Below are positions 1-64,000 of a stretch of 64,000 bases of DNA, in pieces (position 1 is the stretch's first letter; every line of letters begins with the position of its first letter). The DNA lies in the NCBI GenBank assembly GCA_030849465.1, contig JARVLF010000009.1, forward strand, positions 1 to 64,000. Reading direction: 5' to 3'. This DNA is from Moesziomyces globuligerus. Lineage: Eukaryota > Basidiomycota > Ustilaginomycetes > Ustilaginales > Ustilaginaceae. Position numbers and translations under genes: made by a program. Below the pieces are notes generated by a model. That model saw only the letters and a list, made by a program, of their open reading frames with translations, did not search any database and was not told the origin of the DNA.

Positions 1-54
1 GACCTTCCTTGCCGTCTTCTTGCGGGCAATTGCTTCAGGTGTTTTTGCTGGCAT
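1..54 (-). CDS. Start of an unidentified ORF, cut by the window edge
   Basis: An ATG at 54 on the minus strand opens 18 codons that run off the left edge. The visible peptide is short, lysine/alanine-rich and basic. It lies about 240 bp beyond the stop of the interrupted zinc-finger gene and reads the same way, so it could be the next gene of the same locus or mobile element. Too little is visible to assign a function. Confidence 0.25.
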   Translation of the reverse strand, partial: MPAKTPEAIARKKTARKV

Positions 55-100
55 GTTGACAGATGGAGATGAGATGGGGGTCCCGTCTCCAAACTCGACT

Positions 101-224
101 TTCCCAAGCCAAAGTGAAAATTTTGACGTGGTACCCCCTCCACCTGGAAAGAGCGCGCCCATTGGGGGTACCGCCTCAAAATTCCAACTTCCCCTGCCAA
201 AATGAAATTTGGACACGGTACCCC
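101..224. repeat. Imperfect direct repeat pair
   Basis: Two copies of a roughly 37-bp sequence lie at 101-138 and 189-224. Both begin with TTCCC, share a GCCAAA core followed by TGAAA, and end in GGTACCCC. They lie between the stop of the zinc-finger gene (295) and the ATG at 54 on the same strand, so they may be part of the next gene's upstream region. The remaining bases of 55-294 show nothing else I can identify. Confidence 0.4.
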
Positions 225-1273
225 CAGCTCTCATCCAGCTCACCCGGACCACTGTTCAGCTTGCACAAACACACGTGAACAAAATGATATTCTCCTACTG
301 CCTAGAGTGTGTCAGCACCTCGTATCCATCACCCATAAGCTTGACAAGGCCCACATATGGCCCAACGCTGCCAACCGGAATGACCTGGCAGGACCACGCT
401 CTGCGCAGAAGCATGAGGTGGGCAATGTGAGTGTTGAACGCACCTGCCACACCGTGCAGCAGCAAGACCTCCTCCTCCGTGCTGAGCTCTGCATCACGCA
501 CAGCCAGCTTGTCGATGCAGGCATGGACGGCAACCCTGCTCCGTGCACCAATGTGATGCTCCACTGCCAGAGTGTTGTCCCGCAGCCAGTCTGTTGCTGC
601 CTCCTGGATCTCAATGGGACCTGGCCCACCGTGTTGATCTTCCAACGCAAAGGAGAGGCACTCCAGCATGGACTCGCGCATGCTGGCAAACTCATGCGTG
701 CGGACAAGACCGCTGAGGTCCCTCCGCAGGCTGAGCTTGCGGACAGCTTGGTCTGCAGGTATGCTTGCAAACAGCAGCCGTGCTGGATCCACAATGAGCG
801 TGCTGAGGTCAACGCCCAGCTGCCGGTTGAATGCCAGCGTGGCAATATGCATGCAGAATTTCTGCGCGCCAAGGGTGGCTTGGCACTCAGTGCAGCGGAT
901 GCGGAACTGATGGGCACCTCCACAGAGGATGTACGTGCCCACGTGCCGGCAACCCTGGCACCGCAGGTGGATTTGAATGCGCCCAAACAAATTCTTGGTC
1001 CGCTTGGGCGTGCTGAACCGCTCCAGCTCTTGCGCCAGATCCACCGCAGCTTGGTTGGACACCCACCATGCGGTGGGACTGTCCAGCGCTGTGGGCCGTC
1101 TGCCCAGATGCCAACCCATTGCATTGTACAGGTCCACCACGGCTTGCCGCTGCAGCCGTGTGGACTGCTTGCTGCTGTTGCCCCGGAAGAGCTGCTTCTG
1201 CTCTGCAACAGCAAGCAGCACGTCAAGATCCCTGAACATGTCTTCTGTCAGGGGTCGCGTGCCCGAAATCCTT

Positions 1274-1380
1274 ATTCGGCGAGTGACGTGGACTCGGCGA
1301 ATTATTTGACTCGTTCGGCGAGTGGCGTGGACTCGACGAATCGCCTGAGTTATTCGGCGAGTCGACGCGACTCAACGGAT
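1274..1380. repeat. 39-bp-period palindrome array (3 units) in solo LTR
   Basis: Units lie at 1274-1302, 1313-1341 and 1352-1380. Each is an 11-bp arm (consensus ATTCGNCGAGT), a 7-bp centre and the complementary arm (ACTCGNCGAAT), with 10-bp spacers. Arms are conserved with one or two mismatches, while centres and spacers differ. Unit starts are exactly 39 bp apart. Confidence 0.9.
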
Positions 1381-2020
1381 ATCGGCTGACCACTGTGAGC
1401 ACCCCGTTCAGAGGTAGCGCGGCACGACTCGATTGCTGCAGACGCCTTTGGGCGTCGTGGGAAGGACTTCCGTCTTTGCACGAGTGCTCGTAATGCTCAG
1501 ACAGTTGTCGAGGCACTGGTTGAGGTTCCAGGGCCGCAGTGGAGGTACTGCCTACGGTGTAGGTGCCGTAGCGTCGATGAAGGTGTCGACGACGTCTGAA
1601 GCGGTGATACAGCACACACGCAAGTAGTAGCAACGCTCTGCAATTGCTACTGTGAGACGAATGGACTGAAAGACAGTGATACTGACGAATGATAACGACT
1701 GGTGATGTAAAGTAAAGTAGAGTGGATGGGGCGCAGCCCCATCGCACTCGATGAGTCGAAGCTATAAGTACTTGCCCTCACCAGGAGGGCCAGCGTGTGG
1801 CAAGGTGCCGTCTTGGACGGCCCAGCCAGCATCCCATTGATGCAATGAGGTTTCGCCCACCTCCCCGAGCTCGGGCCTCCTCCTGTGCATACCTCCCTTT
1901 TGCACGTTGTGCTCGTTGCCCCCTGGGCCTACAAGCACCCCTCTCCTCCTCCCCTTCGTCTCCGAGCCGGGTACGTCCATCGTATGACCCGCTCGTTGTT
2001 TTCCGGGGTCGCCGCAGGCC

Positions 2021-2088
2021 GTCCGTCGAGTGGGCCTCACTCGGCGAATTATTGACGGCATTCGTCGAGTGGCCTCCACTCGCCGGAC
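2021..2088. repeat. 39-bp-period palindrome array (2 units) in solo LTR
   Basis: Units at 2021-2049 and 2060-2088 have the same 11-7-11 design and 10-bp spacer as the other arrays. They correspond to the pair near the start of the element B LTR. Confidence 0.88.
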
Positions 2089-4139
2089 CGCGACTTGGCG
2101 CGCTCGTAGCCCGTGCTACGGATTTTCGCCTGCGCCCTCCACACGTGCCTGCGTCGATCAGGGTCTGATCCAGGCCTGTAACATCTTCTTTCTTGATGGT
2201 GTGCGTCAGCAGCTGCTGCACTCCTGCTTGTGCGGTGAACAGGTAGCGTGGATCAAGGAAGCGGCTTGCCTTTGCCACTCGCTGCGCCTGCTGCATGGTG
2301 GCCGCTTGCACGGTGAGCTCCAGCCGGATGCCGCTGCCCACCTCTGGTGCTGTGCCAGAGACGCGCTCTTTCCACCTCTGCAGTGTGGCAATGCGGTCTT
2401 TCACCGTCTTCATGATCATCGGCTGACCTCCCTGCCCGGCACCTGCTGCTCCGGCTTTGAGCAGGTGCGTGAGTTTGGAATATGCCTTGAAATGGGAAAT
2501 TCCATCTGCACGGTGAGTCCACCGCAGCTCCACACTGCCAAAACCACGGCCAATGCGCAGAGCGCTGGGATACTGCTTGTAGCCGCCCTTCTTTGTTTTG
2601 GGTGCAAGCAGCATGACGTGGCCTGTGTCCACCGTGCAGCCAATGTCAAACACATTGAACGCCTGCATTGGATGCTCTGCTAGCGCAGCTGGATCCAGGA
2701 AGCGGTGGATGGGCACCTTGAAGCCGTACGCACCCATGCGTACACTCTGGCAGCCTATGTCCTGCAGCGCCTCCACCAGGATGCTGATCTCCACCCGCAG
2801 CTCTCCAAAGGTGAGCGTCTTGGGGTGTCCAGAGGGGACAAGGATGGCGTGTTGTGGCGGTCCCTGCAGCCGTGCTACAAGGGGGAGCTTCAACTGCGGT
2901 TCAAAGCGGAAGACCACCTTGAGCTCGGCAAAATAGACCCAATTGTCAAAGACGTGCATGTCCTTGAAATCAGGTGCATGGCTGATCAAGGACGCGTAGC
3001 AGCCAGCTGGAAAAATCTGCAGCATGCTGGCAGGAGAAATTGTCACCGCAAAGGAGTCCACATCCGTGTGGACAGGCACGTCCCAGTTGGAAATTGGTGC
3101 CATGGCTGGGATAGGCGGGAGTTCTGGAAGCTGCTCCCCTGTGTCCAGCACCAGCTGGGGTGCAGACGGTGCTTCTGCCTCCTCCTCAGCGGTGTCAAGA
3201 GCAGGCAGCAGTACCACAATACCGTCTGCTGGCATGTCTTGAATATCTTGCAGCTCTAGCGTATGCTGGGGACGTGCTTGTGTTGGTGCTGCAGGTCCTT
3301 CTTGGGGAAGGTACGGTAGCGTCTCTCCGTCTTCTTCTCCATCCAACTCCTGGTCAGAGTCTGTGTTGGTGTCAGGTCCATGTGGAGATAGGCTGGGCAC
3401 AAGACCAGGAGACGCGTCAATTTCCAGGGAAATATCCATCTCCAGTCTGTCTCCGTCTCCATCTTGCCCAGACTCTGGCTCTGGATCCACGTCTGGCTCC
3501 CGCTCAGAATCAGGGACGTGTATCTCCGCTGGAAAATCCAAGATTGGGCTCGGAGGCAGGCTGGGCACCAGACCAGAAGACGCGTCAATTTCCTGGAAAT
3601 TCTCCTCCTCCACATCCGCCTCCGTGCCTGTTGCCTCTGGGGCCAGTGGTGAGCTGGGAGACGGTGATGCTGTGTGCACGGGTGCTGGGCTTGCACTTGG
3701 AGGCGGCAGCGGGGCCAGAGCCTGCGCCAGCGCTGATGCAGCTGCCACAATGGCTGCTGCTGCGGTCTGCTCTGCCGGCGCTGATTCTGCCTGTGCTGGA
3801 ACAAAATTTTCATCTGTGGCTGCTGCCGCTGCCGCTGCTATGGCAGGCTGAGACTGTGCACCCTGGCACTTGCGGATGCCCTGGTGCTTACGCAGCGCTG
3901 CAGCATTCAGCACCACCTGGCCGCACGCGCATGCCACCAGCCCAACAGCAGCAGCTGCCTCCTGGCTGACATGTGCACCCTTGTGCGCCTTGCGCAAATG
4001 ATTGGTGATGTTTGTTGCCACATAGGAGAGACCGCAAACAGGGCAGGTTGTCCGTGACATATTGGCTGGCGGAGGGGAGTGGGTGATGTGATGGGCATTG
4101 ACGGGTGCACATCTCTGCTACTTGCCCTTGACGGTCTCC

Positions 4140-4358
4140 CTTTTGTAGCTGACCGTTTCACCAACTGTAGTGAACCGTCTCCATTTTTGAAGCGGACTGT
4201 CTCTCTGACTGTAGTGGACCATCTCCATTTTTGAAGCAGACCGTCTTTATTTCTGAAGTGGACTGTCTTGAGTTTTGAAGCAGACCGTCTTGATTTTTGA
4301 AGCGGACTGTCTTCCTGTGAAATTCAACGCGTCAGATTTTTGAATTGGACCGTCTTCC
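4140..4358. repeat. Degenerate 22-bp tandem array
   Basis: About nine units of roughly 22 bp with approximate consensus TTTTGAAGCGGACCGTCTT plus three variable bases. Several units have the variant TGTAGTGGACC instead of TTTGAAGCGGACC. The array lies about 80 bp upstream of the ATG of the minus-strand zinc-finger gene, so it occupies its promoter. On the other side it directly abuts the first codons of element A. It is not part of a recognisable LTR. Confidence 0.75.
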
Positions 4359-4457
4359 ATGAGGGCAGACCAGGGAGCGCTGGATGCCAAGCGCGTCCAA
4401 AAGTTGGAAACCCACCGTCAAAAGGATCTGGAACCCTAACCCCTGGCCGACATTGCC

Positions 4458-5750
4458 GTGCTCCTGCAGGGCCTGACGCAGGAGATTCGGCACCTCGCCC
4501 GAGTTGCAACGACGCCAGCCCCATCGGTCGCACCTGCGGCGACGCCCCCGCCGCGCGAGCCCATGGTCCCGACGCTGGAGGTGCCCGCTCCCCCGTCGGA
4601 GCCCACTCCCCCCTCGGAGCACACAACCGATGGTACGGCCGAGCCCCTCGCGGAGGGAGACCCGCAACCAGCGCCCCGCCAACCGTCGTACCCCCTGTGG
4701 GTCAGCCCGTCGCCGGCCCCCATGCGGCCCCCGACGCACTCCTACGCCGCTTACGCGACCGTGCCGGCACACCCCTACGCGCCCCCGCCGACCGTGCCCG
4801 TACCAGCAGCATGGGAAGCGGCCCCAGCCCGCCTGGAGCCCAAGGTACGGGTCGCGGCGCCGTCGTGGGACGGCACAAAGGAGGAGTTGGAGGAGTTCAT
4901 CGACCAGTGCGAGCTGAATTTCGAGGCCAACCCGGCGGCTTTCCAAAACGACGCCCGCCGGATCACATTCGCCATTGGGAACATGTCGGGCGCACCCTGC
5001 GTCCGCATGATGAACATCCGACAGTCCGACGACCCGCCTTCCTGGCTCAAGAAGTGGTCGTCGTTCTGCAAGGACCTCCGCCGGGTGTACGGCGACCCCA
5101 ACCCCGGCTACACGGCCCGCCTCAAACTGAACAATCTCCGACAGCGTGGCCCCGTCGCGCAGCACGCGGCCGAGTTCATGTCGCTCGCGGCCCGCGCGAA
5201 CGCGACCGACGGTAGGCAGATGCTCATGTTGTTCGAGCACAGCCTCCGACCACGACTACGAGAGAGACTCATGCACGTGCCGCTGGACGACATGCGTAAC
5301 TTCATCCAAGCGGCCATCCTGACGGAGAAGCGCATGCAGGTCATCAACGAGGCGACCACCCCGGTGACAGCGCCGAGCGGCCGCCCCCGCCCGACTGCCG
5401 CACAACTGACCCCCCGCCGCGAAGGCAAGGAAGAACGGCCGACCAACCGCGACCATCCCGCCATTCCCCCCAAGGATCCTAGCCGCGACGCGGCGGAACG
5501 CCTCCGTCAGTCCCGCAGGGCTAACGGCAAGTGCTACGGTTGCGGAGGCGACCACCTCGTCCGCGACTGCCCCAGCGCCGCCCAGACGCAGGGCCTCCGT
5601 GCGCACGCGCTGACCATCGACGAGCTGTCGGGTGACGTCCTCGTCAACCCTCTCTACGACGACGACGACGACGACGGCGACGACGACGGTGAGCATCCCA
5701 GCCCCGCCGGCCAGGACGATCTGTCCGACGGCAAGGAGTTGGAAAACTAG
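4458..5750 (+). CDS. Gag of element A (damaged N-terminus)
   Basis: This 430-codon open frame encodes a Pro/Ala/Thr-rich N-terminal part, a capsid-like Retrotrans_gag segment (roughly residues 130-260), a basic linker and one zinc knuckle followed by an acidic Asp tract. Gag packages the element RNA in cytoplasmic virus-like particles. The first in-frame ATG inside the frame is at 4563. An ATG at 4359 is also in frame, but a TAA at 4437-4439 separates it, so the original N-terminus seems broken. The knuckle reads C-X2-C-X3-H-X4-C, one residue shorter than the usual C-X2-C-X4-H-X4-C. Pol follows after about 100 bp in a different frame. Confidence 0.75.
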   Translation: MLLQGLTQEIRHLARVATTPAPSVAPAATPPPREPMVPTLEVPAPPSEPTPPSEHTTDGTAEPLAEGDPQPAPRQPSYPLWVSPSPAPMRPPTHSYAAYATVPAHPYAPPPTVPVPAAWEAAPARLEPKVRVAAPSWDGTKEELEEFIDQCELNFEANPAAFQNDARRITFAIGNMSGAPCVRMMNIRQSDDPPSWLKKWSSFCKDLRRVYGDPNPGYTARLKLNNLRQRGPVAQHAAEFMSLAARANATDGRQMLMLFEHSLRPRLRERLMHVPLDDMRNFIQAAILTEKRMQVINEATTPVTAPSGRPRPTAAQLTPRREGKEERPTNRDHPAIPPKDPSRDAAERLRQSRRANGKCYGCGGDHLVRDCPSAAQTQGLRAHALTIDELSGDVLVNPLYDDDDDDGDDDGEHPSPAGQDDLSDGKELEN

Positions 5751-5851
5751 ACGTCGGTGGGTCCCCTCGGTCCGCCCCCACCGACGACCTGGCCCAGCTA
5801 CGAGCGTACGCCGCCGCTTTCTGGGCCTCCTGACGGACCGACGCTCCCCGA

Positions 5852-8800
5852 GTGGAGCGCGACGGAGCACTGCTCCGCATCCATCGTCACCCTACGCTCC
5901 CAACGTACGAGTGCTTGGTGACGGTAGGAAACACGCAGGGCCTGGCCCTGCTGGACACCGGCGCGACCGCCTCCTTCATCACGCCGGAGATGGTCACGAC
6001 CGCCGACCTCCCTACGTCCCCCCTTCCCCGACCGCTTAACGCCGCTTTCCTACAAGGACGGTCGTCGAGCATCACACACTTCACCCTCGCCGACATCCGC
6101 ATCCACGATCACCCGATCACCTCCGGCACGCGCCTCCTCGTCACGCCGATGTCCACCCACGACATCCTCCTTGGGATGGACTGGATCGAGACGGCCCGGC
6201 CGGAGCCCAACTACACCCTCCAGACGTGGGACCTCCGCGTCCCCACATCCCTACCAACCCCCGCCGCGGCGTACCCCACCGCGGCCGACCTCGGTCACCT
6301 CGTCGGAGAGAGACAGCTCATCTCCGACGGAGAGCAACTTCTCACCCCGCCCGTCCCGGACGATATCTCGCCAGCCCCTCGCGCCGCGACGGCTGTCGCA
6401 ACAGGGGACGAGCCGACCCTACCGGCTGAGTACTCCTCGTATGCGGACGTCTTCGACGTCCAACGCGCCGAACAACTCCCCCCGCACCGGCCGCACAACC
6501 ACGAGATACATCTGGAGGACGGCAAAACGCCGCCATACGGCCCGTTGTACTCGCTCTCCCACCGGGAACAGGAGGAGCTCCGCACGTACCTCCAAAAGAT
6601 GGAGAGCATCGGGTTCATTTGGCCGTCCGCCAGTCGCGCCGCCGCACCCCTCCTCTTTGTCCCGAAGAAGGACGGCCGGCTCCGACCGTGCGTCGACTAC
6701 CGCGCCCTCAACGCCATCACCGTCAAAGACCGCTACCCAATCCCCCTCATCTCCGAACACCTGGACCGGCTCGCGACCGCACAGGTGTTCACTAAGCTTG
6801 ACCTAAAAGGCGCCTACAACCTCCTTCGCATCGCGCCGGGCCACGAATGGAAGACGGCCTTCCGGACGCGCTACGGCAGTTACGAGTATCTGGTGATGCC
6901 GTTCGGTCTCTGTAACGCGCCGGCGACGTTCCAACGCCTGATGAATCACGTGCTGTTGGACCTGCTCGACGTGTCGGTGATCGTCTACCTTGACGACATC
7001 CTCGTATTCAGCAACGACCCAACCGACCACCCGACGCACGTCCGTCAAGTGCTAGAGCGACTGCGACAGCACCAACTGTACTGCGCGCCCAACAAGTGCG
7101 AGTTTCACACCCAAAGCGTCGAATTCCTCGGCTACGTGGTGAGCCCCGACGGGATCTCCATGGATCGCGGCAAAGTCGCGACGGTACTGGAGTGGCCTCC
7201 GCCGCAGTCCGTCCGCCAAATCCAAGTCTTCCTCGGATTTGCGAACTTCTACCGCTGCTTCATCCGACATTACTCGCGCGTCGCCGCCCCTCTCACCGAC
7301 CTACTCAAGGGCGGCGCGACGGGGAAGCTGGAACTACCGGCGAACGCACTGGACGCCTTCAACAAGCTCAAGGCCGCGTTCACCGACGCCCCTATTCTAC
7401 GCCATTTCTCCCCCCATCTCCCGACCGTGTTGGAGACCGACGCGAGCGACGCCGTCGTCGCGGCAGTACTGTCGCAATGGCATCCCTGCACCGACGACAA
7501 CGCCGCCAAAACCGCGACAGCCCCCAACACACGTACGCATCGCCTACACCCCATCGCCTATTGGTCGCGAAAGATGATACCGGCCGAGCGCAACTACGAG
7601 ATACACAACAAGGAACTCCTTGCCGTGGTCGACGCGTGCGCACACTGGCGCCATTACCTCCACGGGCTGGCCGCCACGTTCATCATCTACACCAACCACC
7701 AGGCGCTCCAGTATTTCACCACCAAGCGACAGCTGAACCGTCGGCAGGCCCGTTGGCAGGCCGACATGGCCGAATACGACTTCAAAATCCGTTACCGGCC
7801 AGGCACGGAAGCCGTCCGGCCAGATGCCCTCAGCCGCCGCCACGACCTTTTCCCCGACGGGCCGTCGCGCCCCGATCCCGCCAACCAGGCAGTGCTACTC
7901 CCCGCACACCTGTTCGCGAACGCGACAGTCATACGTCCTACCCTCCAACTACCGGCCAACTGGTTACCAGTCCTGCGCCAGACCACCGACCTACCCGACG
8001 GCGTCTCGTTTTCGGACACCCTGCCGCGTACGGCCGGCAACCAGATCTACCTCCCGCCGGCCCTACGACCCGCCGCCCTCCAACTGGTTCACGACCACCC
8101 ATCCGCCGGCCACCCGGGACCTAAACTCACGGCCCACTTGGCCAGCCGGCAGTTCTGGTGGCCATCCATAAACCAGGACTGCGAGCAATACGCTCGCGCC
8201 TGTGCGGCCTGCCGGCAAGCGAAACCCCCCCCCCCCCCGGCACAAGCCACACGGGTACCTTTTGCCGTCGCATCCCCCCGACCGACCCTGGTCACGAATA
8301 TCTATGGACCACGTGACCGACCTGCCACTGTCAAAGGCCGACGGTTCCACCTACGACGCCATCTTGGTTGTCGTCGACCGACTGACTAAGTTCGTGGTCT
8401 TCATCCCGGCGCGTAAAACCGACGGCGCGGCAGAACTGGCGTTCCAGCTGCACCGCTACGTCTTTGCGTACTTCGGCCTCCCCGACGACATCACGTCGGA
8501 TTGCGGCACCACGTTTGTCGCTTCGTTGTGGACCGAGCTCCTCCGCATCCTTTGTGTGCGGTCGTCCTTCTCGTCGGCTTACCATCCGCAGACTAACGGT
8601 CAGACGGAGCGCGCGAACCAAACGTTGGAAATCTTCCTGCGTTTCTATACGGCCTACGACCACAGCGACTGGGCTTCCCTCCTCCCGACCGCCCAGCTCG
8701 CCCTCAACAACAGGCCGTCGGCAACTACTACAGTCACCCCGAACGCGGCGTGCTTGTCGTTCGCCCCTCGCGTGCATCCGTCGCTGCCCTTGACGTTGCC

Positions 8801-9341
8801 CGCCGGCACCGCGGCCGACCGTCTCGCCATCTGCCAGCGCGCGATTGGAAAGGCAAACGCGGCGGTCGCAGAGGCGTTCTACCGTCGCAGGAGCAACGTC
8901 TCGTTCCGCCGGGGGGACCTGGTGCTCCTACGAACCAAGCACCTACGCCCCGACCGACCCAGCCGTAAACTCTCCAACCCGCTGGCGGGCCCGTTCAAGG
9001 TGGAAGAGACGGTCGGGAGTCGCGCCTACCGCCTCAAACTCCCGCCGTCATGGAAGGTACATCCAGTGTTCCACACCCAAATGTTAGAACCGTACCCCGA
9101 CGGGGCCCGAGAGTCATCCGACGCCCCCCAGTCGCGCTCGCTGGAAGACGACTACGCCGACTATGAGGTAGAGGCAATCACCGACTCGCGACGGCGCGCC
9201 GGCCGCCTCCAATACCTAGTCAAGTGGTTGGGGTACCCAGCCAGCTGGACGCAAGCCAGTGACGTGGACAACGCCGCGGACCTGGTCGCGGAATTCCACC
9301 GACAGAACCCGTCCAAGCCGCGACCGCACCGCGGTAACTAA
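5852..9341 (+). pseudogene. Pol polyprotein of element A, frameshifted in integrase
   Basis: Two overlapping frames encode the usual order. The first (5852-8389) has the protease motif LLDTGATASF, reverse transcriptase with the YLDD active site, RNase H, and the HHCC zinc domain of integrase. At 8225-8237 there are 13 consecutive C residues. After this tract the integrase core (SMDHVTD, TSDCGT, QTERANQ, i.e. the DDE triad) and a C-terminal chromodomain (about 9160-9310) continue in the other frame (8202-9341). A slip in the C run, in the genome or in sequencing, is the simplest explanation. There is an in-frame TGA at 5831, and the first ATG of the frame lies past the protease, so the start is also unclear. 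Confidence 0.82.
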
Positions 9342-9485
9342 CCCTGCGCCGCGACCGCCCAGCCACGGCAACCAGACCCCGAACGAGGTGGCCGGACCCC
9401 CGCCACCGCGGTCGCCCCAAAACTCAGACGGTCGCACACACACAAGAGCGGACGGGGCACGAACAATTCATTTCGTACCCGTCGG

Positions 9486-11181
9486 CTACTCCGACGGGTC
9501 GGTGGGGAGCGCGTCGCTCCACGCGCGCAGGTTGGCCATCGTCGTCTCCAGGTTCGGGAGGAAGGCCAGCACCGAACCCAGAGAGCGACGGTAAGGCGCG
9601 CCGCCGGGACGCGTCGCGCGCTCGGAGTAGACCGACGCGACGTCGCGCAGGGTCTCCTCCCAGTCCGTCGCGGCCTCCGACAGCGCACCAAACATCACCT
9701 GGGCCCGCTCAACAGTGTGGTTGAGCGAGGCCAGGTCCGTCTCCGGCTCGGCCGGCTGGCCGCGCGTCTGGGCGCGCGTGCAACGGCGCTCCTGCGCCGC
9801 CTCGGCCGGACGGTTCGGCTGGGAGCGGGCGCAGCGGCGGGCACGCTCGCGCTCGCGCGTCGCCTCGCTGGCGGCCTCGACGTCCCGACGGAGCTCCTCC
9901 TCAGCCAGAGGAAGCTCCCCAACCGTCTTGGCCGACAGCTTGACGTTGGGGTTGGGGTGCCGGCGGCGCCCGACCCCGTTCGCCCGCCAGTCGGCGAGCT
10001 GCGACGCGTAGACCCGCATGCGCAGCGGGCCCGTCGCGCCGGTCATCCTGGGCACTGAGGCCCGGCGGCAAAAAAAGGGAACACAAGGCAAAGGGTTAGC
10101 GCCACGCCACGAGACCGACCGACCACGACCAAAGCCACTTACCCGTCATGTCGACGTCGCACGGCACGCCGTGCCCAACGGTGCAGCGCCGGCAGCGCGG
10201 CTTGCCAGGCACGCGGACGCACTCCTCGCCCGCCTTGACGCAGGCGAAACAATCGCCCCACGTCCCCTCCCACAGCCCTGGGAGCTCATCGCCCACGACG
10301 TCGGGCGCGACGTGCTCCACCGGAGCAGCCTCCGCCCAAAGGGCGGCCGGCACCACGGCAAGGATGGTCGCGACCGGCGCGGCGGGAACGGCAGGCGGAG
10401 TGGCGGCGGGCGGAGCGCTGGCTGACGGCACTGGCGCCATCGCGACGTCGCCGTCGGCCTCGTCGTCGTCATCGTCTGTCAAAAAAAAACAGACACAGCG
10501 AGGTCAGTAAAGACGCGACCGAACAAACCCAGTCCCGACCGACTTACCAACCACGGTGACGGGCACCGGAGGAGAGCGCGCACCAGCCGACGCGGACGAA
10601 CAAGCGCCGGCCGACGCAGGGGACCGAGCGCCAGCCGACGCAGAGGAAGACGCGCCCCGCGACGCAGGCAGACGGACGCGCGGCTGCACATCCTCGGGCA
10701 GTGGCGCGTCCCGCTGGTAAGGCGCGGCGCGCGCGCGGCCGCGGCGCGTCGCGGGCGCGAGGGGCCCGACGAGGGCGCGACGGGCGTGGGCGCCCAGTCG
10801 GCCAAGCGAGCCGGGTCGGCCCAATCTACAGACAAAGGAGAAAAGGCAAGGCGAGGGGTAAGCGACGTTCCGGCAGACACCCCGACAGCACGACTTACCC
10901 GAAATGTGGCAGTTGATGCCGCCGGGGAAGGAGAAGGGAGCGGGCGAGGCCGCCGGGCGCGTTGCCGCCGTCGTACCTGTCGTCGCTACCACCACCAGAG
11001 CCCCGACCGTCAGTCGCGCAGCCCGACCAACGCGACGGAGCACCACGGCGCAAGGATACTCACCGTCGTCCATCGCGACATCGCCGTCGCGGTCGTCGTC
11101 GTCGTGCTGAGGGCGCGCCGGGCGGGCGGGAGGGTAAAGGCCCGACGCGAAAGGGTAGCGAGGGGAGGAGGGAGGCGACAT
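9486..11181 (-). CDS. Antisense spliced gene of element A with Zn2Cys6-like cluster
   Basis: This gene runs against gag-pol, between the chromodomain and the 3' LTR. I infer five exons: 11181-11064, up to about 10985-10899, 10825-10548, 10475-10143 and 10054-9486. Every junction has a GTGAGT or GTAAGT donor and an AG acceptor. The ATG follows a leader ending CTTCACC, with TATATA about 50 bp upstream. Exon 4 holds six cysteines spaced C-X2-C-X6-C-X8-C-X2-C-X7-C, which fits the fungal binuclear zinc-cluster pattern. Acidic tracts ending GDVAM occur just before it and in exon 1. Exon 5 is Arg/Glu/Ala-rich and may form a helix or coiled coil. Exon 3 does not stay in one frame with both neighbours, so a small indel or a missed junction is likely. 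Function is unknown; DNA binding is inferred from the cysteine pattern only. Confidence 0.6.
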
Positions 11182-11228
11182 GGTGAAGGATGGGGAGACG
11201 AGAGCCGGGGGGGACGTACTCGCGGTCG

Positions 11229-11236
11229 TATATATC
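11229..11236 (-). promoter_or_regulatory. TATA box of the element A antisense gene
   Basis: On the minus strand the sequence reads GGATATATACG about 50 bp upstream of the ATG at 11181. This suggests the antisense gene has its own promoter inside the element. The remaining 11,237-11,595 contains GC-rich sequence and short palindromes but no further ORF I can support. Confidence 0.5.
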
Positions 11237-11595
11237 CCTTTCCGAGGGAAGTGCGACGGGTGAGTGCGTACAAAGCGTGCGCAGAGCGTGCGCGCCGCAC
11301 GCGCTCGCACAAAGCTCTCATTGGTGCGCTTGCAGTATCTCGCTCGCGAACAAGGTTGAGATGATGGGAGCGCGGTGCGCAATAACGGGTGCGCGCAGCT
11401 CCGCCGACATGAAGCCGGCGGCTCGCGGAGATTAGCGGGGAGACACGCGGCGATCAACGGTGTGACACGCGCCTGCCGCCGCAAAGCGCGACCGTCCGAG
11501 TCGCGACCGACCGACCCCCGGCCGCCACCAACTGGGATCGCGACGCCCGACAGCCAACGCTGCCGGGCCGTCGTCGCTCGCGGACAAGCGACTCG

Positions 11596-11609
11596 GGCGG
11601 GGGGGGGGG
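11596..11609 (+). other. Polypurine tract of element A
   Basis: A GGGCGG followed by a run of G ends three bases before the LTR start TGTCAGG at 11613. This is the expected position of the plus-strand primer for reverse transcription. Confidence 0.6.
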
Positions 11610-11612
11610 TAA

Positions 11613-11922
11613 TGTCAGGACCCCCAGCTCCGTCCGACCCGCAGTACGCGGTCGCGCCCTCCCGGCCAAGAGCGCAACGCTCCCGGCGGCGCGACCAGGC
11701 GCGACCGACAGACTTCTTCTCACGCTCGCCCAACGGGGGTTGTCTACGGACCCCGTCGCATGTATTACTTCTTTCGCTCTATAGCAATAGCAGTGCCGTG
11801 CCCCGACCACCGCGACACACTGTCGCGCAGCCTACCGACTCCGTCACTCCCAACCTCTCCTCCCCGGCCGACCCCAACCGACCGTAGCCGCCCCGCGGTA
11901 CTCAGACCCTACGGTTCTAACA
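11613..11922 (+). mobile_element. 3' LTR of element A
   Basis: A 310-bp segment begins TGTCAGG directly after the polypurine tract and ends CTAACA, giving TGT...ACA termini. It contains a weak TATA-like CTCTATAGC near 11775. No second copy is present in the window, so the length rests only on the terminal motifs. Confidence 0.55.
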
Positions 11923-12454
11923 AGTACCCTGTGCCACCATAGCAGTTTGCCTCTGTTTGAGTTGGAGCTCCCTGCCGCTGCCCCGCAGCTCCCGCACCTT
12001 CCTGCAGTAGGTCGCCTCTGCGTCCGACGGTGCTCTGGGTTCATCAAGTCGTCCAGGCCGCGCTACCTCTGTACAAGGCAACCACAGAGGTCCGTCAATA
12101 CCAAGTACTTGCGGAGGCAGTAGGCTCCTGCAAGCTGCAAGACCAGATTGGCTCTAAGACGCGCTTAGGATTGAAGTAAATCCAAATCGGCCCTAATGCG
12201 TTAGAACCGATCTAAATCAAAATTGGCTGTAAGCCACCCCGTACAGCCAAACCCCTTTCAACACCATCGGAACAGCCGGTATCAGGCACACGACCCCTGA
12301 CACCTGCCAGTACCGGGCCTACCAGTGACCCACCAACTCCCATATTGGTACTACCTGCCCGAGGCCTCCCCACCAGCCTGACTAAGCCCACTGGAGGTAT
12401 AAGACCCCCCAGGCGTAATAAATGCCTCTTTATTAGGTGCTGCCCATAGGCAGG
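11923..12454. other. Inter-element sequence with a possible relic LTR end
   Basis: No gene is seen. At about 12,285-12,302 the sequence GGCACACGACCCCTGACA nearly matches the last bases of the element B LTR (GGCACGCGACCCCTGACA), so an older related LTR may end here. Further on, a TATAAG near 12,398 and an AATAAA near 12,418 lie about 20 bp apart, which resembles a promoter/polyadenylation pair of another LTR fragment. The last five bases (GCAGG, 12,450-12,454) are the target duplication of element B. Confidence 0.4.
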
Positions 12455-12549
12455 TGTTACAGGCCTGGATCAGACCCTGATCGACGCAGGCACGTGTGGA
12501 GGGCGCAGGCGAAAATCCGTAGCACGGGCTACGAGCGCGCCAAGTCGCG

Positions 12550-12617
12550 GTCCGGCGAGTGGAGGCCACTCGACGAATGCCGTCAATAATTCGCCGAGTG
12601 AGGCCCACTCGACGGAC
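12550..12617. repeat. Palindrome array (2 units) in 5' LTR
   Basis: Units at 12,550-12,578 and 12,589-12,617 each have an 11-bp arm, 7-bp centre and 11-bp complementary arm, with a 10-bp spacer (period 39). They lie about 250 bp upstream of the LTR TATA-like sequence. Confidence 0.9.
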
Positions 12618-13258
12618 GGCCTGCGGCGACCCCGGAAAACAACGAGCGGGTCATACGATGGACGTACCCGGCTCGGAGACGAAGGGGAGGAGGAGAGGGG
12701 TGCTTGTTGGCCCAGGGGGCAACGAGCGTAACGTGCAAAGGGGAGTCATGCACGAGAGGAGGCCTGAGCCCGAGGGGGTGGGCGAAACCTCCTGGCATCA
12801 ATGAGATGCTAGCAGGGGCCGTTCGAGACGGCACCTTGCCACACGCTGGCCCTCCTGGTGAGGGCAAGTACTTATAGCTTCGACTCATCGAGTGCGATGG
12901 GGCTGCGCCCCATCCACTCTACCTTACTTTACAGCACTCAGTCGTTATCATTCGTCAGTATCACTGTCTTTCAGTTACTTCGTCTCACAGTAGCAATCGC
13001 AGGGCGTTGCTACTACTTGCGTGTGTGTTGTATCACCGCTTCAGACGCCGTCGACACCTCCATCGGCGCTACGGCACCTACACCGTAGGCAGTACCTCCA
13101 CTGCGGCCCTGGAACCTCCACCAGTGCCCGACAACCGTCTGAGCATTACGAGCACTCGTGCAAAGACGGAAGTCCTTCCCACGACGCCCAAAGGCGTCTG
13201 CAGCAATCGAGTCGTGCCGCGCTACCTCTGAACGGGGTGCTCACAGTGGTCAGCCGAT

Positions 13259-13365
13259 ATCCGTTGAGTCGCGTCGACTCGCCGAATAACTCAGGCGATT
13301 CGTCGAGTCCACGCCACTCGCCGAACGAGCCAACTAATTCGCCGAGTCCACGTCACTCGCCGAAT
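13259..13365. repeat. Palindrome array (3 units) at end of 5' LTR
   Basis: Units at 13,259-13,287, 13,298-13,326 and 13,337-13,365 have exact 39-bp period. The last ends 28 bp before the LTR terminus. The third unit has fully complementary arms apart from none or one base, while its 7-bp centre differs from the others. Confidence 0.9.
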
Positions 13366-13399
13366 AAGGATTTCGGGCACGCGACCCCTGACATTAGAG

Positions 13400-13413
13400 T
13401 GGATCGTTCAAGC
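13400..13413 (+). other. Possible primer-binding site of element B
   Basis: Six bases after the 5' LTR a TGG opens TGGATCGTTCAAGC. A site beginning TGG, complementary to the CCA end of a tRNA, is expected here. I could not match it to a specific tRNA, and some chromoviruses prime in other ways. Confidence 0.3.
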
Positions 13414-13431
13414 AGTTCCCCACGACTCACC

Positions 13432-14859
13432 ATGGCGGACGAGACCCTCGTCAAGAAGCTGGACGAGCTCATCAGCCTGGTCAAGGCCCAGCTCGAGCTT
13501 ACCACCCGGGTAAATCAAGATGCCATGACGGCCCGAGCCCGCCAGCACCTTGCCGAGCGTCTCTCGCAGGTTCCCGAGGAGCATGCCGACGAATCCTCGT
13601 TCGCCGACCCGCCCACCCCTACGCCTGCGGCTCGTCCTCGCCGATCGGTATCCTTCGCTGACGATGGCGAACGCACCTACACCGACCGCGAGACGTACTC
13701 GACTCCGACTGGCAGTCGCTACACGAAGCCAAGGACGGAGGCCGCCTCAGGCGAGGAGGGGTACGATACCATCTCGCTCGAGGATCTTCCGCATAGCCAG
13801 CAGAAGTCCCTCTCGACGCCCTTCCCCAAGTTCAACCCCCGTGACGTCGAACTCTTCGTGATCGAGGCCGAGGCCTGGTTCAAATTCAACCGAGTCTACG
13901 ACCACGAGACGATGATCAACTACACGGGCACCCAGCTTGACGGCAGCGCTCGCGAGTGGTGGACCTCCAAGCTCCGAGTCGACCGGCCACGCCAAGGCAA
14001 GTTGTTCCATGACTGGCACTTCTTCACGAAGCGCCTCTCAGAGCAGTACAACCCGCGCAACGTCAGGATGGAGGCCTACAACAAGCTGTTGGCCCTTCGA
14101 CTCACTAGCGACACTCCGGGCGCGGCCACTCGCCACGTCGAACGGTTCCGCGATCTCGAGAGCCAGGTCAACCTCGAGGACACCGAGTTGCTCATCGACT
14201 TGTTCCGAGGCAGTCTGACTCGCAGCCTGCAGGAGAAGTTCGAGCGCAACCCACCCAGCGACCGTTGGGGGTGGTATCGCGAGGTCGAAGAGATTGACAG
14301 GCAGAGGATGTCTCTGCAGCAGTCTGCTTCCCGGCACCCGAGCCTACCGGCCCCGCGCGGGGGCATAGCAGCAAGCCAGCGCCCTGTAGGGCCCGCCGCG
14401 GGCAGCCCAGCCCGCCAGCCTGCCCCTCCGGCGCCTGGCACGCCGTACCGGCCCGGCAACAGGCCGCTGCCGCCGCACTTGGCGCAGAACCTTAGGCCAC
14501 GCGCCCCGGCCGGTAGCGCAGGACCCACAACGTTTGGCAGCACGGTTTGCCACCTGTGCCAAGGTACAGGCCACTGGGCACGAGACTGCCCAAGCAGGAA
14601 GGCACCGCCGGCAACCCCGAGGCCGGCTGGCCCAAGGGTCTCAGTGGCACTCGAGGACCCGCAACAAGGCGACCAGCCTCCGGAGGAAGCCGTGGAGGCG
14701 GAGCAGGCTGACGATGGTGAGGACTACGGGTACGACTCGGTCGATCAAGAGCCCCTGGACCTCACCCAGTTCGAAGGCCCTGTTGCGGCCGCCAACCACG
14801 CAGCTCCTCGAGACGACAACGATGACGCCCAGGAAAACTGCTATGGGGCGATGCACTAA
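13432..14859 (+). CDS. Gag of element B
   Basis: The 475-residue protein starts at the ATG in CACCATGGCGG, a good initiation context, 39 bp after the LTR. It has a helical N-terminal stretch, a Ser/Thr/Pro linker, a Retrotrans_gag capsid domain (roughly residues 125-290, including the WW pair and the conserved YNP), a Pro/Ala-rich basic stretch, one canonical zinc knuckle C-X2-C-X4-H-X4-C near residue 370 and an acidic tail. It forms the cytoplasmic particle and binds the element RNA. Its stop codon overlaps the pol ATG as TAATG, suggesting that ribosomes terminate and reinitiate to make pol. Confidence 0.92.
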   Translation: MADETLVKKLDELISLVKAQLELTTRVNQDAMTARARQHLAERLSQVPEEHADESSFADPPTPTPAARPRRSVSFADDGERTYTDRETYSTPTGSRYTKPRTEAASGEEGYDTISLEDLPHSQQKSLSTPFPKFNPRDVELFVIEAEAWFKFNRVYDHETMINYTGTQLDGSAREWWTSKLRVDRPRQGKLFHDWHFFTKRLSEQYNPRNVRMEAYNKLLALRLTSDTPGAATRHVERFRDLESQVNLEDTELLIDLFRGSLTRSLQEKFERNPPSDRWGWYREVEEIDRQRMSLQQSASRHPSLPAPRGGIAASQRPVGPAAGSPARQPAPPAPGTPYRPGNRPLPPHLAQNLRPRAPAGSAGPTTFGSTVCHLCQGTGHWARDCPSRKAPPATPRPAGPRVSVALEDPQQGDQPPEEAVEAEQADDGEDYGYDSVDQEPLDLTQFEGPVAAANHAAPRDDNDDAQENCYGAMH

Positions 14860-17800
14860 TGGCATGCATGGCCCTACATCCCTGGACGCCATCCATCTGT
14901 AAATATCAAGATTGCGCTCTTTGTTTCTCAGCCAGCGACGGCAAGGCGGTGCTCGAGTTGACCGGAACGGTCCAAGGCCATCCGGCTCGCATCCTCGCCG
15001 ACACCGGCGCTGGCCTGTCCATAGTCTCAGGTTCGTTCGCCCGCAAACACAAAATACCATCAAAAACAGCAAAAACAACAACAATACATGGTGTCACCGG
15101 GCACCAGATGACCACGCGGTCCATGGCGATGACCCGTGTAGCAATTGGGGGCCACGACCTCGGCCCGGTGCCCGCGTGGGTAGTGGACGTGGCCGACTAC
15201 GACTTCATCCTGGGGTATCGGGCCCTACGCCGGCTCAAACCAACTATCCATTGGGATACCGGGCAACTCGAGTTCGAGCTGCTAGGGCCGATGCAGGCCT
15301 ATAACGCGTCCCAGGATGACGGGTCGCTTCTACCGAGAGCTGTCGAGGAAGGCGCTCGGCGAATTTCGGTGGTGTCCGCCGAGTCGTGCCCACTCGCCGA
15401 GCCTCCACCTTCGTCCGCCGAGACGCGTCGACTCGGCGAATTACCGCCCCTGTCCGTCGAGTCGACCCCACCCGCCGAACGTCAAACTTCGGCAAAGCTC
15501 CACGGCCACGAGTTTGTATCCGCCGAACGCTTGATGCAAGCAGCCGTCGAAGACGGCCCAATTGGGTTCATGCTTCTAGAGGATCCATGGGATTCCCTCC
15601 CGGCGTTCGGTTTCGTGCCCACCGGAGCCGACAAGGGGGTGGAGATGGAGGTGGAGCCCGACAAGCCGGTGTCGGTCGAAGAGATCCCAGAGCCTTACAG
15701 GCACCTGCGAGGCGTCTTCGACGAGGTGGAGGCAGACCGGCTACCGCCTCATACGGACCATGACCTCCGCATCGACTTGGTTGAGGGTAGCAAGCCCCCT
15801 CAAGGGCCGCTGTACCTCAAGGGGCCCAAGGAGATGGCAGAGCTACGCAAGTACTTGGACGAGAATCTCGCCAAGGGCTTCATTCGGCCATCAAAGAGCC
15901 CGGCGCGGTCACCGGTGCTCTTCGTACCCAAGAAGGACGGTGGCCTTCGTCTCTGTGTCGACTACAGAGGGCTCAACGAGATTACGATCAAGAATCGCGC
16001 GCCACTGCCGCTCATTGAGGAGCAGCTATTTCTCCTCCGCAGGGCCAAGATCTATTCGAAGCTGGACCTCAAGGCAGCATACAACCTGATTCGCATTTCA
16101 AGTGGCGATGAATGGAAGACGGCATTCGGGACCCAGCTTGGGCTGTACGAGTACTTGGTGATGCCGTTCGGCCTGGCAAATGCTCCAGCACACTTCCAGT
16201 CGTTCGTCAACCACATCTACCGCGACATCATTGGTGTGTATGTGGTGGTGTACTTGGACGACTTCCTCATCTTCAGCGACACACTGGACGAGCACATCAA
16301 ACACGTCACAGAGGTGCTCACAAGGCTCAAGCAGCACAGGCTCTTCGCCAAGTTGTCCAAGTGTGCTTTCCACACCGACACGGTCGAATTCCTGGGGTAC
16401 ATCATCAAGCCCTCCGGGATTGAGATGGACCCAGAGAAGGTCCGCACAGTCAGGGAATGGCCTATGCCGGAGTCGATCCACGACATCCAGCGTTTCCTTG
16501 GGTTTGCGAACTTCTACCGACGGTTCATCGCCCACTTCGCCCGGATCGCCAAGCCTCTCACGGCCCTGGTGAAGCCAACGGAACGCTTCAAGAAGTTCGA
16601 GCTGCCGGAAGACGCCAAGCAGGCCTTCCACAAGCTCATACAAGCGTTCACGACGGCAGGAGTGCTAAGACACTTCGATTACCACCTGCCAACGCGGCTC
16701 GAGACGGACGCCAGCGACTTTGCCATCGCCGGGGTCCTGAAGCAGGAGCACGAGGGCCGGTGGCACCCGGTCGCATACTACTCGCGGAAGATGGCGCCCG
16801 CCGAGAAGAACTACGAGATCCATGACAAGGAGCTTCTCGCAGTTGTGGCATGCCTCACCCAGTGGCGCCATATGCTTGCAGGGCTGCCTAGCCAGCTCGT
16901 TATTCTCACGGACCACGAGGCGCTCAAGTACTTCAAGTCGCAACGCCGCATCACGGGCAGGCAGGCACGCTGGGCGGTGTTGCTAGCAGACTTCAACTTC
17001 GTGTTGCAGTATCGGCCAGGGGATAAGGCCGGCGAGCCTGACGCCCTGACTCGGCGTCGCGACATGGAGCCGGCAGGCGAGGAGCGCGAGCATAACGTGC
17101 GGCAACTATTGCCCTCCCGCGTATTTGCGGTAGAGGACGAGCCAATTCGGCGAGTCCTTGCAACTCGACGAACGTCCGCCGAGTCACCGGAACTCGACGG
17201 ACGCGCGCCGACCATGGCCAATATCGCCTCGGAAGGACTGCTAGGCCTCGCCAAGACCTTCCAACCGCTCGATAAAGAGTTGGCCGAGCTGCACGCCAAA
17301 ACACCGTTCGAGGAGAAGAACGGAGTGTGGTACAAGGAGGGCCGGTTGGTAGTGCCGAAGGTAACCATGCCAGGTAGCACCACCGACCGCAAGACTCGTC
17401 ACGCCCGCGAGGTGGACGAGCAGTCGCTGTCGGTGGAGCACCTTCGCTTCATGGTAATGTCGCAGTGCCATGACGGAGTGGCGGCCGGCCACGTTGGCCG
17501 CGACGCCACGCTGCACCTGGCACGACGACACTACTGGTGGCCAGGCATGACAACCTGGATAGCGGACTACGTCGCGAGCTGCCCTGTCTGCGCCAGATAC
17601 AAAGCGCCCAGACACAAGCCATACGGCTTGCTGCAGCCACTCGCAACGCCGCAACGGCCATGGGGCTCCATATCGATGGACTTCATCGAAGGCCTGCCAC
17701 TGTCGAGCGGGTACGACTCCATCTTGGTAATCGTCGACCGCTTGACCAAGTATGCAGTTGTCGCCCCGACGCACAAGACAGCGACAGCCGAGCAAACCGC

Positions 17801-18719
17801 CGAGCTCCTCAAGCGTCACTTGTTCGCCCACTTTGGCGTCCCGGACCACATTGTGTCGGACAGGGGACGCCAGTTCATCTCGAAGACCTGGAGCGAGTTC
17901 GTCAGCAACTTAGGAGCAAGGCACTCACTCAGCACGGCCTACCACCCGCAGACGGATGGCCAGACGGAGCGTGTCAACCAAGTCCTGGAGCAGTACCTTC
18001 GCATGTACTGCAACTACCAGCAGAACGACTGGGCTAGCCTGCTCAGCGGGGCCGCTTTCGTCTACAACAACACGGTGCACACGAGCATCGGCGTCTCGCC
18101 CTTCTTCGCGTGCTACGGCTGGCACCCAAAGTCTCACCCGGAGATCCCGGCCAAGCTCGGCGTAAACGACACCAGTCGGGCCGAGTTCTTGGCGCAGGGC
18201 AGCGAGCGGTTCCACTATCTGCAAGACCAGATCCGGCAAGCACAACGCCGAGCGGTCGAGCAGTACAACCGCAAGCACAAGGACATCGAGTTCAAGGTCG
18301 GCGACCTGGTCTACGTCAACCGAAAGAACTGGATGACCAAAAGGCCGTCGCCCAAGCTCGATACGAGGTTCGCCGGCCCATTCCCGGTGAAAGAACGCAT
18401 CGGCAGACGGGCATATCGCCTCACTTTGCCCGCAAGCCTCCGCGTGCATGACGTCTTCCACGTCTCGATGCTGGAGCCCGCCAAGAGCAGCGCGCTCCCT
18501 CAACGCGAGTTGCTACCGGTGGAACCGCCTCTGCCGGACGAAGAGCTAGAATACGAGGTGGAGGCCATCATCGGCAAGCGCGTCCGAAACCGCCAGGTCG
18601 AATACAAGGTCCTATGGCGCGGCTACTCAGAGGAAGCAGCATCCTGGGAGCCCACCGACCTCCTCAGCTGTCCAGACCTCATCCGGGAGTATGAGGAGTT
18701 GGCGGGGGGACGGGCCTAG
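14859..18719 (+). CDS. Pol polyprotein of element B (PR-RT-RNaseH-IN-chromodomain)
   Basis: An intact 1286-residue polyprotein. The aspartic protease motif ADTGAG lies near residue 48; reverse transcriptase has YLDD near residue 465; RNase H follows. The integrase zinc domain (HHCC) spans about 865-910, the integrase core has D near 940, D near 998 and E near 1036, and a chromodomain occupies about 1232-1280. The start is the ATG that overlaps the gag stop by one base. Two linkers hold in-frame palindrome arrays: between protease and RT (15,374-15,480) and between RNase H and integrase (17,145-17,202). They add low-complexity Ser/Glu/Pro/Arg residues outside the folded domains. No frameshift or internal stop is present, so the element could be active. 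Confidence 0.95.
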   Translation: MACMALHPWTPSICKYQDCALCFSASDGKAVLELTGTVQGHPARILADTGAGLSIVSGSFARKHKIPSKTAKTTTIHGVTGHQMTTRSMAMTRVAIGGHDLGPVPAWVVDVADYDFILGYRALRRLKPTIHWDTGQLEFELLGPMQAYNASQDDGSLLPRAVEEGARRISVVSAESCPLAEPPPSSAETRRLGELPPLSVESTPPAERQTSAKLHGHEFVSAERLMQAAVEDGPIGFMLLEDPWDSLPAFGFVPTGADKGVEMEVEPDKPVSVEEIPEPYRHLRGVFDEVEADRLPPHTDHDLRIDLVEGSKPPQGPLYLKGPKEMAELRKYLDENLAKGFIRPSKSPARSPVLFVPKKDGGLRLCVDYRGLNEITIKNRAPLPLIEEQLFLLRRAKIYSKLDLKAAYNLIRISSGDEWKTAFGTQLGLYEYLVMPFGLANAPAHFQSFVNHIYRDIIGVYVVVYLDDFLIFSDTLDEHIKHVTEVLTRLKQHRLFAKLSKCAFHTDTVEFLGYIIKPSGIEMDPEKVRTVREWPMPESIHDIQRFLGFANFYRRFIAHFARIAKPLTALVKPTERFKKFELPEDAKQAFHKLIQAFTTAGVLRHFDYHLPTRLETDASDFAIAGVLKQEHEGRWHPVAYYSRKMAPAEKNYEIHDKELLAVVACLTQWRHMLAGLPSQLVILTDHEALKYFKSQRRITGRQARWAVLLADFNFVLQYRPGDKAGEPDALTRRRDMEPAGEEREHNVRQLLPSRVFAVEDEPIRRVLATRRTSAESPELDGRAPTMANIASEGLLGLAKTFQPLDKELAELHAKTPFEEKNGVWYKEGRLVVPKVTMPGSTTDRKTRHAREVDEQSLSVEHLRFMVMSQCHDGVAAGHVGRDATLHLARRHYWWPGMTTWIADYVASCPVCARYKAPRHKPYGLLQPLATPQRPWGSISMDFIEGLPLSSGYDSILVIVDRLTKYAVVAPTHKTATAEQTAELLKRHLFAHFGVPDHIVSDRGRQFISKTWSEFVSNLGARHSLSTAYHPQTDGQTERVNQVLEQYLRMYCNYQQNDWASLLSGAAFVYNNTVHTSIGVSPFFACYGWHPKSHPEIPAKLGVNDTSRAEFLAQGSERFHYLQDQIRQAQRRAVEQYNRKHKDIEFKVGDLVYVNRKNWMTKRPSPKLDTRFAGPFPVKERIGRRAYRLTLPASLRVHDVFHVSMLEPAKSSALPQRELLPVEPPLPDEELEYEVEAIIGKRVRNRQVEYKVLWRGYSEEAASWEPTDLLSCPDLIREYEELAGGRA
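15374..15480. repeat. Palindrome array (3 units) inside pol, protease-RT linker
   Basis: Units at 15,374-15,402, 15,413-15,441 and 15,452-15,480 have exact 39-bp period, i.e. 13 codons, so the reading frame is kept. A more degenerate copy may lie one period upstream, around 15,335-15,363. Arms match the LTR palindromes, while centres and spacers differ. Confidence 0.88.
17145..17202. repeat. Two abutting palindromes inside pol, RNaseH-integrase linker
   Basis: Units at 17,145-17,173 and 17,174-17,202 abut with no spacer, unlike the 10-bp spacer elsewhere. Each still has the 11-7-11 structure. The stretch is translated in frame. Confidence 0.85.
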
Positions 18720-18764
18720 ACAGGCGGCGGGGAAGGAGCGCGGCGGAGGGGGCGCTCAGAGAGG

Positions 18765-18871
18765 ATTCGGCGAGTATAGCGGACTCGACGAATTTGCAGG
18801 ATGATTCGGCGAGTCGAGGCGACTCGACGAATTGCAAACTCGATCCGCCGAGTGCGCGTCACTCGGCGGAT
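18765..18871. repeat. Palindrome array (3 units) just after pol
   Basis: Units at 18,765-18,793, 18,804-18,832 and 18,843-18,871 have 39-bp period. The third has perfectly complementary 11-bp arms (ATCCGCCGAGT and ACTCGGCGGAT). The second can extend to a 13-bp stem with a 3-base loop and one mismatch. The array sits between the pol stop and the 3' end of the antisense gene. Confidence 0.92.
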
Positions 18872-19036
18872 AGGGAACCAGCCCGACGCGAAGACCAGGA
18901 GGGCAACAACAAGCACACAGCCAGGGGACTCAACGACCAGAAGCTCGCTCAGGCTGGTCGCAGGCAAGCTCAACGGGGACAGGTCACAGTCTCACACAAG
19001 CAAGAAGAGCCAAGACGCTGGGATTATCTCACGTCG

Positions 19037-20613
19037 CTACATGTCGATGTAAGAGCCGTCGCTGGGGCCCGGAGGGAAGACGGGCTCGTCAATAGGGTCA
19101 GGGGCCCCACCAGACACGGCGACGGACTCGTGCGGCTGACGCTCCGAGTATAGCGAGTGCCAACACTCCGAGAAGCGCAGCATCACCCGCAGCAGGGGAA
19201 GGCGCAGGCGGGCCGCCTGGATCCGGAATACTCGGCGGGTCGCAACGGTCCAACCGAAGGTCTCGGTCGGGATGGTCATCCGGTCGTACGACCGAATGGC
19301 GCCTGGGCCGGGAGCACCGGCCACCGACAAGTTGGCACGCTCGGCACGTTGGCGCGAGCGACCCGTGGGAGTGCCGTCGCCCGGGTACTCCATCCCGGGG
19401 AAGGCGCGAATGCTCCGCTCGCAGTTGCCAACGTCGGCAAGGTGGCAGTGAGTGCACACCCGCGGAAGGCGACTACGCTCCCCGTACGGGTTGGGGAACG
19501 CCGAGGGGAAGCAACTGTGAAGGAGAGGAGAAGGTCAGCAACCGCCAAGGCAAGGACACGAGCAGGGCACAATACTTACGGGACTCCCAGGTCAGCGCAC
19601 CGGCGGCACTGCCAACTCGGCCAAGGCATGCAGCCCTCGGTCAAGCGCATCATGACGATGCGCTGTAGCCGCTGCTCGGCGTTAGAGCCCGCCGCGACGA
19701 GCCAGTTCCGAGGGTATCGACCCTCGGCCACGCGCACCAACAAGTCGGCAACCTCGTACTGCCCCGACCAGCCGATGATCTCGGCATGCGACGGCTCGCG
19801 TTGGTCGGGGGGCGGCGGCGACGGGGTGCGAGGCACCTCCCACCGAGGGGGAGGCGTCAGTCGCTGCACATCCCGCTCGAAGACGGGTGTGGCAGACCGA
19901 CCGAGGGGCGGGGAAGGCTCAGCGCGGCCGGGGGACGTGGGGACGGCGGCCTCGACGCCGTCGGAAGCAGCCACCGGGGACGAGGGGACCACGTAGACGG
20001 CCCCCCAGCGCTCCAGCTGCTCCCCCAGCGACAACCCAACCGCGGCAGCTCGACGCTCGCGGTTGAGACGCGCCTCCTCGGCCGCCGCAGCCATGCCCTC
20101 CGCGGTCGGGGACGGCGGGGAGTACGACGGCGACCGTGGCTCGGAGGCCAGCGACGGGCTGGCCGGCACGGGGGGCGGCGACCAAGGGGCGTACACCGGG
20201 CTCCGAGGCGGCGACAGCGGGGCAGGGCTGCCCGAAGCCAGGCCGCTGGACGGCGGGGAGCCCAGGAAAAGGGCCTCCAGCGGCGCACAGCCACTGGAGT
20301 CGGGGGCCGAGGCGGATGCAGCTCGCGGCGGCGGCGGGGTGACGGCCGGCACGGGGGCTGACTCCGCGGCCGAAGCAGACGCGCCGCGCGGGCGCAGGCG
20401 CGAAGGGACCTTGCGCCGCTTCGACAGTGTCGACTCGGCCCCAGGGGAGGCCAAGCGGCGAGGAGATGCCGGCCCAACGGGGGCCGAGGGAGCGGATGGC
20501 CCGGCCGAGGAGTCGGCAGGGCGAGGAGGAGGCAGCGAGGCGGAGGCCGCGCGAGCGGCAGCCGCACGGGCGCGGGTCACGCGCGGGGAGGAGCGCACGT
20601 TGGAGGGCGCCAT
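19037..20613 (-). CDS. Antisense spliced gene of element B with Zn2Cys6-like cluster
   Basis: The gene lies opposite gag-pol. Exon 1 is 20,613-19,580 and exon 2 is 19,514-19,037. The 65-bp intron has a GTAAGTATT donor, a TGCTGACC branch-like site and a CTTCACAG acceptor, and splicing keeps the frame to give 503 residues. The ATG sits in CACCATGGCG after a pyrimidine-rich leader. The first 250 residues are Ser/Pro/Ala-rich with basic patches (RARAAAARA, KRRK). A more ordered part follows (about 290-340). Then come six cysteines spaced C-X2-C-X6-C-X18-C-X2-C-X7-C; the intron falls just before the third one. This resembles a fungal Zn2Cys6 cluster with a long loop. The gene in element A has the same cysteine order. 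I infer a nuclear DNA- or RNA-binding accessory protein; the role is unknown. Confidence 0.7.
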
Positions 20614-20676
20614 GGTGAAGACGGGGATGGTGGAGAGAGAGACACGAACACGGCCTCGACGGAGCTCGGCTCTTAC

Positions 20677-20687
20677 GAGGGGGGTAG
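20677..20687 (+). other. Polypurine tract of element B
   Basis: GAGGGGGGTAG directly precedes the 3' LTR start at 20,688, the expected site for plus-strand priming. Confidence 0.55.
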
Positions 20688-20782
20688 TGTTACAGGCCTG
20701 GATCAGACCCTGATCGACGCAGGCACGTGTGGAGGGCGCAGGCGAAAATCCGTAGCACGGGCTACGAGCGCGCCAAGTCGCG

Positions 20783-20850
20783 GTCCGGCGAGTGGAGGCC
20801 ACTCGACGAATGCCGTCAATAATTCGCCGAGTGAGGCCCACTCGACGGAC
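20783..20850. repeat. Palindrome array (2 units) in 3' LTR
   Basis: Units at 20,783-20,811 and 20,822-20,850. They lie about 170-240 bp upstream of the antisense gene's ATG, a typical distance for an upstream regulatory site. Confidence 0.9.
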
Positions 20851-21491
20851 GGCCTGCGGCGACCCCGGAAAACAACGAGCGGGTCATACGATGGACGTAC
20901 CCGGCTCGGAGACGAAGGGGAGGAGGAGAGGGGTGCTTGTTGGCCCAGGGGGCAACGAGCGTAACGTGCAAAGGGGAGTCATGCACGAGAGGAGGCCTGA
21001 GCCCGAGGGGGTGGGCGAAACCTCCTGGCATCAATGAGATGCTAGCAGGGGCCGTTCGAGACGGCACCTTGCCACACGCTGGCCCTCCTGGTGAGGGCAA
21101 GTACTTATAGCTTCGACTCATCGAGTGCGATGGGGCTGCGCCCCATCCACTCTACCTTACTTTACAGCACTCAGTCGTTATCATTCGTCAGTATCACTGT
21201 CTTTCAGTTACTTCGTCTCACAGTAGCAATCGCAGGGCGTTGCTACTACTTGCGTGTGTGTTGTATCACCGCTTCAGACGCCGTCGACACCTCCATCGGC
21301 GCTACGGCACCTACACCGTAGGCAGTACCTCCACTGCGGCCCTGGAACCTCCACCAGTGCCCGACAACCGTCTGAGCATTACGAGCACTCGTGCAAAGAC
21401 GGAAGTCCTTCCCACGACGCCCAAAGGCGTCTGCAGCAATCGAGTCGTGCCGCGCTACCTCTGAACGGGGTGCTCACAGTGGTCAGCCGAT

Positions 21492-21598
21492 ATCCGTTGA
21501 GTCGCGTCGACTCGCCGAATAACTCAGGCGATTCGTCGAGTCCACGCCACTCGCCGAACGAGCCAACTAATTCGCCGAGTCCACGTCACTCGCCGAAT
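21492..21598. repeat. Palindrome array (3 units) at end of 3' LTR
   Basis: Units at 21,492-21,520, 21,531-21,559 and 21,570-21,598 are the 3' LTR copies of the array at 13,259-13,365. Confidence 0.9.
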
Positions 21599-21626
21599 AA
21601 GGATTTCGGGCACGCGACCCCTGACA

Positions 21627-22399
21627 GCAGGTACCATTCCAACATATGGGCCCCAAGGTGATGTGCCAGTCCGGTCAAGCCAGCACTTGTCAACAGTGAT
21701 TCCATCTGTTTGGCAGCATAGCAGCTAATACCTGCCATCAGGGCTTTCAACACTCTCATCCCACTTGGCCCTTCGCTCTAACAGGCAAGCACACATAGGC
21801 GCAGGCAGCAGGTAAGGCCGCCCCGCAGTCGCCTGAGCCGCCCCCTACCCTCACGAATTGACTGCCTTTGCACAGGCACAGCCCGCAGCCTGAGGTCGTC
21901 CATCCCAGCATTGGCAACCACGAAATCATCCAAGACGTGCTCGAGGCGCCCAACGAGGCGCAGCACAGGAGTGCGTCGGACTGCTCATCAGGCCAGATGT
22001 TATGCTCTCCGGCATTTGACCGGATGACATTGCACGTGCGGGCAAGGGGTGTGCAAGCCGTGCCGAAGCAACCGTGACGGGGCCGCGGCCCAGAGGCGTG
22101 AGGCAGCCATTTGCCACATGCCAGCGGGCCTCGCGCCAGCGACGCCAGGCGCAGATGGCTCCGAGGTCAGAGGGTGATGGTGCGGTGACCGCTCGGGCGT
22201 TTGGGCTTCGCAGGTCACACGGCACTCTGCCGTCGCTGCGCCCGGCTGCGCATCGATGCTACTGATTGGCTGAACGCTCTCACTCTTGATCTTGTGCGAT
22301 TTCTCACTTCACGTCCTCCGTCATTCAGCCACGTTGGCATTCAACCTGACCGGTTCTCATAGCGCAAGATGTTGATTTTGAAGGAGGAGCTCTTCCTGC
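21627..22399. other. Intergenic sequence between element B and PUP2
   Basis: It begins with the target duplication GCAGG. Only short, compositionally random ORFs are present. The last part is the 3' flank of the proteasome gene. I see no RNA gene or repeat. Confidence 0.6.
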
Positions 22400-23460
22400 T
22401 TACATCTCGGCAATCAAAGCCTGCAGCTGATCCTCCTTCATGATGGCGAACTGCCCAGACTGACGACCGTCCTTGGAGACCCTGGGTGTGACCGTCGCGA
22501 GCTGGATGTTGTTCTGGTCAAGCTTCTCTTCCATGACCTGCTTCAAGACTCGCAGGCAGAGAATCTCGGCTTCCTTCAACGACATGTCCTGTTGCAGAAT
22601 CCAAGCGAGACGGAAAGGAAGCCTCGTTCAGGGTCAGTCGACCATCTCCTGTGATGTTCGCAGCAGCTCTGCTGACCGGTGTACGAGCACTCACCTTGTT
22701 GTACTTGTCTTGCAGTTCGGTCTGGGCACCTTCCGAGCCGCTTCCGATCGCCTTGGCGTCGTACCTCACAAACGTTCCGGAGGGATCTGCGTGGTACCTG
22801 ATTCGACCAAGCAGGGCAGTAAGAGACCGGAAATGCGGAGAGAAGATGAGCGTCTGGCAAGCGGTGGTCTGGTACAGAGCGGTTGAGACTGTACTCACAG
22901 TTGAGGGCCCTTCTCGTCGATGCCGGCAATGAGGAGCGCAACGCCGAAAGGTCTTGACATCATTGCTTCATCGCCGGCGGTGGACTCTCCGAAGCGGAGT
23001 GCAAGATCGCAGACTGCCTGGGTGACGGACTCGACCTTGATCTCCTCGTCGTATGTGAAGGCATGGTTCTGGGATGTGACGCGAGCGTGCTCGATCATGG
23101 TCCTGGCGTCGGCGGTCAGGCCGCTCATGGCCGCGCCGAGATGCTGATCGACCTCCATGATCTTCTCGATGGACGACGACTCGAGCAGCTTAGACTGCAC
23201 TCGCTTTTCCACACCGAGAACGACGCCCTCTTTGGTGGCGATGCCAACAGTTGCCGAACCAAGCTTGATGGCCTCGAGCGCATACTCGACCTGAAAGAGG
23301 CGCCCTTCGGGGGAAAAGGTGTTGACACCGCGGTCTGTCGAGGCGAAGCGCATCGAGGCGATACGTAACGAGTCAGTGTACGCTCTGAGGTAGTGCCGAG
23401 ACGAGCTCGGCGGATGGCCGCTCTTTCCAACTCACCATACTCCGATCTTGTCAAGAACAT
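22400..23460 (-). CDS. PUP2: 20S proteasome subunit alpha type-5
   Basis: Four exons, 23,460-23,436, 23,334-22,899, 22,797-22,695 and 22,588-22,400, join in frame to 250 residues, the usual size for alpha-5. All introns have GTGAGT or close donors and AG acceptors. The N-terminus [20 protein letters not shown] is the conserved alpha-5 signature, with the proteasome A-type motif. [12 protein letters not shown], the AMSGL segment, SRPFGVALL and DPSGTF follow in family order. It forms part of the alpha ring of the 20S core that gates substrate entry in cytoplasm and nucleus. Exon 1 codes for only eight residues plus one base. Confidence 0.96.
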
Positions 23461-24173
23461 CGCAAAGGAACGTCTGCGCTGAGGTTCGAGGTCGTGAAGC
23501 TTGCGTCAGGGTCCAAGGGCCACAGTGCTCAGCGGCTGTTGCCTGTACGCTGTGGTAGCAAAAGGTGTCCTTAGGGGTCGATTTGTGTCGTGACGGACGA
23601 GCGAAACCGAAACGAGAAGACGATGAGCAGCAGAGTGAGTGGAAGTGGTGTGTGCGAAGTCCAACGCATGCGAAGTTGGCCGTGTGGAGTTAGGCTGCTC
23701 GAGTGTTGCGGTGGCCCCGACACGCGTTTCTAACATTGCCCTGGCCGAGAAATTACGAATTGCACACGCCGGCCGCGGTGGAAACGTCCGATCACTCTGA
23801 GCCGCTCTGGCCTCCACAGCAACACAGCGCTGGTTGACGAGGAACGTGATCCCGCGCTGTCTGCCCTGGTACTCTTTCATTCAGCAGCCGACTGTGCAGA
23901 GCGGACGCTGTCGCTTTTGTCAGGGACGCTTTGTCAGGGACGCATCATCTGGCAGCACACGGCACTCGAACGGTGCGCGTGGCATCACTGTAGGTGGAAA
24001 GAACAAAATTGTCCGGAGAATGCAATGAAAGACATGGAAGTACTATCCCGGGGCAGGGGCGCACAAGGAACGTGCGAATGCGGGTGCTGTGCGAGCGAGC
24101 GAGATTGACGAGGCGAGGGAGAAACGGGAGAGGGAGACAGACGAGCGTCCAGCGCGCACCATCGTTGGCAGTT
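23461..24173. other. Intergenic region upstream of PUP2
   Basis: No convincing gene. A 14-bp unit, TTTGTCAGGGACGC, is directly duplicated at about 23,916-23,943. The rest holds the PUP2 promoter and the 3' flank of the hydrolase gene. Confidence 0.5.
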
Positions 24174-25874
24174 TCACCACTTGCGGTCGACAAGCATCCT
24201 GCGCGACTCGGTGCTCAGGTAGCTCTGCGAGTCCCAGGACATGTCGATGTCCTTGACGTGGTCGGCCGTGAAGATGATGGGGAGCGCGGTGAAGACGATA
24301 AAGAGGAGACCGAGCGAGCCCGCCAGCAGGCCGATGGCTACCTTTTCATGCGCAGGCGTGGCGAAAGCCTTGGCACCCTTGGGGCGGGTGCTGTTCTTCT
24401 TGTCGCCGGGGTTGGTGGTGTTGGCGACGTCTGGATTGCGAACCATGAGGCCGTCGTAGAAGAGGCGCTGGAGCGACCTGTTGGCGGAGTACATGGCGTA
24501 ATCCTGATGCGAGACGTTGGCGATGTAGTCGAGCGTGTGCTTGGGTGGGAACTGGCCGTTGAGGTAGAAGGCCGATGCGTTCTGATACTGGAGGACGAAC
24601 TGAGAGCCACGATCCAAGTGGTTGCCGCCCTGCCATCTGGCCTGGCAATGGGTGTCACCGGCACCGATATCGAGCAGCGCCAAGCCGTACGAGACCTGTC
24701 GATTGAGGAAGCGGTCGATGACGTAGGTCTTGTTGGCGATCACGTCCTTGCGAGCGTACGAGGTGATCTTGGAGCGGTTGCCGTTGAGTCCGTAGGGCCA
24801 GGTGTCCCATTGCTCGCCAGCTTGGCATGAGAGGTTGGAGTTCATGTAGGGACGTGAGTCGGTGAGCCAGGCCCAGGAGCCGGGATTGCCGATCCAGAAG
24901 CGCATGTTGTTGTCGTAGACCTTTGTCTTCTTCATGAGTGCGTATCGCTGGGTGGCCTGTCCTCCCATGGAATGGCCGGCTACGACGACCTGGTTGAGGT
25001 TGGGGTAGGTGTTTTTGTTGAAGAGCTGGTCGATGAGCTGATCGACGGCGGCGTAACTTGTGACGGCGTGCCTCATGGGAGGGTTTCTGGAGGGAGCGCC
25101 GCGCTGCCAACTGGAGCCGTGGAAGGCGATCTCGTTGGGACGGACGGCGCCTGCAGCCAGATCCTTCTCGTTGAGCATGGCGGGGGCGACAATGACGAAA
25201 GAGTCGTTGGTTGCGCCCTGCTGGTTAAAGTTCTGTACTGCTACGCTTCTTGCGTTGAGCATGAGGTTGGCGTACTTCCAGATGTCGCGTGGCTTACCTG
25301 GCCAGACGACGATGGCGCGGAGGACCTTGGAAGGATCGCCGATGTTGGAGATGTAGAAGGGGAGGATGCCGGACTCGTTCTTGAAGACGTTGTGCACTTC
25401 AAAGGTGCGGTTGAGGGTGAAGGCAGGGATGTCGGGGAGGGCCTGCCAGCCGCCATCATCGGAGCCGGTTGTGTCGGCGTTGCGATTGAAGACGACGTTC
25501 TGGTTCCAATAGTAATTGAGGTAGCCGTCGCCCTGGAGTAGGTTGCCGGAGGTGTCGGTGTTGCCTGCGGTGTTCTGGGAGACGTTGGGGAGAGCGTCGG
25601 CGGCCTGTGCGGCATCGAGGGGGCTGGTAGCGGATTGATTGACGATGGTGTCCTGTGTAAGAGAGGACTGTCGAGGGAGGAGACGAGGGTTGGACGAGTC
25701 AAAGAGGTCATCGGTGAAGAGGGGAAGGTTGGCGTGCACGGATGGCTGGCGAGCTTGGAGATCGACGTCGATGCGGTTGAGACGAGGCTTTGAGGCGGAA
25801 GCGGGCTGAACGAGGGCGACGATGGCCAGAGTCGCGAGAGCACCAGCCTTGAGCTTGGCTTGGATGGAGGGCAT
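24174..25874 (-). CDS. Secreted/membrane-anchored alpha/beta-hydrolase-like protein
   Basis: A single-exon 566-residue protein. Residues 1-27 form a signal peptide (positively charged start, hydrophobic core, ASA cleavage site). The central domain has the nucleophile elbow GHSMGG at about residue 300, preceded by a beta-strand VVVA, the hallmark of lipase/esterase-type alpha/beta-hydrolases. Many NXS/NXT sites fit secretion. Near the C-terminus a hydrophobic helix (about 513-535) is followed by a short acidic/basic tail, so it is probably a type I membrane protein with a luminal or extracellular catalytic domain. Substrate unknown. A histidine after GAGDT at about residue 405 could complete a triad. 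It is divergent from PAP1 across about 1.07 kb. Confidence 0.8.
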   Translation of the reverse strand: MPSIQAKLKAGALATLAIVALVQPASASKPRLNRIDVDLQARQPSVHANLPLFTDDLFDSSNPRLLPRQSSLTQDTIVNQSATSPLDAAQAADALPNVSQNTAGNTDTSGNLLQGDGYLNYYWNQNVVFNRNADTTGSDDGGWQALPDIPAFTLNRTFEVHNVFKNESGILPFYISNIGDPSKVLRAIVVWPGKPRDIWKYANLMLNARSVAVQNFNQQGATNDSFVIVAPAMLNEKDLAAGAVRPNEIAFHGSSWQRGAPSRNPPMRHAVTSYAAVDQLIDQLFNKNTYPNLNQVVVAGHSMGGQATQRYALMKKTKVYDNNMRFWIGNPGSWAWLTDSRPYMNSNLSCQAGEQWDTWPYGLNGNRSKITSYARKDVIANKTYVIDRFLNRQVSYGLALLDIGAGDTHCQARWQGGNHLDRGSQFVLQYQNASAFYLNGQFPPKHTLDYIANVSHQDYAMYSANRSLQRLFYDGLMVRNPDVANTTNPGDKKNSTRPKGAKAFATPAHEKVAIGLLAGSLGLLFIVFTALPIIFTADHVKDIDMSWDSQSYLSTESRRMLVDRKW

Positions 25875-26947
25875 CTTGCGGTCGTCTCGAGCTCGGCGGC
25901 GGACCGAAGCTGGGAAGAGATTGCGAGGCGGGTTGGGAAGGTTACGGTAGGAGCGCGAGCTGGTTCGTCGAGAGCATAAGGCGGCGCTGCAGAAGAAGGC
26001 GAGGCTTGACGTTGTTACCGATGCAGGTGGAACGACGGTGCTGAGGATGGTATGGTGGATGTCGGCAGGCCGAGATGCGAGTGGATGGTCCGCGGCGGAC
26101 AGGGAGAAAGCGATCCTTGGGCGCTGTCGAGCACGGCCTGATGCATCCGACTACGAGCGAGGAAAGGGCGAGGATGATGGGCGTCAAGTGGTGAGAGAGG
26201 GGCGTCAAAATTGACGAGGCATGAACGACGATGCCGACTCGAGCCGGAACAGCACGCGGCACCTCCGTCGACGTTGCGCTGCCTCGCTGCTGCCGTGCTG
26301 CTGCTGTGCTGCTGCCATGCTGTAGTGCGCGTCGGACTCGAGCTGAGCATGCATGCAAATTGTCGCCCGTCGTCTGCAGCTGGGCACGTCAGGCGCGTAC
26401 AATCCAACTCTGCGCTGGACGGCGCTGCTTCAAGATTCGGATCGGACGGGCTGCGTGATTTTTGGCGTCGCGAATTTGTGCCGCTGCTGCACGGCGTCTC
26501 TATGCTTGGCCGAGGCAGCCGCCGACCATGCGGTCAATTTTCTCGGACGCCAGCAACACAGGGGCAGCAGCAGGAGGCTCATTTGTTAATTGGATGCGAT
26601 GCAACACGACACCACTCTACCAATCTCACACCGCCGCGCTGCTCAAAGTGGAGGAAATCAGGCTTTGCCCGTCTGGCGTGGTCGCAGCGGCGCCAACGTG
26701 CTCCCACCCACTCGCACTCCTCATCCATCGTTCTTCTCGCTCTTCTCGCTCTTCTCGCTCTTCTCGCTCTTCTCGCTCTTCTCGCTCCCACTGCATGCCC
26801 ATCTGCTCGCTCCTCCGACTGACTTCGTGCATCCGCTAGGACTGGTGGCCAGGCGCCCTGATCTAGCCTCGCTAACTTCCGTCGCCACCAATCTCCGCCC
26901 AGAACCATCCTCGCGCTCGCTTCCTCACCCACTCACAAGCTCGCCAC
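25875..26947. other. Divergent promoter region between the hydrolase and PAP1
   Basis: No supported gene. It contains the minisatellite at 26,734-26,787 and GCT/TGC-rich stretches near 26,270-26,330. Confidence 0.5.
26734..26787 (+). repeat. 9-bp minisatellite, TTCTCGCTC x6
   Basis: Six head-to-tail copies of TTCTCGCTC lie about 160 bp upstream of the PAP1 ATG. The array is pyrimidine-rich on the coding strand and may lie in the promoter or 5' leader. Confidence 0.85.
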
Positions 26948-29058
26948 ATGCCCACCTCTGCATCCGCCGTAGAGCCCGCTCTCGGCGGCGGGCCTACCAG
27001 AACGCTCGGCGTCACCCCTCCCATCGCCACCAACGGCCCCACCTCCAGGGAAATCGAAGTCACAAAAACCCTCGTCGCCGAACTCGAGAGCCAGCGTGTC
27101 TTTGAAAGCGATGAAGAGAGCAAAGTTCGGTAGGTCTAGCACTCTCTGCTCGCAACCGCAATGCCATCCAACTCACATCCATCCTATACCCTCCTCGGTC
27201 TCCTCCCCCTTCTTTTCACAGCGAGGTCATCCTGGGCAAGCTCGATGCTATGGTCAAGGACTTTGTATACCGTGTCTCAATAGCCAACGGCATGTCCGAA
27301 TCGCTCGCACGCGCCGCCGGTGGCAAGATCTTCACCTTCGGCTCCTACCGTCTCGGCGTACACGGCCCCGGCTCAGACATCGACACCCTCTGCGTCGTCC
27401 CCAAGCACGTTCAGCGCGAGGACTTCTTCACCGTCTTTGAAGCCATGCTCAAGCAACGCGAGGAGGTCTCCGAAGTCGCAGGCGTACCCACCGCCCACGT
27501 GCCCCTCATCGCCGCAAAGTTCATGGGCGTCGACATCGACTTCACCTTCGCTCGCCTCGCATTACCCAGGGTCGAGGACAGCCTCTCCCTCGAGGACGAC
27601 AACCTCCTCCGCAACCTCGACGAGCGCGACGTCCGCAGCCTCGGAGGCTCCAGAGTCACCGACGGCATCCTTCGCCTCGTCCCAAACATTCACGTATTCC
27701 GCATGGCCCTCCGCTGCATCAAGCTCTGGGCACAGCGTCGCGCCATCTACTCCAACGTCATGGGCTTCCTCGGCGGCGTCGCCTGGGCCATGCTCACCGC
27801 CCGCATCTGCCAGCTCTATCCCAACGAAGCCGCAGGCGCCATCGTTTCCCGCTTCTTCATCATCCTCTACCAGTGGAAGTGGCCCCAGCCCGTCCTCCTC
27901 ACCCAGATCGAGGACGGGCCCCTCTCGGTTCGAGTGTGGAACCCCAAGCTCTACCCCTCGGACCGTCTGCATCGCATGCCCATCATCACACCCGCATATC
28001 CAGGCATGTGCGCCACCCACAACGTATCGCAGTCGACACAGATGGTCATGACCTCCGAATTCAAGCGAGCCGCCGAGGTCGTCGACCGCGTCATCATCGG
28101 AAAGACGGGATGGAGCGAGCTCTTTGCAAAGCACGACTTTTTCTTCAAGTACAAATACTATCTTCAGGTCATCGCCTCCTCCGGCTCCGCCGACTTGCAG
28201 CTCAAGTGGCACGGTACCGTAGAATCCAAGATTCGCCAGCTCGTCATGAAGCTCGAGCTCGTCCCCACCATCACATGCGCACACCCCTTCATCAAAGGCT
28301 TCGACCAGGTCTCGGAATGCCACAATGATCATGAAGTCCGCCTCGTCGCCACCGGAGACATCCCCGACCAAGTCGCTCAACGCACACAGAAGGTCGCAGC
28401 CCTACCCGAGACCGAAGAAGCCAAGCAGGCCGCCGAAGCAGAGGCTGCCAAGGCCACCGAAGGCAAAGAGGGTCACCGCATGATCTACACCACCACCTTC
28501 TACATCGGCCTCAGCATCGAGCCCAAGCTCGCTGGCGAGGGCCATCGCAAGCTCGACATCAGCTATCCCACCGCTGAATTCACCGGCAAGGTCAAGCAGT
28601 GGGAGCAGTACGACGAAGCATCCATGGGCATCGTCGTCCGCCACATCAAATGGACCCAGCTACCCTCCTACGTCTTCGAGGGCGGCGAGAACCGCGTCGC
28701 TGCCGCCGCCGCCAACAAGATCAACGGCAAGCGCGCCAAGTCCGGCAAGAAGAAAAACGGTGCCCCCGAGGCCCCTGCTGCCGAAGCCTCTGACCAGCCC
28801 AACGGCGCTTCCCAGATCGCCGACACCGTCACGGCCGTCGACACCGGAGATACCGAGATGGCCTCTCCAACCAAGAAGCAACGCACTGTGCCAGTCTCGG
28901 GCTCGCTCATCGCCGCCGCCACCGAGACAGCGGCACACTCTACCACTCCAACCCTACCGCTGCAGCCAGCCACAGCCTCCAAAGAACTCGAAAACTTCCA
29001 ACTGGCCACGGGCAATCAGCCCATCGCAGCCTCCACCAACGTGCCCGCAAATCAGTGA
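26948..29058 (+). CDS. PAP1: Poly(A) polymerase
   Basis: Exon 1 is 26,948-27,129 and exon 2 is 27,222-29,058. The 92-bp intron (GTAGGT...TTCACAG) joins in frame to 672 residues. The nucleotidyltransferase signature FTFGSYRLGVHGPGSDID lies at about residues 98-113 with the first two catalytic aspartates, and the third is in GVDIDF near 164. The central and RNA-binding domains follow (LWAQRRAIYSN, then GFLGG, FRFF-like segments), and the C-terminus is Ala/Pro/Thr-rich with KR patches. The enzyme adds poly(A) tails to pre-mRNA in the nucleus as part of the cleavage and polyadenylation machinery. The start is the first ATG and agrees with the family N-terminus. Convergent with RPL17. Confidence 0.96.
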
Positions 29059-29629
29059 TTGTCTCTGCTCTCCTCGCAGCACCACCCGTCATTGCCGACA
29101 AACAAAACATTCGATTGGCACCAGATAGGCAACACACCGAGGCGGTTCCTACCCAAAGCCAACCACCACAGCGTCGCACTTCCGCCCCTGTTTTCCTTTT
29201 CACGTCCGACCGTAACCATCCCAGCTGTACTCTACGAACATCAGATCTCAAACCATACCTCGCTTGCCATCATCGCAGCATGAACCTATAATGAACGATA
29301 CCGCAGCCGTCAACTCTCACTTGTTCGGTTCTGGCGGCGAATAGGTGTCTTCAGGGTTGGGGGGCGTGATGCGCCTCGTGGTTTCGTCACACGCGAGTGC
29401 ACACCGAGACTGTGGTACTACAAACTACATCTGACGTTTCGAGTGGAGAGAGCGTCAGAGGAAGGTGAGGTGTGGCCCATATGTGTCACAACTTTTGGGG
29501 GTCGATATACCCGGAGGGGGGATACCGGGGATGGTGGAGGATGCATGTTCGAAGCAAGGGAATGCAGAGACGAACGCCTCGAACGATGCGTGCGGAATGC
29601 GGAAGATGGCGGTGCGAGAGGGAGGGAGT
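29059..29629. other. Convergent 3' region of PAP1 and RPL17
   Basis: About 570 bp between two stop codons. It contains 3' untranslated sequence of both genes and no ORF with coding character. Confidence 0.5.
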
Positions 29630-31352
29630 TTAAGCCTTGGTGGCACCGGTGCGGGCAGCAGCGACACGCTTCTGGGCGAGCTGGCGCTTGTTGAGGCGCA
29701 CAGTCAGGTCAGTCGAGGCAGCCTTGGGAACCTGGGCAGCGGGCTCAGCAAGGAGGATCTCGGCGTGGATGGGGTGGCCCTCGTAAGGGTTGATACGACC
29801 GTGAGCGCGGTACGTGCGGCGGCGAGTCTTGGGAGCCTGCTGGATAACGATGTTGCGGATGACGAGCTCCTCAGTGTCGAGGCCCTTGGCCTCAGCGTTG
29901 GCCTCGGCGTTCTTGAGTAGAGCGAGGAGGAACTTGACCGACTTGACGGGCCATCGACCTGTGAGCGTGTGAAGTTCGTGGACGGTAAGAGAGAGTCAGC
30001 AACTATACCTTTTGAGATCTGCGAATGTGATCCTGGCACTGCGAAACTCCCATGCTGCCCGAGAGAACATGCGGAAATCCCTGCAACGCGGATCCTTATT
30101 GGTCCAACTAGCCCGAGGAGGGCCACCAAGATCAAACATTCCGACTCCACCCTCAGGCTGTCGGCGCATGCATCGTCGTGCTGCTGGAGGCCTTGGAACA
30201 GCGATGAGGCACTCCTGCTTGCGCAGGCTCACTGCGTCGGCTGCGGATCAGCTGTGGTACTTACCCTGAGTGGTCTTGAACTCCTTAGCCTGCTGGGTGC
30301 GGCCGACACCGCCGTTGAAGCGGCGGAAGGGGATGCACTGCTTCTTCTCGACGACGTTGCCGAGGTAAGCGTAGGCCTTCTGGAGCTTAAGGCCGTTGAC
30401 GGCGGCAGCGGTCTCGCGGGTGTTCTTGAAGTGAACACGGAGGTACTGGCCGCGCGACTTGGCGGTCTTCTCCACGAGGTTGGAGTCGTCGAAAGCGTAT
30501 CGGACCTGCGGAAGTTGATGGGTGGCAACGGTGCGAAAACACAAGACGGTAAGAAGGCGAACATTGTGCAGAGCGTTGCGTAGGCGAGTGACGGGATGAG
30601 CAAACAGGCGTGCAGAAGACCGGGAGCGCACGATTGTCGTTTAAAGGTCGGGCTACGTGTTTGCAGCGTCGTGTAGGTAGGTGCGTGGTGGTGTGGCAGA
30701 ACTGCCGTCTGGAGTGCGCGATGCGTGATGATCTTGTCGCAGAGTGCCAGAAAGCTGGGTAGTTGCATGTTGTTCGGTGGTGAAAAGGCATGAGGCAAAA
30801 GCCGATGCTGGATGTCTTGTGCTGGTTGAGCGAAATGGCGTGCACGATAGTCATGTTCCCCATTCTCCGGCCTGGATGCGGTACAGCAAGGATGCTCTAG
30901 TGGCTACGTCCAACGATACGACGTGGGCCGCGACGCAAAGGAAGCCCTTTGCCAATGCCCTCCAAGAGACTACTCCCTCCGAGTGAAGCATTGCCTGACC
31001 TGTCTGCGTCTCAGCATCGTTGAGTATCGCTGAGCAATGTTGTTGTACACATCCTGACGATGCGGTTGTATGGACCGCTGTATGGTCCGAGTGGCGTTCG
31101 TCGGTAGTGGATCGGGCTGTGGTAGTTGTCATTGCTGCTGGTGCTGTTGATGCTGATGCTGATGCGAATGCGAATGCTGATGCGAATGCGAACGCTGATG
31201 TGGATGCGAATGCGAATGCTGGTGCTGACGGTCTTCGCGCTGTTGCTGGTTCATGCTGACGGTCGTGGTGCCGGTGCTGCTTGCGCCTGTGTATGCTCTT
31301 CCGTACATGCTGTCGCTTACACTGAGACGTGTGTCGATGTCATACGTACCAT
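29630..31352 (-). CDS. RPL17: 60S ribosomal protein uL22 (L17), ATG-only first exon
   Basis: Exons 30,505-30,265 and 29,958-29,630 clearly encode uL22: [52 protein letters not shown] and [18 protein letters not shown]. The second exon begins GTCCGATAC right after a CGCAG acceptor with no ATG nearby. The nearest in-phase solution is ATG at 31,352-31,350 followed by GTACGTATG, giving a first coding exon of exactly three bases, a first intron of about 844 bp and a total of 190 residues, the family length. uL22 lines the peptide exit tunnel of the large subunit. The first-exon assignment is inferred; the other two exons are secure. The proposed leader is pyrimidine-rich. Confidence 0.88.
31147..31225. 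repeat. Degenerate GCTGAT/GCGAAT hexamer repeat in RPL17 first intron
   Basis: About thirteen hexamers alternate between GCTGAT-like and GCGAAT-like forms. It lies within the proposed long first intron of RPL17. Confidence 0.7.
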
Positions 31353-32390
31353 CTTGAACAATGTGTGGGGGGTGAGCCTTGAGGATGATGGAAGGATGGC
31401 GAACGGAGATACCCAGTCAATCTTGATGGCGGTGTCCGCACGCCCGACGTCTCGCAGGCAGGCGAGCGCCCACCCTCGGCGGCCCAGCGCCAACTGGCTC
31501 TGCTGCGGGAGTCCAGCCCAAGAACGACAAGCAGGCCTTGCGCATCTGACTTCTTCGTTGCGCCTGGAGCAGGGCTCTCGGAGCCGCTCACGGAGGGCGC
31601 TCGCCTGGCCTGACCCGAACTGAGTAGTTCCAAATCGTGACTTTTCCCTTCTCGCAGTCTAGCAGTCACGTGAGACAATGTCCAAAACTGTAATTTTGTA
31701 TCGGTTCAAATATGCAACGTCGCCCGATTTTTGCAGATCTTGAACTTCGTCAACTCTAACAGCAATGGGTTCTGATTCTCTCGCCCGCAAGCCTGCTGCA
31801 ACGCTGGACCCCCTGAGCCCGGCCTGCCTCGCCAAGTCTATGCGAGGACCATCAGAATTGCGACACCAACAGCAGCAACACTCTTGCGAGTCTTTCATCC
31901 GTAACATCCTTGCAGTGGTGCCGAGGAGCAACAGCCTGAAGCAAAGACCCTGAGAACAGTCTCGCAAAGTCAAGTGCGAATGACGAACGATGCTCTTGCC
32001 ATTGACAGTGCGTACAGTACTCTGCGCTTTATTGTCCCTGCGTCGAGACCATGCACATCCATGCATCTCAGTGTCTCGTGCATACTTTGAACCCCCGCCT
32101 CTCTGAGCGCCGCAGCGACGGACCTGCAGCTTTCTCCGCCGTGCAGTATTTGGAACAGCACGATAGTGCAGGCACGCTTCGCTCGCAAGCGCTTTTGCAC
32201 TCGAAAGGTCGGCGCGTGTAAAGGAGTGTATCCGCGCACCACAGAATCTGCAATCAGAGGATCGCACCAGCAAGGAAGCGCAGCGTTTCCCATGGAAGCG
32301 CGAAGCCATCATGCAGACACTCCCGAACACGACGCTGCATGCTTCTGCTTCTATGGTAGATTCTGTCTCTGAATTTCAAGGCAGCTGAGA
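31353..32390. other. Intergenic region upstream of RPL17
   Basis: Holds the presumed RPL17 promoter and the 3' flank of the next gene. ORFs here lack coding character and I see no RNA gene. Confidence 0.45.
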
Positions 32391-33039
32391 TCATGTTCGG
32401 TAGTAATGCGACTGCTGAGGGGCACGGGGCAGTGATGGCGTGCCGTCCTTCGTGTGGCTTTGGTCCCAGCCATATCGCTCGTTGGTCGATGCAACGAAGC
32501 TTGAGTTGAGCGCTACCCGGCTCTCGCCCCAACCATCATTGTATGCGTTCAAAGAGCGCGAGGTGCGCTTCGGCGGAGGCGCAGCTTTGACCTTGGGTAG
32601 GGCCATCGATCCAGATGACGACGACGGCTGAAGTAGCTCCGCCTTCTCCTTCATCTCTCGCGCTCGTTTCTTACGCCGCGAGCAGGAGCAGATCCAGAAT
32701 AACGCCGCAACGATGAGGACGAAGCCGATGATGCAGAAAACGATCACCAACGAGGTTTGAGTGCGAGTGAGACCCGAGGTGGCATTCGAGGCTTTGTCGC
32801 CCGCAGCTTGTCCGAGGTCAGAAATCTGATCGGTCACTCCGGAGAATGCGGCAGGATTGACTTGGCGTCGTTCCGGGCGAACAACCCGGATCATACGCGC
32901 CGGCTGCATGACTGTCGATGCTGATGCTGAGGTCTTAGTCACGGTGGATGCAATGCGTCGCAGGTGAGGACTGCCCGAGATGATTGGCCAGCAATCTGGT
33001 TTCGAGCTCGGGACGGATGGCTGCAGGGAGACAGGCGCT
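32391..33039 (-). CDS. Small single-pass membrane protein, 5' end unresolved
   Basis: The open frame ends at 32,391. It has a hydrophobic helix (LVIVFCIIGFVLIVAALFWI) immediately followed by CSCSRRKKRAR, so a single-pass protein with a cytosolic tail of about 100 residues is likely. The cysteines next to the basic cluster could be palmitoylated. The tail is Ser/Pro-rich and ends SHYYRT. The first in-frame ATG is at 32,909 (172 residues). However the frame stays open and protein-like up to a stop at 33,066-33,068, and AG acceptors occur at 33,040 and 33,021, so an upstream exon, perhaps with a signal peptide, is likely but not located. I do not recognise the family. Confidence 0.55.
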
Positions 33040-36000
33040 CTGTCGTCGAGTGTTAAATGCGTCCTTCAGAACGGCACGAAAGGATGACGTTGGCAGCGCA
33101 AAATTGTTGTGTCTGGGATCGTCTTGTAGAGGTGGAACGTGCAAGGGAGGAGTCGAGATGATAGCGCGTTGAAGGAAGGTGAGGAGCTGGGCCGGCCAGA
33201 GCACGTTTGGACTAGTATCGGTGGTGACGAGGAAAAAGAGGGGTTGTTCGTCACAGCGGTTGCCACCGTTGCGATTGGCGAGCTCGCGGCGGTCGAGCGA
33301 GGTATGCGGAGGGGAGCTAGTGGCCTCGGCAAGTCGCGAATGTGGACAAGGCGTCTACGAGCATTGGCGTCGAGGCCGGCGCCGGACTGGCGTAGACTGC
33401 AAGCGTGTCGGGCGGCGTGTAAATCAGAGTCCCATGTGCGCGACACGGCCGCTGCGCCGTGACGGTTGCAAGCGCGAGCCGTTGCCCCGCCTAGAAGCTC
33501 TGCCCTCGGTCGAACAGGGCCAGTTGACGCGCCGCCAATGTACACTCGTCAGAACGGCGAAGGAGCTCACCTCGGGCTTGCCAGCCATCCGTCTCGAGCC
33601 CAGGTTCGCTGGTTACCGTAGAGGCGTGGATGGCTTGCAGCGGCGTCGATGCCATGGCATGTTCAAGCCTAAGATCTGCGTTGCACGCTGGCATGCACGA
33701 GGCCAGCGACCAGGCAAAGACAGACGCAGGCAAACAAAGCGGCAGTACAATGCAGTCACCCATGCAGTATGCGGCGTCCCTGCCGCTGGGGAGGGCGTTT
33801 CTTTATTTGGCAATGGCAGCTGTCGAAGCGAGGAGGAATGGCTCGCCGCGGCGTCTACACCTGCAGGTTGATGTTGGCGTGAAAGAAGGGTTTAGTCGCC
33901 GAATTGGTCATATCGGCCGGGATCGGGCCACGATCCAGATTCGTCCCGCTTGCATTTTGAGCCATCATCTGTGTCGCAAATGTCCAACAGATGCTTCGAA
34001 GGACGCACGAAGCGGAGAACACCCGCTGTTGAGCCTATCGCAATGACCACGCTGGACGGAGGCCTCAGCCAAGAAGAGGGACAGGCGAAATTAAGATCAT
34101 CGAGACAATGGGTCCTTCCTCTGTAGCATGTGGCCGAACACAGTTGGAAGCCGAGCATCGAGAAAGCGAGACGAAAAAATTAAGCACCAAAATGATGGTC
34201 CAGAAAACCCTTAGCCAAGATATGCTTGATTCCATCCATACGTAGTTTCAAGGCCGTGGCCGGCGCCCGCCCCATCTCGAGCGAGCTCAGCCATGCACAC
34301 GAGTGACCTACACAGCATCACCGGTGGAAGTGGACGGACGTGTTTGCTGGCAGGGACGCCCTCCGTTTCAATCTCACGAGGGAGAGACATGCAGTTCGTG
34401 ATGTGATGCACGATGGGGACGAAAGACAAGGCTGCACACCGCTGGAAGAGTAGACCCCTCGTGTGATAAAGAACGAAGTCTTCCTAAACTACTGAACAGC
34501 TTCAAAATGTGCCAGAGCCCACCTGAGGTCATATGATCGTCGTTCTGCGCCCATCTCGGGTGAACAAAAAATGTGGGGGGAGCATCCCGCGAAAAGTTCC
34601 CCGCATTCAGCTTGGGTTCTTCTTGGACTGGAAGAAATCGTATGCATGGTCTGTATGCCCTTTCTTTCCCTTTGCCGAATCAACTCAAGCCTCCTCTTCC
34701 CTTCCTGCGGAGCTCGTGAATGTGCCAGACGTATCCGTCATAACCTTGAGGCGAGGTCGAAGAAAGAGACCGAATCCGCTTCTTTGCGACGGACGGTGGC
34801 TGCAAATCACGCCAGGCAGCTCAGGAACGACAGGTCGCGGAGCAAAACCTTGGCAGATTGCACCCGACCGTCCCGAGACGTAATTCTCCGATGCTGAGAC
34901 CGGTCGGATGAGCAATCATGCGTCCTGGCAAGTGCGTGAGCGATGCTCGGTGGAGAGTTGCACGACGCGATGTTGCCTACGTCGACAGAGGTCACAGGGT
35001 CATGGGCGGCGAACGGATTTGAAGCCAGGGAAGATCGTGCTAGCATGCTCTAGCATGTCATACAGCCCATGTAGCCCCTTGCGCTGCCTTGGCTTGGCCT
35101 GCCTGAAACGTGTCTGGACAACGCAATCGCGGGACGTGATTCGTCGATCATTTCGAATTTTGGTCGTTCTTGGGCGTGCTCGGTAACCCCACACCAAACC
35201 TCTTGTCACAAGACCTCACCATGCCAATCGCATCGCGAACAGCCAGCATCTGCATGCACAGCGCCATGCACAGCGCTACGAGTGTCAGCTTTGCAGAGGA
35301 CAGCTTTGCGCTGTAGGTGACTCGATGTCGACGGTCGCTGACCCAAAGATGTCGAAGACCAGGGCTGACCAGATCGGAGAGCTATCTGCGTTCCCTCCAA
35401 TGACGCCAAAGCATGGCTGAATCGCATCCTCTTGTCGTGCAAGGCACCTGACGATGCTCGAGCGTGAAGCACCCTGCACCCTTTTCTCCGCCGTGCGAGA
35501 TTCGCCTTGACCGAGTCTGGAAGTCCAAAGGGCATGTCTGACCTCGAATGGCTCGTCTTCGCCGCCGCATGCTGCTCTCCAAGGCTTCTGCTGGATGTGA
35601 CATGCTACTCCGGTGTTGCGGCTGTCCGTGTGATTGCGTCTGCTCCCATCGGGTCTAAGCACATCGGGGCCGGCCATGCCCTAAAGCCTAATTTCGCATT
35701 TAACGGACGCCCGAATTGTCAAGGGGTCCAAGACACAGCTACACTCGCTGCCTCGCCGCATAGGGAGGCCCACGGCCAGGCCACGCCAACACTCTGGCCA
35801 AGGAGTATCCTGACCAACGCCAGCGAAGGGTCGAGGGCTAAGGGGGTAGGGGGATCACAGAATGCCAACAAAGGAGTCCGGCACTTTTCGTTGCTTCTCC
35901 AGCCCCAAGAGTCCCAGGGGCGAGGCGCCCAGCGCATCGCCAGAGATAGGAAAAGACAGGACCCGAAATGTGATGGATATGCCCTGCGGCCTAGTGCTGT

Positions 36001-37278
36001 TGGCGCAGTGCCCACGACGCGGAGTAGAGATGAAATTCGAGCCAGCTGTGGGGTCTCGTGGTCACTTGGCCGCTAACCTAGCTGCGTCGCATTTGTTCCG
36101 AGCCATTTGACCATCGTGGCTTCCGGCATAGACACAGCCCCGAGCTCGAGGCGCTCGCTCTTCCCCTTGCTCTGCTTGGCCAGCGGCACCAGCCAAAGTC
36201 GCATGCGCAGGGACCAAAGACCTGGGCCATCGCCCCCTGGCTCGAGCTTCGTAAGGCATAGGAGCGACAGGCTTCTTGACCGGCTGGCAAAAGAACGTTT
36301 TCCCCAGCCTGGATGGGCACATGCGTGGGTTGGCGGGAAGCTGTCCGGCAAGTAATGTAGAGCTGAGGAGCATGTCTAGGCTCATGCACAACAAAATAAA
36401 ATAAATAAATATAAAAAACCAAAAGCATAGCGGATCGAGAGCCAGGCATGTGCTACAGGGGCTACAGGGCCACAGTGATTTTAAATGATTAATCTCGCTG
36501 GCTTTGTTCGCCCCACTGACAAGCCACAGGTCGACGTGGAAAAACTGAGGCGAAATCGGGGGTGGAGGGCCGAGGGGGGCACGGCAGGGAGTGTTGAACT
36601 CATTCGGAAGAGCGACGCGCGAGACCCGTGTCAGATGATGCTGCTGCTGCTGCTCGGTGCAGAGAGCTCCACTGGCGGCCAACCATTTTTTCTCGCAATC
36701 TGTTGGTCTCGAGAGTTGCACGCCGCGATGTCAGCTGTTCGGCTTGCCTTGCGGCTTGCTTTGCGGCTTGCCTTGCTCTGGAGCGAGCCCTGGGCCCAAC
36801 TCGAGCTCGAGCTTGGCCGAAGCCTGACCGGCACATCCGCACGCAGAGTGCGCCAGAAGCCGTAGGATGGCGAGACGGGCTCCGCACTGACGCCCTCCAC
36901 AGGCTCGCATGCCCGGGGCGGTCAACACGCAGCGCCGCTTGTGCACCTCCTCTCCTCCTGCCTGCCGGCTGGCTCCACCCTTTCCCCACCTTCAAGCGGA
37001 CTATATAATCTTCGGCTCCTCCGAGCTGGACCAGTGCTTTATCGTCGACAAGATCTTTCCCTCAACACCTTCCTTCCTCCACGCTCTAGAGCACTCCCAC
37101 CCCTGGTCCCTTGTTCGATCGGAGTCCCCGACGATCTGGTGCTTGATTTGGTGAAGCGATTCCTCCTTGGCTCTTATCTGTCGGCCAGCTCATCTCGGTT
37201 GAATCGTTGCTGCTTGCTTGATACCACCTCTTTGCGAGGCAAGCTACTTTCCCCTTCTTCCCCTTCCCCTTCTCCACT
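33040..37278. other. About 4.2 kb without a convincing gene
   Basis: Many short ORFs on both strands have no recognisable domains, and base composition drops in GC compared with the flanking genes. It may hold the upstream exon of the small membrane protein and the GDH2 promoter. An A/T-rich stretch (36,385-36,420) is unusual for the window. I see no tRNA, transposon end or repeat array. Confidence 0.5.
37003..37010 (+). promoter_or_regulatory. TATA box of GDH2
   Basis: TATATAAT lies about 270 bp upstream of the GDH2 ATG, followed by a CT-rich leader that runs to the start codon. Confidence 0.55.
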
Positions 37279-40200
37279 ATGGCTCCCTCGGTAGACCAGT
37301 CGCCCGCCGCTCCGGCAGCCGGCGCGTCGTCTTCGCTCGACGATGTCTCCAAGGTCAAGTCGGCTCTGCTCAGCGCCGCTCACTCGACGCCCAGGAGCGG
37401 CTCCCACACGCCCATCGATCATATCATCGCCAACACCGCCGGCTACACCGACACCGTCTTTGAGGGCAAGGCCGACCAGGCTGCCCAGGTCAAGAAGCTC
37501 CTCTCGAGCAAGGGCTTCATCCCTCCGGATCTGGTGACCGCTGAGGTCGATTGGTTCTACCAGTGAGTCTCTCCCTCGAGCATCGCACGACCACTCTGCC
37601 GCTCCTTGCGCACCTTGAACTCTGCTAACAATCGCCTGAACTTCCCCGAACCCCTACAGGAACCTCGGTATCGCCGACACTTACTTTGCGCTCGAGAGCG
37701 TCGAGACGGTCGCCGACCATATCCTCGCCCTCTTTGGTGCCAAGATCATGGCCTACACCAAGCACTCGAACAGCCTCGAGATCGACCTCGAGAAGGAGTC
37801 CGAGAACGGCGCCGTCTTTATCCACTCGTCTCAGGCCGGCAAGTCGCAGGCCAACGGCCCTCAGTGGGAGCGCCGCATCGATGCAAACTACCTCGACAAG
37901 TCTTCGGTCGACAAGGCCTACCGCCTCGAGACCTACCGCTCCGCTGGCTCCGTCTCGGCGCAGTCGCAGCAGCAGCTCCGATGCTACTTCCTCGCCAAGT
38001 GCAACTTTGTCGAGCCCCGCCCCGCCCCGGACTCGCCCAGCTACGCCGACATCCGCGCTGTCTCGGACAAGACTTTCCTCACCAAGGCCAGCGACAACAC
38101 GCTAGACATCTACCAGAGCATCATGGACGAGGTCCTTCGCCGCCAGGGCCCCGTCATCGAGATGTTCGAGGTCGAGGGCAGCCGAGAGCGAAGGATCGTC
38201 ATCGGTTACCGAATGGGCACCACCAACAGCTTCTTCAGCGCCCTCTCGGACCTCTACCACTTCTACGGCCTCTTCTCGTCGCGCAAGTACGTCGAGCAGT
38301 TCTCCAACAACGTCACCATCATCTCGATCTACCTCAACCCGCTCCCGGCGTCTAACAGCCCTCCCATCGAGCATTCGATCCACCAGGTGATGAAGGAGGC
38401 CTCGCTCATCTACGTCCTCCCCGACAACCCTTTCTTCCAACCCGCTCTCGCCGAGAACACCCACGCCGTCCAGGAGGCCACCTATGCCTACGTCGGCTGG
38501 CTCTTTGCCCAGCACTTCTGCAACCGACTCGGTCAGGCGTACCAGTCGCTTCGCAACGTACTCAACGAGAACGACTCGCAGCAGGCCGCCATCCTCAACG
38601 AGATCAAACTCCGCTTCCGCGAGGAGACGTTCACGCGCCAGTCGATCCAGGAGGTGATCGAGAACCACCCGACCCTGATCCGATTGCTCTACGTCCACTT
38701 TGCCAACATCCACTACCCCGGTGGCGCCGACGACCAGGAGCTCGTCCCGACGCTCTCCTACCAGCGCCTTGTCAAGGAGGAGGTGCTCGACGACAACCAG
38801 ATGTATGACCGCATCCGCAAGGCCGCCACCAACTCGCACGAGCGCCAGGTGCTCGAGGCCTTCCTCTTCTTCAACAAGGCCGTCCTCAAGACCAACTTCT
38901 ACACCCCGACCAAGGTGGCTCTCTCCTTCCGCCTCGATCCCGGCTTCCTTCCGGAGGTCGAGTACCCGGTCAAGCCCTACGGCATCATCTTTGTCGTCGG
39001 CGCAGAGTTCCGTGGCTTCCACGTGCGCTTCCGCGATGTGGCGCGCGGCGGCATCCGAATCGTGAGGTCCAGGAACCGCGAGAACTACTCGATCAACCAG
39101 CGCACGCTCTTCGACGAGAACTACGCTCTTGCTTCCACCCAACATCTCAAGAACAAGGAGATCCCAGAGGGAGGTGCCAAGGGCACCATCCTGCCCACGC
39201 TCGACGCCAACCCGAAGCTCGCCTTTGAAAAGTACGTCGACGCCATCCTCGACCTGCTCATCAAGGGCCAGACGCCCGGAGTCAAGGAGGAAATCGTCGA
39301 CCTCCTCGGCAAAGAGGAGATCCTCTTCCTTGGTCCCGACGAGGGAACCGCCGACCTGATGGACTTCGCCGCCGAGCACGCCCGCGCACGTGGCGCACCC
39401 TGGTGGAAGTCGTTCACCACGGGCAAGACCGCCGCTACCCTCGGTGGTGTGCCCCACGACGTCTGGGGCATGACCTCGCTCTCCGTGCGCCAGTACATCA
39501 TCGGCATCTACCGCATGCTGGGCCTCAAGGAGTCTGAGGTCACCAAGGTCCAGACGGGTGGTCCCGACGGCGATCTCGGCTCGAACGAGATCCTGCTCTC
39601 TGTCGACAAGACCGTTGCCATCATCGACGGCAGCGGTGTCATTTATGACCCTGTCGGTCTCAACAGGGCGGAACTCGTTCGCCTTGCCAAGGCTCGCAAG
39701 ATGATCTCTGACTTCGACGCCAGCAAGCTCAGCTCGAACGGATACCGCGTGCTGGTTGAGCAGAACGACGTCAAACTGCCCACGGGCGAGGTCGTACCGG
39801 ACGGTGTTGCGTTCCGCAACACTGCTCACCTGCGATTCAAGGCGGACCTGTTTGTTCCTTGCGGTGGTCGACCCGAGGCCATCAACATCTCCAATGTCAA
39901 CCAGCTCTTCGACCAGGATGGAAAGCCGCACTTCAAGTACATCGTTGAGGGTGCCAACCTCTTCATCACCAGGCAGGCACGTCTGGAGCTGGAGAAGCGC
40001 GGTGTCATCCTGTACCCGGACGCCTCGGCCAACAAGGGCGGTGTTACCTCGTCGTCGCTCGAAGTGCTCTGCGGTCTCTCACTCGAGGACGCCGAGTACG
40101 TCGAGTCGATGCTCTTCAAGGACGGCAAGCCGACCAACTTCTACCTCTCGTACGTGCGCGACATCCAGACCATCATTGGCCGCAACGCTCGCGCCGAGTT

Positions 40201-40561
40201 TGACGCCATCTGGCGCGAAAACATCGAGACGGGCAAGCCGCGATCGACGATCTCGACCGAGCTGAGCACGACGCTCAACAAGCTTTCCGAGGAGCTCGAG
40301 GCCACCGATCTCTTCTCGAACGAGCAGCTGCGATCCGCCGTCCTGAGCCAGGTCTTCCCCCCGACGCTGATCAAGAAGGTCGGGCTTGCCAAGCTCATTG
40401 AGCGCATCCCCGAGGCTTATGCTCGTTCCGCGTTCGCTGCCAAGGTTGCCGCCAGCTTCGTTTACGCAAATGGTCCCAACGCCAGCCACGTCGACTTCTA
40501 CAAGCACATCTCGACGCTCCTGTCGCCGCCCGCCCCCACCGCTTCAACGGTGCAGCACTGA
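37279..40561 (+). CDS. GDH2: NAD-specific glutamate dehydrogenase
   Basis: Exon 1 is 37,279-37,562 and exon 2 is 37,660-40,561. The 97-bp intron (GTGAGT...CTACAG) joins in frame to 1061 residues, the size of the large fungal NAD-GDH. The catalytic-lysine motif GGAKGT lies near residue 600, and the preceding FRGFHVRFRDVARGGIRIV segment is characteristic. The glycine-rich NAD-binding region follows (LGSNEILL, DGSGVIYDPVGLNR, FVPCGGRPEAIN). The enzyme oxidises glutamate to 2-oxoglutarate and ammonia, feeding carbon catabolism when amino acids are the nitrogen and carbon source. The first ATG in CCACTATGG context is chosen. Strong codon bias produces a spurious 609-codon antisense frame. Confidence 0.96.
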
Positions 40562-40849
40562 TGCGCCACTCAGGCCCACCAATTGTGCCAACGTGCCCGC
40601 TTGTCTCTTAGTTTTCCGGTGCGAAATTGTATGGACTCTAGCTTAATTTATATTTAGATAATCAATTGAAAGCCGTCCTTAGCGATGGCTTTGGAGACGT
40701 GTAAAACTCAATGACCCTCATTTGCTCGCGAGAGACTGCCAAACCTGATTGCGAGCTGTCACGAGAGCAGCGGTCTAGGCTCGCACGCACAGGTCGTGAC
40801 CAGCGGAGGAATGATGATGCAACGATGCGACTGGCACTTTGCCCTTTGC

Positions 40850-43480
40850 TCAATCGTCATCGTCGTCGTCGCCTGCGCCATAGACTGCTTCAAAATAGCT
40901 GGGCGGGAGGTCGAGCTCCATGTCTTCGCCGTACATGAGGTCGTCGTTGGTGAGCAGGAAGCTTGGATCAAGTGGCGCTGACTGCGGATGCTGCTGCAGG
41001 GGTGCGATCACGGGAGTAGTTAGCGGCTGCTGAACTGGCGGAGGTTCTGTTCGCGTCGCCGGCAACGACATAGGTCGTTCTGGTCGCCGTTGCATCCCGT
41101 CAGAAGACGCAGCCGGTACGTTTCTGCTTCTTTCGGATGCTGCCGACGATGCTCCTCTGCTTCGACCAGCAGATGTCTCTTTTGTGCGCTTTCCACGTGG
41201 CGGTTTGGCTCTGCCGCCTCCACCTACAAGCGCATCGGCATGCTGGCGAGTGGCCGTGGCCGCCTCAGCAGGAATCCCGGGTAGATTCTTTGCATCCGCG
41301 GCGAGGAGAGCGCGCCGGCTGCTCGTGTTGTCGGCGGAAGCTCCGGCTCTTGCACTTGGCACTCCTCCCTGTGAGACTTGTGCGAGCCTGGAATCTTTGT
41401 CGTGAAGATGCATGTGCGAGGAACCCTCCCCGCTGCGATTGAGCTCTGACGATGGCCTGGCCAAGTCAAGCGCGGAGCCCGGCGCGGCGCCTTTGGACGA
41501 ATATTTGCTCCTCGTGCGGCTGCTCGCAACCGAGGCTGTGTCGGCAACTTCGCTTGCTCGCAAGTGGTTGTCCTGTCGCGAGTCTCTTGTGGCCCTTTGC
41601 TCACGAGATGAGGGGACCTTGACGGGAGCTTGCGCGAGTGCAGGGGAGGACGTCTGCTCCCTGACTACATTCAGATTACCGGACGATTGCGAGTGCAAGA
41701 AGCCAGACGCACCAGCTGACGAGGCTCGCGGTGGGTTCGCCATGGCTGCCAGGCCCGTGGATGAGCCAGGATTGGCCACTCCAGCAGTCGCGTGGCTCAA
41801 CGAGCTCGGAGCAGTGGCGAATTGCGCAGAATCGGTCGACGCGCTGCGGAAAGACGTGAGCGAGGGAGCCTCCGAGGGACGCCTGGTTTGCGGACGTGCT
41901 TGGACGCTGGAGCTGCTCGAGCTCGCAAGGCTGGTGACGCTCGGTCTCTGGCGACCTGGTAGCGGCGGCGACGGTCTGCCAGGGGTGCCGACCGACTGTG
42001 GAGCGCCAAGAAGTGAATCGTCCGGAGCTGGCGAAGCTCTCAGCGGCTGTATCGAGGCCTGCTGGACACTTCGCCATGCAAGGCCGGACGGGTGAGGGCC
42101 GTATGCGGTCTTGGGTTCGACAGGCGGAGGGCAGGCAAGGACGATCGACTCTTTGTGCACGACGGAGCCATCGAGCACGCGCACGACAGCCAGGTAGTAA
42201 TCGAGCGAAAGACCGGGTAGGTCGAAGCTGGGCACGCAGTTTGGCGGGAGCGAGATGAGACCATTGAGGCGGAATAGGCCTCGAGATTCCACGGAGCATC
42301 TGAGCGCAGCGTCTGCCACGGCTTCTTGCTGCACTGCGATCGGTTTCTGCTTCTTTCCCGCGAGCAGACGGAGCCTGCGATACAGCTTGAGGGCGAGCGG
42401 CGATCCGAGGGTGAGGTCAATGGGCTTGTTGGTCGCGCAGCGCACCACGAAGGGGATGGCGGAGCGCAGAGGGAAAGAAGCATGCGGTGCCATGGGCATG
42501 GACAGCGTCCAGGCCTCATGCCAGTGTACGATCGAGTTCTTCTTGGCACCGCCAAAGAGGGAAGCGAGGAAGCCCGCTTTGCGATCAGGTTCGAGCTTTT
42601 GCGGCCCGTTGGGCGAGGTGAGGAAGGGTAGCGGGCGTGAGAGCCAGTCGGCGGACGTCTCTATGGGTTGGCATCCATCGCCTTGACGTTGAAGGATGAT
42701 GGCGGCCATCTGCGCTCCAAGCAGGCGTCTGCGTAGGAGCAGTGCGGTTGCTGCTGGAGCGGGCGGCGGCAGGTATACAAAGGGAGCATAGCTGCGAAGG
42801 TTACGCTTGAGCAGGCCGGGCCTTTGCACGCTGAGCTTGAGCTGATATCTGACCGTCGCCCAGGCGGGAGGGGCTTGAGTCTTGCCATCCGCCTTGGCCT
42901 TGCCGAATAGGGAAGAAGTGTTGTGCTGCGACTTGGAATCGTTTGGCGCGATCAGGAGCGGCTCGATGACGCAAGAAGGGGGAAGAAGCGGGGGATTCTT
43001 GCCGTGCTTGTTTGCGACCAGAGGGAGGTCGATGGTGAAAGGATATACGTGCCGTCCTGGTGGTAAGAGGTCGGAGTCGCGTTCGGAGTCGTTCCTGGGG
43101 GGCTCGAGCAAGAGCTTCTCGAGATGAAGGAGGGTGACCTGCTTGGTCTTGGCGTCTTGAGGATCGAGGGCGATCCGGTCGAGTGCGGAGGGAGCATCTG
43201 CCGAGGCTAGTTTGGGCACCGTGGTTGTCTGGATGGCGGTGAGTACGAGCTTGATGGCCGAGATGCGATCGCCCGACGGATCGGAGACGTCGACGTCGAC
43301 GCTGCCGGCGAGTGCACCCCATCCACGGGCGGCGCTTCCGCCCACGAAGGTTGGGACACGCTGAGGATACGAATAGACATGGAGCGAGATGTTTGCGTTC
43401 TTGGTGGGATAGGTGTGTACCGTCTGGAGAGGAGGAGCCGCCGCCTTGGCAGGCGGAGGCGGCCTGGGCTTGCGTGCCAT
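40850..43480 (-). CDS. Arrestin-like protein with PPxY motif
   Basis: A single-exon 876-residue protein. The N-terminal half (about residues 28-460) reads as an arrestin fold: ISLHVYSYPQRVPTFVGG, LAGSVDVDV, a GRHVYPFTIDLP segment near 145-155 typical of alpha-arrestins, and later SIPFVVRC-like strands. The C-terminal half is Ser/Ala/Arg/Pro-rich and disordered, and ends with LPPSYFEAVYG and a run of Asp. The PPSY matches the WW-domain ligand of Rsp5-type ubiquitin ligases, so it may act as a ubiquitin-ligase adaptor for membrane-protein endocytosis. The ligase link is inferred from the motif. Convergent with GDH2, with 288 bp between the stops. Confidence 0.78.
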   Translation of the reverse strand: MARKPRPPPPAKAAAPPLQTVHTYPTKNANISLHVYSYPQRVPTFVGGSAARGWGALAGSVDVDVSDPSGDRISAIKLVLTAIQTTTVPKLASADAPSALDRIALDPQDAKTKQVTLLHLEKLLLEPPRNDSERDSDLLPPGRHVYPFTIDLPLVANKHGKNPPLLPPSCVIEPLLIAPNDSKSQHNTSSLFGKAKADGKTQAPPAWATVRYQLKLSVQRPGLLKRNLRSYAPFVYLPPPAPAATALLLRRRLLGAQMAAIILQRQGDGCQPIETSADWLSRPLPFLTSPNGPQKLEPDRKAGFLASLFGGAKKNSIVHWHEAWTLSMPMAPHASFPLRSAIPFVVRCATNKPIDLTLGSPLALKLYRRLRLLAGKKQKPIAVQQEAVADAALRCSVESRGLFRLNGLISLPPNCVPSFDLPGLSLDYYLAVVRVLDGSVVHKESIVLACPPPVEPKTAYGPHPSGLAWRSVQQASIQPLRASPAPDDSLLGAPQSVGTPGRPSPPLPGRQRPSVTSLASSSSSSVQARPQTRRPSEAPSLTSFRSASTDSAQFATAPSSLSHATAGVANPGSSTGLAAMANPPRASSAGASGFLHSQSSGNLNVVREQTSSPALAQAPVKVPSSREQRATRDSRQDNHLRASEVADTASVASSRTRSKYSSKGAAPGSALDLARPSSELNRSGEGSSHMHLHDKDSRLAQVSQGGVPSARAGASADNTSSRRALLAADAKNLPGIPAEAATATRQHADALVGGGGRAKPPRGKRTKETSAGRSRGASSAASERSRNVPAASSDGMQRRPERPMSLPATRTEPPPVQQPLTTPVIAPLQQHPQSAPLDPSFLLTNDDLMYGEDMELDLPPSYFEAVYGAGDDDDDD

Positions 43481-44304
43481 TTTAGTTCATGTTGCGGCGG
43501 CGGCGTCGTCGAGGCTTGCGTGACCCGGTGGTGGTGGTGGGGGTGAGGTGAGTTGACTCGAGATCGAGCGAAGCGATGCATCCGCCAGAACGATGTCCAC
43601 CAGACGAGACGCAGACGCGACTCACTCTCAGGTTGAAGCCGAGATGAGATGCCAAGTCGAGGAAGGCGATGGTTGATCTTGCCAAGACAGCAGGCGGTGC
43701 CGCGGAAAATGCGCCTGGCCAGCCCAGCCTCCGTCCCGCCTTTATCCGCGGAGGCTCAGAGTGGAGGCAGATCCATTCAGATCGGCCCAGATCGGATTCA
43801 GATATCGGACGCGCTTGGATTTTTTAGTGAGCGGAGCATGTAAGAGCGCTTGTTCCTCAAAGTCGAGTTGACAGCGCATGAAATCCACACGCACGAGCCA
43901 CGCGGACGCGCGAGACCCTTGTTCGAACCCTGATTTCTTGATCCCCTCTGCCTCCTGTGCGGCGGTCTACGAGTATAACTACTGGCTGACCTGTAACCGC
44001 GCCCGTTTGCAATCCATTCCGTTCTCCCTATCATATCCGGGTGTATGCGCATACACCTAAATAGCCCCCTCGATCTCGATCCTCATCACCATCACCCACT
44101 CTGTTCCGCTAACCCCCCCTCACCTTTATCTTCTTCTCTTACACGTAGTATCTTCATCATGAGCCAGGACCACGCTCACATCGACGCCGCGGGACCAGGA
44201 CCCTCCACGCCGCCTCCATCGTCGACACGCCGCTCTTCGGCTCATTCCTCCCTCGCTTCCCTATCCCCTCACTCCAAAGCTCGCTCCAAAACTGGGACGA
44301 CCTC
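43481..44304. other. Divergent promoter region between arrestin-like and P-loop genes
   Basis: Contains the upstream regions of both flanking genes. An ATG at 44,159 opens a 54-codon frame, but it is out of frame with the P-loop gene. The P-loop frame itself is open back to 44,149 (after a TAG at 44,146-44,148). Confidence 0.45.
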
Positions 44305-47007
44305 ATGGGAGCTCATCGGATGATCATGCTAGATCACAGAAAATACAGCGTGATCGAAGACGTAGTCATACTCTACATGACAAAGCGTCTGCGCGAAAAT
44401 CGCATCGATCTGGCCGACTGCATACCCGAGCTCGCCAAGGTCCTCGACGATCACCCCAGCGACATCGCTCCTCACGTCCACCGAGCCTACACCACACTCT
44501 ACGACCGCCTCTCCGCCTTGAACGAGGACGAAGCGCTCGCATACATACTCGTCCAGCTGCCCGTCTTTGTGCCAATTCGAAGTGACTCAGACATCATCGA
44601 TACCAATACCCACCTCGCCATCGAATTTGGCCGTCACTTCCACGGCGATGCGCCTCAGCGCTTCCTCGACTTTGTCCTGCGCGTCGACCGCCACTTCAAC
44701 TCGATCGACCAGGTGCCCTACTACCGAGGCACGCCCATCGTCCAGTCCAGCGGCACGGGCAAGACGCGCATGATCGTACAGCTGCGCAAACACGCTCCGC
44801 TCCTCTACATCTGCCTGCGCAATAGCTCAGCCGAGGGCAATGCCAAGAGTGGCTATCCCTTTCCTGATCCCGGCGTGCTCGACTACTTTGCCACGCCACG
44901 CCCCTCGCTCAACCTTCAAGTCGCCTGCTTCCTCGCAGAATGGTTCCACCAGCTCGCCACGTCGCTCGCCAGAATCGAGAGAGACAACACCGCCAGTCCG
45001 GCACACACAATCGATCAGCTCAAGTACGATTATCTCGTCAACCTCAACGATCTCCAGCAGCCACGCGGCCTCAACACTGTCCGCAACGACTTTTTCATCT
45101 CGGTCTTCAAAGCGGCTGGCGAGAGGCTCAAGGAAACGCCTCGAACGCTCGATGACAAGTCGTCCCACGACATCTTTGCTGCTTTCCTCCCGCGTCCGCT
45201 CTCCGATCTCAGCAGCCAGCTTCGCGGTGTGTTGCGGCACCTGCGCGCGCTCCAGCCCGAGGCGCCCGAGCCGCCGGTCCTGGTGGCCTTTGACGAGTGC
45301 GTCGAGCTCACCAGCCAGCACGACCTCAACATGAACACGCCTCTCGACTGCCTCCGGCGCGCGTGGAAGTACATCGGCGACTGCAAGGATGCCCAACCGG
45401 ACCTGCAGCGCTTCTGGCTCGTGCTGATCAGCACAGACAGCAGCGCGGCGATTCCGGTGGAGCAGGTACGCCCTACTGCCGCGGCACGACGCCGCGAGTC
45501 GGCACTGGTTCCCGCTTTTGTCGACGTTAGCTTCGACGCCTTCTCGCACGGCCACGACAGCGTCCCGACAGCGGCGGGCGCGTCCGAGTTTGAACACATC
45601 CGCAAGTACGGACGGCCGCTGTGGAAATCGCTCCAGTCGAGCGCTTTCTGGATCAATGCCATGCACAAGCTGCTCGGCGCCTCGACGATTTCGGTCGAGT
45701 CGCCGCTCCACTGCTACAGCGTGCTGGCCTCGCGCCTTGCTCTCAGCCTCGTCCCCGCCCACTCTGGCTCCAGCGAGTTTCGGAAGCAGTTGTCGTTCGT
45801 GCGGCAGGCCGTAGGTCGGCACATGCGTATCGTCACCGAGGTGACCCGCAACGCCAGCATGTGCGCCGCATCGCCCTCCGAGCCGGTTCTGGCGCTCGCC
45901 GCCTCGCTCATCATGCTGCAGGACGCTCAGCATCATCCGCCGCAGTCGGGCCGCGTCGATGTGTACGGCAAAATCCTTGCCAACTTCCACGAGCGCTGCC
46001 TGGCCGCCAAATCCCTTCAGCTCTTCGAGGGCACCTACGGCGAGCTGGTGCCGCGGCTGGCGCTCATTGTCGCATGGGATGCGGTCAAGCGTGGCCAGCT
46101 AGACGTTGCGCTGGCGTCCATGCGCAGCGAATCGAAGCACGCGGCGCTCGACGTGAACCAGCAGGTCAAGATGCTCGTCGAGCCCGTGCGCGTCGAGACG
46201 GTGCTGGCGCAGCTGGCGGTGCTCGAGGACGAGGACCGAGCGCGCTTGGACGAGCATGTCGGCGCGATCAGGCGCAAGGTATGCGCCCGCCTCGCATGCC
46301 CGGAATCCAAGGTGCAGGCGTGGATGCACTATACGCACTTTGACATTCTGCCCATCACCATCTCGCAGATCTCGCCCGACTATCTATGGTACTGCTGGAA
46401 GCGCGGCGTGGCCTTGCAACTGTCGCATGCGCAGCACGGCATCGACGGCATCATCCCCATCTTTGTTGGCGATTTGGAGCGGCCGTTCGTCGTTGGACAC
46501 GCTGCGGGCAAGCATCCGTCACTCTCGGAGGATCAGGAGGCAGCGCGGCAGATGACCTATGTGGCCTGGAGCGCCAAGCAACGCGGCGAAGCGCAGCTGG
46601 GATCGGGGCCGGTGACAGCCACGTTGGCCGGGCCGCCGCTGATGGCCGTGGCGGCTGAGGCTCCGCTGACCCAGCGCGCGCTGATCACCATCCTGCTTGA
46701 CCTGGACACGGAGACGCCATTCAGGGCGACGCGCGATCAGCGACCACAGCTGGATGACTTCAGCGACACCGACTGCGTGCGCCTCAACATCCGCGGCACG
46801 GCGCATGCGCGTGCCTATCCGTGCTTTGACACGCTCGAGATCCGAGACACCGTTTTAGCGCTGCTCGACATGGTCAACGATCACGCCATTCGCGAGCGTC
46901 TCAATACCTTTGAGAGCCCCGTCTGCAACGAGCTTTACCGGCCCGACCAGCATCCGGACGCGCAGCCGCATCGGACGGCCCTGTCAGACCGCATGAACGT
47001 CGACTAA
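44305..47007 (+). CDS. Large P-loop NTPase-like protein, family unknown
   Basis: A 900-codon open frame. A Walker A motif, SSGTGKTR, lies at about residues 149-156, preceded by a QVPYYRGTPIVQ strand. A LVAFDECVEL segment near 330 looks like Walker B (hydrophobic stretch ending in D/E). A long helical region follows, and no other domain is recognisable. Similar SSGTGK proteins form lineage-specific families in basidiomycetes, as far as I recall, but their function is not established. The start is uncertain: the frame is open upstream to 44,149 and protein-like there (WDDL just before the first ATG), so an upstream exon is possible. No signal peptide. Codon use matches the neighbours. Confidence 0.72.
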   Translation: MGAHRMIMLDHRKYSVIEDVVILYMTKRLRENRIDLADCIPELAKVLDDHPSDIAPHVHRAYTTLYDRLSALNEDEALAYILVQLPVFVPIRSDSDIIDTNTHLAIEFGRHFHGDAPQRFLDFVLRVDRHFNSIDQVPYYRGTPIVQSSGTGKTRMIVQLRKHAPLLYICLRNSSAEGNAKSGYPFPDPGVLDYFATPRPSLNLQVACFLAEWFHQLATSLARIERDNTASPAHTIDQLKYDYLVNLNDLQQPRGLNTVRNDFFISVFKAAGERLKETPRTLDDKSSHDIFAAFLPRPLSDLSSQLRGVLRHLRALQPEAPEPPVLVAFDECVELTSQHDLNMNTPLDCLRRAWKYIGDCKDAQPDLQRFWLVLISTDSSAAIPVEQVRPTAAARRRESALVPAFVDVSFDAFSHGHDSVPTAAGASEFEHIRKYGRPLWKSLQSSAFWINAMHKLLGASTISVESPLHCYSVLASRLALSLVPAHSGSSEFRKQLSFVRQAVGRHMRIVTEVTRNASMCAASPSEPVLALAASLIMLQDAQHHPPQSGRVDVYGKILANFHERCLAAKSLQLFEGTYGELVPRLALIVAWDAVKRGQLDVALASMRSESKHAALDVNQQVKMLVEPVRVETVLAQLAVLEDEDRARLDEHVGAIRRKVCARLACPESKVQAWMHYTHFDILPITISQISPDYLWYCWKRGVALQLSHAQHGIDGIIPIFVGDLERPFVVGHAAGKHPSLSEDQEAARQMTYVAWSAKQRGEAQLGSGPVTATLAGPPLMAVAAEAPLTQRALITILLDLDTETPFRATRDQRPQLDDFSDTDCVRLNIRGTAHARAYPCFDTLEIRDTVLALLDMVNDHAIRERLNTFESPVCNELYRPDQHPDAQPHRTALSDRMNVD

Positions 47008-47566
47008 TCTCATCGCTGTCGTTCGGCAGCAGCTGTGATAACTTACCCGTATATTTTAGTCATTGTAAATCTTAGTCATTCGATATCCTTTTGCGTACTG
47101 TGAGTGACCCGCATGATGAAGAGAACTTCTCTTCCGGAATTCCTCCGACTCCGCAGGCTCCGCCGCAGCCATCATCTCTGGCATCGACGCTCTTCCAGAT
47201 CGCACCGAGATTCAACGATTGATCCTGCAACATGCTATAACGACTAGCCACTTAGAGCAGCAACTCGCGCCGACGCAGCGCTGCGGAAGGCGCTCCAAGA
47301 CTCCGGCCTCGTCATGAACGGCCATCTCATCCTCCTCCTCGAAGCCCAGCGAAGGCGCCGGCCTCCTCCTCCTCCTCCTCCTCGAAGCCTGAATTACGAT
47401 CACTTGCCTCTCGCCGGCAAAGCAAGCTCGAGCGTTCTTGCATACGTGAGTTGGGTCACACCGTCATGGACTTGCAGGGAGTCCTCTAGAGCAAAAGCAA
47501 GCCTGAATCCGGTCTAATGATATGACCAAGTAGCATTTCGAATAGGCACGAGACGACAGCGCGGAT
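47008..47566. other. Convergent 3' region
   Basis: Sequence between the P-loop gene and the CMD-hydrolase gene. It includes a CTC trinucleotide run at about 47,362-47,383. No gene seen. Confidence 0.45.
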
Positions 47567-49075
47567 CTAAGCGAGAAATTTGAGGACGGGGAGCAACCAT
47601 GCGTCTGGGTTGTCGCACATGGGAAGATGGCCGGCGCCAGGCACGCTGACGAATTCAGCAGCGGCGCCGGCGTCGACCAGCTTGGCAGTGAAGTGCTGCA
47701 GAGTTTCAGGCAGCTTGCCATCGGCCTCGCCTGCTAGGAGCAGGTGGCGATGCGAGGAGGCTGTCGTACCAAAGGCCTCGATGATTCCGTCTTTGACAAG
47801 ATCGTAGCTCTGCAGCGCACGCGCGCCGGCGGCAAAGCCGTCGACGGAGGTGGTCTTGACCATCTGCTCGGTCCGAGCGCGACACTCTGCACTTGCCTGT
47901 GAGCCTGGGCCGTACCATCTCGGCACGGTGACGGCGGCGAGCTCGTGCATTCCCTTTGCCTTTGCGAGTGCGATGCGCTCGTCCCAGGCAGCGACGTTGG
48001 CAGCCGGCGTGCTGGGCTGTGTGTCGCAGGCAACGAGCCTCTCGTACCTGTGGGGATGGCGGAGGGCGAACGAGAGCGCTGTGGCGCCGCCCTGGGAGAC
48101 ACCGATGACGGCATAGGCCTTGTTGACAGCGAGGCTGTCGAGCAAGAAGGCGACATCATCTGCGAGCTGTGGGATGGAGCAAGGTTGGGCGGGGACAGGT
48201 GAGCTTCCGTGACCCCTCTGGTCGTAGGAGAGGATGTTGAAGCGCGCGGAGAGGGCGGGGACGACGGCGTCCCACATGGTGAGGTTGGTCATGAGCGAGT
48301 TGACGAGGACGATCCAAGGGGCGTTCATGCTGTGGAAGTGGACGCGCGTGCTGAGCAGCTGACCGTCTGGGAGCTGTACAAGGCCGCGTCCGGCCGAAGC
48401 CGTGTGGGAAGCGGCTGGGAGATCCAGCGTGTCTGGATCTTGGACGTGTTGGCTGCCCTGGGGCTTTGGGACGGGGATGTTGGCTCGATCGTCGACGTCG
48501 ACGGCGACGAGGAAGCGGGAGACCATGTTGTAGACAGCGACCGTGAGCGTGGCCTCGGCCAGCTTGCGGTTGACGAGGTCTTGACCCTGGAAGCCGTCTA
48601 CGGAAGCGTCGTCGCCGAGCTGCTCGACGTTGGCGGCGAATGCGGATTTGAGCGAGGCGAAGGTGGAGTCGGCGACGCGGACGTTGGTGGTCATGTCGTC
48701 TGCGAGAGCGAGTGCGGCCTTTTGCAGCGGGCTGAGCACGGAGGATGCGGAGAGGGGAGCGCGAACGTCGCGTACGGCGGCGAGCTGGGCGGTGGTGCAA
48801 CCGGCGCGTTCTGCGACGGGTGCATGCTGGATCCACTCAAAGTTGGCCGAGTTGTGCGCGGCTACGCGAAGGATCATCATCTCGCGGACGTCATCTGGGA
48901 TGGAGTTCTTTGTCCTGGTGGCGCCGAGAAGTGTGTTCCAACCGTTTGCGATGGCGGGAGCGTTGAGGAGGGAGCCGTCGAGCGGAGTGAGGCCGCGAGC
49001 GCCACGACGGTCTCGGATGGCGTCTGCGATGGGATCGGACCCGGCGGCAGGATAGCGGTAAGGGATGCGCGGCAT
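47567..49075 (-). CDS. Carboxymuconolactone decarboxylase-like / enol-lactone hydrolase-like fusion
   Basis: From the ATG at 49,075 the single exon encodes 502 residues. Residues about 20-190 match the CMD/AhpD-like fold (DDVREMMILRVAAHNSANFEW, QHAPVAERAGCT). Residues about 230-500 form an alpha/beta-hydrolase like 3-oxoadipate enol-lactonase: LMTNLTMWD, YDQRGHGSS, nucleophile motif GVSQGG near residue 327, a GEADGKLP acid-loop and GAGHLPM with the likely catalytic His. In bacterial PcaL the order is hydrolase then CMD, whereas here CMD comes first. In fungi one enzyme converts carboxymuconolactone to 3-oxoadipate, and such a fusion would suit that step. The frame is open upstream of 49,075 but without an ATG. 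Divergent from a secreted intradiol dioxygenase. Confidence 0.82.
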   Translation of the reverse strand: MPRIPYRYPAAGSDPIADAIRDRRGARGLTPLDGSLLNAPAIANGWNTLLGATRTKNSIPDDVREMMILRVAAHNSANFEWIQHAPVAERAGCTTAQLAAVRDVRAPLSASSVLSPLQKAALALADDMTTNVRVADSTFASLKSAFAANVEQLGDDASVDGFQGQDLVNRKLAEATLTVAVYNMVSRFLVAVDVDDRANIPVPKPQGSQHVQDPDTLDLPAASHTASAGRGLVQLPDGQLLSTRVHFHSMNAPWIVLVNSLMTNLTMWDAVVPALSARFNILSYDQRGHGSSPVPAQPCSIPQLADDVAFLLDSLAVNKAYAVIGVSQGGATALSFALRHPHRYERLVACDTQPSTPAANVAAWDERIALAKAKGMHELAAVTVPRWYGPGSQASAECRARTEQMVKTTSVDGFAAGARALQSYDLVKDGIIEAFGTTASSHRHLLLAGEADGKLPETLQHFTAKLVDAGAAAEFVSVPGAGHLPMCDNPDAWLLPVLKFLA

Positions 49076-49818
49076 GGGTGGCAGACTCGTCGGTTGCGCG
49101 GATGTGGCGAGGTAAAGCGGGTGGTGTTGGGATGGAAGGATGCGAATGAAGCCCCACCGGCAAGACGGCGTGGGCCCGAGGTGGAGGCCCCAGTAGGGTA
49201 AAGTAGCTCCGAGCTCCGAAGCGGCGGCCAACGGCCCGATCGGTTCCAGTTGGACGGCGCCCAGATTGGAAGAACATTGAGCCGCTCGGCTGGCTGTGCG
49301 TTGGCTCTTTGAGAAATGACGGGCTGAACTCTAACATTATGGCGCAGTGTGCGCGTGCGCCCTCTGCGCGTGCCGGCTTCAATCCCAATCGCCCAATTCT
49401 CATTCGTGATGGCATGGCGGCGCGAGCGGGGTGTGGGGGCGGCCGCGGAAAAATCGCAGCGCCTGTCGAAGCCTGGACCAAAGAAAGATTACGCCGTGAT
49501 ATCCTTGGCCTGCTTGGCCTGCTTGGCCTGCTGCGCCTGCTTGCCCGAAACCAAGGCGGAACCAAGGCGGAACCAAGGCGGAACCAAGTGGCGCCCTCCG
49601 CCCGCCCGCCCGCGCGCGCGCGTTCGGTGCAAATAGCCGGAAGAAAGATTGTTGGCCGCAAGCAACCGAAGCTCGAACGACCCTCGCCTCGCCATCAGCT
49701 CGCCTCTCGACTCGCCTCGGCTGGCCTCGTTATATATCCACCCTGCTCATCCCACCCTTCCCTCTCGCCCATCCTCGTCAAACCCATCCATCGCGAGCAA
49801 GCCTTCCGACGCAGCATC
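49076..49818. promoter_or_regulatory. Divergent promoter between CMD fusion and dioxygenase, with short tandem repeats
   Basis: Contains about four copies of a TTGGCCTGC-like 10-mer (about 49,504-49,548) followed by three and a half copies of the 11-mer ACCAAGGCGGA (about 49,550-49,590). A TATATATC at 49,731-49,738 lies about 85 bp upstream of the dioxygenase ATG. The shared region suggests the two genes may be coregulated. Confidence 0.6.
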
Positions 49819-50982
49819 ATGAAATTCTCCGCTCCTTTCACCGCCGCCGCCGCCGCGGCATCCCTCATCCTCCTCCCGTCCGCATCTGCGCATGGCCCCG
49901 AATCCAAGGAGGAGGTCGTCAAGTTTCTCGATCAGCAGCACGCCGCTTACCACTGCGCACCTGCCATCGCTGCCATGACCGCCGCACGAAAAAAGTCCTG
50001 GGCTCAAAAGGTGCTCGGTGGCGACTCGCTCGAAAACAAGAACCTCTTCATCGACGGCTACTTTGACGACCTCGGAATCGATGGCGAGGTCGCCGCAAAG
50101 CGCATCAAGGACCTCGAGGCAAAGGGAAAGCGCATCATGGCCTGCGATCCCGTCGTCGACACAAAGATCCGAAACTCCACCTGCGTGCTCTCCCCCGAAA
50201 CCACACAGGGCCCCTACTACCACACCGAGGACCATCCCATCCGCGCCAACATGGCCGAGTGGCAGCTCGGCGTCCACTTCCAGATGGACGTCGGCGTCAT
50301 CGACGTAGACACCTGCGAGCCCATCCCCAACATCCTCGTCGACCTCTGGCACGCAAACGCCACCGGCCACTACTCTGGCCACCCCGATCCCGCCCCTCAC
50401 CTCAAGGACGAGATCCCCGCCCAATCCGGCATCCGCAAGGGCCTCCTCTCCGCCTTCCCGCGCACTAACACAAACGAGCAGTGGCTCCGCGGCGCCCTCC
50501 CCACAGACAGAAACGGCGTCGCACAGTTCACCAGCGTCTTCCCAGGCTACTACACCGGTCGCGCCACCCACGTCCACGTAAAGATCCACCACGATTGGCA
50601 GACGCTCCCCAACGGCACCTTCCGATCCGGAAGGCTCATCCACACCGGTCAGTTCTTCTTCGATGACGAGCTCAACATGATGATGGACAAGGTCTGGCCC
50701 TACAACACCAACCCCATCGCCCATCTCCCCGGCCGTGGCCGCACCCGCAACTGGGAGGACTCGCTCCAGATCTACCAGGTCTCCCACGACAACGGCTACT
50801 TCCCCACCTTCGACGTCGAGAAGCTCGGCGGCGTCATGACCGACGGCCTCATCGGCTACATCACCGTCGGCGTAAACCGCTCCGTCATCGTCGACGAAAC
50901 CTGGGTCCCCACCACCGGTGGTGGCAAGACCAAGCCCTACGTCCCGGCAGAGGCCGCGGCTCCCAGCCACGAGGAGCTGTAA
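49819..50982 (+). CDS. Secreted intradiol ring-cleavage dioxygenase
   Basis: The 387-residue protein starts at ATG 49,819 with a signal peptide (MKFS, Ala-rich hydrophobic core, cleavage after SASA near residue 24). The dioxygenase domain covers about 110-330. The non-haem iron(III) ligands expected for the family are visible: a Tyr in QGPYYHTED (about 133-134), a Tyr in FPGYYTGRATHVHVKIH (about 245), and the two His in that motif (about 250 and 252). It resembles the protocatechuate 3,4-dioxygenase beta-type extracellular family of fungi, which opens catechol-like rings with O2 outside the cell. The C-terminus is an Ala/Pro tail. It is divergent from the CMD/hydrolase fusion, so the pair may act in one aromatic-degradation route. 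Confidence 0.88.
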   Translation: MKFSAPFTAAAAAASLILLPSASAHGPESKEEVVKFLDQQHAAYHCAPAIAAMTAARKKSWAQKVLGGDSLENKNLFIDGYFDDLGIDGEVAAKRIKDLEAKGKRIMACDPVVDTKIRNSTCVLSPETTQGPYYHTEDHPIRANMAEWQLGVHFQMDVGVIDVDTCEPIPNILVDLWHANATGHYSGHPDPAPHLKDEIPAQSGIRKGLLSAFPRTNTNEQWLRGALPTDRNGVAQFTSVFPGYYTGRATHVHVKIHHDWQTLPNGTFRSGRLIHTGQFFFDDELNMMMDKVWPYNTNPIAHLPGRGRTRNWEDSLQIYQVSHDNGYFPTFDVEKLGGVMTDGLIGYITVGVNRSVIVDETWVPTTGGGKTKPYVPAEAAAPSHEEL

Positions 50983-51132
50983 TCCTTTCCCCCCTCGCAC
51001 AAAACGCACTGCATCACACGCTCTTCCTTTGTACGCACATTGTAAACTAGGTCTTGAATTGCAAACCCGATCGCCACATCCCAAGCGTGAAAAGCGCGCA
51101 CATCATCCGGCAGCTTCACGCCATCAGCCTGG

Positions 51133-53495
51133 CTAGTCCTGTCGAGCTTGCTGCACATCGTCGTCTCGCATCCTTGCCGTGACGATCGAGCGGCCCAGCG
51201 CCAGCGCGAGTGGAATCGGAACCGCATTCCCGATCTGCCTGTATGCTGCACAGAGATTGTCATCCGTCTCGAACTCCACCCAGTCGGGAAAACCTTGTGC
51301 CCGCGCACACTCTCGCACCGTCAGCAGCCTTCGCTGCGTCGGGTGCAACATACTCTCCTCGGCTTTCAGTGTCGTCAGGAGCACTTTGAAGTAGCCCTGA
51401 CTGTCCAACCGCTCAAACTTGATATGCCGGCCCGGTAAGTGCTCGGAACTCTGCACGTCCGGCAAGGATGATTGTCAGTCTACTTCGGCCCGCTTGATCC
51501 GAAAACATTGGTCCCACTGCTACACACCTGATACCATCGGAGCAGCTCTGGTTTGTTGACGCTCGGATGGCTCCACGAATCGTACGTTGCGCCAGCGTGC
51601 AGGGCGACGTTGACCACCTGCTCCACCAACCTGGCCGAAAGCCCCGACGTTTGGTGCTGGCGCACCCGCGTCATCGTCTCGCTGCCCAGCACACGCATTC
51701 GCTCTTGGTACGAGGTGTTCGGGTCCGTCGCGTACGGCGTCGAGGCAAAACCTGTGGACACACCGCTGACAACTTCTAGCTGCGCAATGCCTGCCCTCAG
51801 TCGGTCCAGCTCGAGCGGATCAGGCCCTTCATAGACCTGATGGGGGTCTTTCCAGTCGAAAGCACGTAGGTCACCAATCGCATCGCCAATACTGACGGCT
51901 GCCAACGTAGTCAGCTTTGGACCCTTGTACGCATGCTCCTTGCCTTTGGCATCCGACCACGAGAAGCTGGTTGCTGCTTTGCCCTTGAAGTGGTGTGTGG
52001 GCTGCGGAAGCTTAGGCAACGTCAGCTCCTGCCTTGCCGCGAGTAGGATAAAGCGACGACGGGACTGAGCGCAGCCGTGCGCTCCTGACTGGACGAAGCC
52101 GCATGTTGCCGCATAGCCGAGCCTCACAAGCACCGACAAAACAAGTTTGACCATCCCTTGACTGCGGCCGCAGAGCTTGAACGTAGCGAAGTCCTCCACG
52201 TTCTCCAGCACCAGATATTTGGGCCTGAGATGATCGACCCAGCCCAGCACGGTGCATACGAGGAGGTTGCGCAGGTCTTGCTCTGCGGCGTCAGGATTCG
52301 CGTCCTTGTTCATGCGGCTGAACCCTTGACAAGGTGGGCCCGCAGCGATCAGGTCGACCTGTCCGGGACGAGGCAGCATCGCATCCTCCGTGTGACCGGC
52401 AACAGCTCTTCGCAAAGCATCGCCAGCATCGATGCAGGAGACGTTTGCGTTCGGATGGTGTCTTCGGAACGTCTCGACGGCGTATGCGTCTGCATCGATG
52501 GCGAAGGTGGTCTCACAAGCGCCCGACAAATCGAGGCCCAGTGTGAGTCCGCCTGCGCCACACATGATCTCCATGGCCCGAATCGGCTCCATCGCACGTC
52601 TTTGTCGCCTCTCGTGCCGTCTGAGCGAAGCACAGGACCCGCATGGAGCTCGTAGCAGAGTGGCACCTGCACTTGTCACATAGAAGTCGGTGGCTTCAGA
52701 CATCCATGACGACTTCGAGCGAGGCGGCAAAGTCGACACATGGCACTTTCCGACCGGTTTGAATCTTGCACGCTCGATGCGTTCGAGCTGGCTTGTCGGT
52801 TCCAGCAGTCGGTCATGCTTGAACGTAGCCTGCGATGCGTGTCGATGCAGCCTGCGGACTACGACGTGCAAATTGCGCACACGATGCACTTGTACAATGT
52901 CGAGCAAAGGACTGCTGTCCTGCGGCTCGAGTAGGACAAAATCACCCTCGTGATACAGAATGTTCTCGTCCCTCTTGGACAAGCCTGCCCACTCCGAGAA
53001 TCCTATGAAGGCAGGCAGCTCGCGGATCCATGCCCGGCGCAGCACGACACTGTTCGGGTCTACTTTGGAAGTCACCGCTTCCTCTGCGATCGTGACCTCT
53101 TCGAAGGTGACGAACACCTCGTTTGGGATCAGGACATCGTGCAGAATGGTATCGGCAGCGGCAACAACGACGATACCCTTGAATCGGCGTCCTTGGCGCG
53201 AAATGACGAGAACTTGCTTTACGCACGAACCCGAGCACTGTGCCGTCACGATGTCTCCGACCTGCGGTGACGGTGACGATGAGTCGGACTCGATGGATCG
53301 CTGATGCTCCAGGAATGAGCGGAGTGCGTCTGCTCTTTCGCCGTCGCCTTCGATGGATGGTATCGCTGCGCCAATTGAAGCATCGGTGTCGACCACCTCA
53401 TACCCGCTTCGTAGTCCGAAAGTGCGCGAGAGAACGTTGGCCACGCTGTGCGTCGTCTGGACAAGCTTCTGCGGTTTCTTTCCTCGCGTCATCAT
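51133..53495 (-). CDS. DNA (cytosine-5) methyltransferase with BAH domain
   Basis: Exon 1 (53,495-51,528) and exon 2 (51,450-51,133) join across a 77-bp intron (GTGTGTAG...CGTGCAG) in frame to 761 residues. A BAH-like domain lies at about 175-290 (HEGDFVLLEP and following). The methyltransferase motifs are in order: MCGAGGLTLGLD (I, AdoMet), GPPCQGFSR with the catalytic Cys near 389 (IV), VLENVEDF (VI), QSRRRFIL (VIII), then in exon 2 LTVRECARAQGFPD (IX) and RQIGNAVP (X). It would methylate cytosine in DNA in the nucleus. Layout and size recall Dim-2/Dnmt1-type enzymes in reduced form; no SNF2 domain is present, which argues against Dnmt5. The start is the first of two adjacent ATGs; an upstream exon is possible. 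Confidence 0.9.
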
Positions 53496-53754
53496 GATCG
53501 CTAGACGGAGGATCTGAGTCTTGCAGGAAGATGCTGATACGAGCAGCTGGATGAAAGAGGTGCAATACCTGGGCAGTCTCTCATGCCTCACGCTGTCCGC
53601 CGCTTTGTTTCAGCCAGCTAAACCGCAACCGACCTCACAAAGCGTGGTGGCGATCCCGCACAACGCTTTATACCACACTCAGAACAGGATGACAAGTAGA
53701 AGTGGAATCGAGATGTAAATCAAGACAAAATGCCCGGCCGAGGGCTCAGCTACC

Positions 53755-55077
53755 CTAGAGGAGGTCGAAGATGTCCTGCTTCTTGTTCTGCTGTGCTGCA
53801 GGCTGGTCCGACGAGGCTGGCGAAGCGAAGAGAGCGCTCGAGCTCTGGTTCTTGGCCATCTCTGCCATCGACATCTTCTGCTTTCCTGCAGTGGCGCTGG
53901 ACTTGCCAGACGAGGCAGCCCAGAGATCATCAAAGTTGAACGAAGAGTTGGTCGATGCGGCGGGACGTTTGGCCGCAGCAGCAGGTGCGACAGAAGGTGC
54001 AGCCGGCTTTGCAGGCTGCGAAGGCGCCATGACGGTGGCCGATGCGGGTTTGGACGGTGCCGCGTCGGAAGCAGAGGGTTTTGCATTGTCGAAAAAGTCG
54101 AAGGAAGCCGCCTGGGTTTTGGCGACCACTGCAGGAGAAGCAGCAGCGGCTGGTGCGGCCTGGAAGTCATCAAAGTCATCGCCAAAAGCATCGTTGCTGG
54201 CAGCAGTTGGGGGTCTCTGGGTGGCGGGTGCTGAAGCGGCGGGCGCTGCAGGTTGCTCGTCGTCGTCGTCAAAGCTGAAGAGGTCGGCCACCTTCGGCGC
54301 TTCCTTCTTAGGCGGGGCAGCGGCCTGAGAGGCGCGCGACGCGCCAGCCCGAGTGGTACTCGAGCTGGGACGGTGGGAGGGCGTCTCTTCGTAATCACCG
54401 GCGTCGTACTCCTCGAAGCTCTCGCGAGCCGCTGGTGCGCCACCCGCACTGGAGCTAGCCGCACCCGCGCCGATGCCTCCGCCGCCAGCATAGAAGCTGT
54501 CGCTGCCGAATCCGCCGTACCGGCCTGTACCACTGCCGGGTACGAATTCGCCGTTGCCGCCGCCTGTGTACTTTGTCTTGTTAGCTCGGGCTTTCCTCCT
54601 CTCCTGTCGGATGCGGTCTACGTCGGCAAGCAGCTCGGCGAGCTCCTTTGCGCGGTTGCGCACGTTGATACCTTGGTCCTTGCCCTTCTCGTCGATGTAG
54701 TGGAAGTTTCGGAGGATCTTGATGGTGGCGAGGTGGGAACGGGCATCGTCGACGACGCGTTCGGAGCCATGCTTGATGAGATACTCGAGCAGCTGGAGCG
54801 CCTTGTAGATCTGGCGCCATTCGCTCGCCTCCTTCTCCATGAACCTGCGGTAGATGGTGGGCATGATCTCGTTGAAGTCCTGGAAGTTGTTGGTGGACTG
54901 TGCGATCTCCTGCATGAGGGTGGAGCTGGCGCCCCAAGGGTCGTCGTTGGTGGCTTCATCCACCTTTGCCTCGATCTCGCTAACGTTGAGCGCATAATTA
55001 CGCGCCTGGCGGTAGAGCGACTTGACGTCGTACATGGTGAGGTTGGCAAGCTTGCTGCCGATGTCGTCGAAATCCAT
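53755..55077 (-). CDS. ENT3: Epsin-like ENTH-domain adaptor (Ent3 type)
   Basis: A single exon of 440 residues from ATG 55,077. The ENTH domain fills residues 1-150: YDVKSLYRQARN, EATNDDPWGASSTLM, SEWRQIYKALQLLEYLIKHGSERVVDDAR and DEKGKDQGINVRNRAKEL are very close to Ent3/epsinR. The rest is Ala/Ser/Pro-rich with short acidic or clathrin/adaptor-binding motifs (DDFDDF, FDDLW, and a C-terminal DIFDLL). ENTH proteins of this group bind phosphoinositides and clathrin adaptors at the trans-Golgi and endosomes. The start is set by the ENTH N-terminus; the frame is open upstream but not ENTH-like. Confidence 0.88.
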   Translation of the reverse strand: MDFDDIGSKLANLTMYDVKSLYRQARNYALNVSEIEAKVDEATNDDPWGASSTLMQEIAQSTNNFQDFNEIMPTIYRRFMEKEASEWRQIYKALQLLEYLIKHGSERVVDDARSHLATIKILRNFHYIDEKGKDQGINVRNRAKELAELLADVDRIRQERRKARANKTKYTGGGNGEFVPGSGTGRYGGFGSDSFYAGGGGIGAGAASSSAGGAPAARESFEEYDAGDYEETPSHRPSSSTTRAGASRASQAAAPPKKEAPKVADLFSFDDDDEQPAAPAASAPATQRPPTAASNDAFGDDFDDFQAAPAAAASPAVVAKTQAASFDFFDNAKPSASDAAPSKPASATVMAPSQPAKPAAPSVAPAAAAKRPAASTNSSFNFDDLWAASSGKSSATAGKQKMSMAEMAKNQSSSALFASPASSDQPAAQQNKKQDIFDLL

Positions 55078-55886
55078 CTTTGGGAATGTGCGGCGAAGCG
55101 TGGGCGCGTCGGACCAAGGCGGGTGCAAAGAATGTAGCAGGAAGCTATGCGTGGCTGGAGCTGGAAGGCGAGGCTGAGTGTATGTGCGAGTTGGGAGGTT
55201 GTGATGTGCGGAAGGAGGGGATGAAAGAGGGATCAGGAGTGTCGAACGTTTGCAAACAGCTGGTCAGTGATGGTAGGCTGGCAACTGCACTGCATCGCAT
55301 CGCATCGCACCACCTCATCCTGCGCACTGTGCACTGCGTGGTGCTGGCTCCGTCGCTCTTCGCCGCTGGATTTCGCGTGTTACTTTCGGGCGCCCAGCGC
55401 ACGCATCGGCTCGCTTTGCTTCTTACCTGGCTCGTTCTCAACCTCGTCTCCACTCGCAGCCACGACCGCGCCAGACAAGCTTCCATTCACACTTGGAAAA
55501 ATGAAGGATGATGTTTGTTGTATCGGCTTCACACGTGCTGGCCCGGATTTCCAGATGATCAACTCGATGAGCCGAACCCGTCAGCACGACCTCTATTCAC
55601 CACCGTGATTCTAAGCGTTGGCGGCTTGGGCTTTCAGTCTCTCTCGGCTTCGGAAGCTACTCTCTAACGGACTAACAAAGCAACATATTTCTGCCCGAGG
55701 GTTCAGCGTCATCCATGACACATTCGGATCTACGGCAGTCCAAGTCAAAGCCAAGTGCAAGCAGTCAAAGGTTGGGATGTGTATGTATATATACGGCATG
55801 ATTGCGGTACAGGACAAGGGAGAGAGATTGGCGCACCTCGACTTCCGACACCGGATCCGAGTTCACGCCGTCTCGACGACCCGAGA
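55078..55886. other. Intergenic region between ENT3 and MAS1
   Basis: Holds the ENT3 promoter and the MAS1 3' flank. A TATATA near 55,787 lies in the 3' flank. Short GCATC repeats occur at about 55,290-55,310. No gene supported. Confidence 0.45.
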
Positions 55887-57716
55887 TTACCAGATCATGC
55901 TGCTGAGGTCGGAGCGGATGCGGTTGTAGTCAAGGATGCCCTCGACCTGGCCGTGTGCGGCGAGCGCAAAGTCGGCATCCCAGAGGTAGGTGCGGGCCAC
56001 GCGCTGAATGTCCTGGACGCCGATCGAGTCAATCGCCGCCTGGATCTCTTGCGGCGTGTATCGCTTGCCGGCGGTAACGAGCTGTCGTCCGATGTCCTCG
56101 GCGATGGCGGTGGTGCCGTCGAGGCCGAGCAGCAAGCTCGCCTTGAGCTGCGCCTTGGCACGCTCCACCTCGCCCTCGGTGGGCGCGGTGCTCATGCGCT
56201 GCCACTCACGCAGGGTGAAGTGGATCAGGTCGTCGAGCTGCAGGAAGTTCTCCGAAACCATGTAGACACCCCAGAGCCCGGTGTCCGAGTACGAGGTGGA
56301 GAAGTGCATGAACGAGTTGGCCAGGTTGTTGGACGAGACAATGTGCGAGAGGCGCGACGAGAGCAGCGGGCTCGAGCCGAGCGAGCGGTCCCAGTTGCCC
56401 ATGATGCTCTGCAGAACGAGCATGGGGAAGTAGTCGGGCGACTTCCACGAGACACCCTCGACGGCGAGGGCAAAGTTGCACGTGGGCGAAGTGTCGTCGC
56501 GGATGCGCACCTCGGAGCCGACAAAGCTGGTCTTGGGCGAAGACGACTGGCCGAGCTTGATGGGGCTCTGGCTCACGGGAAGGCCGCCAAAGTGCTGCTC
56601 GGCGAGCTTGACGAGCGACTCGTGCTCAATGCCACCAGCACCGACGAGCACCATGCGGTCGGCGGTGTAGTTGGTCTTGATGTACTCGGCAAGGTCCTCA
56701 CGCTTGATCGAGAGGATGTTCTTCTTGGGGCCGAGGATGGTGCGGCCCAAAGGCTGGCCCTGGAAGGCGACCGAGTGGAGGTGGTCGAAGACGACCTCCT
56801 CCTTGAGCTTGTCGACCTCCTCCTGCTCGCGCAGGATCACGTCGCGCTCGCGCTCGATGGCAGAATTCTCGAGCTTCGAGTTCTGCAGGATGTCCGAGAT
56901 GATGTCCACAGCCTTGTCCACGTCCTTGCGGAAGGCCTTGGCGTAGTAGACGGTCTGCTCACGCGAAGTGTAGGCGTTGAGGTGAGCACCGAGGTTTTCG
57001 ACCTCAAGCTCAAGAGCGTGCTGGGATCGCTTGCCGGTACCTGCGGTTCAAGGACGTGCGGTGCGTGAAGCGGAAGAAACGATGTCGGCGGGTACCAAAA
57101 GAGGCGTCGGGCAAGAACAAAAGGCAAGCTGTACGTCAGTCACGCTTTGGTTCAAACAGGGAGCCAGCGGAGATGCAATACACGGAGACTGATGCGGCTG
57201 CTGCGACGTAAGGAGTAACGCTGCGCCTTCGCTCGCAGAGAATTTGCCTGCGTCCACTGCCGAAGCGATGCTGTTGATGCTTGCACCTCCTTGTGCCCAG
57301 GCGAGAACTTCGAAGCAGCATCTTCCGTCCACAGCAGAATCGCAGAATGGCGTTGCGTATGCATCTCCATATGCGTCGACAGGTCGTGCGACGCCGCAGG
57401 GCTATGTTGCGGTGCTTCGAAATCAAGTGTACGTACCCTTGAAGGCCATGTGCTCAAGGAAATGGGCAGTGCCGTTGGTGCGGTCGGTCTCAGCGCGCGA
57501 GCCTGCGTCGATCCAAACACCGACGGTGGCGGTCTGGGCGGAGGGGTTGGACTCGGTGGCGACGGTGAGGCCGTTGGCAAGCGTGGTGGTCTGGGTGATG
57601 GGCTGGCGGGAGACGGCGGTGGCCAGGTTGCGGAAGTTGAAGGTAGCGGCGGTGGCCGGGACCTTGTTGGCCCGGGCAAGCCTCAAAGAGGACTGGGCGA
57701 AGAGACGAGCAGCCAT
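55887..57716 (-). CDS. MAS1: Mitochondrial processing peptidase beta subunit
   Basis: Exon 1 (57,716-57,437) and exon 2 (57,040-55,887) join in frame across a 396-bp intron (GTACGT...CCGCAG) to 477 residues. The N-terminus is an Arg/Ala-rich mitochondrial presequence. The inverse zinc-binding motif HFLEH lies at residues 85-89 with the distal Glu in [33 protein letters not shown] is strongly conserved in the family. The glycine-rich binding loop itself belongs to the alpha subunit and is absent. The enzyme cleaves presequences in the mitochondrial matrix. The intron splits the codon right after HMAFKG. The first ATG is chosen. Confidence 0.95.
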
Positions 57717-58514
57717 GATGACGAGGGCTGTGCGACGGAGGACAAGGGTGGAGATGGATGCGTGGGTGAGGAGGAGGAGGAGGAGGAGGAGAGGTGCGAT
57801 GGCGGCGCAATGAGCAACTCACTCGGCCCCGCTCGACTTTGCGAAGCTTCTCAGCGCGACGATTCGGGCGGGCAGCACAGTGCAGTGCAGTGCAATAATC
57901 CAACTCGCTCGCCCAGCCGTGATGGCGACGGGCCGCTCGGTTCGGGCTCCCCTCCTCTGGCCACGCTCAGCTGGGCGCGGCGCCATCCGACTGAATTCAA
58001 AGATTCCTTTCCTTCTTCTCACTCGCTCGCTCGGAACGGCCGAGAGAGGGCTCGCTGGCTGCAGCAAGGTGACCATTTTCAACTTGTTGATTGGTGAGCG
58101 ACTGGCCGCTGGCCCGCCTGCCCTGCATGGCCCAGCAATTTCTCAGCATTTCCAAATTTCGAAACAAGCCACGCAACTACAAACCCTCCGCCTAGCTCAG
58201 CAGTTGGGCATCTTTGAAATCCTTGTTCCGGCAAGCCCCGTTGGCTGGCTAGAGGCAACCGCCAATTTTGGGCAAGGGCCCAGCGCTGGTGATCGATTCG
58301 ACTCGCAGGAATACGCGCCTGTCCAACCCTCGAGGCCAGACTGGCTCCTTTTCTTCCATTCGTGCGAGTCAAGCCCGCTGCGAGCTTCCCAGGGTTTGCT
58401 GCTCCAGACATTTTTTCTGGAGTCGTGGGTGGAGGTTGGAAGAAATGCAATGCTGCCGCTTGTCGTCTCCTCCGCACACCCTAGCTAATTGCATACATCG
58501 TCGACGTCAACACC
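57717..58514. other. Divergent promoter region between MAS1 and TRM82
   Basis: Includes a GGA trinucleotide run at about 57,768-57,791, close to the MAS1 start. A tRNA-like fragment at about 58,190 was examined and rejected. No gene seen. Confidence 0.45.
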
Positions 58515-60431
58515 ATGGCGGAAGCTGGCCCCTCTTCAGCAACGATGGCGAGCGCACCTATACATCACGTCGCAGCGGCCAACCGCTCTGGGCTGTACGC
58601 TTTCCTCTCGGCCAATTCGGTGCAGCTCGTGGACACCACGTCCGAGGAAGCTCCTAGGGCCTCGGCGATTCCAACCACCATCTTTGTCCCACAGCCAACC
58701 CTGCCGGACCAGTCGGATGCCGAGCGCTATGCCGAACACCCTCAGATCAGCTTCGCCCGTCTCGCGAGCTTCTCGCACTCCGATCGATTCCTCGCACTGA
58801 CCGGTGACGACAAGGTTCTGCGCGTCTGGAAGCTCGGACGAGACGCCGACAATCGCATCAGCGGCTTCGAGGCCGGCAAGGAGATCGTAATCAAGCTTCT
58901 GCCCAAGCGCGCTGCCGTTTTGCACTGGATGGAGCCCACCGATGCTACGCCCGCCGGCTCCGAGGAGCTCATTGTCATTGACCGATTCGGCGATGTTCGC
59001 AGCTTCATGGTTAACGAGAATGACGTTCGCACCCAGCCGACTCCCTCTTCCGACGCCGACAACAAGAAATCTGCTCCAGAAGATGAGCAGGACCAGATGG
59101 ATTCGCCGTCCGATGCGTCGATGCAGATCCTTCTCGGCCACGTCAGCATGATCACCAGTCTCGCCTTCATCCCTGCCGCCAAGAAGGGCGCCCCGCCTGC
59201 ATACATCATCACTGGCGACCGCGACGAGCATATTCGTATTTCTAGATGGGGTGCCAAGCGCCTCGCCTACGTCATTGACCGATACCTTCAAGGATCCCAG
59301 GCGTTCGTGGGCGCTCTCGCCGTCGTTGCAGACACAGACGGCACGCTGCGTCTCGTCAGCTCCGAAGGGGGCAAATCCCTACGCGTGTGGACACTGCCGC
59401 AGCCCTCGGCCCAAGCCGCCGGATCGTCTGTAGACACTGGCTCTGAACATGCTTGCCTCAGTATCAACGAGGTGGGCTCGGTGCTGGCGCCTTTTGTTCT
59501 AGCTCGTGATCGCGAGGAGCGCAAGCGGGAATCCAAGGCTCTTCAGGCTTCCAGCAAGCGCAACAAGGCGGCCAAGCGGAAGCAGGATCAGCGAGGCGCC
59601 GACGCACAGGCATCGGAACAGACCGAAGCGAAGCCGCGCGCAGCTCAGTACGCCGCGGAAAGCAAGCCCATCGTTGTCATCAGCGACCTCATCCCCTTCA
59701 CCGACGCCGAGGGAACACAATGGCTGCTGGTAGTGGTGGAGGGCGCCACCGCCTTCTTCCATGTGCCAGTCAGCGCCTTGTTGCAGCCGATCGCCGACAA
59801 GGAGTCGACAAGGGACATCTCCGATCACATCCGCGTGACCCGCGCGCCAGTGCCGATCTTGCACGTTGCTCTGGTCCAGCGCGCCGGAAGTGCCGACGTC
59901 TCAGTCATTGCCACTTTCGACACTCGGCCCGAGTTCCGCTCCGAGGCACAGTCCGATGCCGCATCTGCTGAAGAGGCGAGTGCGGAAGCTGCTGTCTTCC
60001 GCCTGGACGCAGCAGGCCAGTTCGTGCGCGAGGCGAAATCGACGCTCGTCCAGGCGCTCTTGCCAGCCACCGAGACTAGCAAGGATGCATCCGAGGAGGC
60101 TCCGAGAGCGCTCCTCGACCCGTCCATTGTGGAGCACCTCGGCCTGTATCCGGCGCTCACAACGTGGCCCAAGATCGAAGTCCCCTCGTCTGCCGAGATT
60201 ATTGCGACGCGCTCCTCTCGCAAAGGCAGGTTCAATCACCCGCTCGACACCTCGCTCATCGGCGTCGCCGAGGTCAATGAGACCAAGCCCTCGTCGGCCT
60301 CGTCCGACCCGGCTGCCGACGACGAACAGCGCCGCAAGCTGGTCAAGACCATGCAGGGTGGCAAGCGCGAACGCGGTCGTGAACGCAACCGAGAGGCCAT
60401 CCGTTTGGCGCAAGAGCAGGCCTCCAAGTAA
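58515..60431 (+). CDS. TRM82: tRNA (guanine-N7)-methyltransferase non-catalytic subunit
   Basis: A single exon of 638 residues. The WD40-type motifs LLGHVSMITSLAFIP and YIITGDRDEHIRISRW (about residues 207-240) are the family hallmark of Trm82/WDR4. Earlier blades include LALTGDDKVLRVWK and later ones GTLRLVSSEGGKSLRVW. With Trm8 it methylates G46 of tRNAs in the nucleus. It is longer than the yeast protein because of an inserted acidic segment (about 180-205), a Lys/Arg/Ala-rich insert (about 335-385) and a basic C-terminal tail. The start is the first ATG, in AACACCATGG. Convergent with the SurE-like gene, with only about 120 bp between the stops. Confidence 0.87.
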   Translation: MAEAGPSSATMASAPIHHVAAANRSGLYAFLSANSVQLVDTTSEEAPRASAIPTTIFVPQPTLPDQSDAERYAEHPQISFARLASFSHSDRFLALTGDDKVLRVWKLGRDADNRISGFEAGKEIVIKLLPKRAAVLHWMEPTDATPAGSEELIVIDRFGDVRSFMVNENDVRTQPTPSSDADNKKSAPEDEQDQMDSPSDASMQILLGHVSMITSLAFIPAAKKGAPPAYIITGDRDEHIRISRWGAKRLAYVIDRYLQGSQAFVGALAVVADTDGTLRLVSSEGGKSLRVWTLPQPSAQAAGSSVDTGSEHACLSINEVGSVLAPFVLARDREERKRESKALQASSKRNKAAKRKQDQRGADAQASEQTEAKPRAAQYAAESKPIVVISDLIPFTDAEGTQWLLVVVEGATAFFHVPVSALLQPIADKESTRDISDHIRVTRAPVPILHVALVQRAGSADVSVIATFDTRPEFRSEAQSDAASAEEASAEAAVFRLDAAGQFVREAKSTLVQALLPATETSKDASEEAPRALLDPSIVEHLGLYPALTTWPKIEVPSSAEIIATRSSRKGRFNHPLDTSLIGVAEVNETKPSSASSDPAADDEQRRKLVKTMQGGKRERGRERNREAIRLAQEQASK

Positions 60432-60554
60432 GCATACCGACACTGGCATCATCACCGATCAATTCAATTGCAATGGTCTATCCGTCTAAAGTCGTGGTCG
60501 CAGACGGAGACTCGAAAGGGAGCATCGAAAGGGAGCACGAGGTACGTTGGAATT

Positions 60555-61847
60555 CTATGCCGACGACGTCTGGTTCGAGCCAGACGCGGTGGCGTTGTTC
60601 GAGTTGAGCGAGGAGATGCCCGAGGTGAGGGCGGTGACCACGTCAGCAGTGGCGTTGGTCGGCGCGTCGTAGTCGGTCGAGTAGATCGAAGCCGATGCCT
60701 GGCACTGGCCATTCTTGACCACGTCAGTCTCGCCGGGCAGGGAGCAGTCGCCCGACAGGCAAGCGTTGAGACCCTCGCTCACGTAGTCGGCGTAGGTGGG
60801 GAGGCCTGTGGTGCCGTTGATCACAAATCGGTCAATGACAGCCTTGCCCGTCAGACGAGAGTGCACAAAGGTGAGGTTGGTGCAGTTGCCCGAGGGCGCG
60901 ATGGCAGGGTAGTTGACGGTGAGGCCGATGCCCAGAGGCAAGATGCGAGCGCTCGAGTTGGACTTCCTGGCCTCGTCTGCGACCGACGTGACAAAGTTGG
61001 ACGAGTAGGTGGCAATCTTGACCGACTCGTCGCTCGGGTCCTCCAGGTCGAGATCCGGATAGTTGCGCACGTCGGTCGAAGCGCTGAACGCGATGGCGGG
61101 TACGCTGCGCTCGACAGCAAAGTAGCTCGCACCGAGGGTACCGCTCAGCGTGTAGAGGAAGGGACCCAGGTTGGTGCCCTCGTTGGGACCGCTCACAACG
61201 AGGTCAACGCCAGCGGTCGTGTCGTTGCTGCTTGCATTGAAGAAGTTGACGGCATCGTGGTCGAGCGCCCAGCCAACACAGGCAGCGGGCGTACCGTTGA
61301 AGTATCGCAGACCAGGGTCGCTGACGTTGAGACCGGCAAACGGAGCACCAACGGGAGCAAAGCCGCCACGGCCTGCCGACGTGATGTTGAGGGAGGAGGG
61401 TAGGACTACGGTGCCACCCTTGCCCGACTGGTTGTGAGACGGGGCGACGAGAAGGACGCGGTGTCCGGCCCTGCGAAGCGCATAGTACAAGGCACGGATA
61501 CCCGCGCTCGCCCACGAGTCGTCATTGCTCAGAACGATGTTGAGCGGGTTCTTCGACTTGACGACGTTGGCAAAGCCGGCGGCGCCGACACCATAGGTGG
61601 TGGGATCGTCTGCACTGGCGGTGCTGTTGTACGAGAGGGTAGAGTTGTTGCTACTGATGATGGTCGAGTTGGACGTGCTAGGAGAGCTGGATGCGGTCGA
61701 GGTGGCGGAGGTTGACGTTTGCGTGGCCGCCGCCGACGACGACGACACAGCGCCGCTGGCCGTAGTCACCTGTCTGGGCTCGAGGGGCGACGCCGTGACC
61801 GCGATCGAGGAGACCAGAACTGATGCAAGAAGAGCGAGGAACTTCAT
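60555..61847 (-). CDS. Secreted SurE-like 5'/3'-nucleotidase (acid phosphatase)
   Basis: A single exon of 430 residues. Residues 1-19 form a signal peptide (MKFLALLASVLVSSIAVTA). A Ser/Thr/Asn-rich spacer to about residue 95 is a likely O- and N-glycosylated stalk. The SurE domain follows: LSNDD (D109, D110), APSHNQSG (S141) and SGPNEGTN (N222) supply the four metal ligands expected in the family. YFAVERSVPAIAFS and the rest of the domain follow. SurE enzymes remove phosphate from nucleotides and other phosphomonoesters. Secretion suggests phosphate scavenging, which is inferred. The tail is again Ser/Asn-rich; no GPI signal is obvious. A TATATA lies about 95 bp upstream. Confidence 0.88.
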   Translation of the reverse strand: MKFLALLASVLVSSIAVTASPLEPRQVTTASGAVSSSSAAATQTSTSATSTASSSPSTSNSTIISSNNSTLSYNSTASADDPTTYGVGAAGFANVVKSKNPLNIVLSNDDSWASAGIRALYYALRRAGHRVLLVAPSHNQSGKGGTVVLPSSLNITSAGRGGFAPVGAPFAGLNVSDPGLRYFNGTPAACVGWALDHDAVNFFNASSNDTTAGVDLVVSGPNEGTNLGPFLYTLSGTLGASYFAVERSVPAIAFSASTDVRNYPDLDLEDPSDESVKIATYSSNFVTSVADEARKSNSSARILPLGIGLTVNYPAIAPSGNCTNLTFVHSRLTGKAVIDRFVINGTTGLPTYADYVSEGLNACLSGDCSLPGETDVVKNGQCQASASIYSTDYDAPTNATADVVTALTSGISSLNSNNATASGSNQTSSA

Positions 61848-61941
61848 CGTGAGTATCTATGGTGTGGGAAATCTAAAGAGAACGGAAACTGTGCCGCAGC
61901 CGATGGATGCGTGTAGTAGGATCAGCATCCAAAGCACGACC

Positions 61942-61949
61942 TATATATG
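61942..61949 (-). promoter_or_regulatory. TATA box of the SurE-like gene
   Basis: On the minus strand CATATATAG lies about 95 bp upstream of the ATG at 61,847. Confidence 0.5.
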
Positions 61950-63881
61950 GTTGCGCAGGTCGCAGCTTCTCTTAGGATGGAGGTCGCCACCCATTGGCAT
62001 ATTCGGCTAGCCACCATAGACGGCGGCAGCTTTGCAGAGCAACGAACTGCTCCAAGGCACACGGGCGTGACCTTACAGCCTGACTTGGAAGAACGATGCG
62101 GTTTCAGACAGATGGGCACGTTCTCAAGCTCGCTTGGTCGGCCCGCATGGTCGAAGCCAAAGCAGCGCGTGCGTGCACAGGTGGGGTAAGAGCAGGCACG
62201 CCATCGGCTTGCGAAGGCAGTCGGCGTTTGTCGAGCTTTGTTCGAATTCGCCCTCTCCTAGCCGAGGCGAACCAGCATGTGGAGCCCTTTCTAGTTCTGC
62301 GATGTACGACAGCTGCCGCTTCGGTTGCAACGTCCGATTCGAACCCGGCGAGTAAAATTAGGCTGCCACGGTGCCTTGGAGCTTCGAGCTGTGCGTAATT
62401 GAAGTGACGTGAGCTTGCAGTCCGTGTGCAGGTGGGAGGCGCAGAGCCACTGATTTGCCAGATTTTCTCTCCGCGGAGCCTTACCGCCAGCCCTGGGTTG
62501 GCTGCCCGCCGGGCGAAGCCGCTGAATTCCGGCACGGATCAGCATTCTGTCAAGACTAGCTGCGTCGCAGCCAGGCATTCTGAGGAACGAGCACGAAGGG
62601 CACTGGCGTGGGCACAGGCACGTGCACACCTTTCCGATGACTGGTCGTGGAGCACCCTGGCGGTTACTGTGCTGGAAGCTGGAGTTCCCAGGCGTGACCT
62701 GCCCAGCGAGCTTGGACGCCAAGTACAGGCTGAGAGTGAGTCGGCGCAAAGCAGCGCCGACCTTGAAATCTATGAGGGCCCGAGCACGACTTGAAAGTGA
62801 AGCACATGCGGCGGTTGCGGGAAAGCCGTTGGCTACAATCTCGACTTTCTCACCATAAATTTTACGCGTAAAATGTTCCTCAGTCTTGCGATGGCCATCC
62901 ATCCTCGCAGAGTTGCGTGTGATCAAGCAATGGTGCTGTGCGCCGACAGACCGCGCTGAAGCCATGATCTGTGATCAAGCCACTACGAGCTTGTCACTAC
63001 GTGGCCAAAGATTCGGATGTGCTAGCCGCACTGTGGTGCATCGCGTTGGTCCGAGGCGCTCGTTATTCATCGGTCGAGCCGAAAGACGGCAGGCTTGACC
63101 GCGAAGCATCCCCGATACATGCATATCCTGGGAGTCGCGTCTCCTCCTAGCTCTGCCTTTGATTTCTATTCAAAGACCAGTGTAAGACGTGTCGGGACAT
63201 CCGTTGCCAAGAGTCAGCTGAACGGAATCATGTCAGCTTCAGAAACGGTCACAGTCACATGCACAGCACGCGAGAGACTTGCTCACGCCTTGCGCATCTG
63301 ACAACAATCCTCAGCGAGTCGGAGCCTCCATGCAATGCTTCCTTCCGACGCCGGAGAACGCGCGGATACGCTCGACTCCATGGTCACCATGAGACCCGTG
63401 GGTAGATGATTCAGAAAACACGCCGGAGCCCCACGCCACCCCACGCCACCCCACGCCTCGATGTCGAAGTAGGGTCAGGCGCAAGATGCGTAGGCCGACT
63501 GAGGCGCCACTCGAGACTGGCCAGGGATCTTGGTCTTGTGACCTTCGGTCCTGCCGCGCCTCCATGTCACTCTTTGTCCCCGCTCCTGCTGCCAAAGCAT
63601 CCTATGCGGACCCAGGCTGCTGAGAAGTGCCAGCTCAGGTGGCATCCTCACACTTGCTCCGACGCTCGAGCCTCCTTCAGCAATCGAGAGGCAATCGATG
63701 CGAGCTAGCGGATCCAGGGGCGCACCTTCTGCCCGAAAAGCATATATACGAGCCTCGCGAGGCCGAAGGTACCGCCGTTGTCATCCCAAAAGTCTGCGAC
63801 AAAGCTTCTCGCAATCAGCCAACACAGCCTCTCAAAGAAACCTTGCATCACGACACCAACCACCCTGTCCATCCTTCCAAC
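61950..63881. other. About 1.9 kb intergenic, no supported gene
   Basis: Only short ORFs without coding character are present. A 10-mer CCACGCCACC-like unit repeats about 2.7 times near 63,430-63,457. The TATATA at 63,743 lies about 140 bp before the next ATG and probably belongs to it. Confidence 0.45.
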
Positions 63882-64000
63882 ATGTCTTCTGCTTCCGTCT
63901 CCGAGGGCGCCTACAAGCTCTACTACATGGAGGGCGCTCTGACCGGGATCGCGCCCAACAAGCCCCTGATCATCTTGCCGCACGGCCACGACGAGCACCA
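63882..64000 (+). CDS. Start of an unidentified gene, cut by the window edge
   Basis: ATG at 63,882, in CCAACATGTC after a CT/CA-rich leader and a TATATA box at 63,743. The first 39 codons are visible (MSSASVSEGAYKLYYMEGAL...). No stop or intron is seen before the edge. The N-terminus has no signal peptide. The visible part is too short to assign a family. Confidence 0.6.
   Translation, partial: MSSASVSEGAYKLYYMEGALTGIAPNKPLIILPHGHDEH

What the first reader, a model, noticed from the sequence alone, without database searches (positions are those of the whole stretch)
12550..21598. 29-bp palindromes (11-7-11) at a fixed 39-bp period throughout element B
Eighteen clear copies of ATTCGNCGAGT-N7-ACTCGNCGAAT lie in element B (five per LTR, three between protease and RT, two between RNase H and integrase, three after pol), plus five in the solo LTR. 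Within an array the units start exactly 39 bp apart, so half-sites alternate at 18 and 21 bp. The arms are conserved, while the 7-bp centres and 10-bp spacers vary in sequence but not in length. This is what selection on spaced protein-binding sites, or on hairpins, would produce; plain tandem duplication would also copy the spacers. The exception (17,145-17,202) has two units abutting. I know of no described element feature of this form.
Basis: partly seen in the sequence, partly recalled or inferred. Interest (0 to 1): 0.88.

Follow-up and report, generated by a model that had tools for sequence, protein, structure and literature searches.

The report
Palindrome arrays throughout a smut retrotransposon
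A jumping gene in a smut fungus carries evenly spaced clusters of the same short two-armed DNA motif from end to end, even inside its own enzyme gene, and the pattern of change looks like landing sites for a DNA-binding protein, possibly one that the element encodes on its opposite strand.

Summary
Element B holds 18 units of the 11-7-11 palindrome and the solo LTR five. Of 14 within-array steps in the window 13 are 39 bp and one is 29. Genome-wide there are 302 units against 0 for the reversed pattern; 294 lie in DNA that aligns with this one Ty3/gypsy chromodomain family, 3 lie outside such DNA, 5 were not placed.

Selection acts on the arms as DNA. In non-coding arrays core arm positions vary about seven times less than flanks, spacers about three times more; inside pol the contrast is weak. 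The arms show no compensatory change, so hairpins are not what is kept. Pol reads the motif in two frames. Some smut relatives keep codon-compatible units in the same linkers, some 13 residues (39 nt) apart; the U. hordei protein tested does not.

An unreported spliced antisense gene (minus 20613-19037) encodes a cysteine-rich protein under purifying selection, matched in this genome only at family B loci.

Best reading: sites for a dimeric DNA-binding protein, perhaps the antisense product, as in VANDAL/VANC. The binder is inferred, not shown.

The parts
12450..12454 (.). target-site duplication GCAGG (left)
12455..13393 (+). 5' LTR of element B, 939 bp, identical to the 3' LTR
12550..12617 (.). 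array LTR_a, two units 39 bp apart
13259..13365 (.). array LTR_b, three units 39 bp apart, ending 67 bp before the likely gag ATG
13433..14859 (+). gag from its likely ATG (Retrotrans_gag, zinc knuckle)
   Evidence: start codon is my reading
14826..18719 (+). pol, 1297 aa: protease, RT, RNase H, integrase, chromodomain
15374..15480 (.). array PR-RT, three units 39 bp apart, codon phase 2
17145..17202 (.). array RNaseH-IN, two abutting units, codon phases 0 and 2
18765..18871 (.). array POST, three units, between the 3' ends of pol and of the antisense gene
19037..19514 (-). antisense gene exon 2 with second Cys cluster and stop; pooled pN/pS 0.088 over 12 copies
19515..19579 (-). 65-bp intron, GTAAGT...CACAG, inferred by reading; homologues P0121 and P0127-P0131 continue across this point as one protein
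19580..20613 (-). antisense gene exon 1 with first Cys cluster; open in 10 of 12 copies, pooled pN/pS 0.326 over those 10
20688..21626 (+). 3' LTR
20783..20850 (.). array LTR_a in the 3' LTR, about 170 bp upstream of the antisense ATG
21492..21598 (.). array LTR_b in the 3' LTR
21627..21631 (.). target-site duplication GCAGG (right)
1246..2183 (-). solo LTR of the same family with five units (1274-1380 and 2021-2088)

Best explanation
Each 29-bp unit is an operator for a dimeric sequence-specific protein: one subunit reads each 11-bp arm, the 7-bp centre sets the dimer's reach, and the 10-bp spacer puts the facing arms of neighbouring dimers 21 bp (two helical turns) apart so that dimers can touch. 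Arrays sit before gag, before the antisense gene, between the two convergent 3' ends and in the two pol linkers, so the bound protein would act along the whole element. The most likely binder is the element's own antisense-encoded cysteine-rich protein, acting as an auto-regulator or anti-silencing factor in the way VANC proteins act on motif arrays of VANDAL elements. Shown: arrays, arm-core conservation in the non-coding arrays, restriction to the family, antisense gene under selection. Inferred: protein binding (about 0.8), antisense protein as binder (about 0.35), anti-silencing rather than another regulatory role (about 0.5 given that binder). The confidence below is for the chain up to the binder.
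For: Core arm positions 2, 9, 10, 11 in non-coding arrays: diversity 0.009 against 0.064 in non-CpG flanks and 0.214 in non-CpG spacers. No co-variation between arms, so each arm is constrained alone. Motif read in codon phases 0 and 2. Codon-compatible units in the same linkers of P0003, P0019, P0052 with 0 mismatches (shuffles 0-0.1) and of P0001 with 1-2 mismatches at residues 521, 534, 547, i.e. 13 aa apart. 294 of 302 units lie in DNA that aligns with family B, and 477 of 694 exact single arms of the genome lie there, so a dedicated binder fits. Antisense protein: pooled pN/pS 0.326 (exon 1, 10 of 12 copies) and 0.088 (exon 2, 12 of 12), pol 0.113 (7 copies); the 27 matches in this genome all fall in family B loci; C-x2-C-x6-C and C-x2-C spacing kept in most homologues.
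Against: No binding was measured. The antisense protein matches no Pfam DNA-binding family and both structure models are of low confidence (pLDDT 51 and 45). U. hordei and Ustilago sp. UG-2017a/b have antisense-protein homologues, yet the three of their pol proteins that I back-translated (P0004, P0009, P0037) have no 0- or 1-mismatch unit and most of those aligned have short linkers (P0114 has a long PR-RT linker). Whether their LTRs hold arrays is untested. In pol, non-CpG arm positions are more variable than flanks (0.094 against 0.059); the four-fold-site test at specified positions points the other way but weakly (0.033 against 0.088, P = 0.10). In non-coding arrays all non-CpG arm positions pooled, degenerate ones included, differ from flanks only at P = 0.06.
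Confidence: 0.35

Rival explanations
1. The arrays bind a host protein, as gypsy binds Su(Hw) (recalled): an activator, insulator or architectural factor that the element exploits.
For: Same arm-level selection as above. About 217 of the 694 exact single arms of the genome lie outside family B DNA seen here, so a host factor could have other sites. YCG-N-CGR cores resemble fungal zinc-cluster sites (recalled).
Against: Paired units are nearly absent elsewhere: 3 of 302 lie outside DNA aligning with family B and 5 were not placed. Single arms outside family B (about 217) are not in excess of the reversed control (428 genome-wide). Sites in pol and after pol are odd for a promoter factor.
Confidence: 0.35
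2. The arrays bind another element protein (Gag, integrase) or help pack, move or integrate the cDNA.
For: They recur along the whole cDNA at steps of about 0.7-2.0 kb and integrase has a chromodomain.
Against: Stretches of related pol-bearing families have no unit at up to 5 mismatches: element A, its copy L037 and L063.
Confidence: 0.1
3. RNA hairpins or DNA cruciforms are selected.
For: The five array segments fold better than shuffles: z from -1.6 to -5.4.
Against: That follows from any palindrome. No compensatory change at any arm position; position 6 is unpaired in 11 of 13 unit slots, and changes at positions 4, 7 and 8 show no association between the arms.
Confidence: 0.07
4. No function: a palindromic module that spread inside the element by tandem duplication and template switching.
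For: Centres in different arrays are more alike than chance (2 identical cross-array pairs, null 0.29, P 0.03; 8 within one change, null 3.6, P 0.02). In pol the arms are not clearly conserved.
Against: In non-coding arrays arm cores stay while spacers diverge; codon-compatible units persist in the same linkers of some relatives; the motif is read in two codon phases.
Confidence: 0.08

Closest known systems
VANDAL transposons with VANC anti-silencing proteins (Arabidopsis; PMC5735166, abstract and passages seen)
   Same: A mobile element with a short motif in dense arrays that is largely confined to its own family, arrays related by tandem duplication, and a protein of its own.
   Different: VANDALs are DNA transposons (recalled); their motif YAGTATTAY is short, arrayed in one orientation and mainly in non-coding DNA, and binding is proven. 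Here an LTR element, a 29-bp two-armed unit at fixed 39-bp period, also inside pol, antisense gene, binding unproven.
gypsy insulator with Su(Hw) sites (Drosophila; recalled; one search gave a listing only)
   Same: A Ty3/gypsy element with an array of protein sites.
   Different: One array in one place, host-encoded binder, sites not palindromic at a fixed period (recalled).
En/Spm with TnpA sites (recalled)
   Same: Repeated short motifs in direct and inverted orientation read by the element's own protein.
   Different: DNA transposon, subterminal sites only.
Antisense accessory genes of LTR elements (plant Tat/Ogre lineages, HTLV HBZ; recalled)
   Same: Gene on the opposite strand between pol and the 3' LTR.
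   Different: No comparison with those proteins was made; fungal element, spliced, Cys-rich protein with homologues found only in smuts or unnamed sources.

Membership tests
Ty3/gypsy chromodomain LTR retrotransposon | PR-RT-RH-IN order with chromodomain | tested here: met
   Pfam scan
Ty3/gypsy chromodomain LTR retrotransposon | LTRs and 5-bp target-site duplication | tested here: met
   939/939 identical LTRs, GCAGG both sides
VANDAL/VANC anti-silencing system | motif arrays confined to the element family | tested here: met
   294 of 302 units in DNA aligning with family B, 3 outside, 5 not placed
VANDAL/VANC anti-silencing system | element-encoded lineage-specific protein under selection | tested here: met
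VANDAL/VANC anti-silencing system | protein is a homologue of VANC | not tested
   VANC was not compared; no Pfam family at E <= 1 for P0121, P0122, P0124
VANDAL/VANC anti-silencing system | protein binds the motif and removes methylation | not testable with these tools
   needs binding and methylation data
Zn2Cys6 transcription factor (candidate for the antisense protein) | C-x2-C-x6-C-x(5-12)-C-x2-C-x(6-8)-C (recalled) and Pfam match | tested here: not met
   half-clusters have similar spacing but a loop of about 18 residues; no Pfam hit
RNA hairpin element | compensatory change between arms | tested here: not met
independently mobile palindromic insert (MITE or RPE type) | copies outside the host element | tested here: not met
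   3 of 302 units outside DNA aligning with family B, 5 not placed
gypsy-type insulator | insulator activity through a host protein | not testable with these tools
   no functional data

The most novel reading that the evidence does not exclude
A fungal LTR retrotransposon with a self-contained chromatin control system: a spliced antisense gene makes a cysteine-cluster protein that coats palindromic operator arrays placed along the element, including inside pol, to keep it from being silenced or to regulate it; arrays and protein co-evolve by lineage.
Probability: 0.3. Interest if true: 0.87.

Novelty: new variant of a known kind. Interest (0 to 1): 0.74.

Why it matters
Sequence-specific anti-silencing by a mobile element is, as far as I recall, proven only for plant DNA transposons; a fungal LTR element with its own operator arrays and candidate binder would extend it to retrotransposons and another kingdom. 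Arrays inside a polyprotein gene would also show a DNA signal imposed on coding sequence. The protein-DNA pair is small and can be tested in vitro.

Tried and rejected
Hairpin or cruciform selection: rejected by pair counts. Coding-repeat explanation (39 bp = 13 codons): rejected because the arrays also sit in LTRs and after pol, and because pol reads the motif in two phases. Free-standing palindromic insert: rejected, units stay almost wholly in family B. A general feature of gypsy elements of this genome: rejected for the stretches seen of element A, L037 and L063, no unit at up to 5 mismatches; other families (listed) were not fetched. Strict co-occurrence of pol-linker arrays with the antisense gene: first suggested (5 homologues, none named from U. 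hordei), then weakened when the profile search found homologues in U. hordei and UG-2017a/b. Structure prediction of P0121: two low-confidence models, not used for fold searches. PDB sequence search: only weak bromodomain matches, E >= 1.3. DNA of relatives elsewhere: viral contigs gave 0 pattern matches and no confirmed pol relative. A text-pattern pull of linkers from the 120 listed relatives caught few RNaseH-IN linkers and was used only as a look. The gag dN/dS step failed (no gag copy was kept) and was not repeated.
Full report
What is there. Element B is a complete Ty3/gypsy element at 12455-21626: identical 939-bp LTRs, GCAGG duplications, gag, and an intact pol of 1297 aa with protease, RT, RNase H, integrase and chromodomain. 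Pol is open at full length at 9 places in the genome; LTR-matching stretches of at least 670 bp number 41, a lower bound since 40 of 53 candidates were scored.

Beyond chance. The unit pattern at up to 2 mismatches has 302 forward sites in the 18.5-Mb genome and 0 for the reversed control. Fetched loci plus the window hold 297 of the 302. Of these 294 lie in stretches of at least 150 bp that align with element B and 3 (L026, L027) do not. Five were not placed; L064, fetched to look for them, gave none. In 257 Gb of prokaryote contigs the exact TTCG core matches 24 stretches, none at 39-bp period. Of 187 within-array steps in window and L005-L037, 173 are 39, 11 are 29, 2 are 40, 1 is 105.

What is conserved. 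I aligned each array across copies (34, 33, 12, 9 and 10 distinct sequences for LTR_a, LTR_b, PR-RT, RNaseH-IN, POST). In non-coding arrays, arm positions 2, 9, 10 and 11 have mean diversity 0.009, non-CpG flanks 0.064 and non-CpG spacers 0.214; neither difference was reached in 20,000 permutations. All non-CpG arm positions together give 0.042 against 0.064, P 0.06. Arm CpGs decay at close to the flank rate (0.074 against 0.091), mainly at positions 4 and 8, while positions 5 and 7 hardly change. In pol the picture is weaker: non-CpG arm positions 0.094 against flanks 0.059, that is more variable, while four-fold sites at specified arm positions vary less than flanking four-fold sites, 0.033 (21 sites) against 0.088 (77), P 0.10. 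The RNaseH-IN arms have no change at specified positions in 9 distinct sequences; the PR-RT arms change as much as their flanks (0.083 against 0.086). The arm is RTYCGBCGAGT, with A at position 6 in 2 of 202 arms.

Not a hairpin and not a peptide. Across 101 distinct units no arm position pairs more often than shuffled partners; position 6 pairs in 11 of 101 (shuffle 29). Units are related, so I repeated it on the 13 unit slots of the window: 2 of 13 at position 6 (shuffle 3.9), 8 and 7 of 13 at positions 1 and 3 (shuffle 6.6 and 6.2). Array RNA folds better than shuffles, as any palindrome would. In pol the first RNaseH-IN unit is in codon phase 0 and the other four units in phase 2, so different peptides carry the same DNA motif.

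Other smuts. The protein search scored 3824 pol relatives, 120 listed; I aligned 21 of them with the window. Linkers are short in the U. hordei and most UG-2017 proteins, and longer in U. trichophora (P0001), P0003 (unnamed source), Melanopsichium (P0019, P0052) and some others (P0002, P0026, P0058, P0114). I back-translated the window and 10 of the 120. Zero-mismatch codon-compatible units: window 3, P0003 2, P0019 1, P0052 1, the other seven 0; shuffled proteins 0-0.1. All of these zero-mismatch hits lie in the two linkers; some one-mismatch hits lie elsewhere (for instance window residue 1285, P0001 residue 9, P0019 residue 943). P0001 has hits of 1, 1 and 2 mismatches at residues 521, 534 and 547, and P0003 hits of 1 and 0 at 158 and 171, that is 13 residues or 39 nt apart. 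This is compatibility at the protein level, not proof at the DNA level.

The antisense gene. On the minus strand 20613-19037 lies a two-exon gene. Its intron is inferred, and homologues P0121 and P0127-P0131 continue across the junction as one protein. Exon 1 is open in 10 of 12 copies (one of these ten lacks the ATG) and exon 2 in 12 of 12. Pooled pN/pS is 0.326 and 0.088, against 0.113 for pol (7 copies). In this genome the 27 matches to P0121 all fall in family B loci. Homologues: 5 in the first search, 11 by profile including U. hordei and Ustilago sp. UG-2017a/b. No Pfam family matches P0121, P0122 or P0124 and models were poor. A C-x2-C-x6-C ... C-x2-C pattern kept in most homologues suggests a zinc domain; that is my reading.

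How it would work. The near-palindrome with independently kept arms fits a dimer, and the 10-bp spacer sets facing arms two turns apart. An array lies upstream of gag, another upstream of the antisense ATG in the 3' LTR, one between the convergent 3' ends and two in pol. A protein spread like this suits chromatin-scale control better than a single promoter. The nearest parallel I know is VANDAL/VANC (PMC5735166; abstract and passages seen). A host factor is about as likely as the element's own protein; I lean to the latter because paired units are nearly absent from the rest of the genome, single arms outside family B (about 217 of 694) show no excess over the reversed control (428), and the antisense protein is held by selection in the same family. 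The U. hordei result keeps this below even odds.

Origin. Centres in different arrays resemble each other somewhat (2 identical cross-array pairs, null 0.29, P 0.03), so one ancestral array probably spread within the element. Stretches of related families without arrays (element A, L037, L063) suggest that it is a lineage trait.

Print. Searches, judged by titles and abstract openings, listed no paper describing such arrays in a smut retrotransposon. PMC9603552 (passages only) treats smut LTR elements and has no occurrence of 'palindrom' or 'antisense'. Only open-access text is covered.

Counts were redone: the figure for units inside family B is now 294 (aligned) rather than 297 (in fetched loci), and the weaker result inside pol is stated in full.

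Noticed in passing
window 19037-20613, minus strand: Spliced antisense Cys-rich gene in the 3' part of element B, under purifying selection, with homologues in U. trichophora, U. hordei and Ustilago sp. UG-2017a/b.
   Followed up: partly
window about 9486-11155, minus strand: Element A also seems to carry an antisense gene at its 3' end (a short first exon with a GTGAGT donor near 11,060 and an ORF at 9486-10145, by reading); the P0121 genome search found no match there.
   Followed up: no
window 4141-4358: Array of a 22-bp unit (GAAGYRGACYGTCTT core) just upstream of element A's gag; no such array was found in the related stretch L037.
   Followed up: no
12579-12588, 13288-13297, 13327-13336, 18794-18803, 18833-18842: The 10-bp spacers of the non-coding arrays are hypervariable, about three times the flank diversity at non-CpG sites, with constant length in nearly every copy; faster than the neighbouring LTR sequence and unexplained.
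   Followed up: partly
window 14826-14859: pol overlaps the end of gag in a different frame (+1 relative to the gag ATG at 13433, my arithmetic), so pol needs a frameshift or another mechanism.
   Followed up: no
contig ends of C4, C7, C8, C9, C11, C12, C14, C15, C17-C23 (positions, contig lengths): Most family B copies or solo LTRs lie within some tens of kilobases of contig ends, suggesting subtelomeric enrichment; C6:1067591 and C12:173872 are exceptions.
   Followed up: no
L026:1570 and L027:215, 254: Three units, two of them 39 bp apart, that lie outside stretches aligning with element B; perhaps remnants of diverged copies.
   Followed up: no
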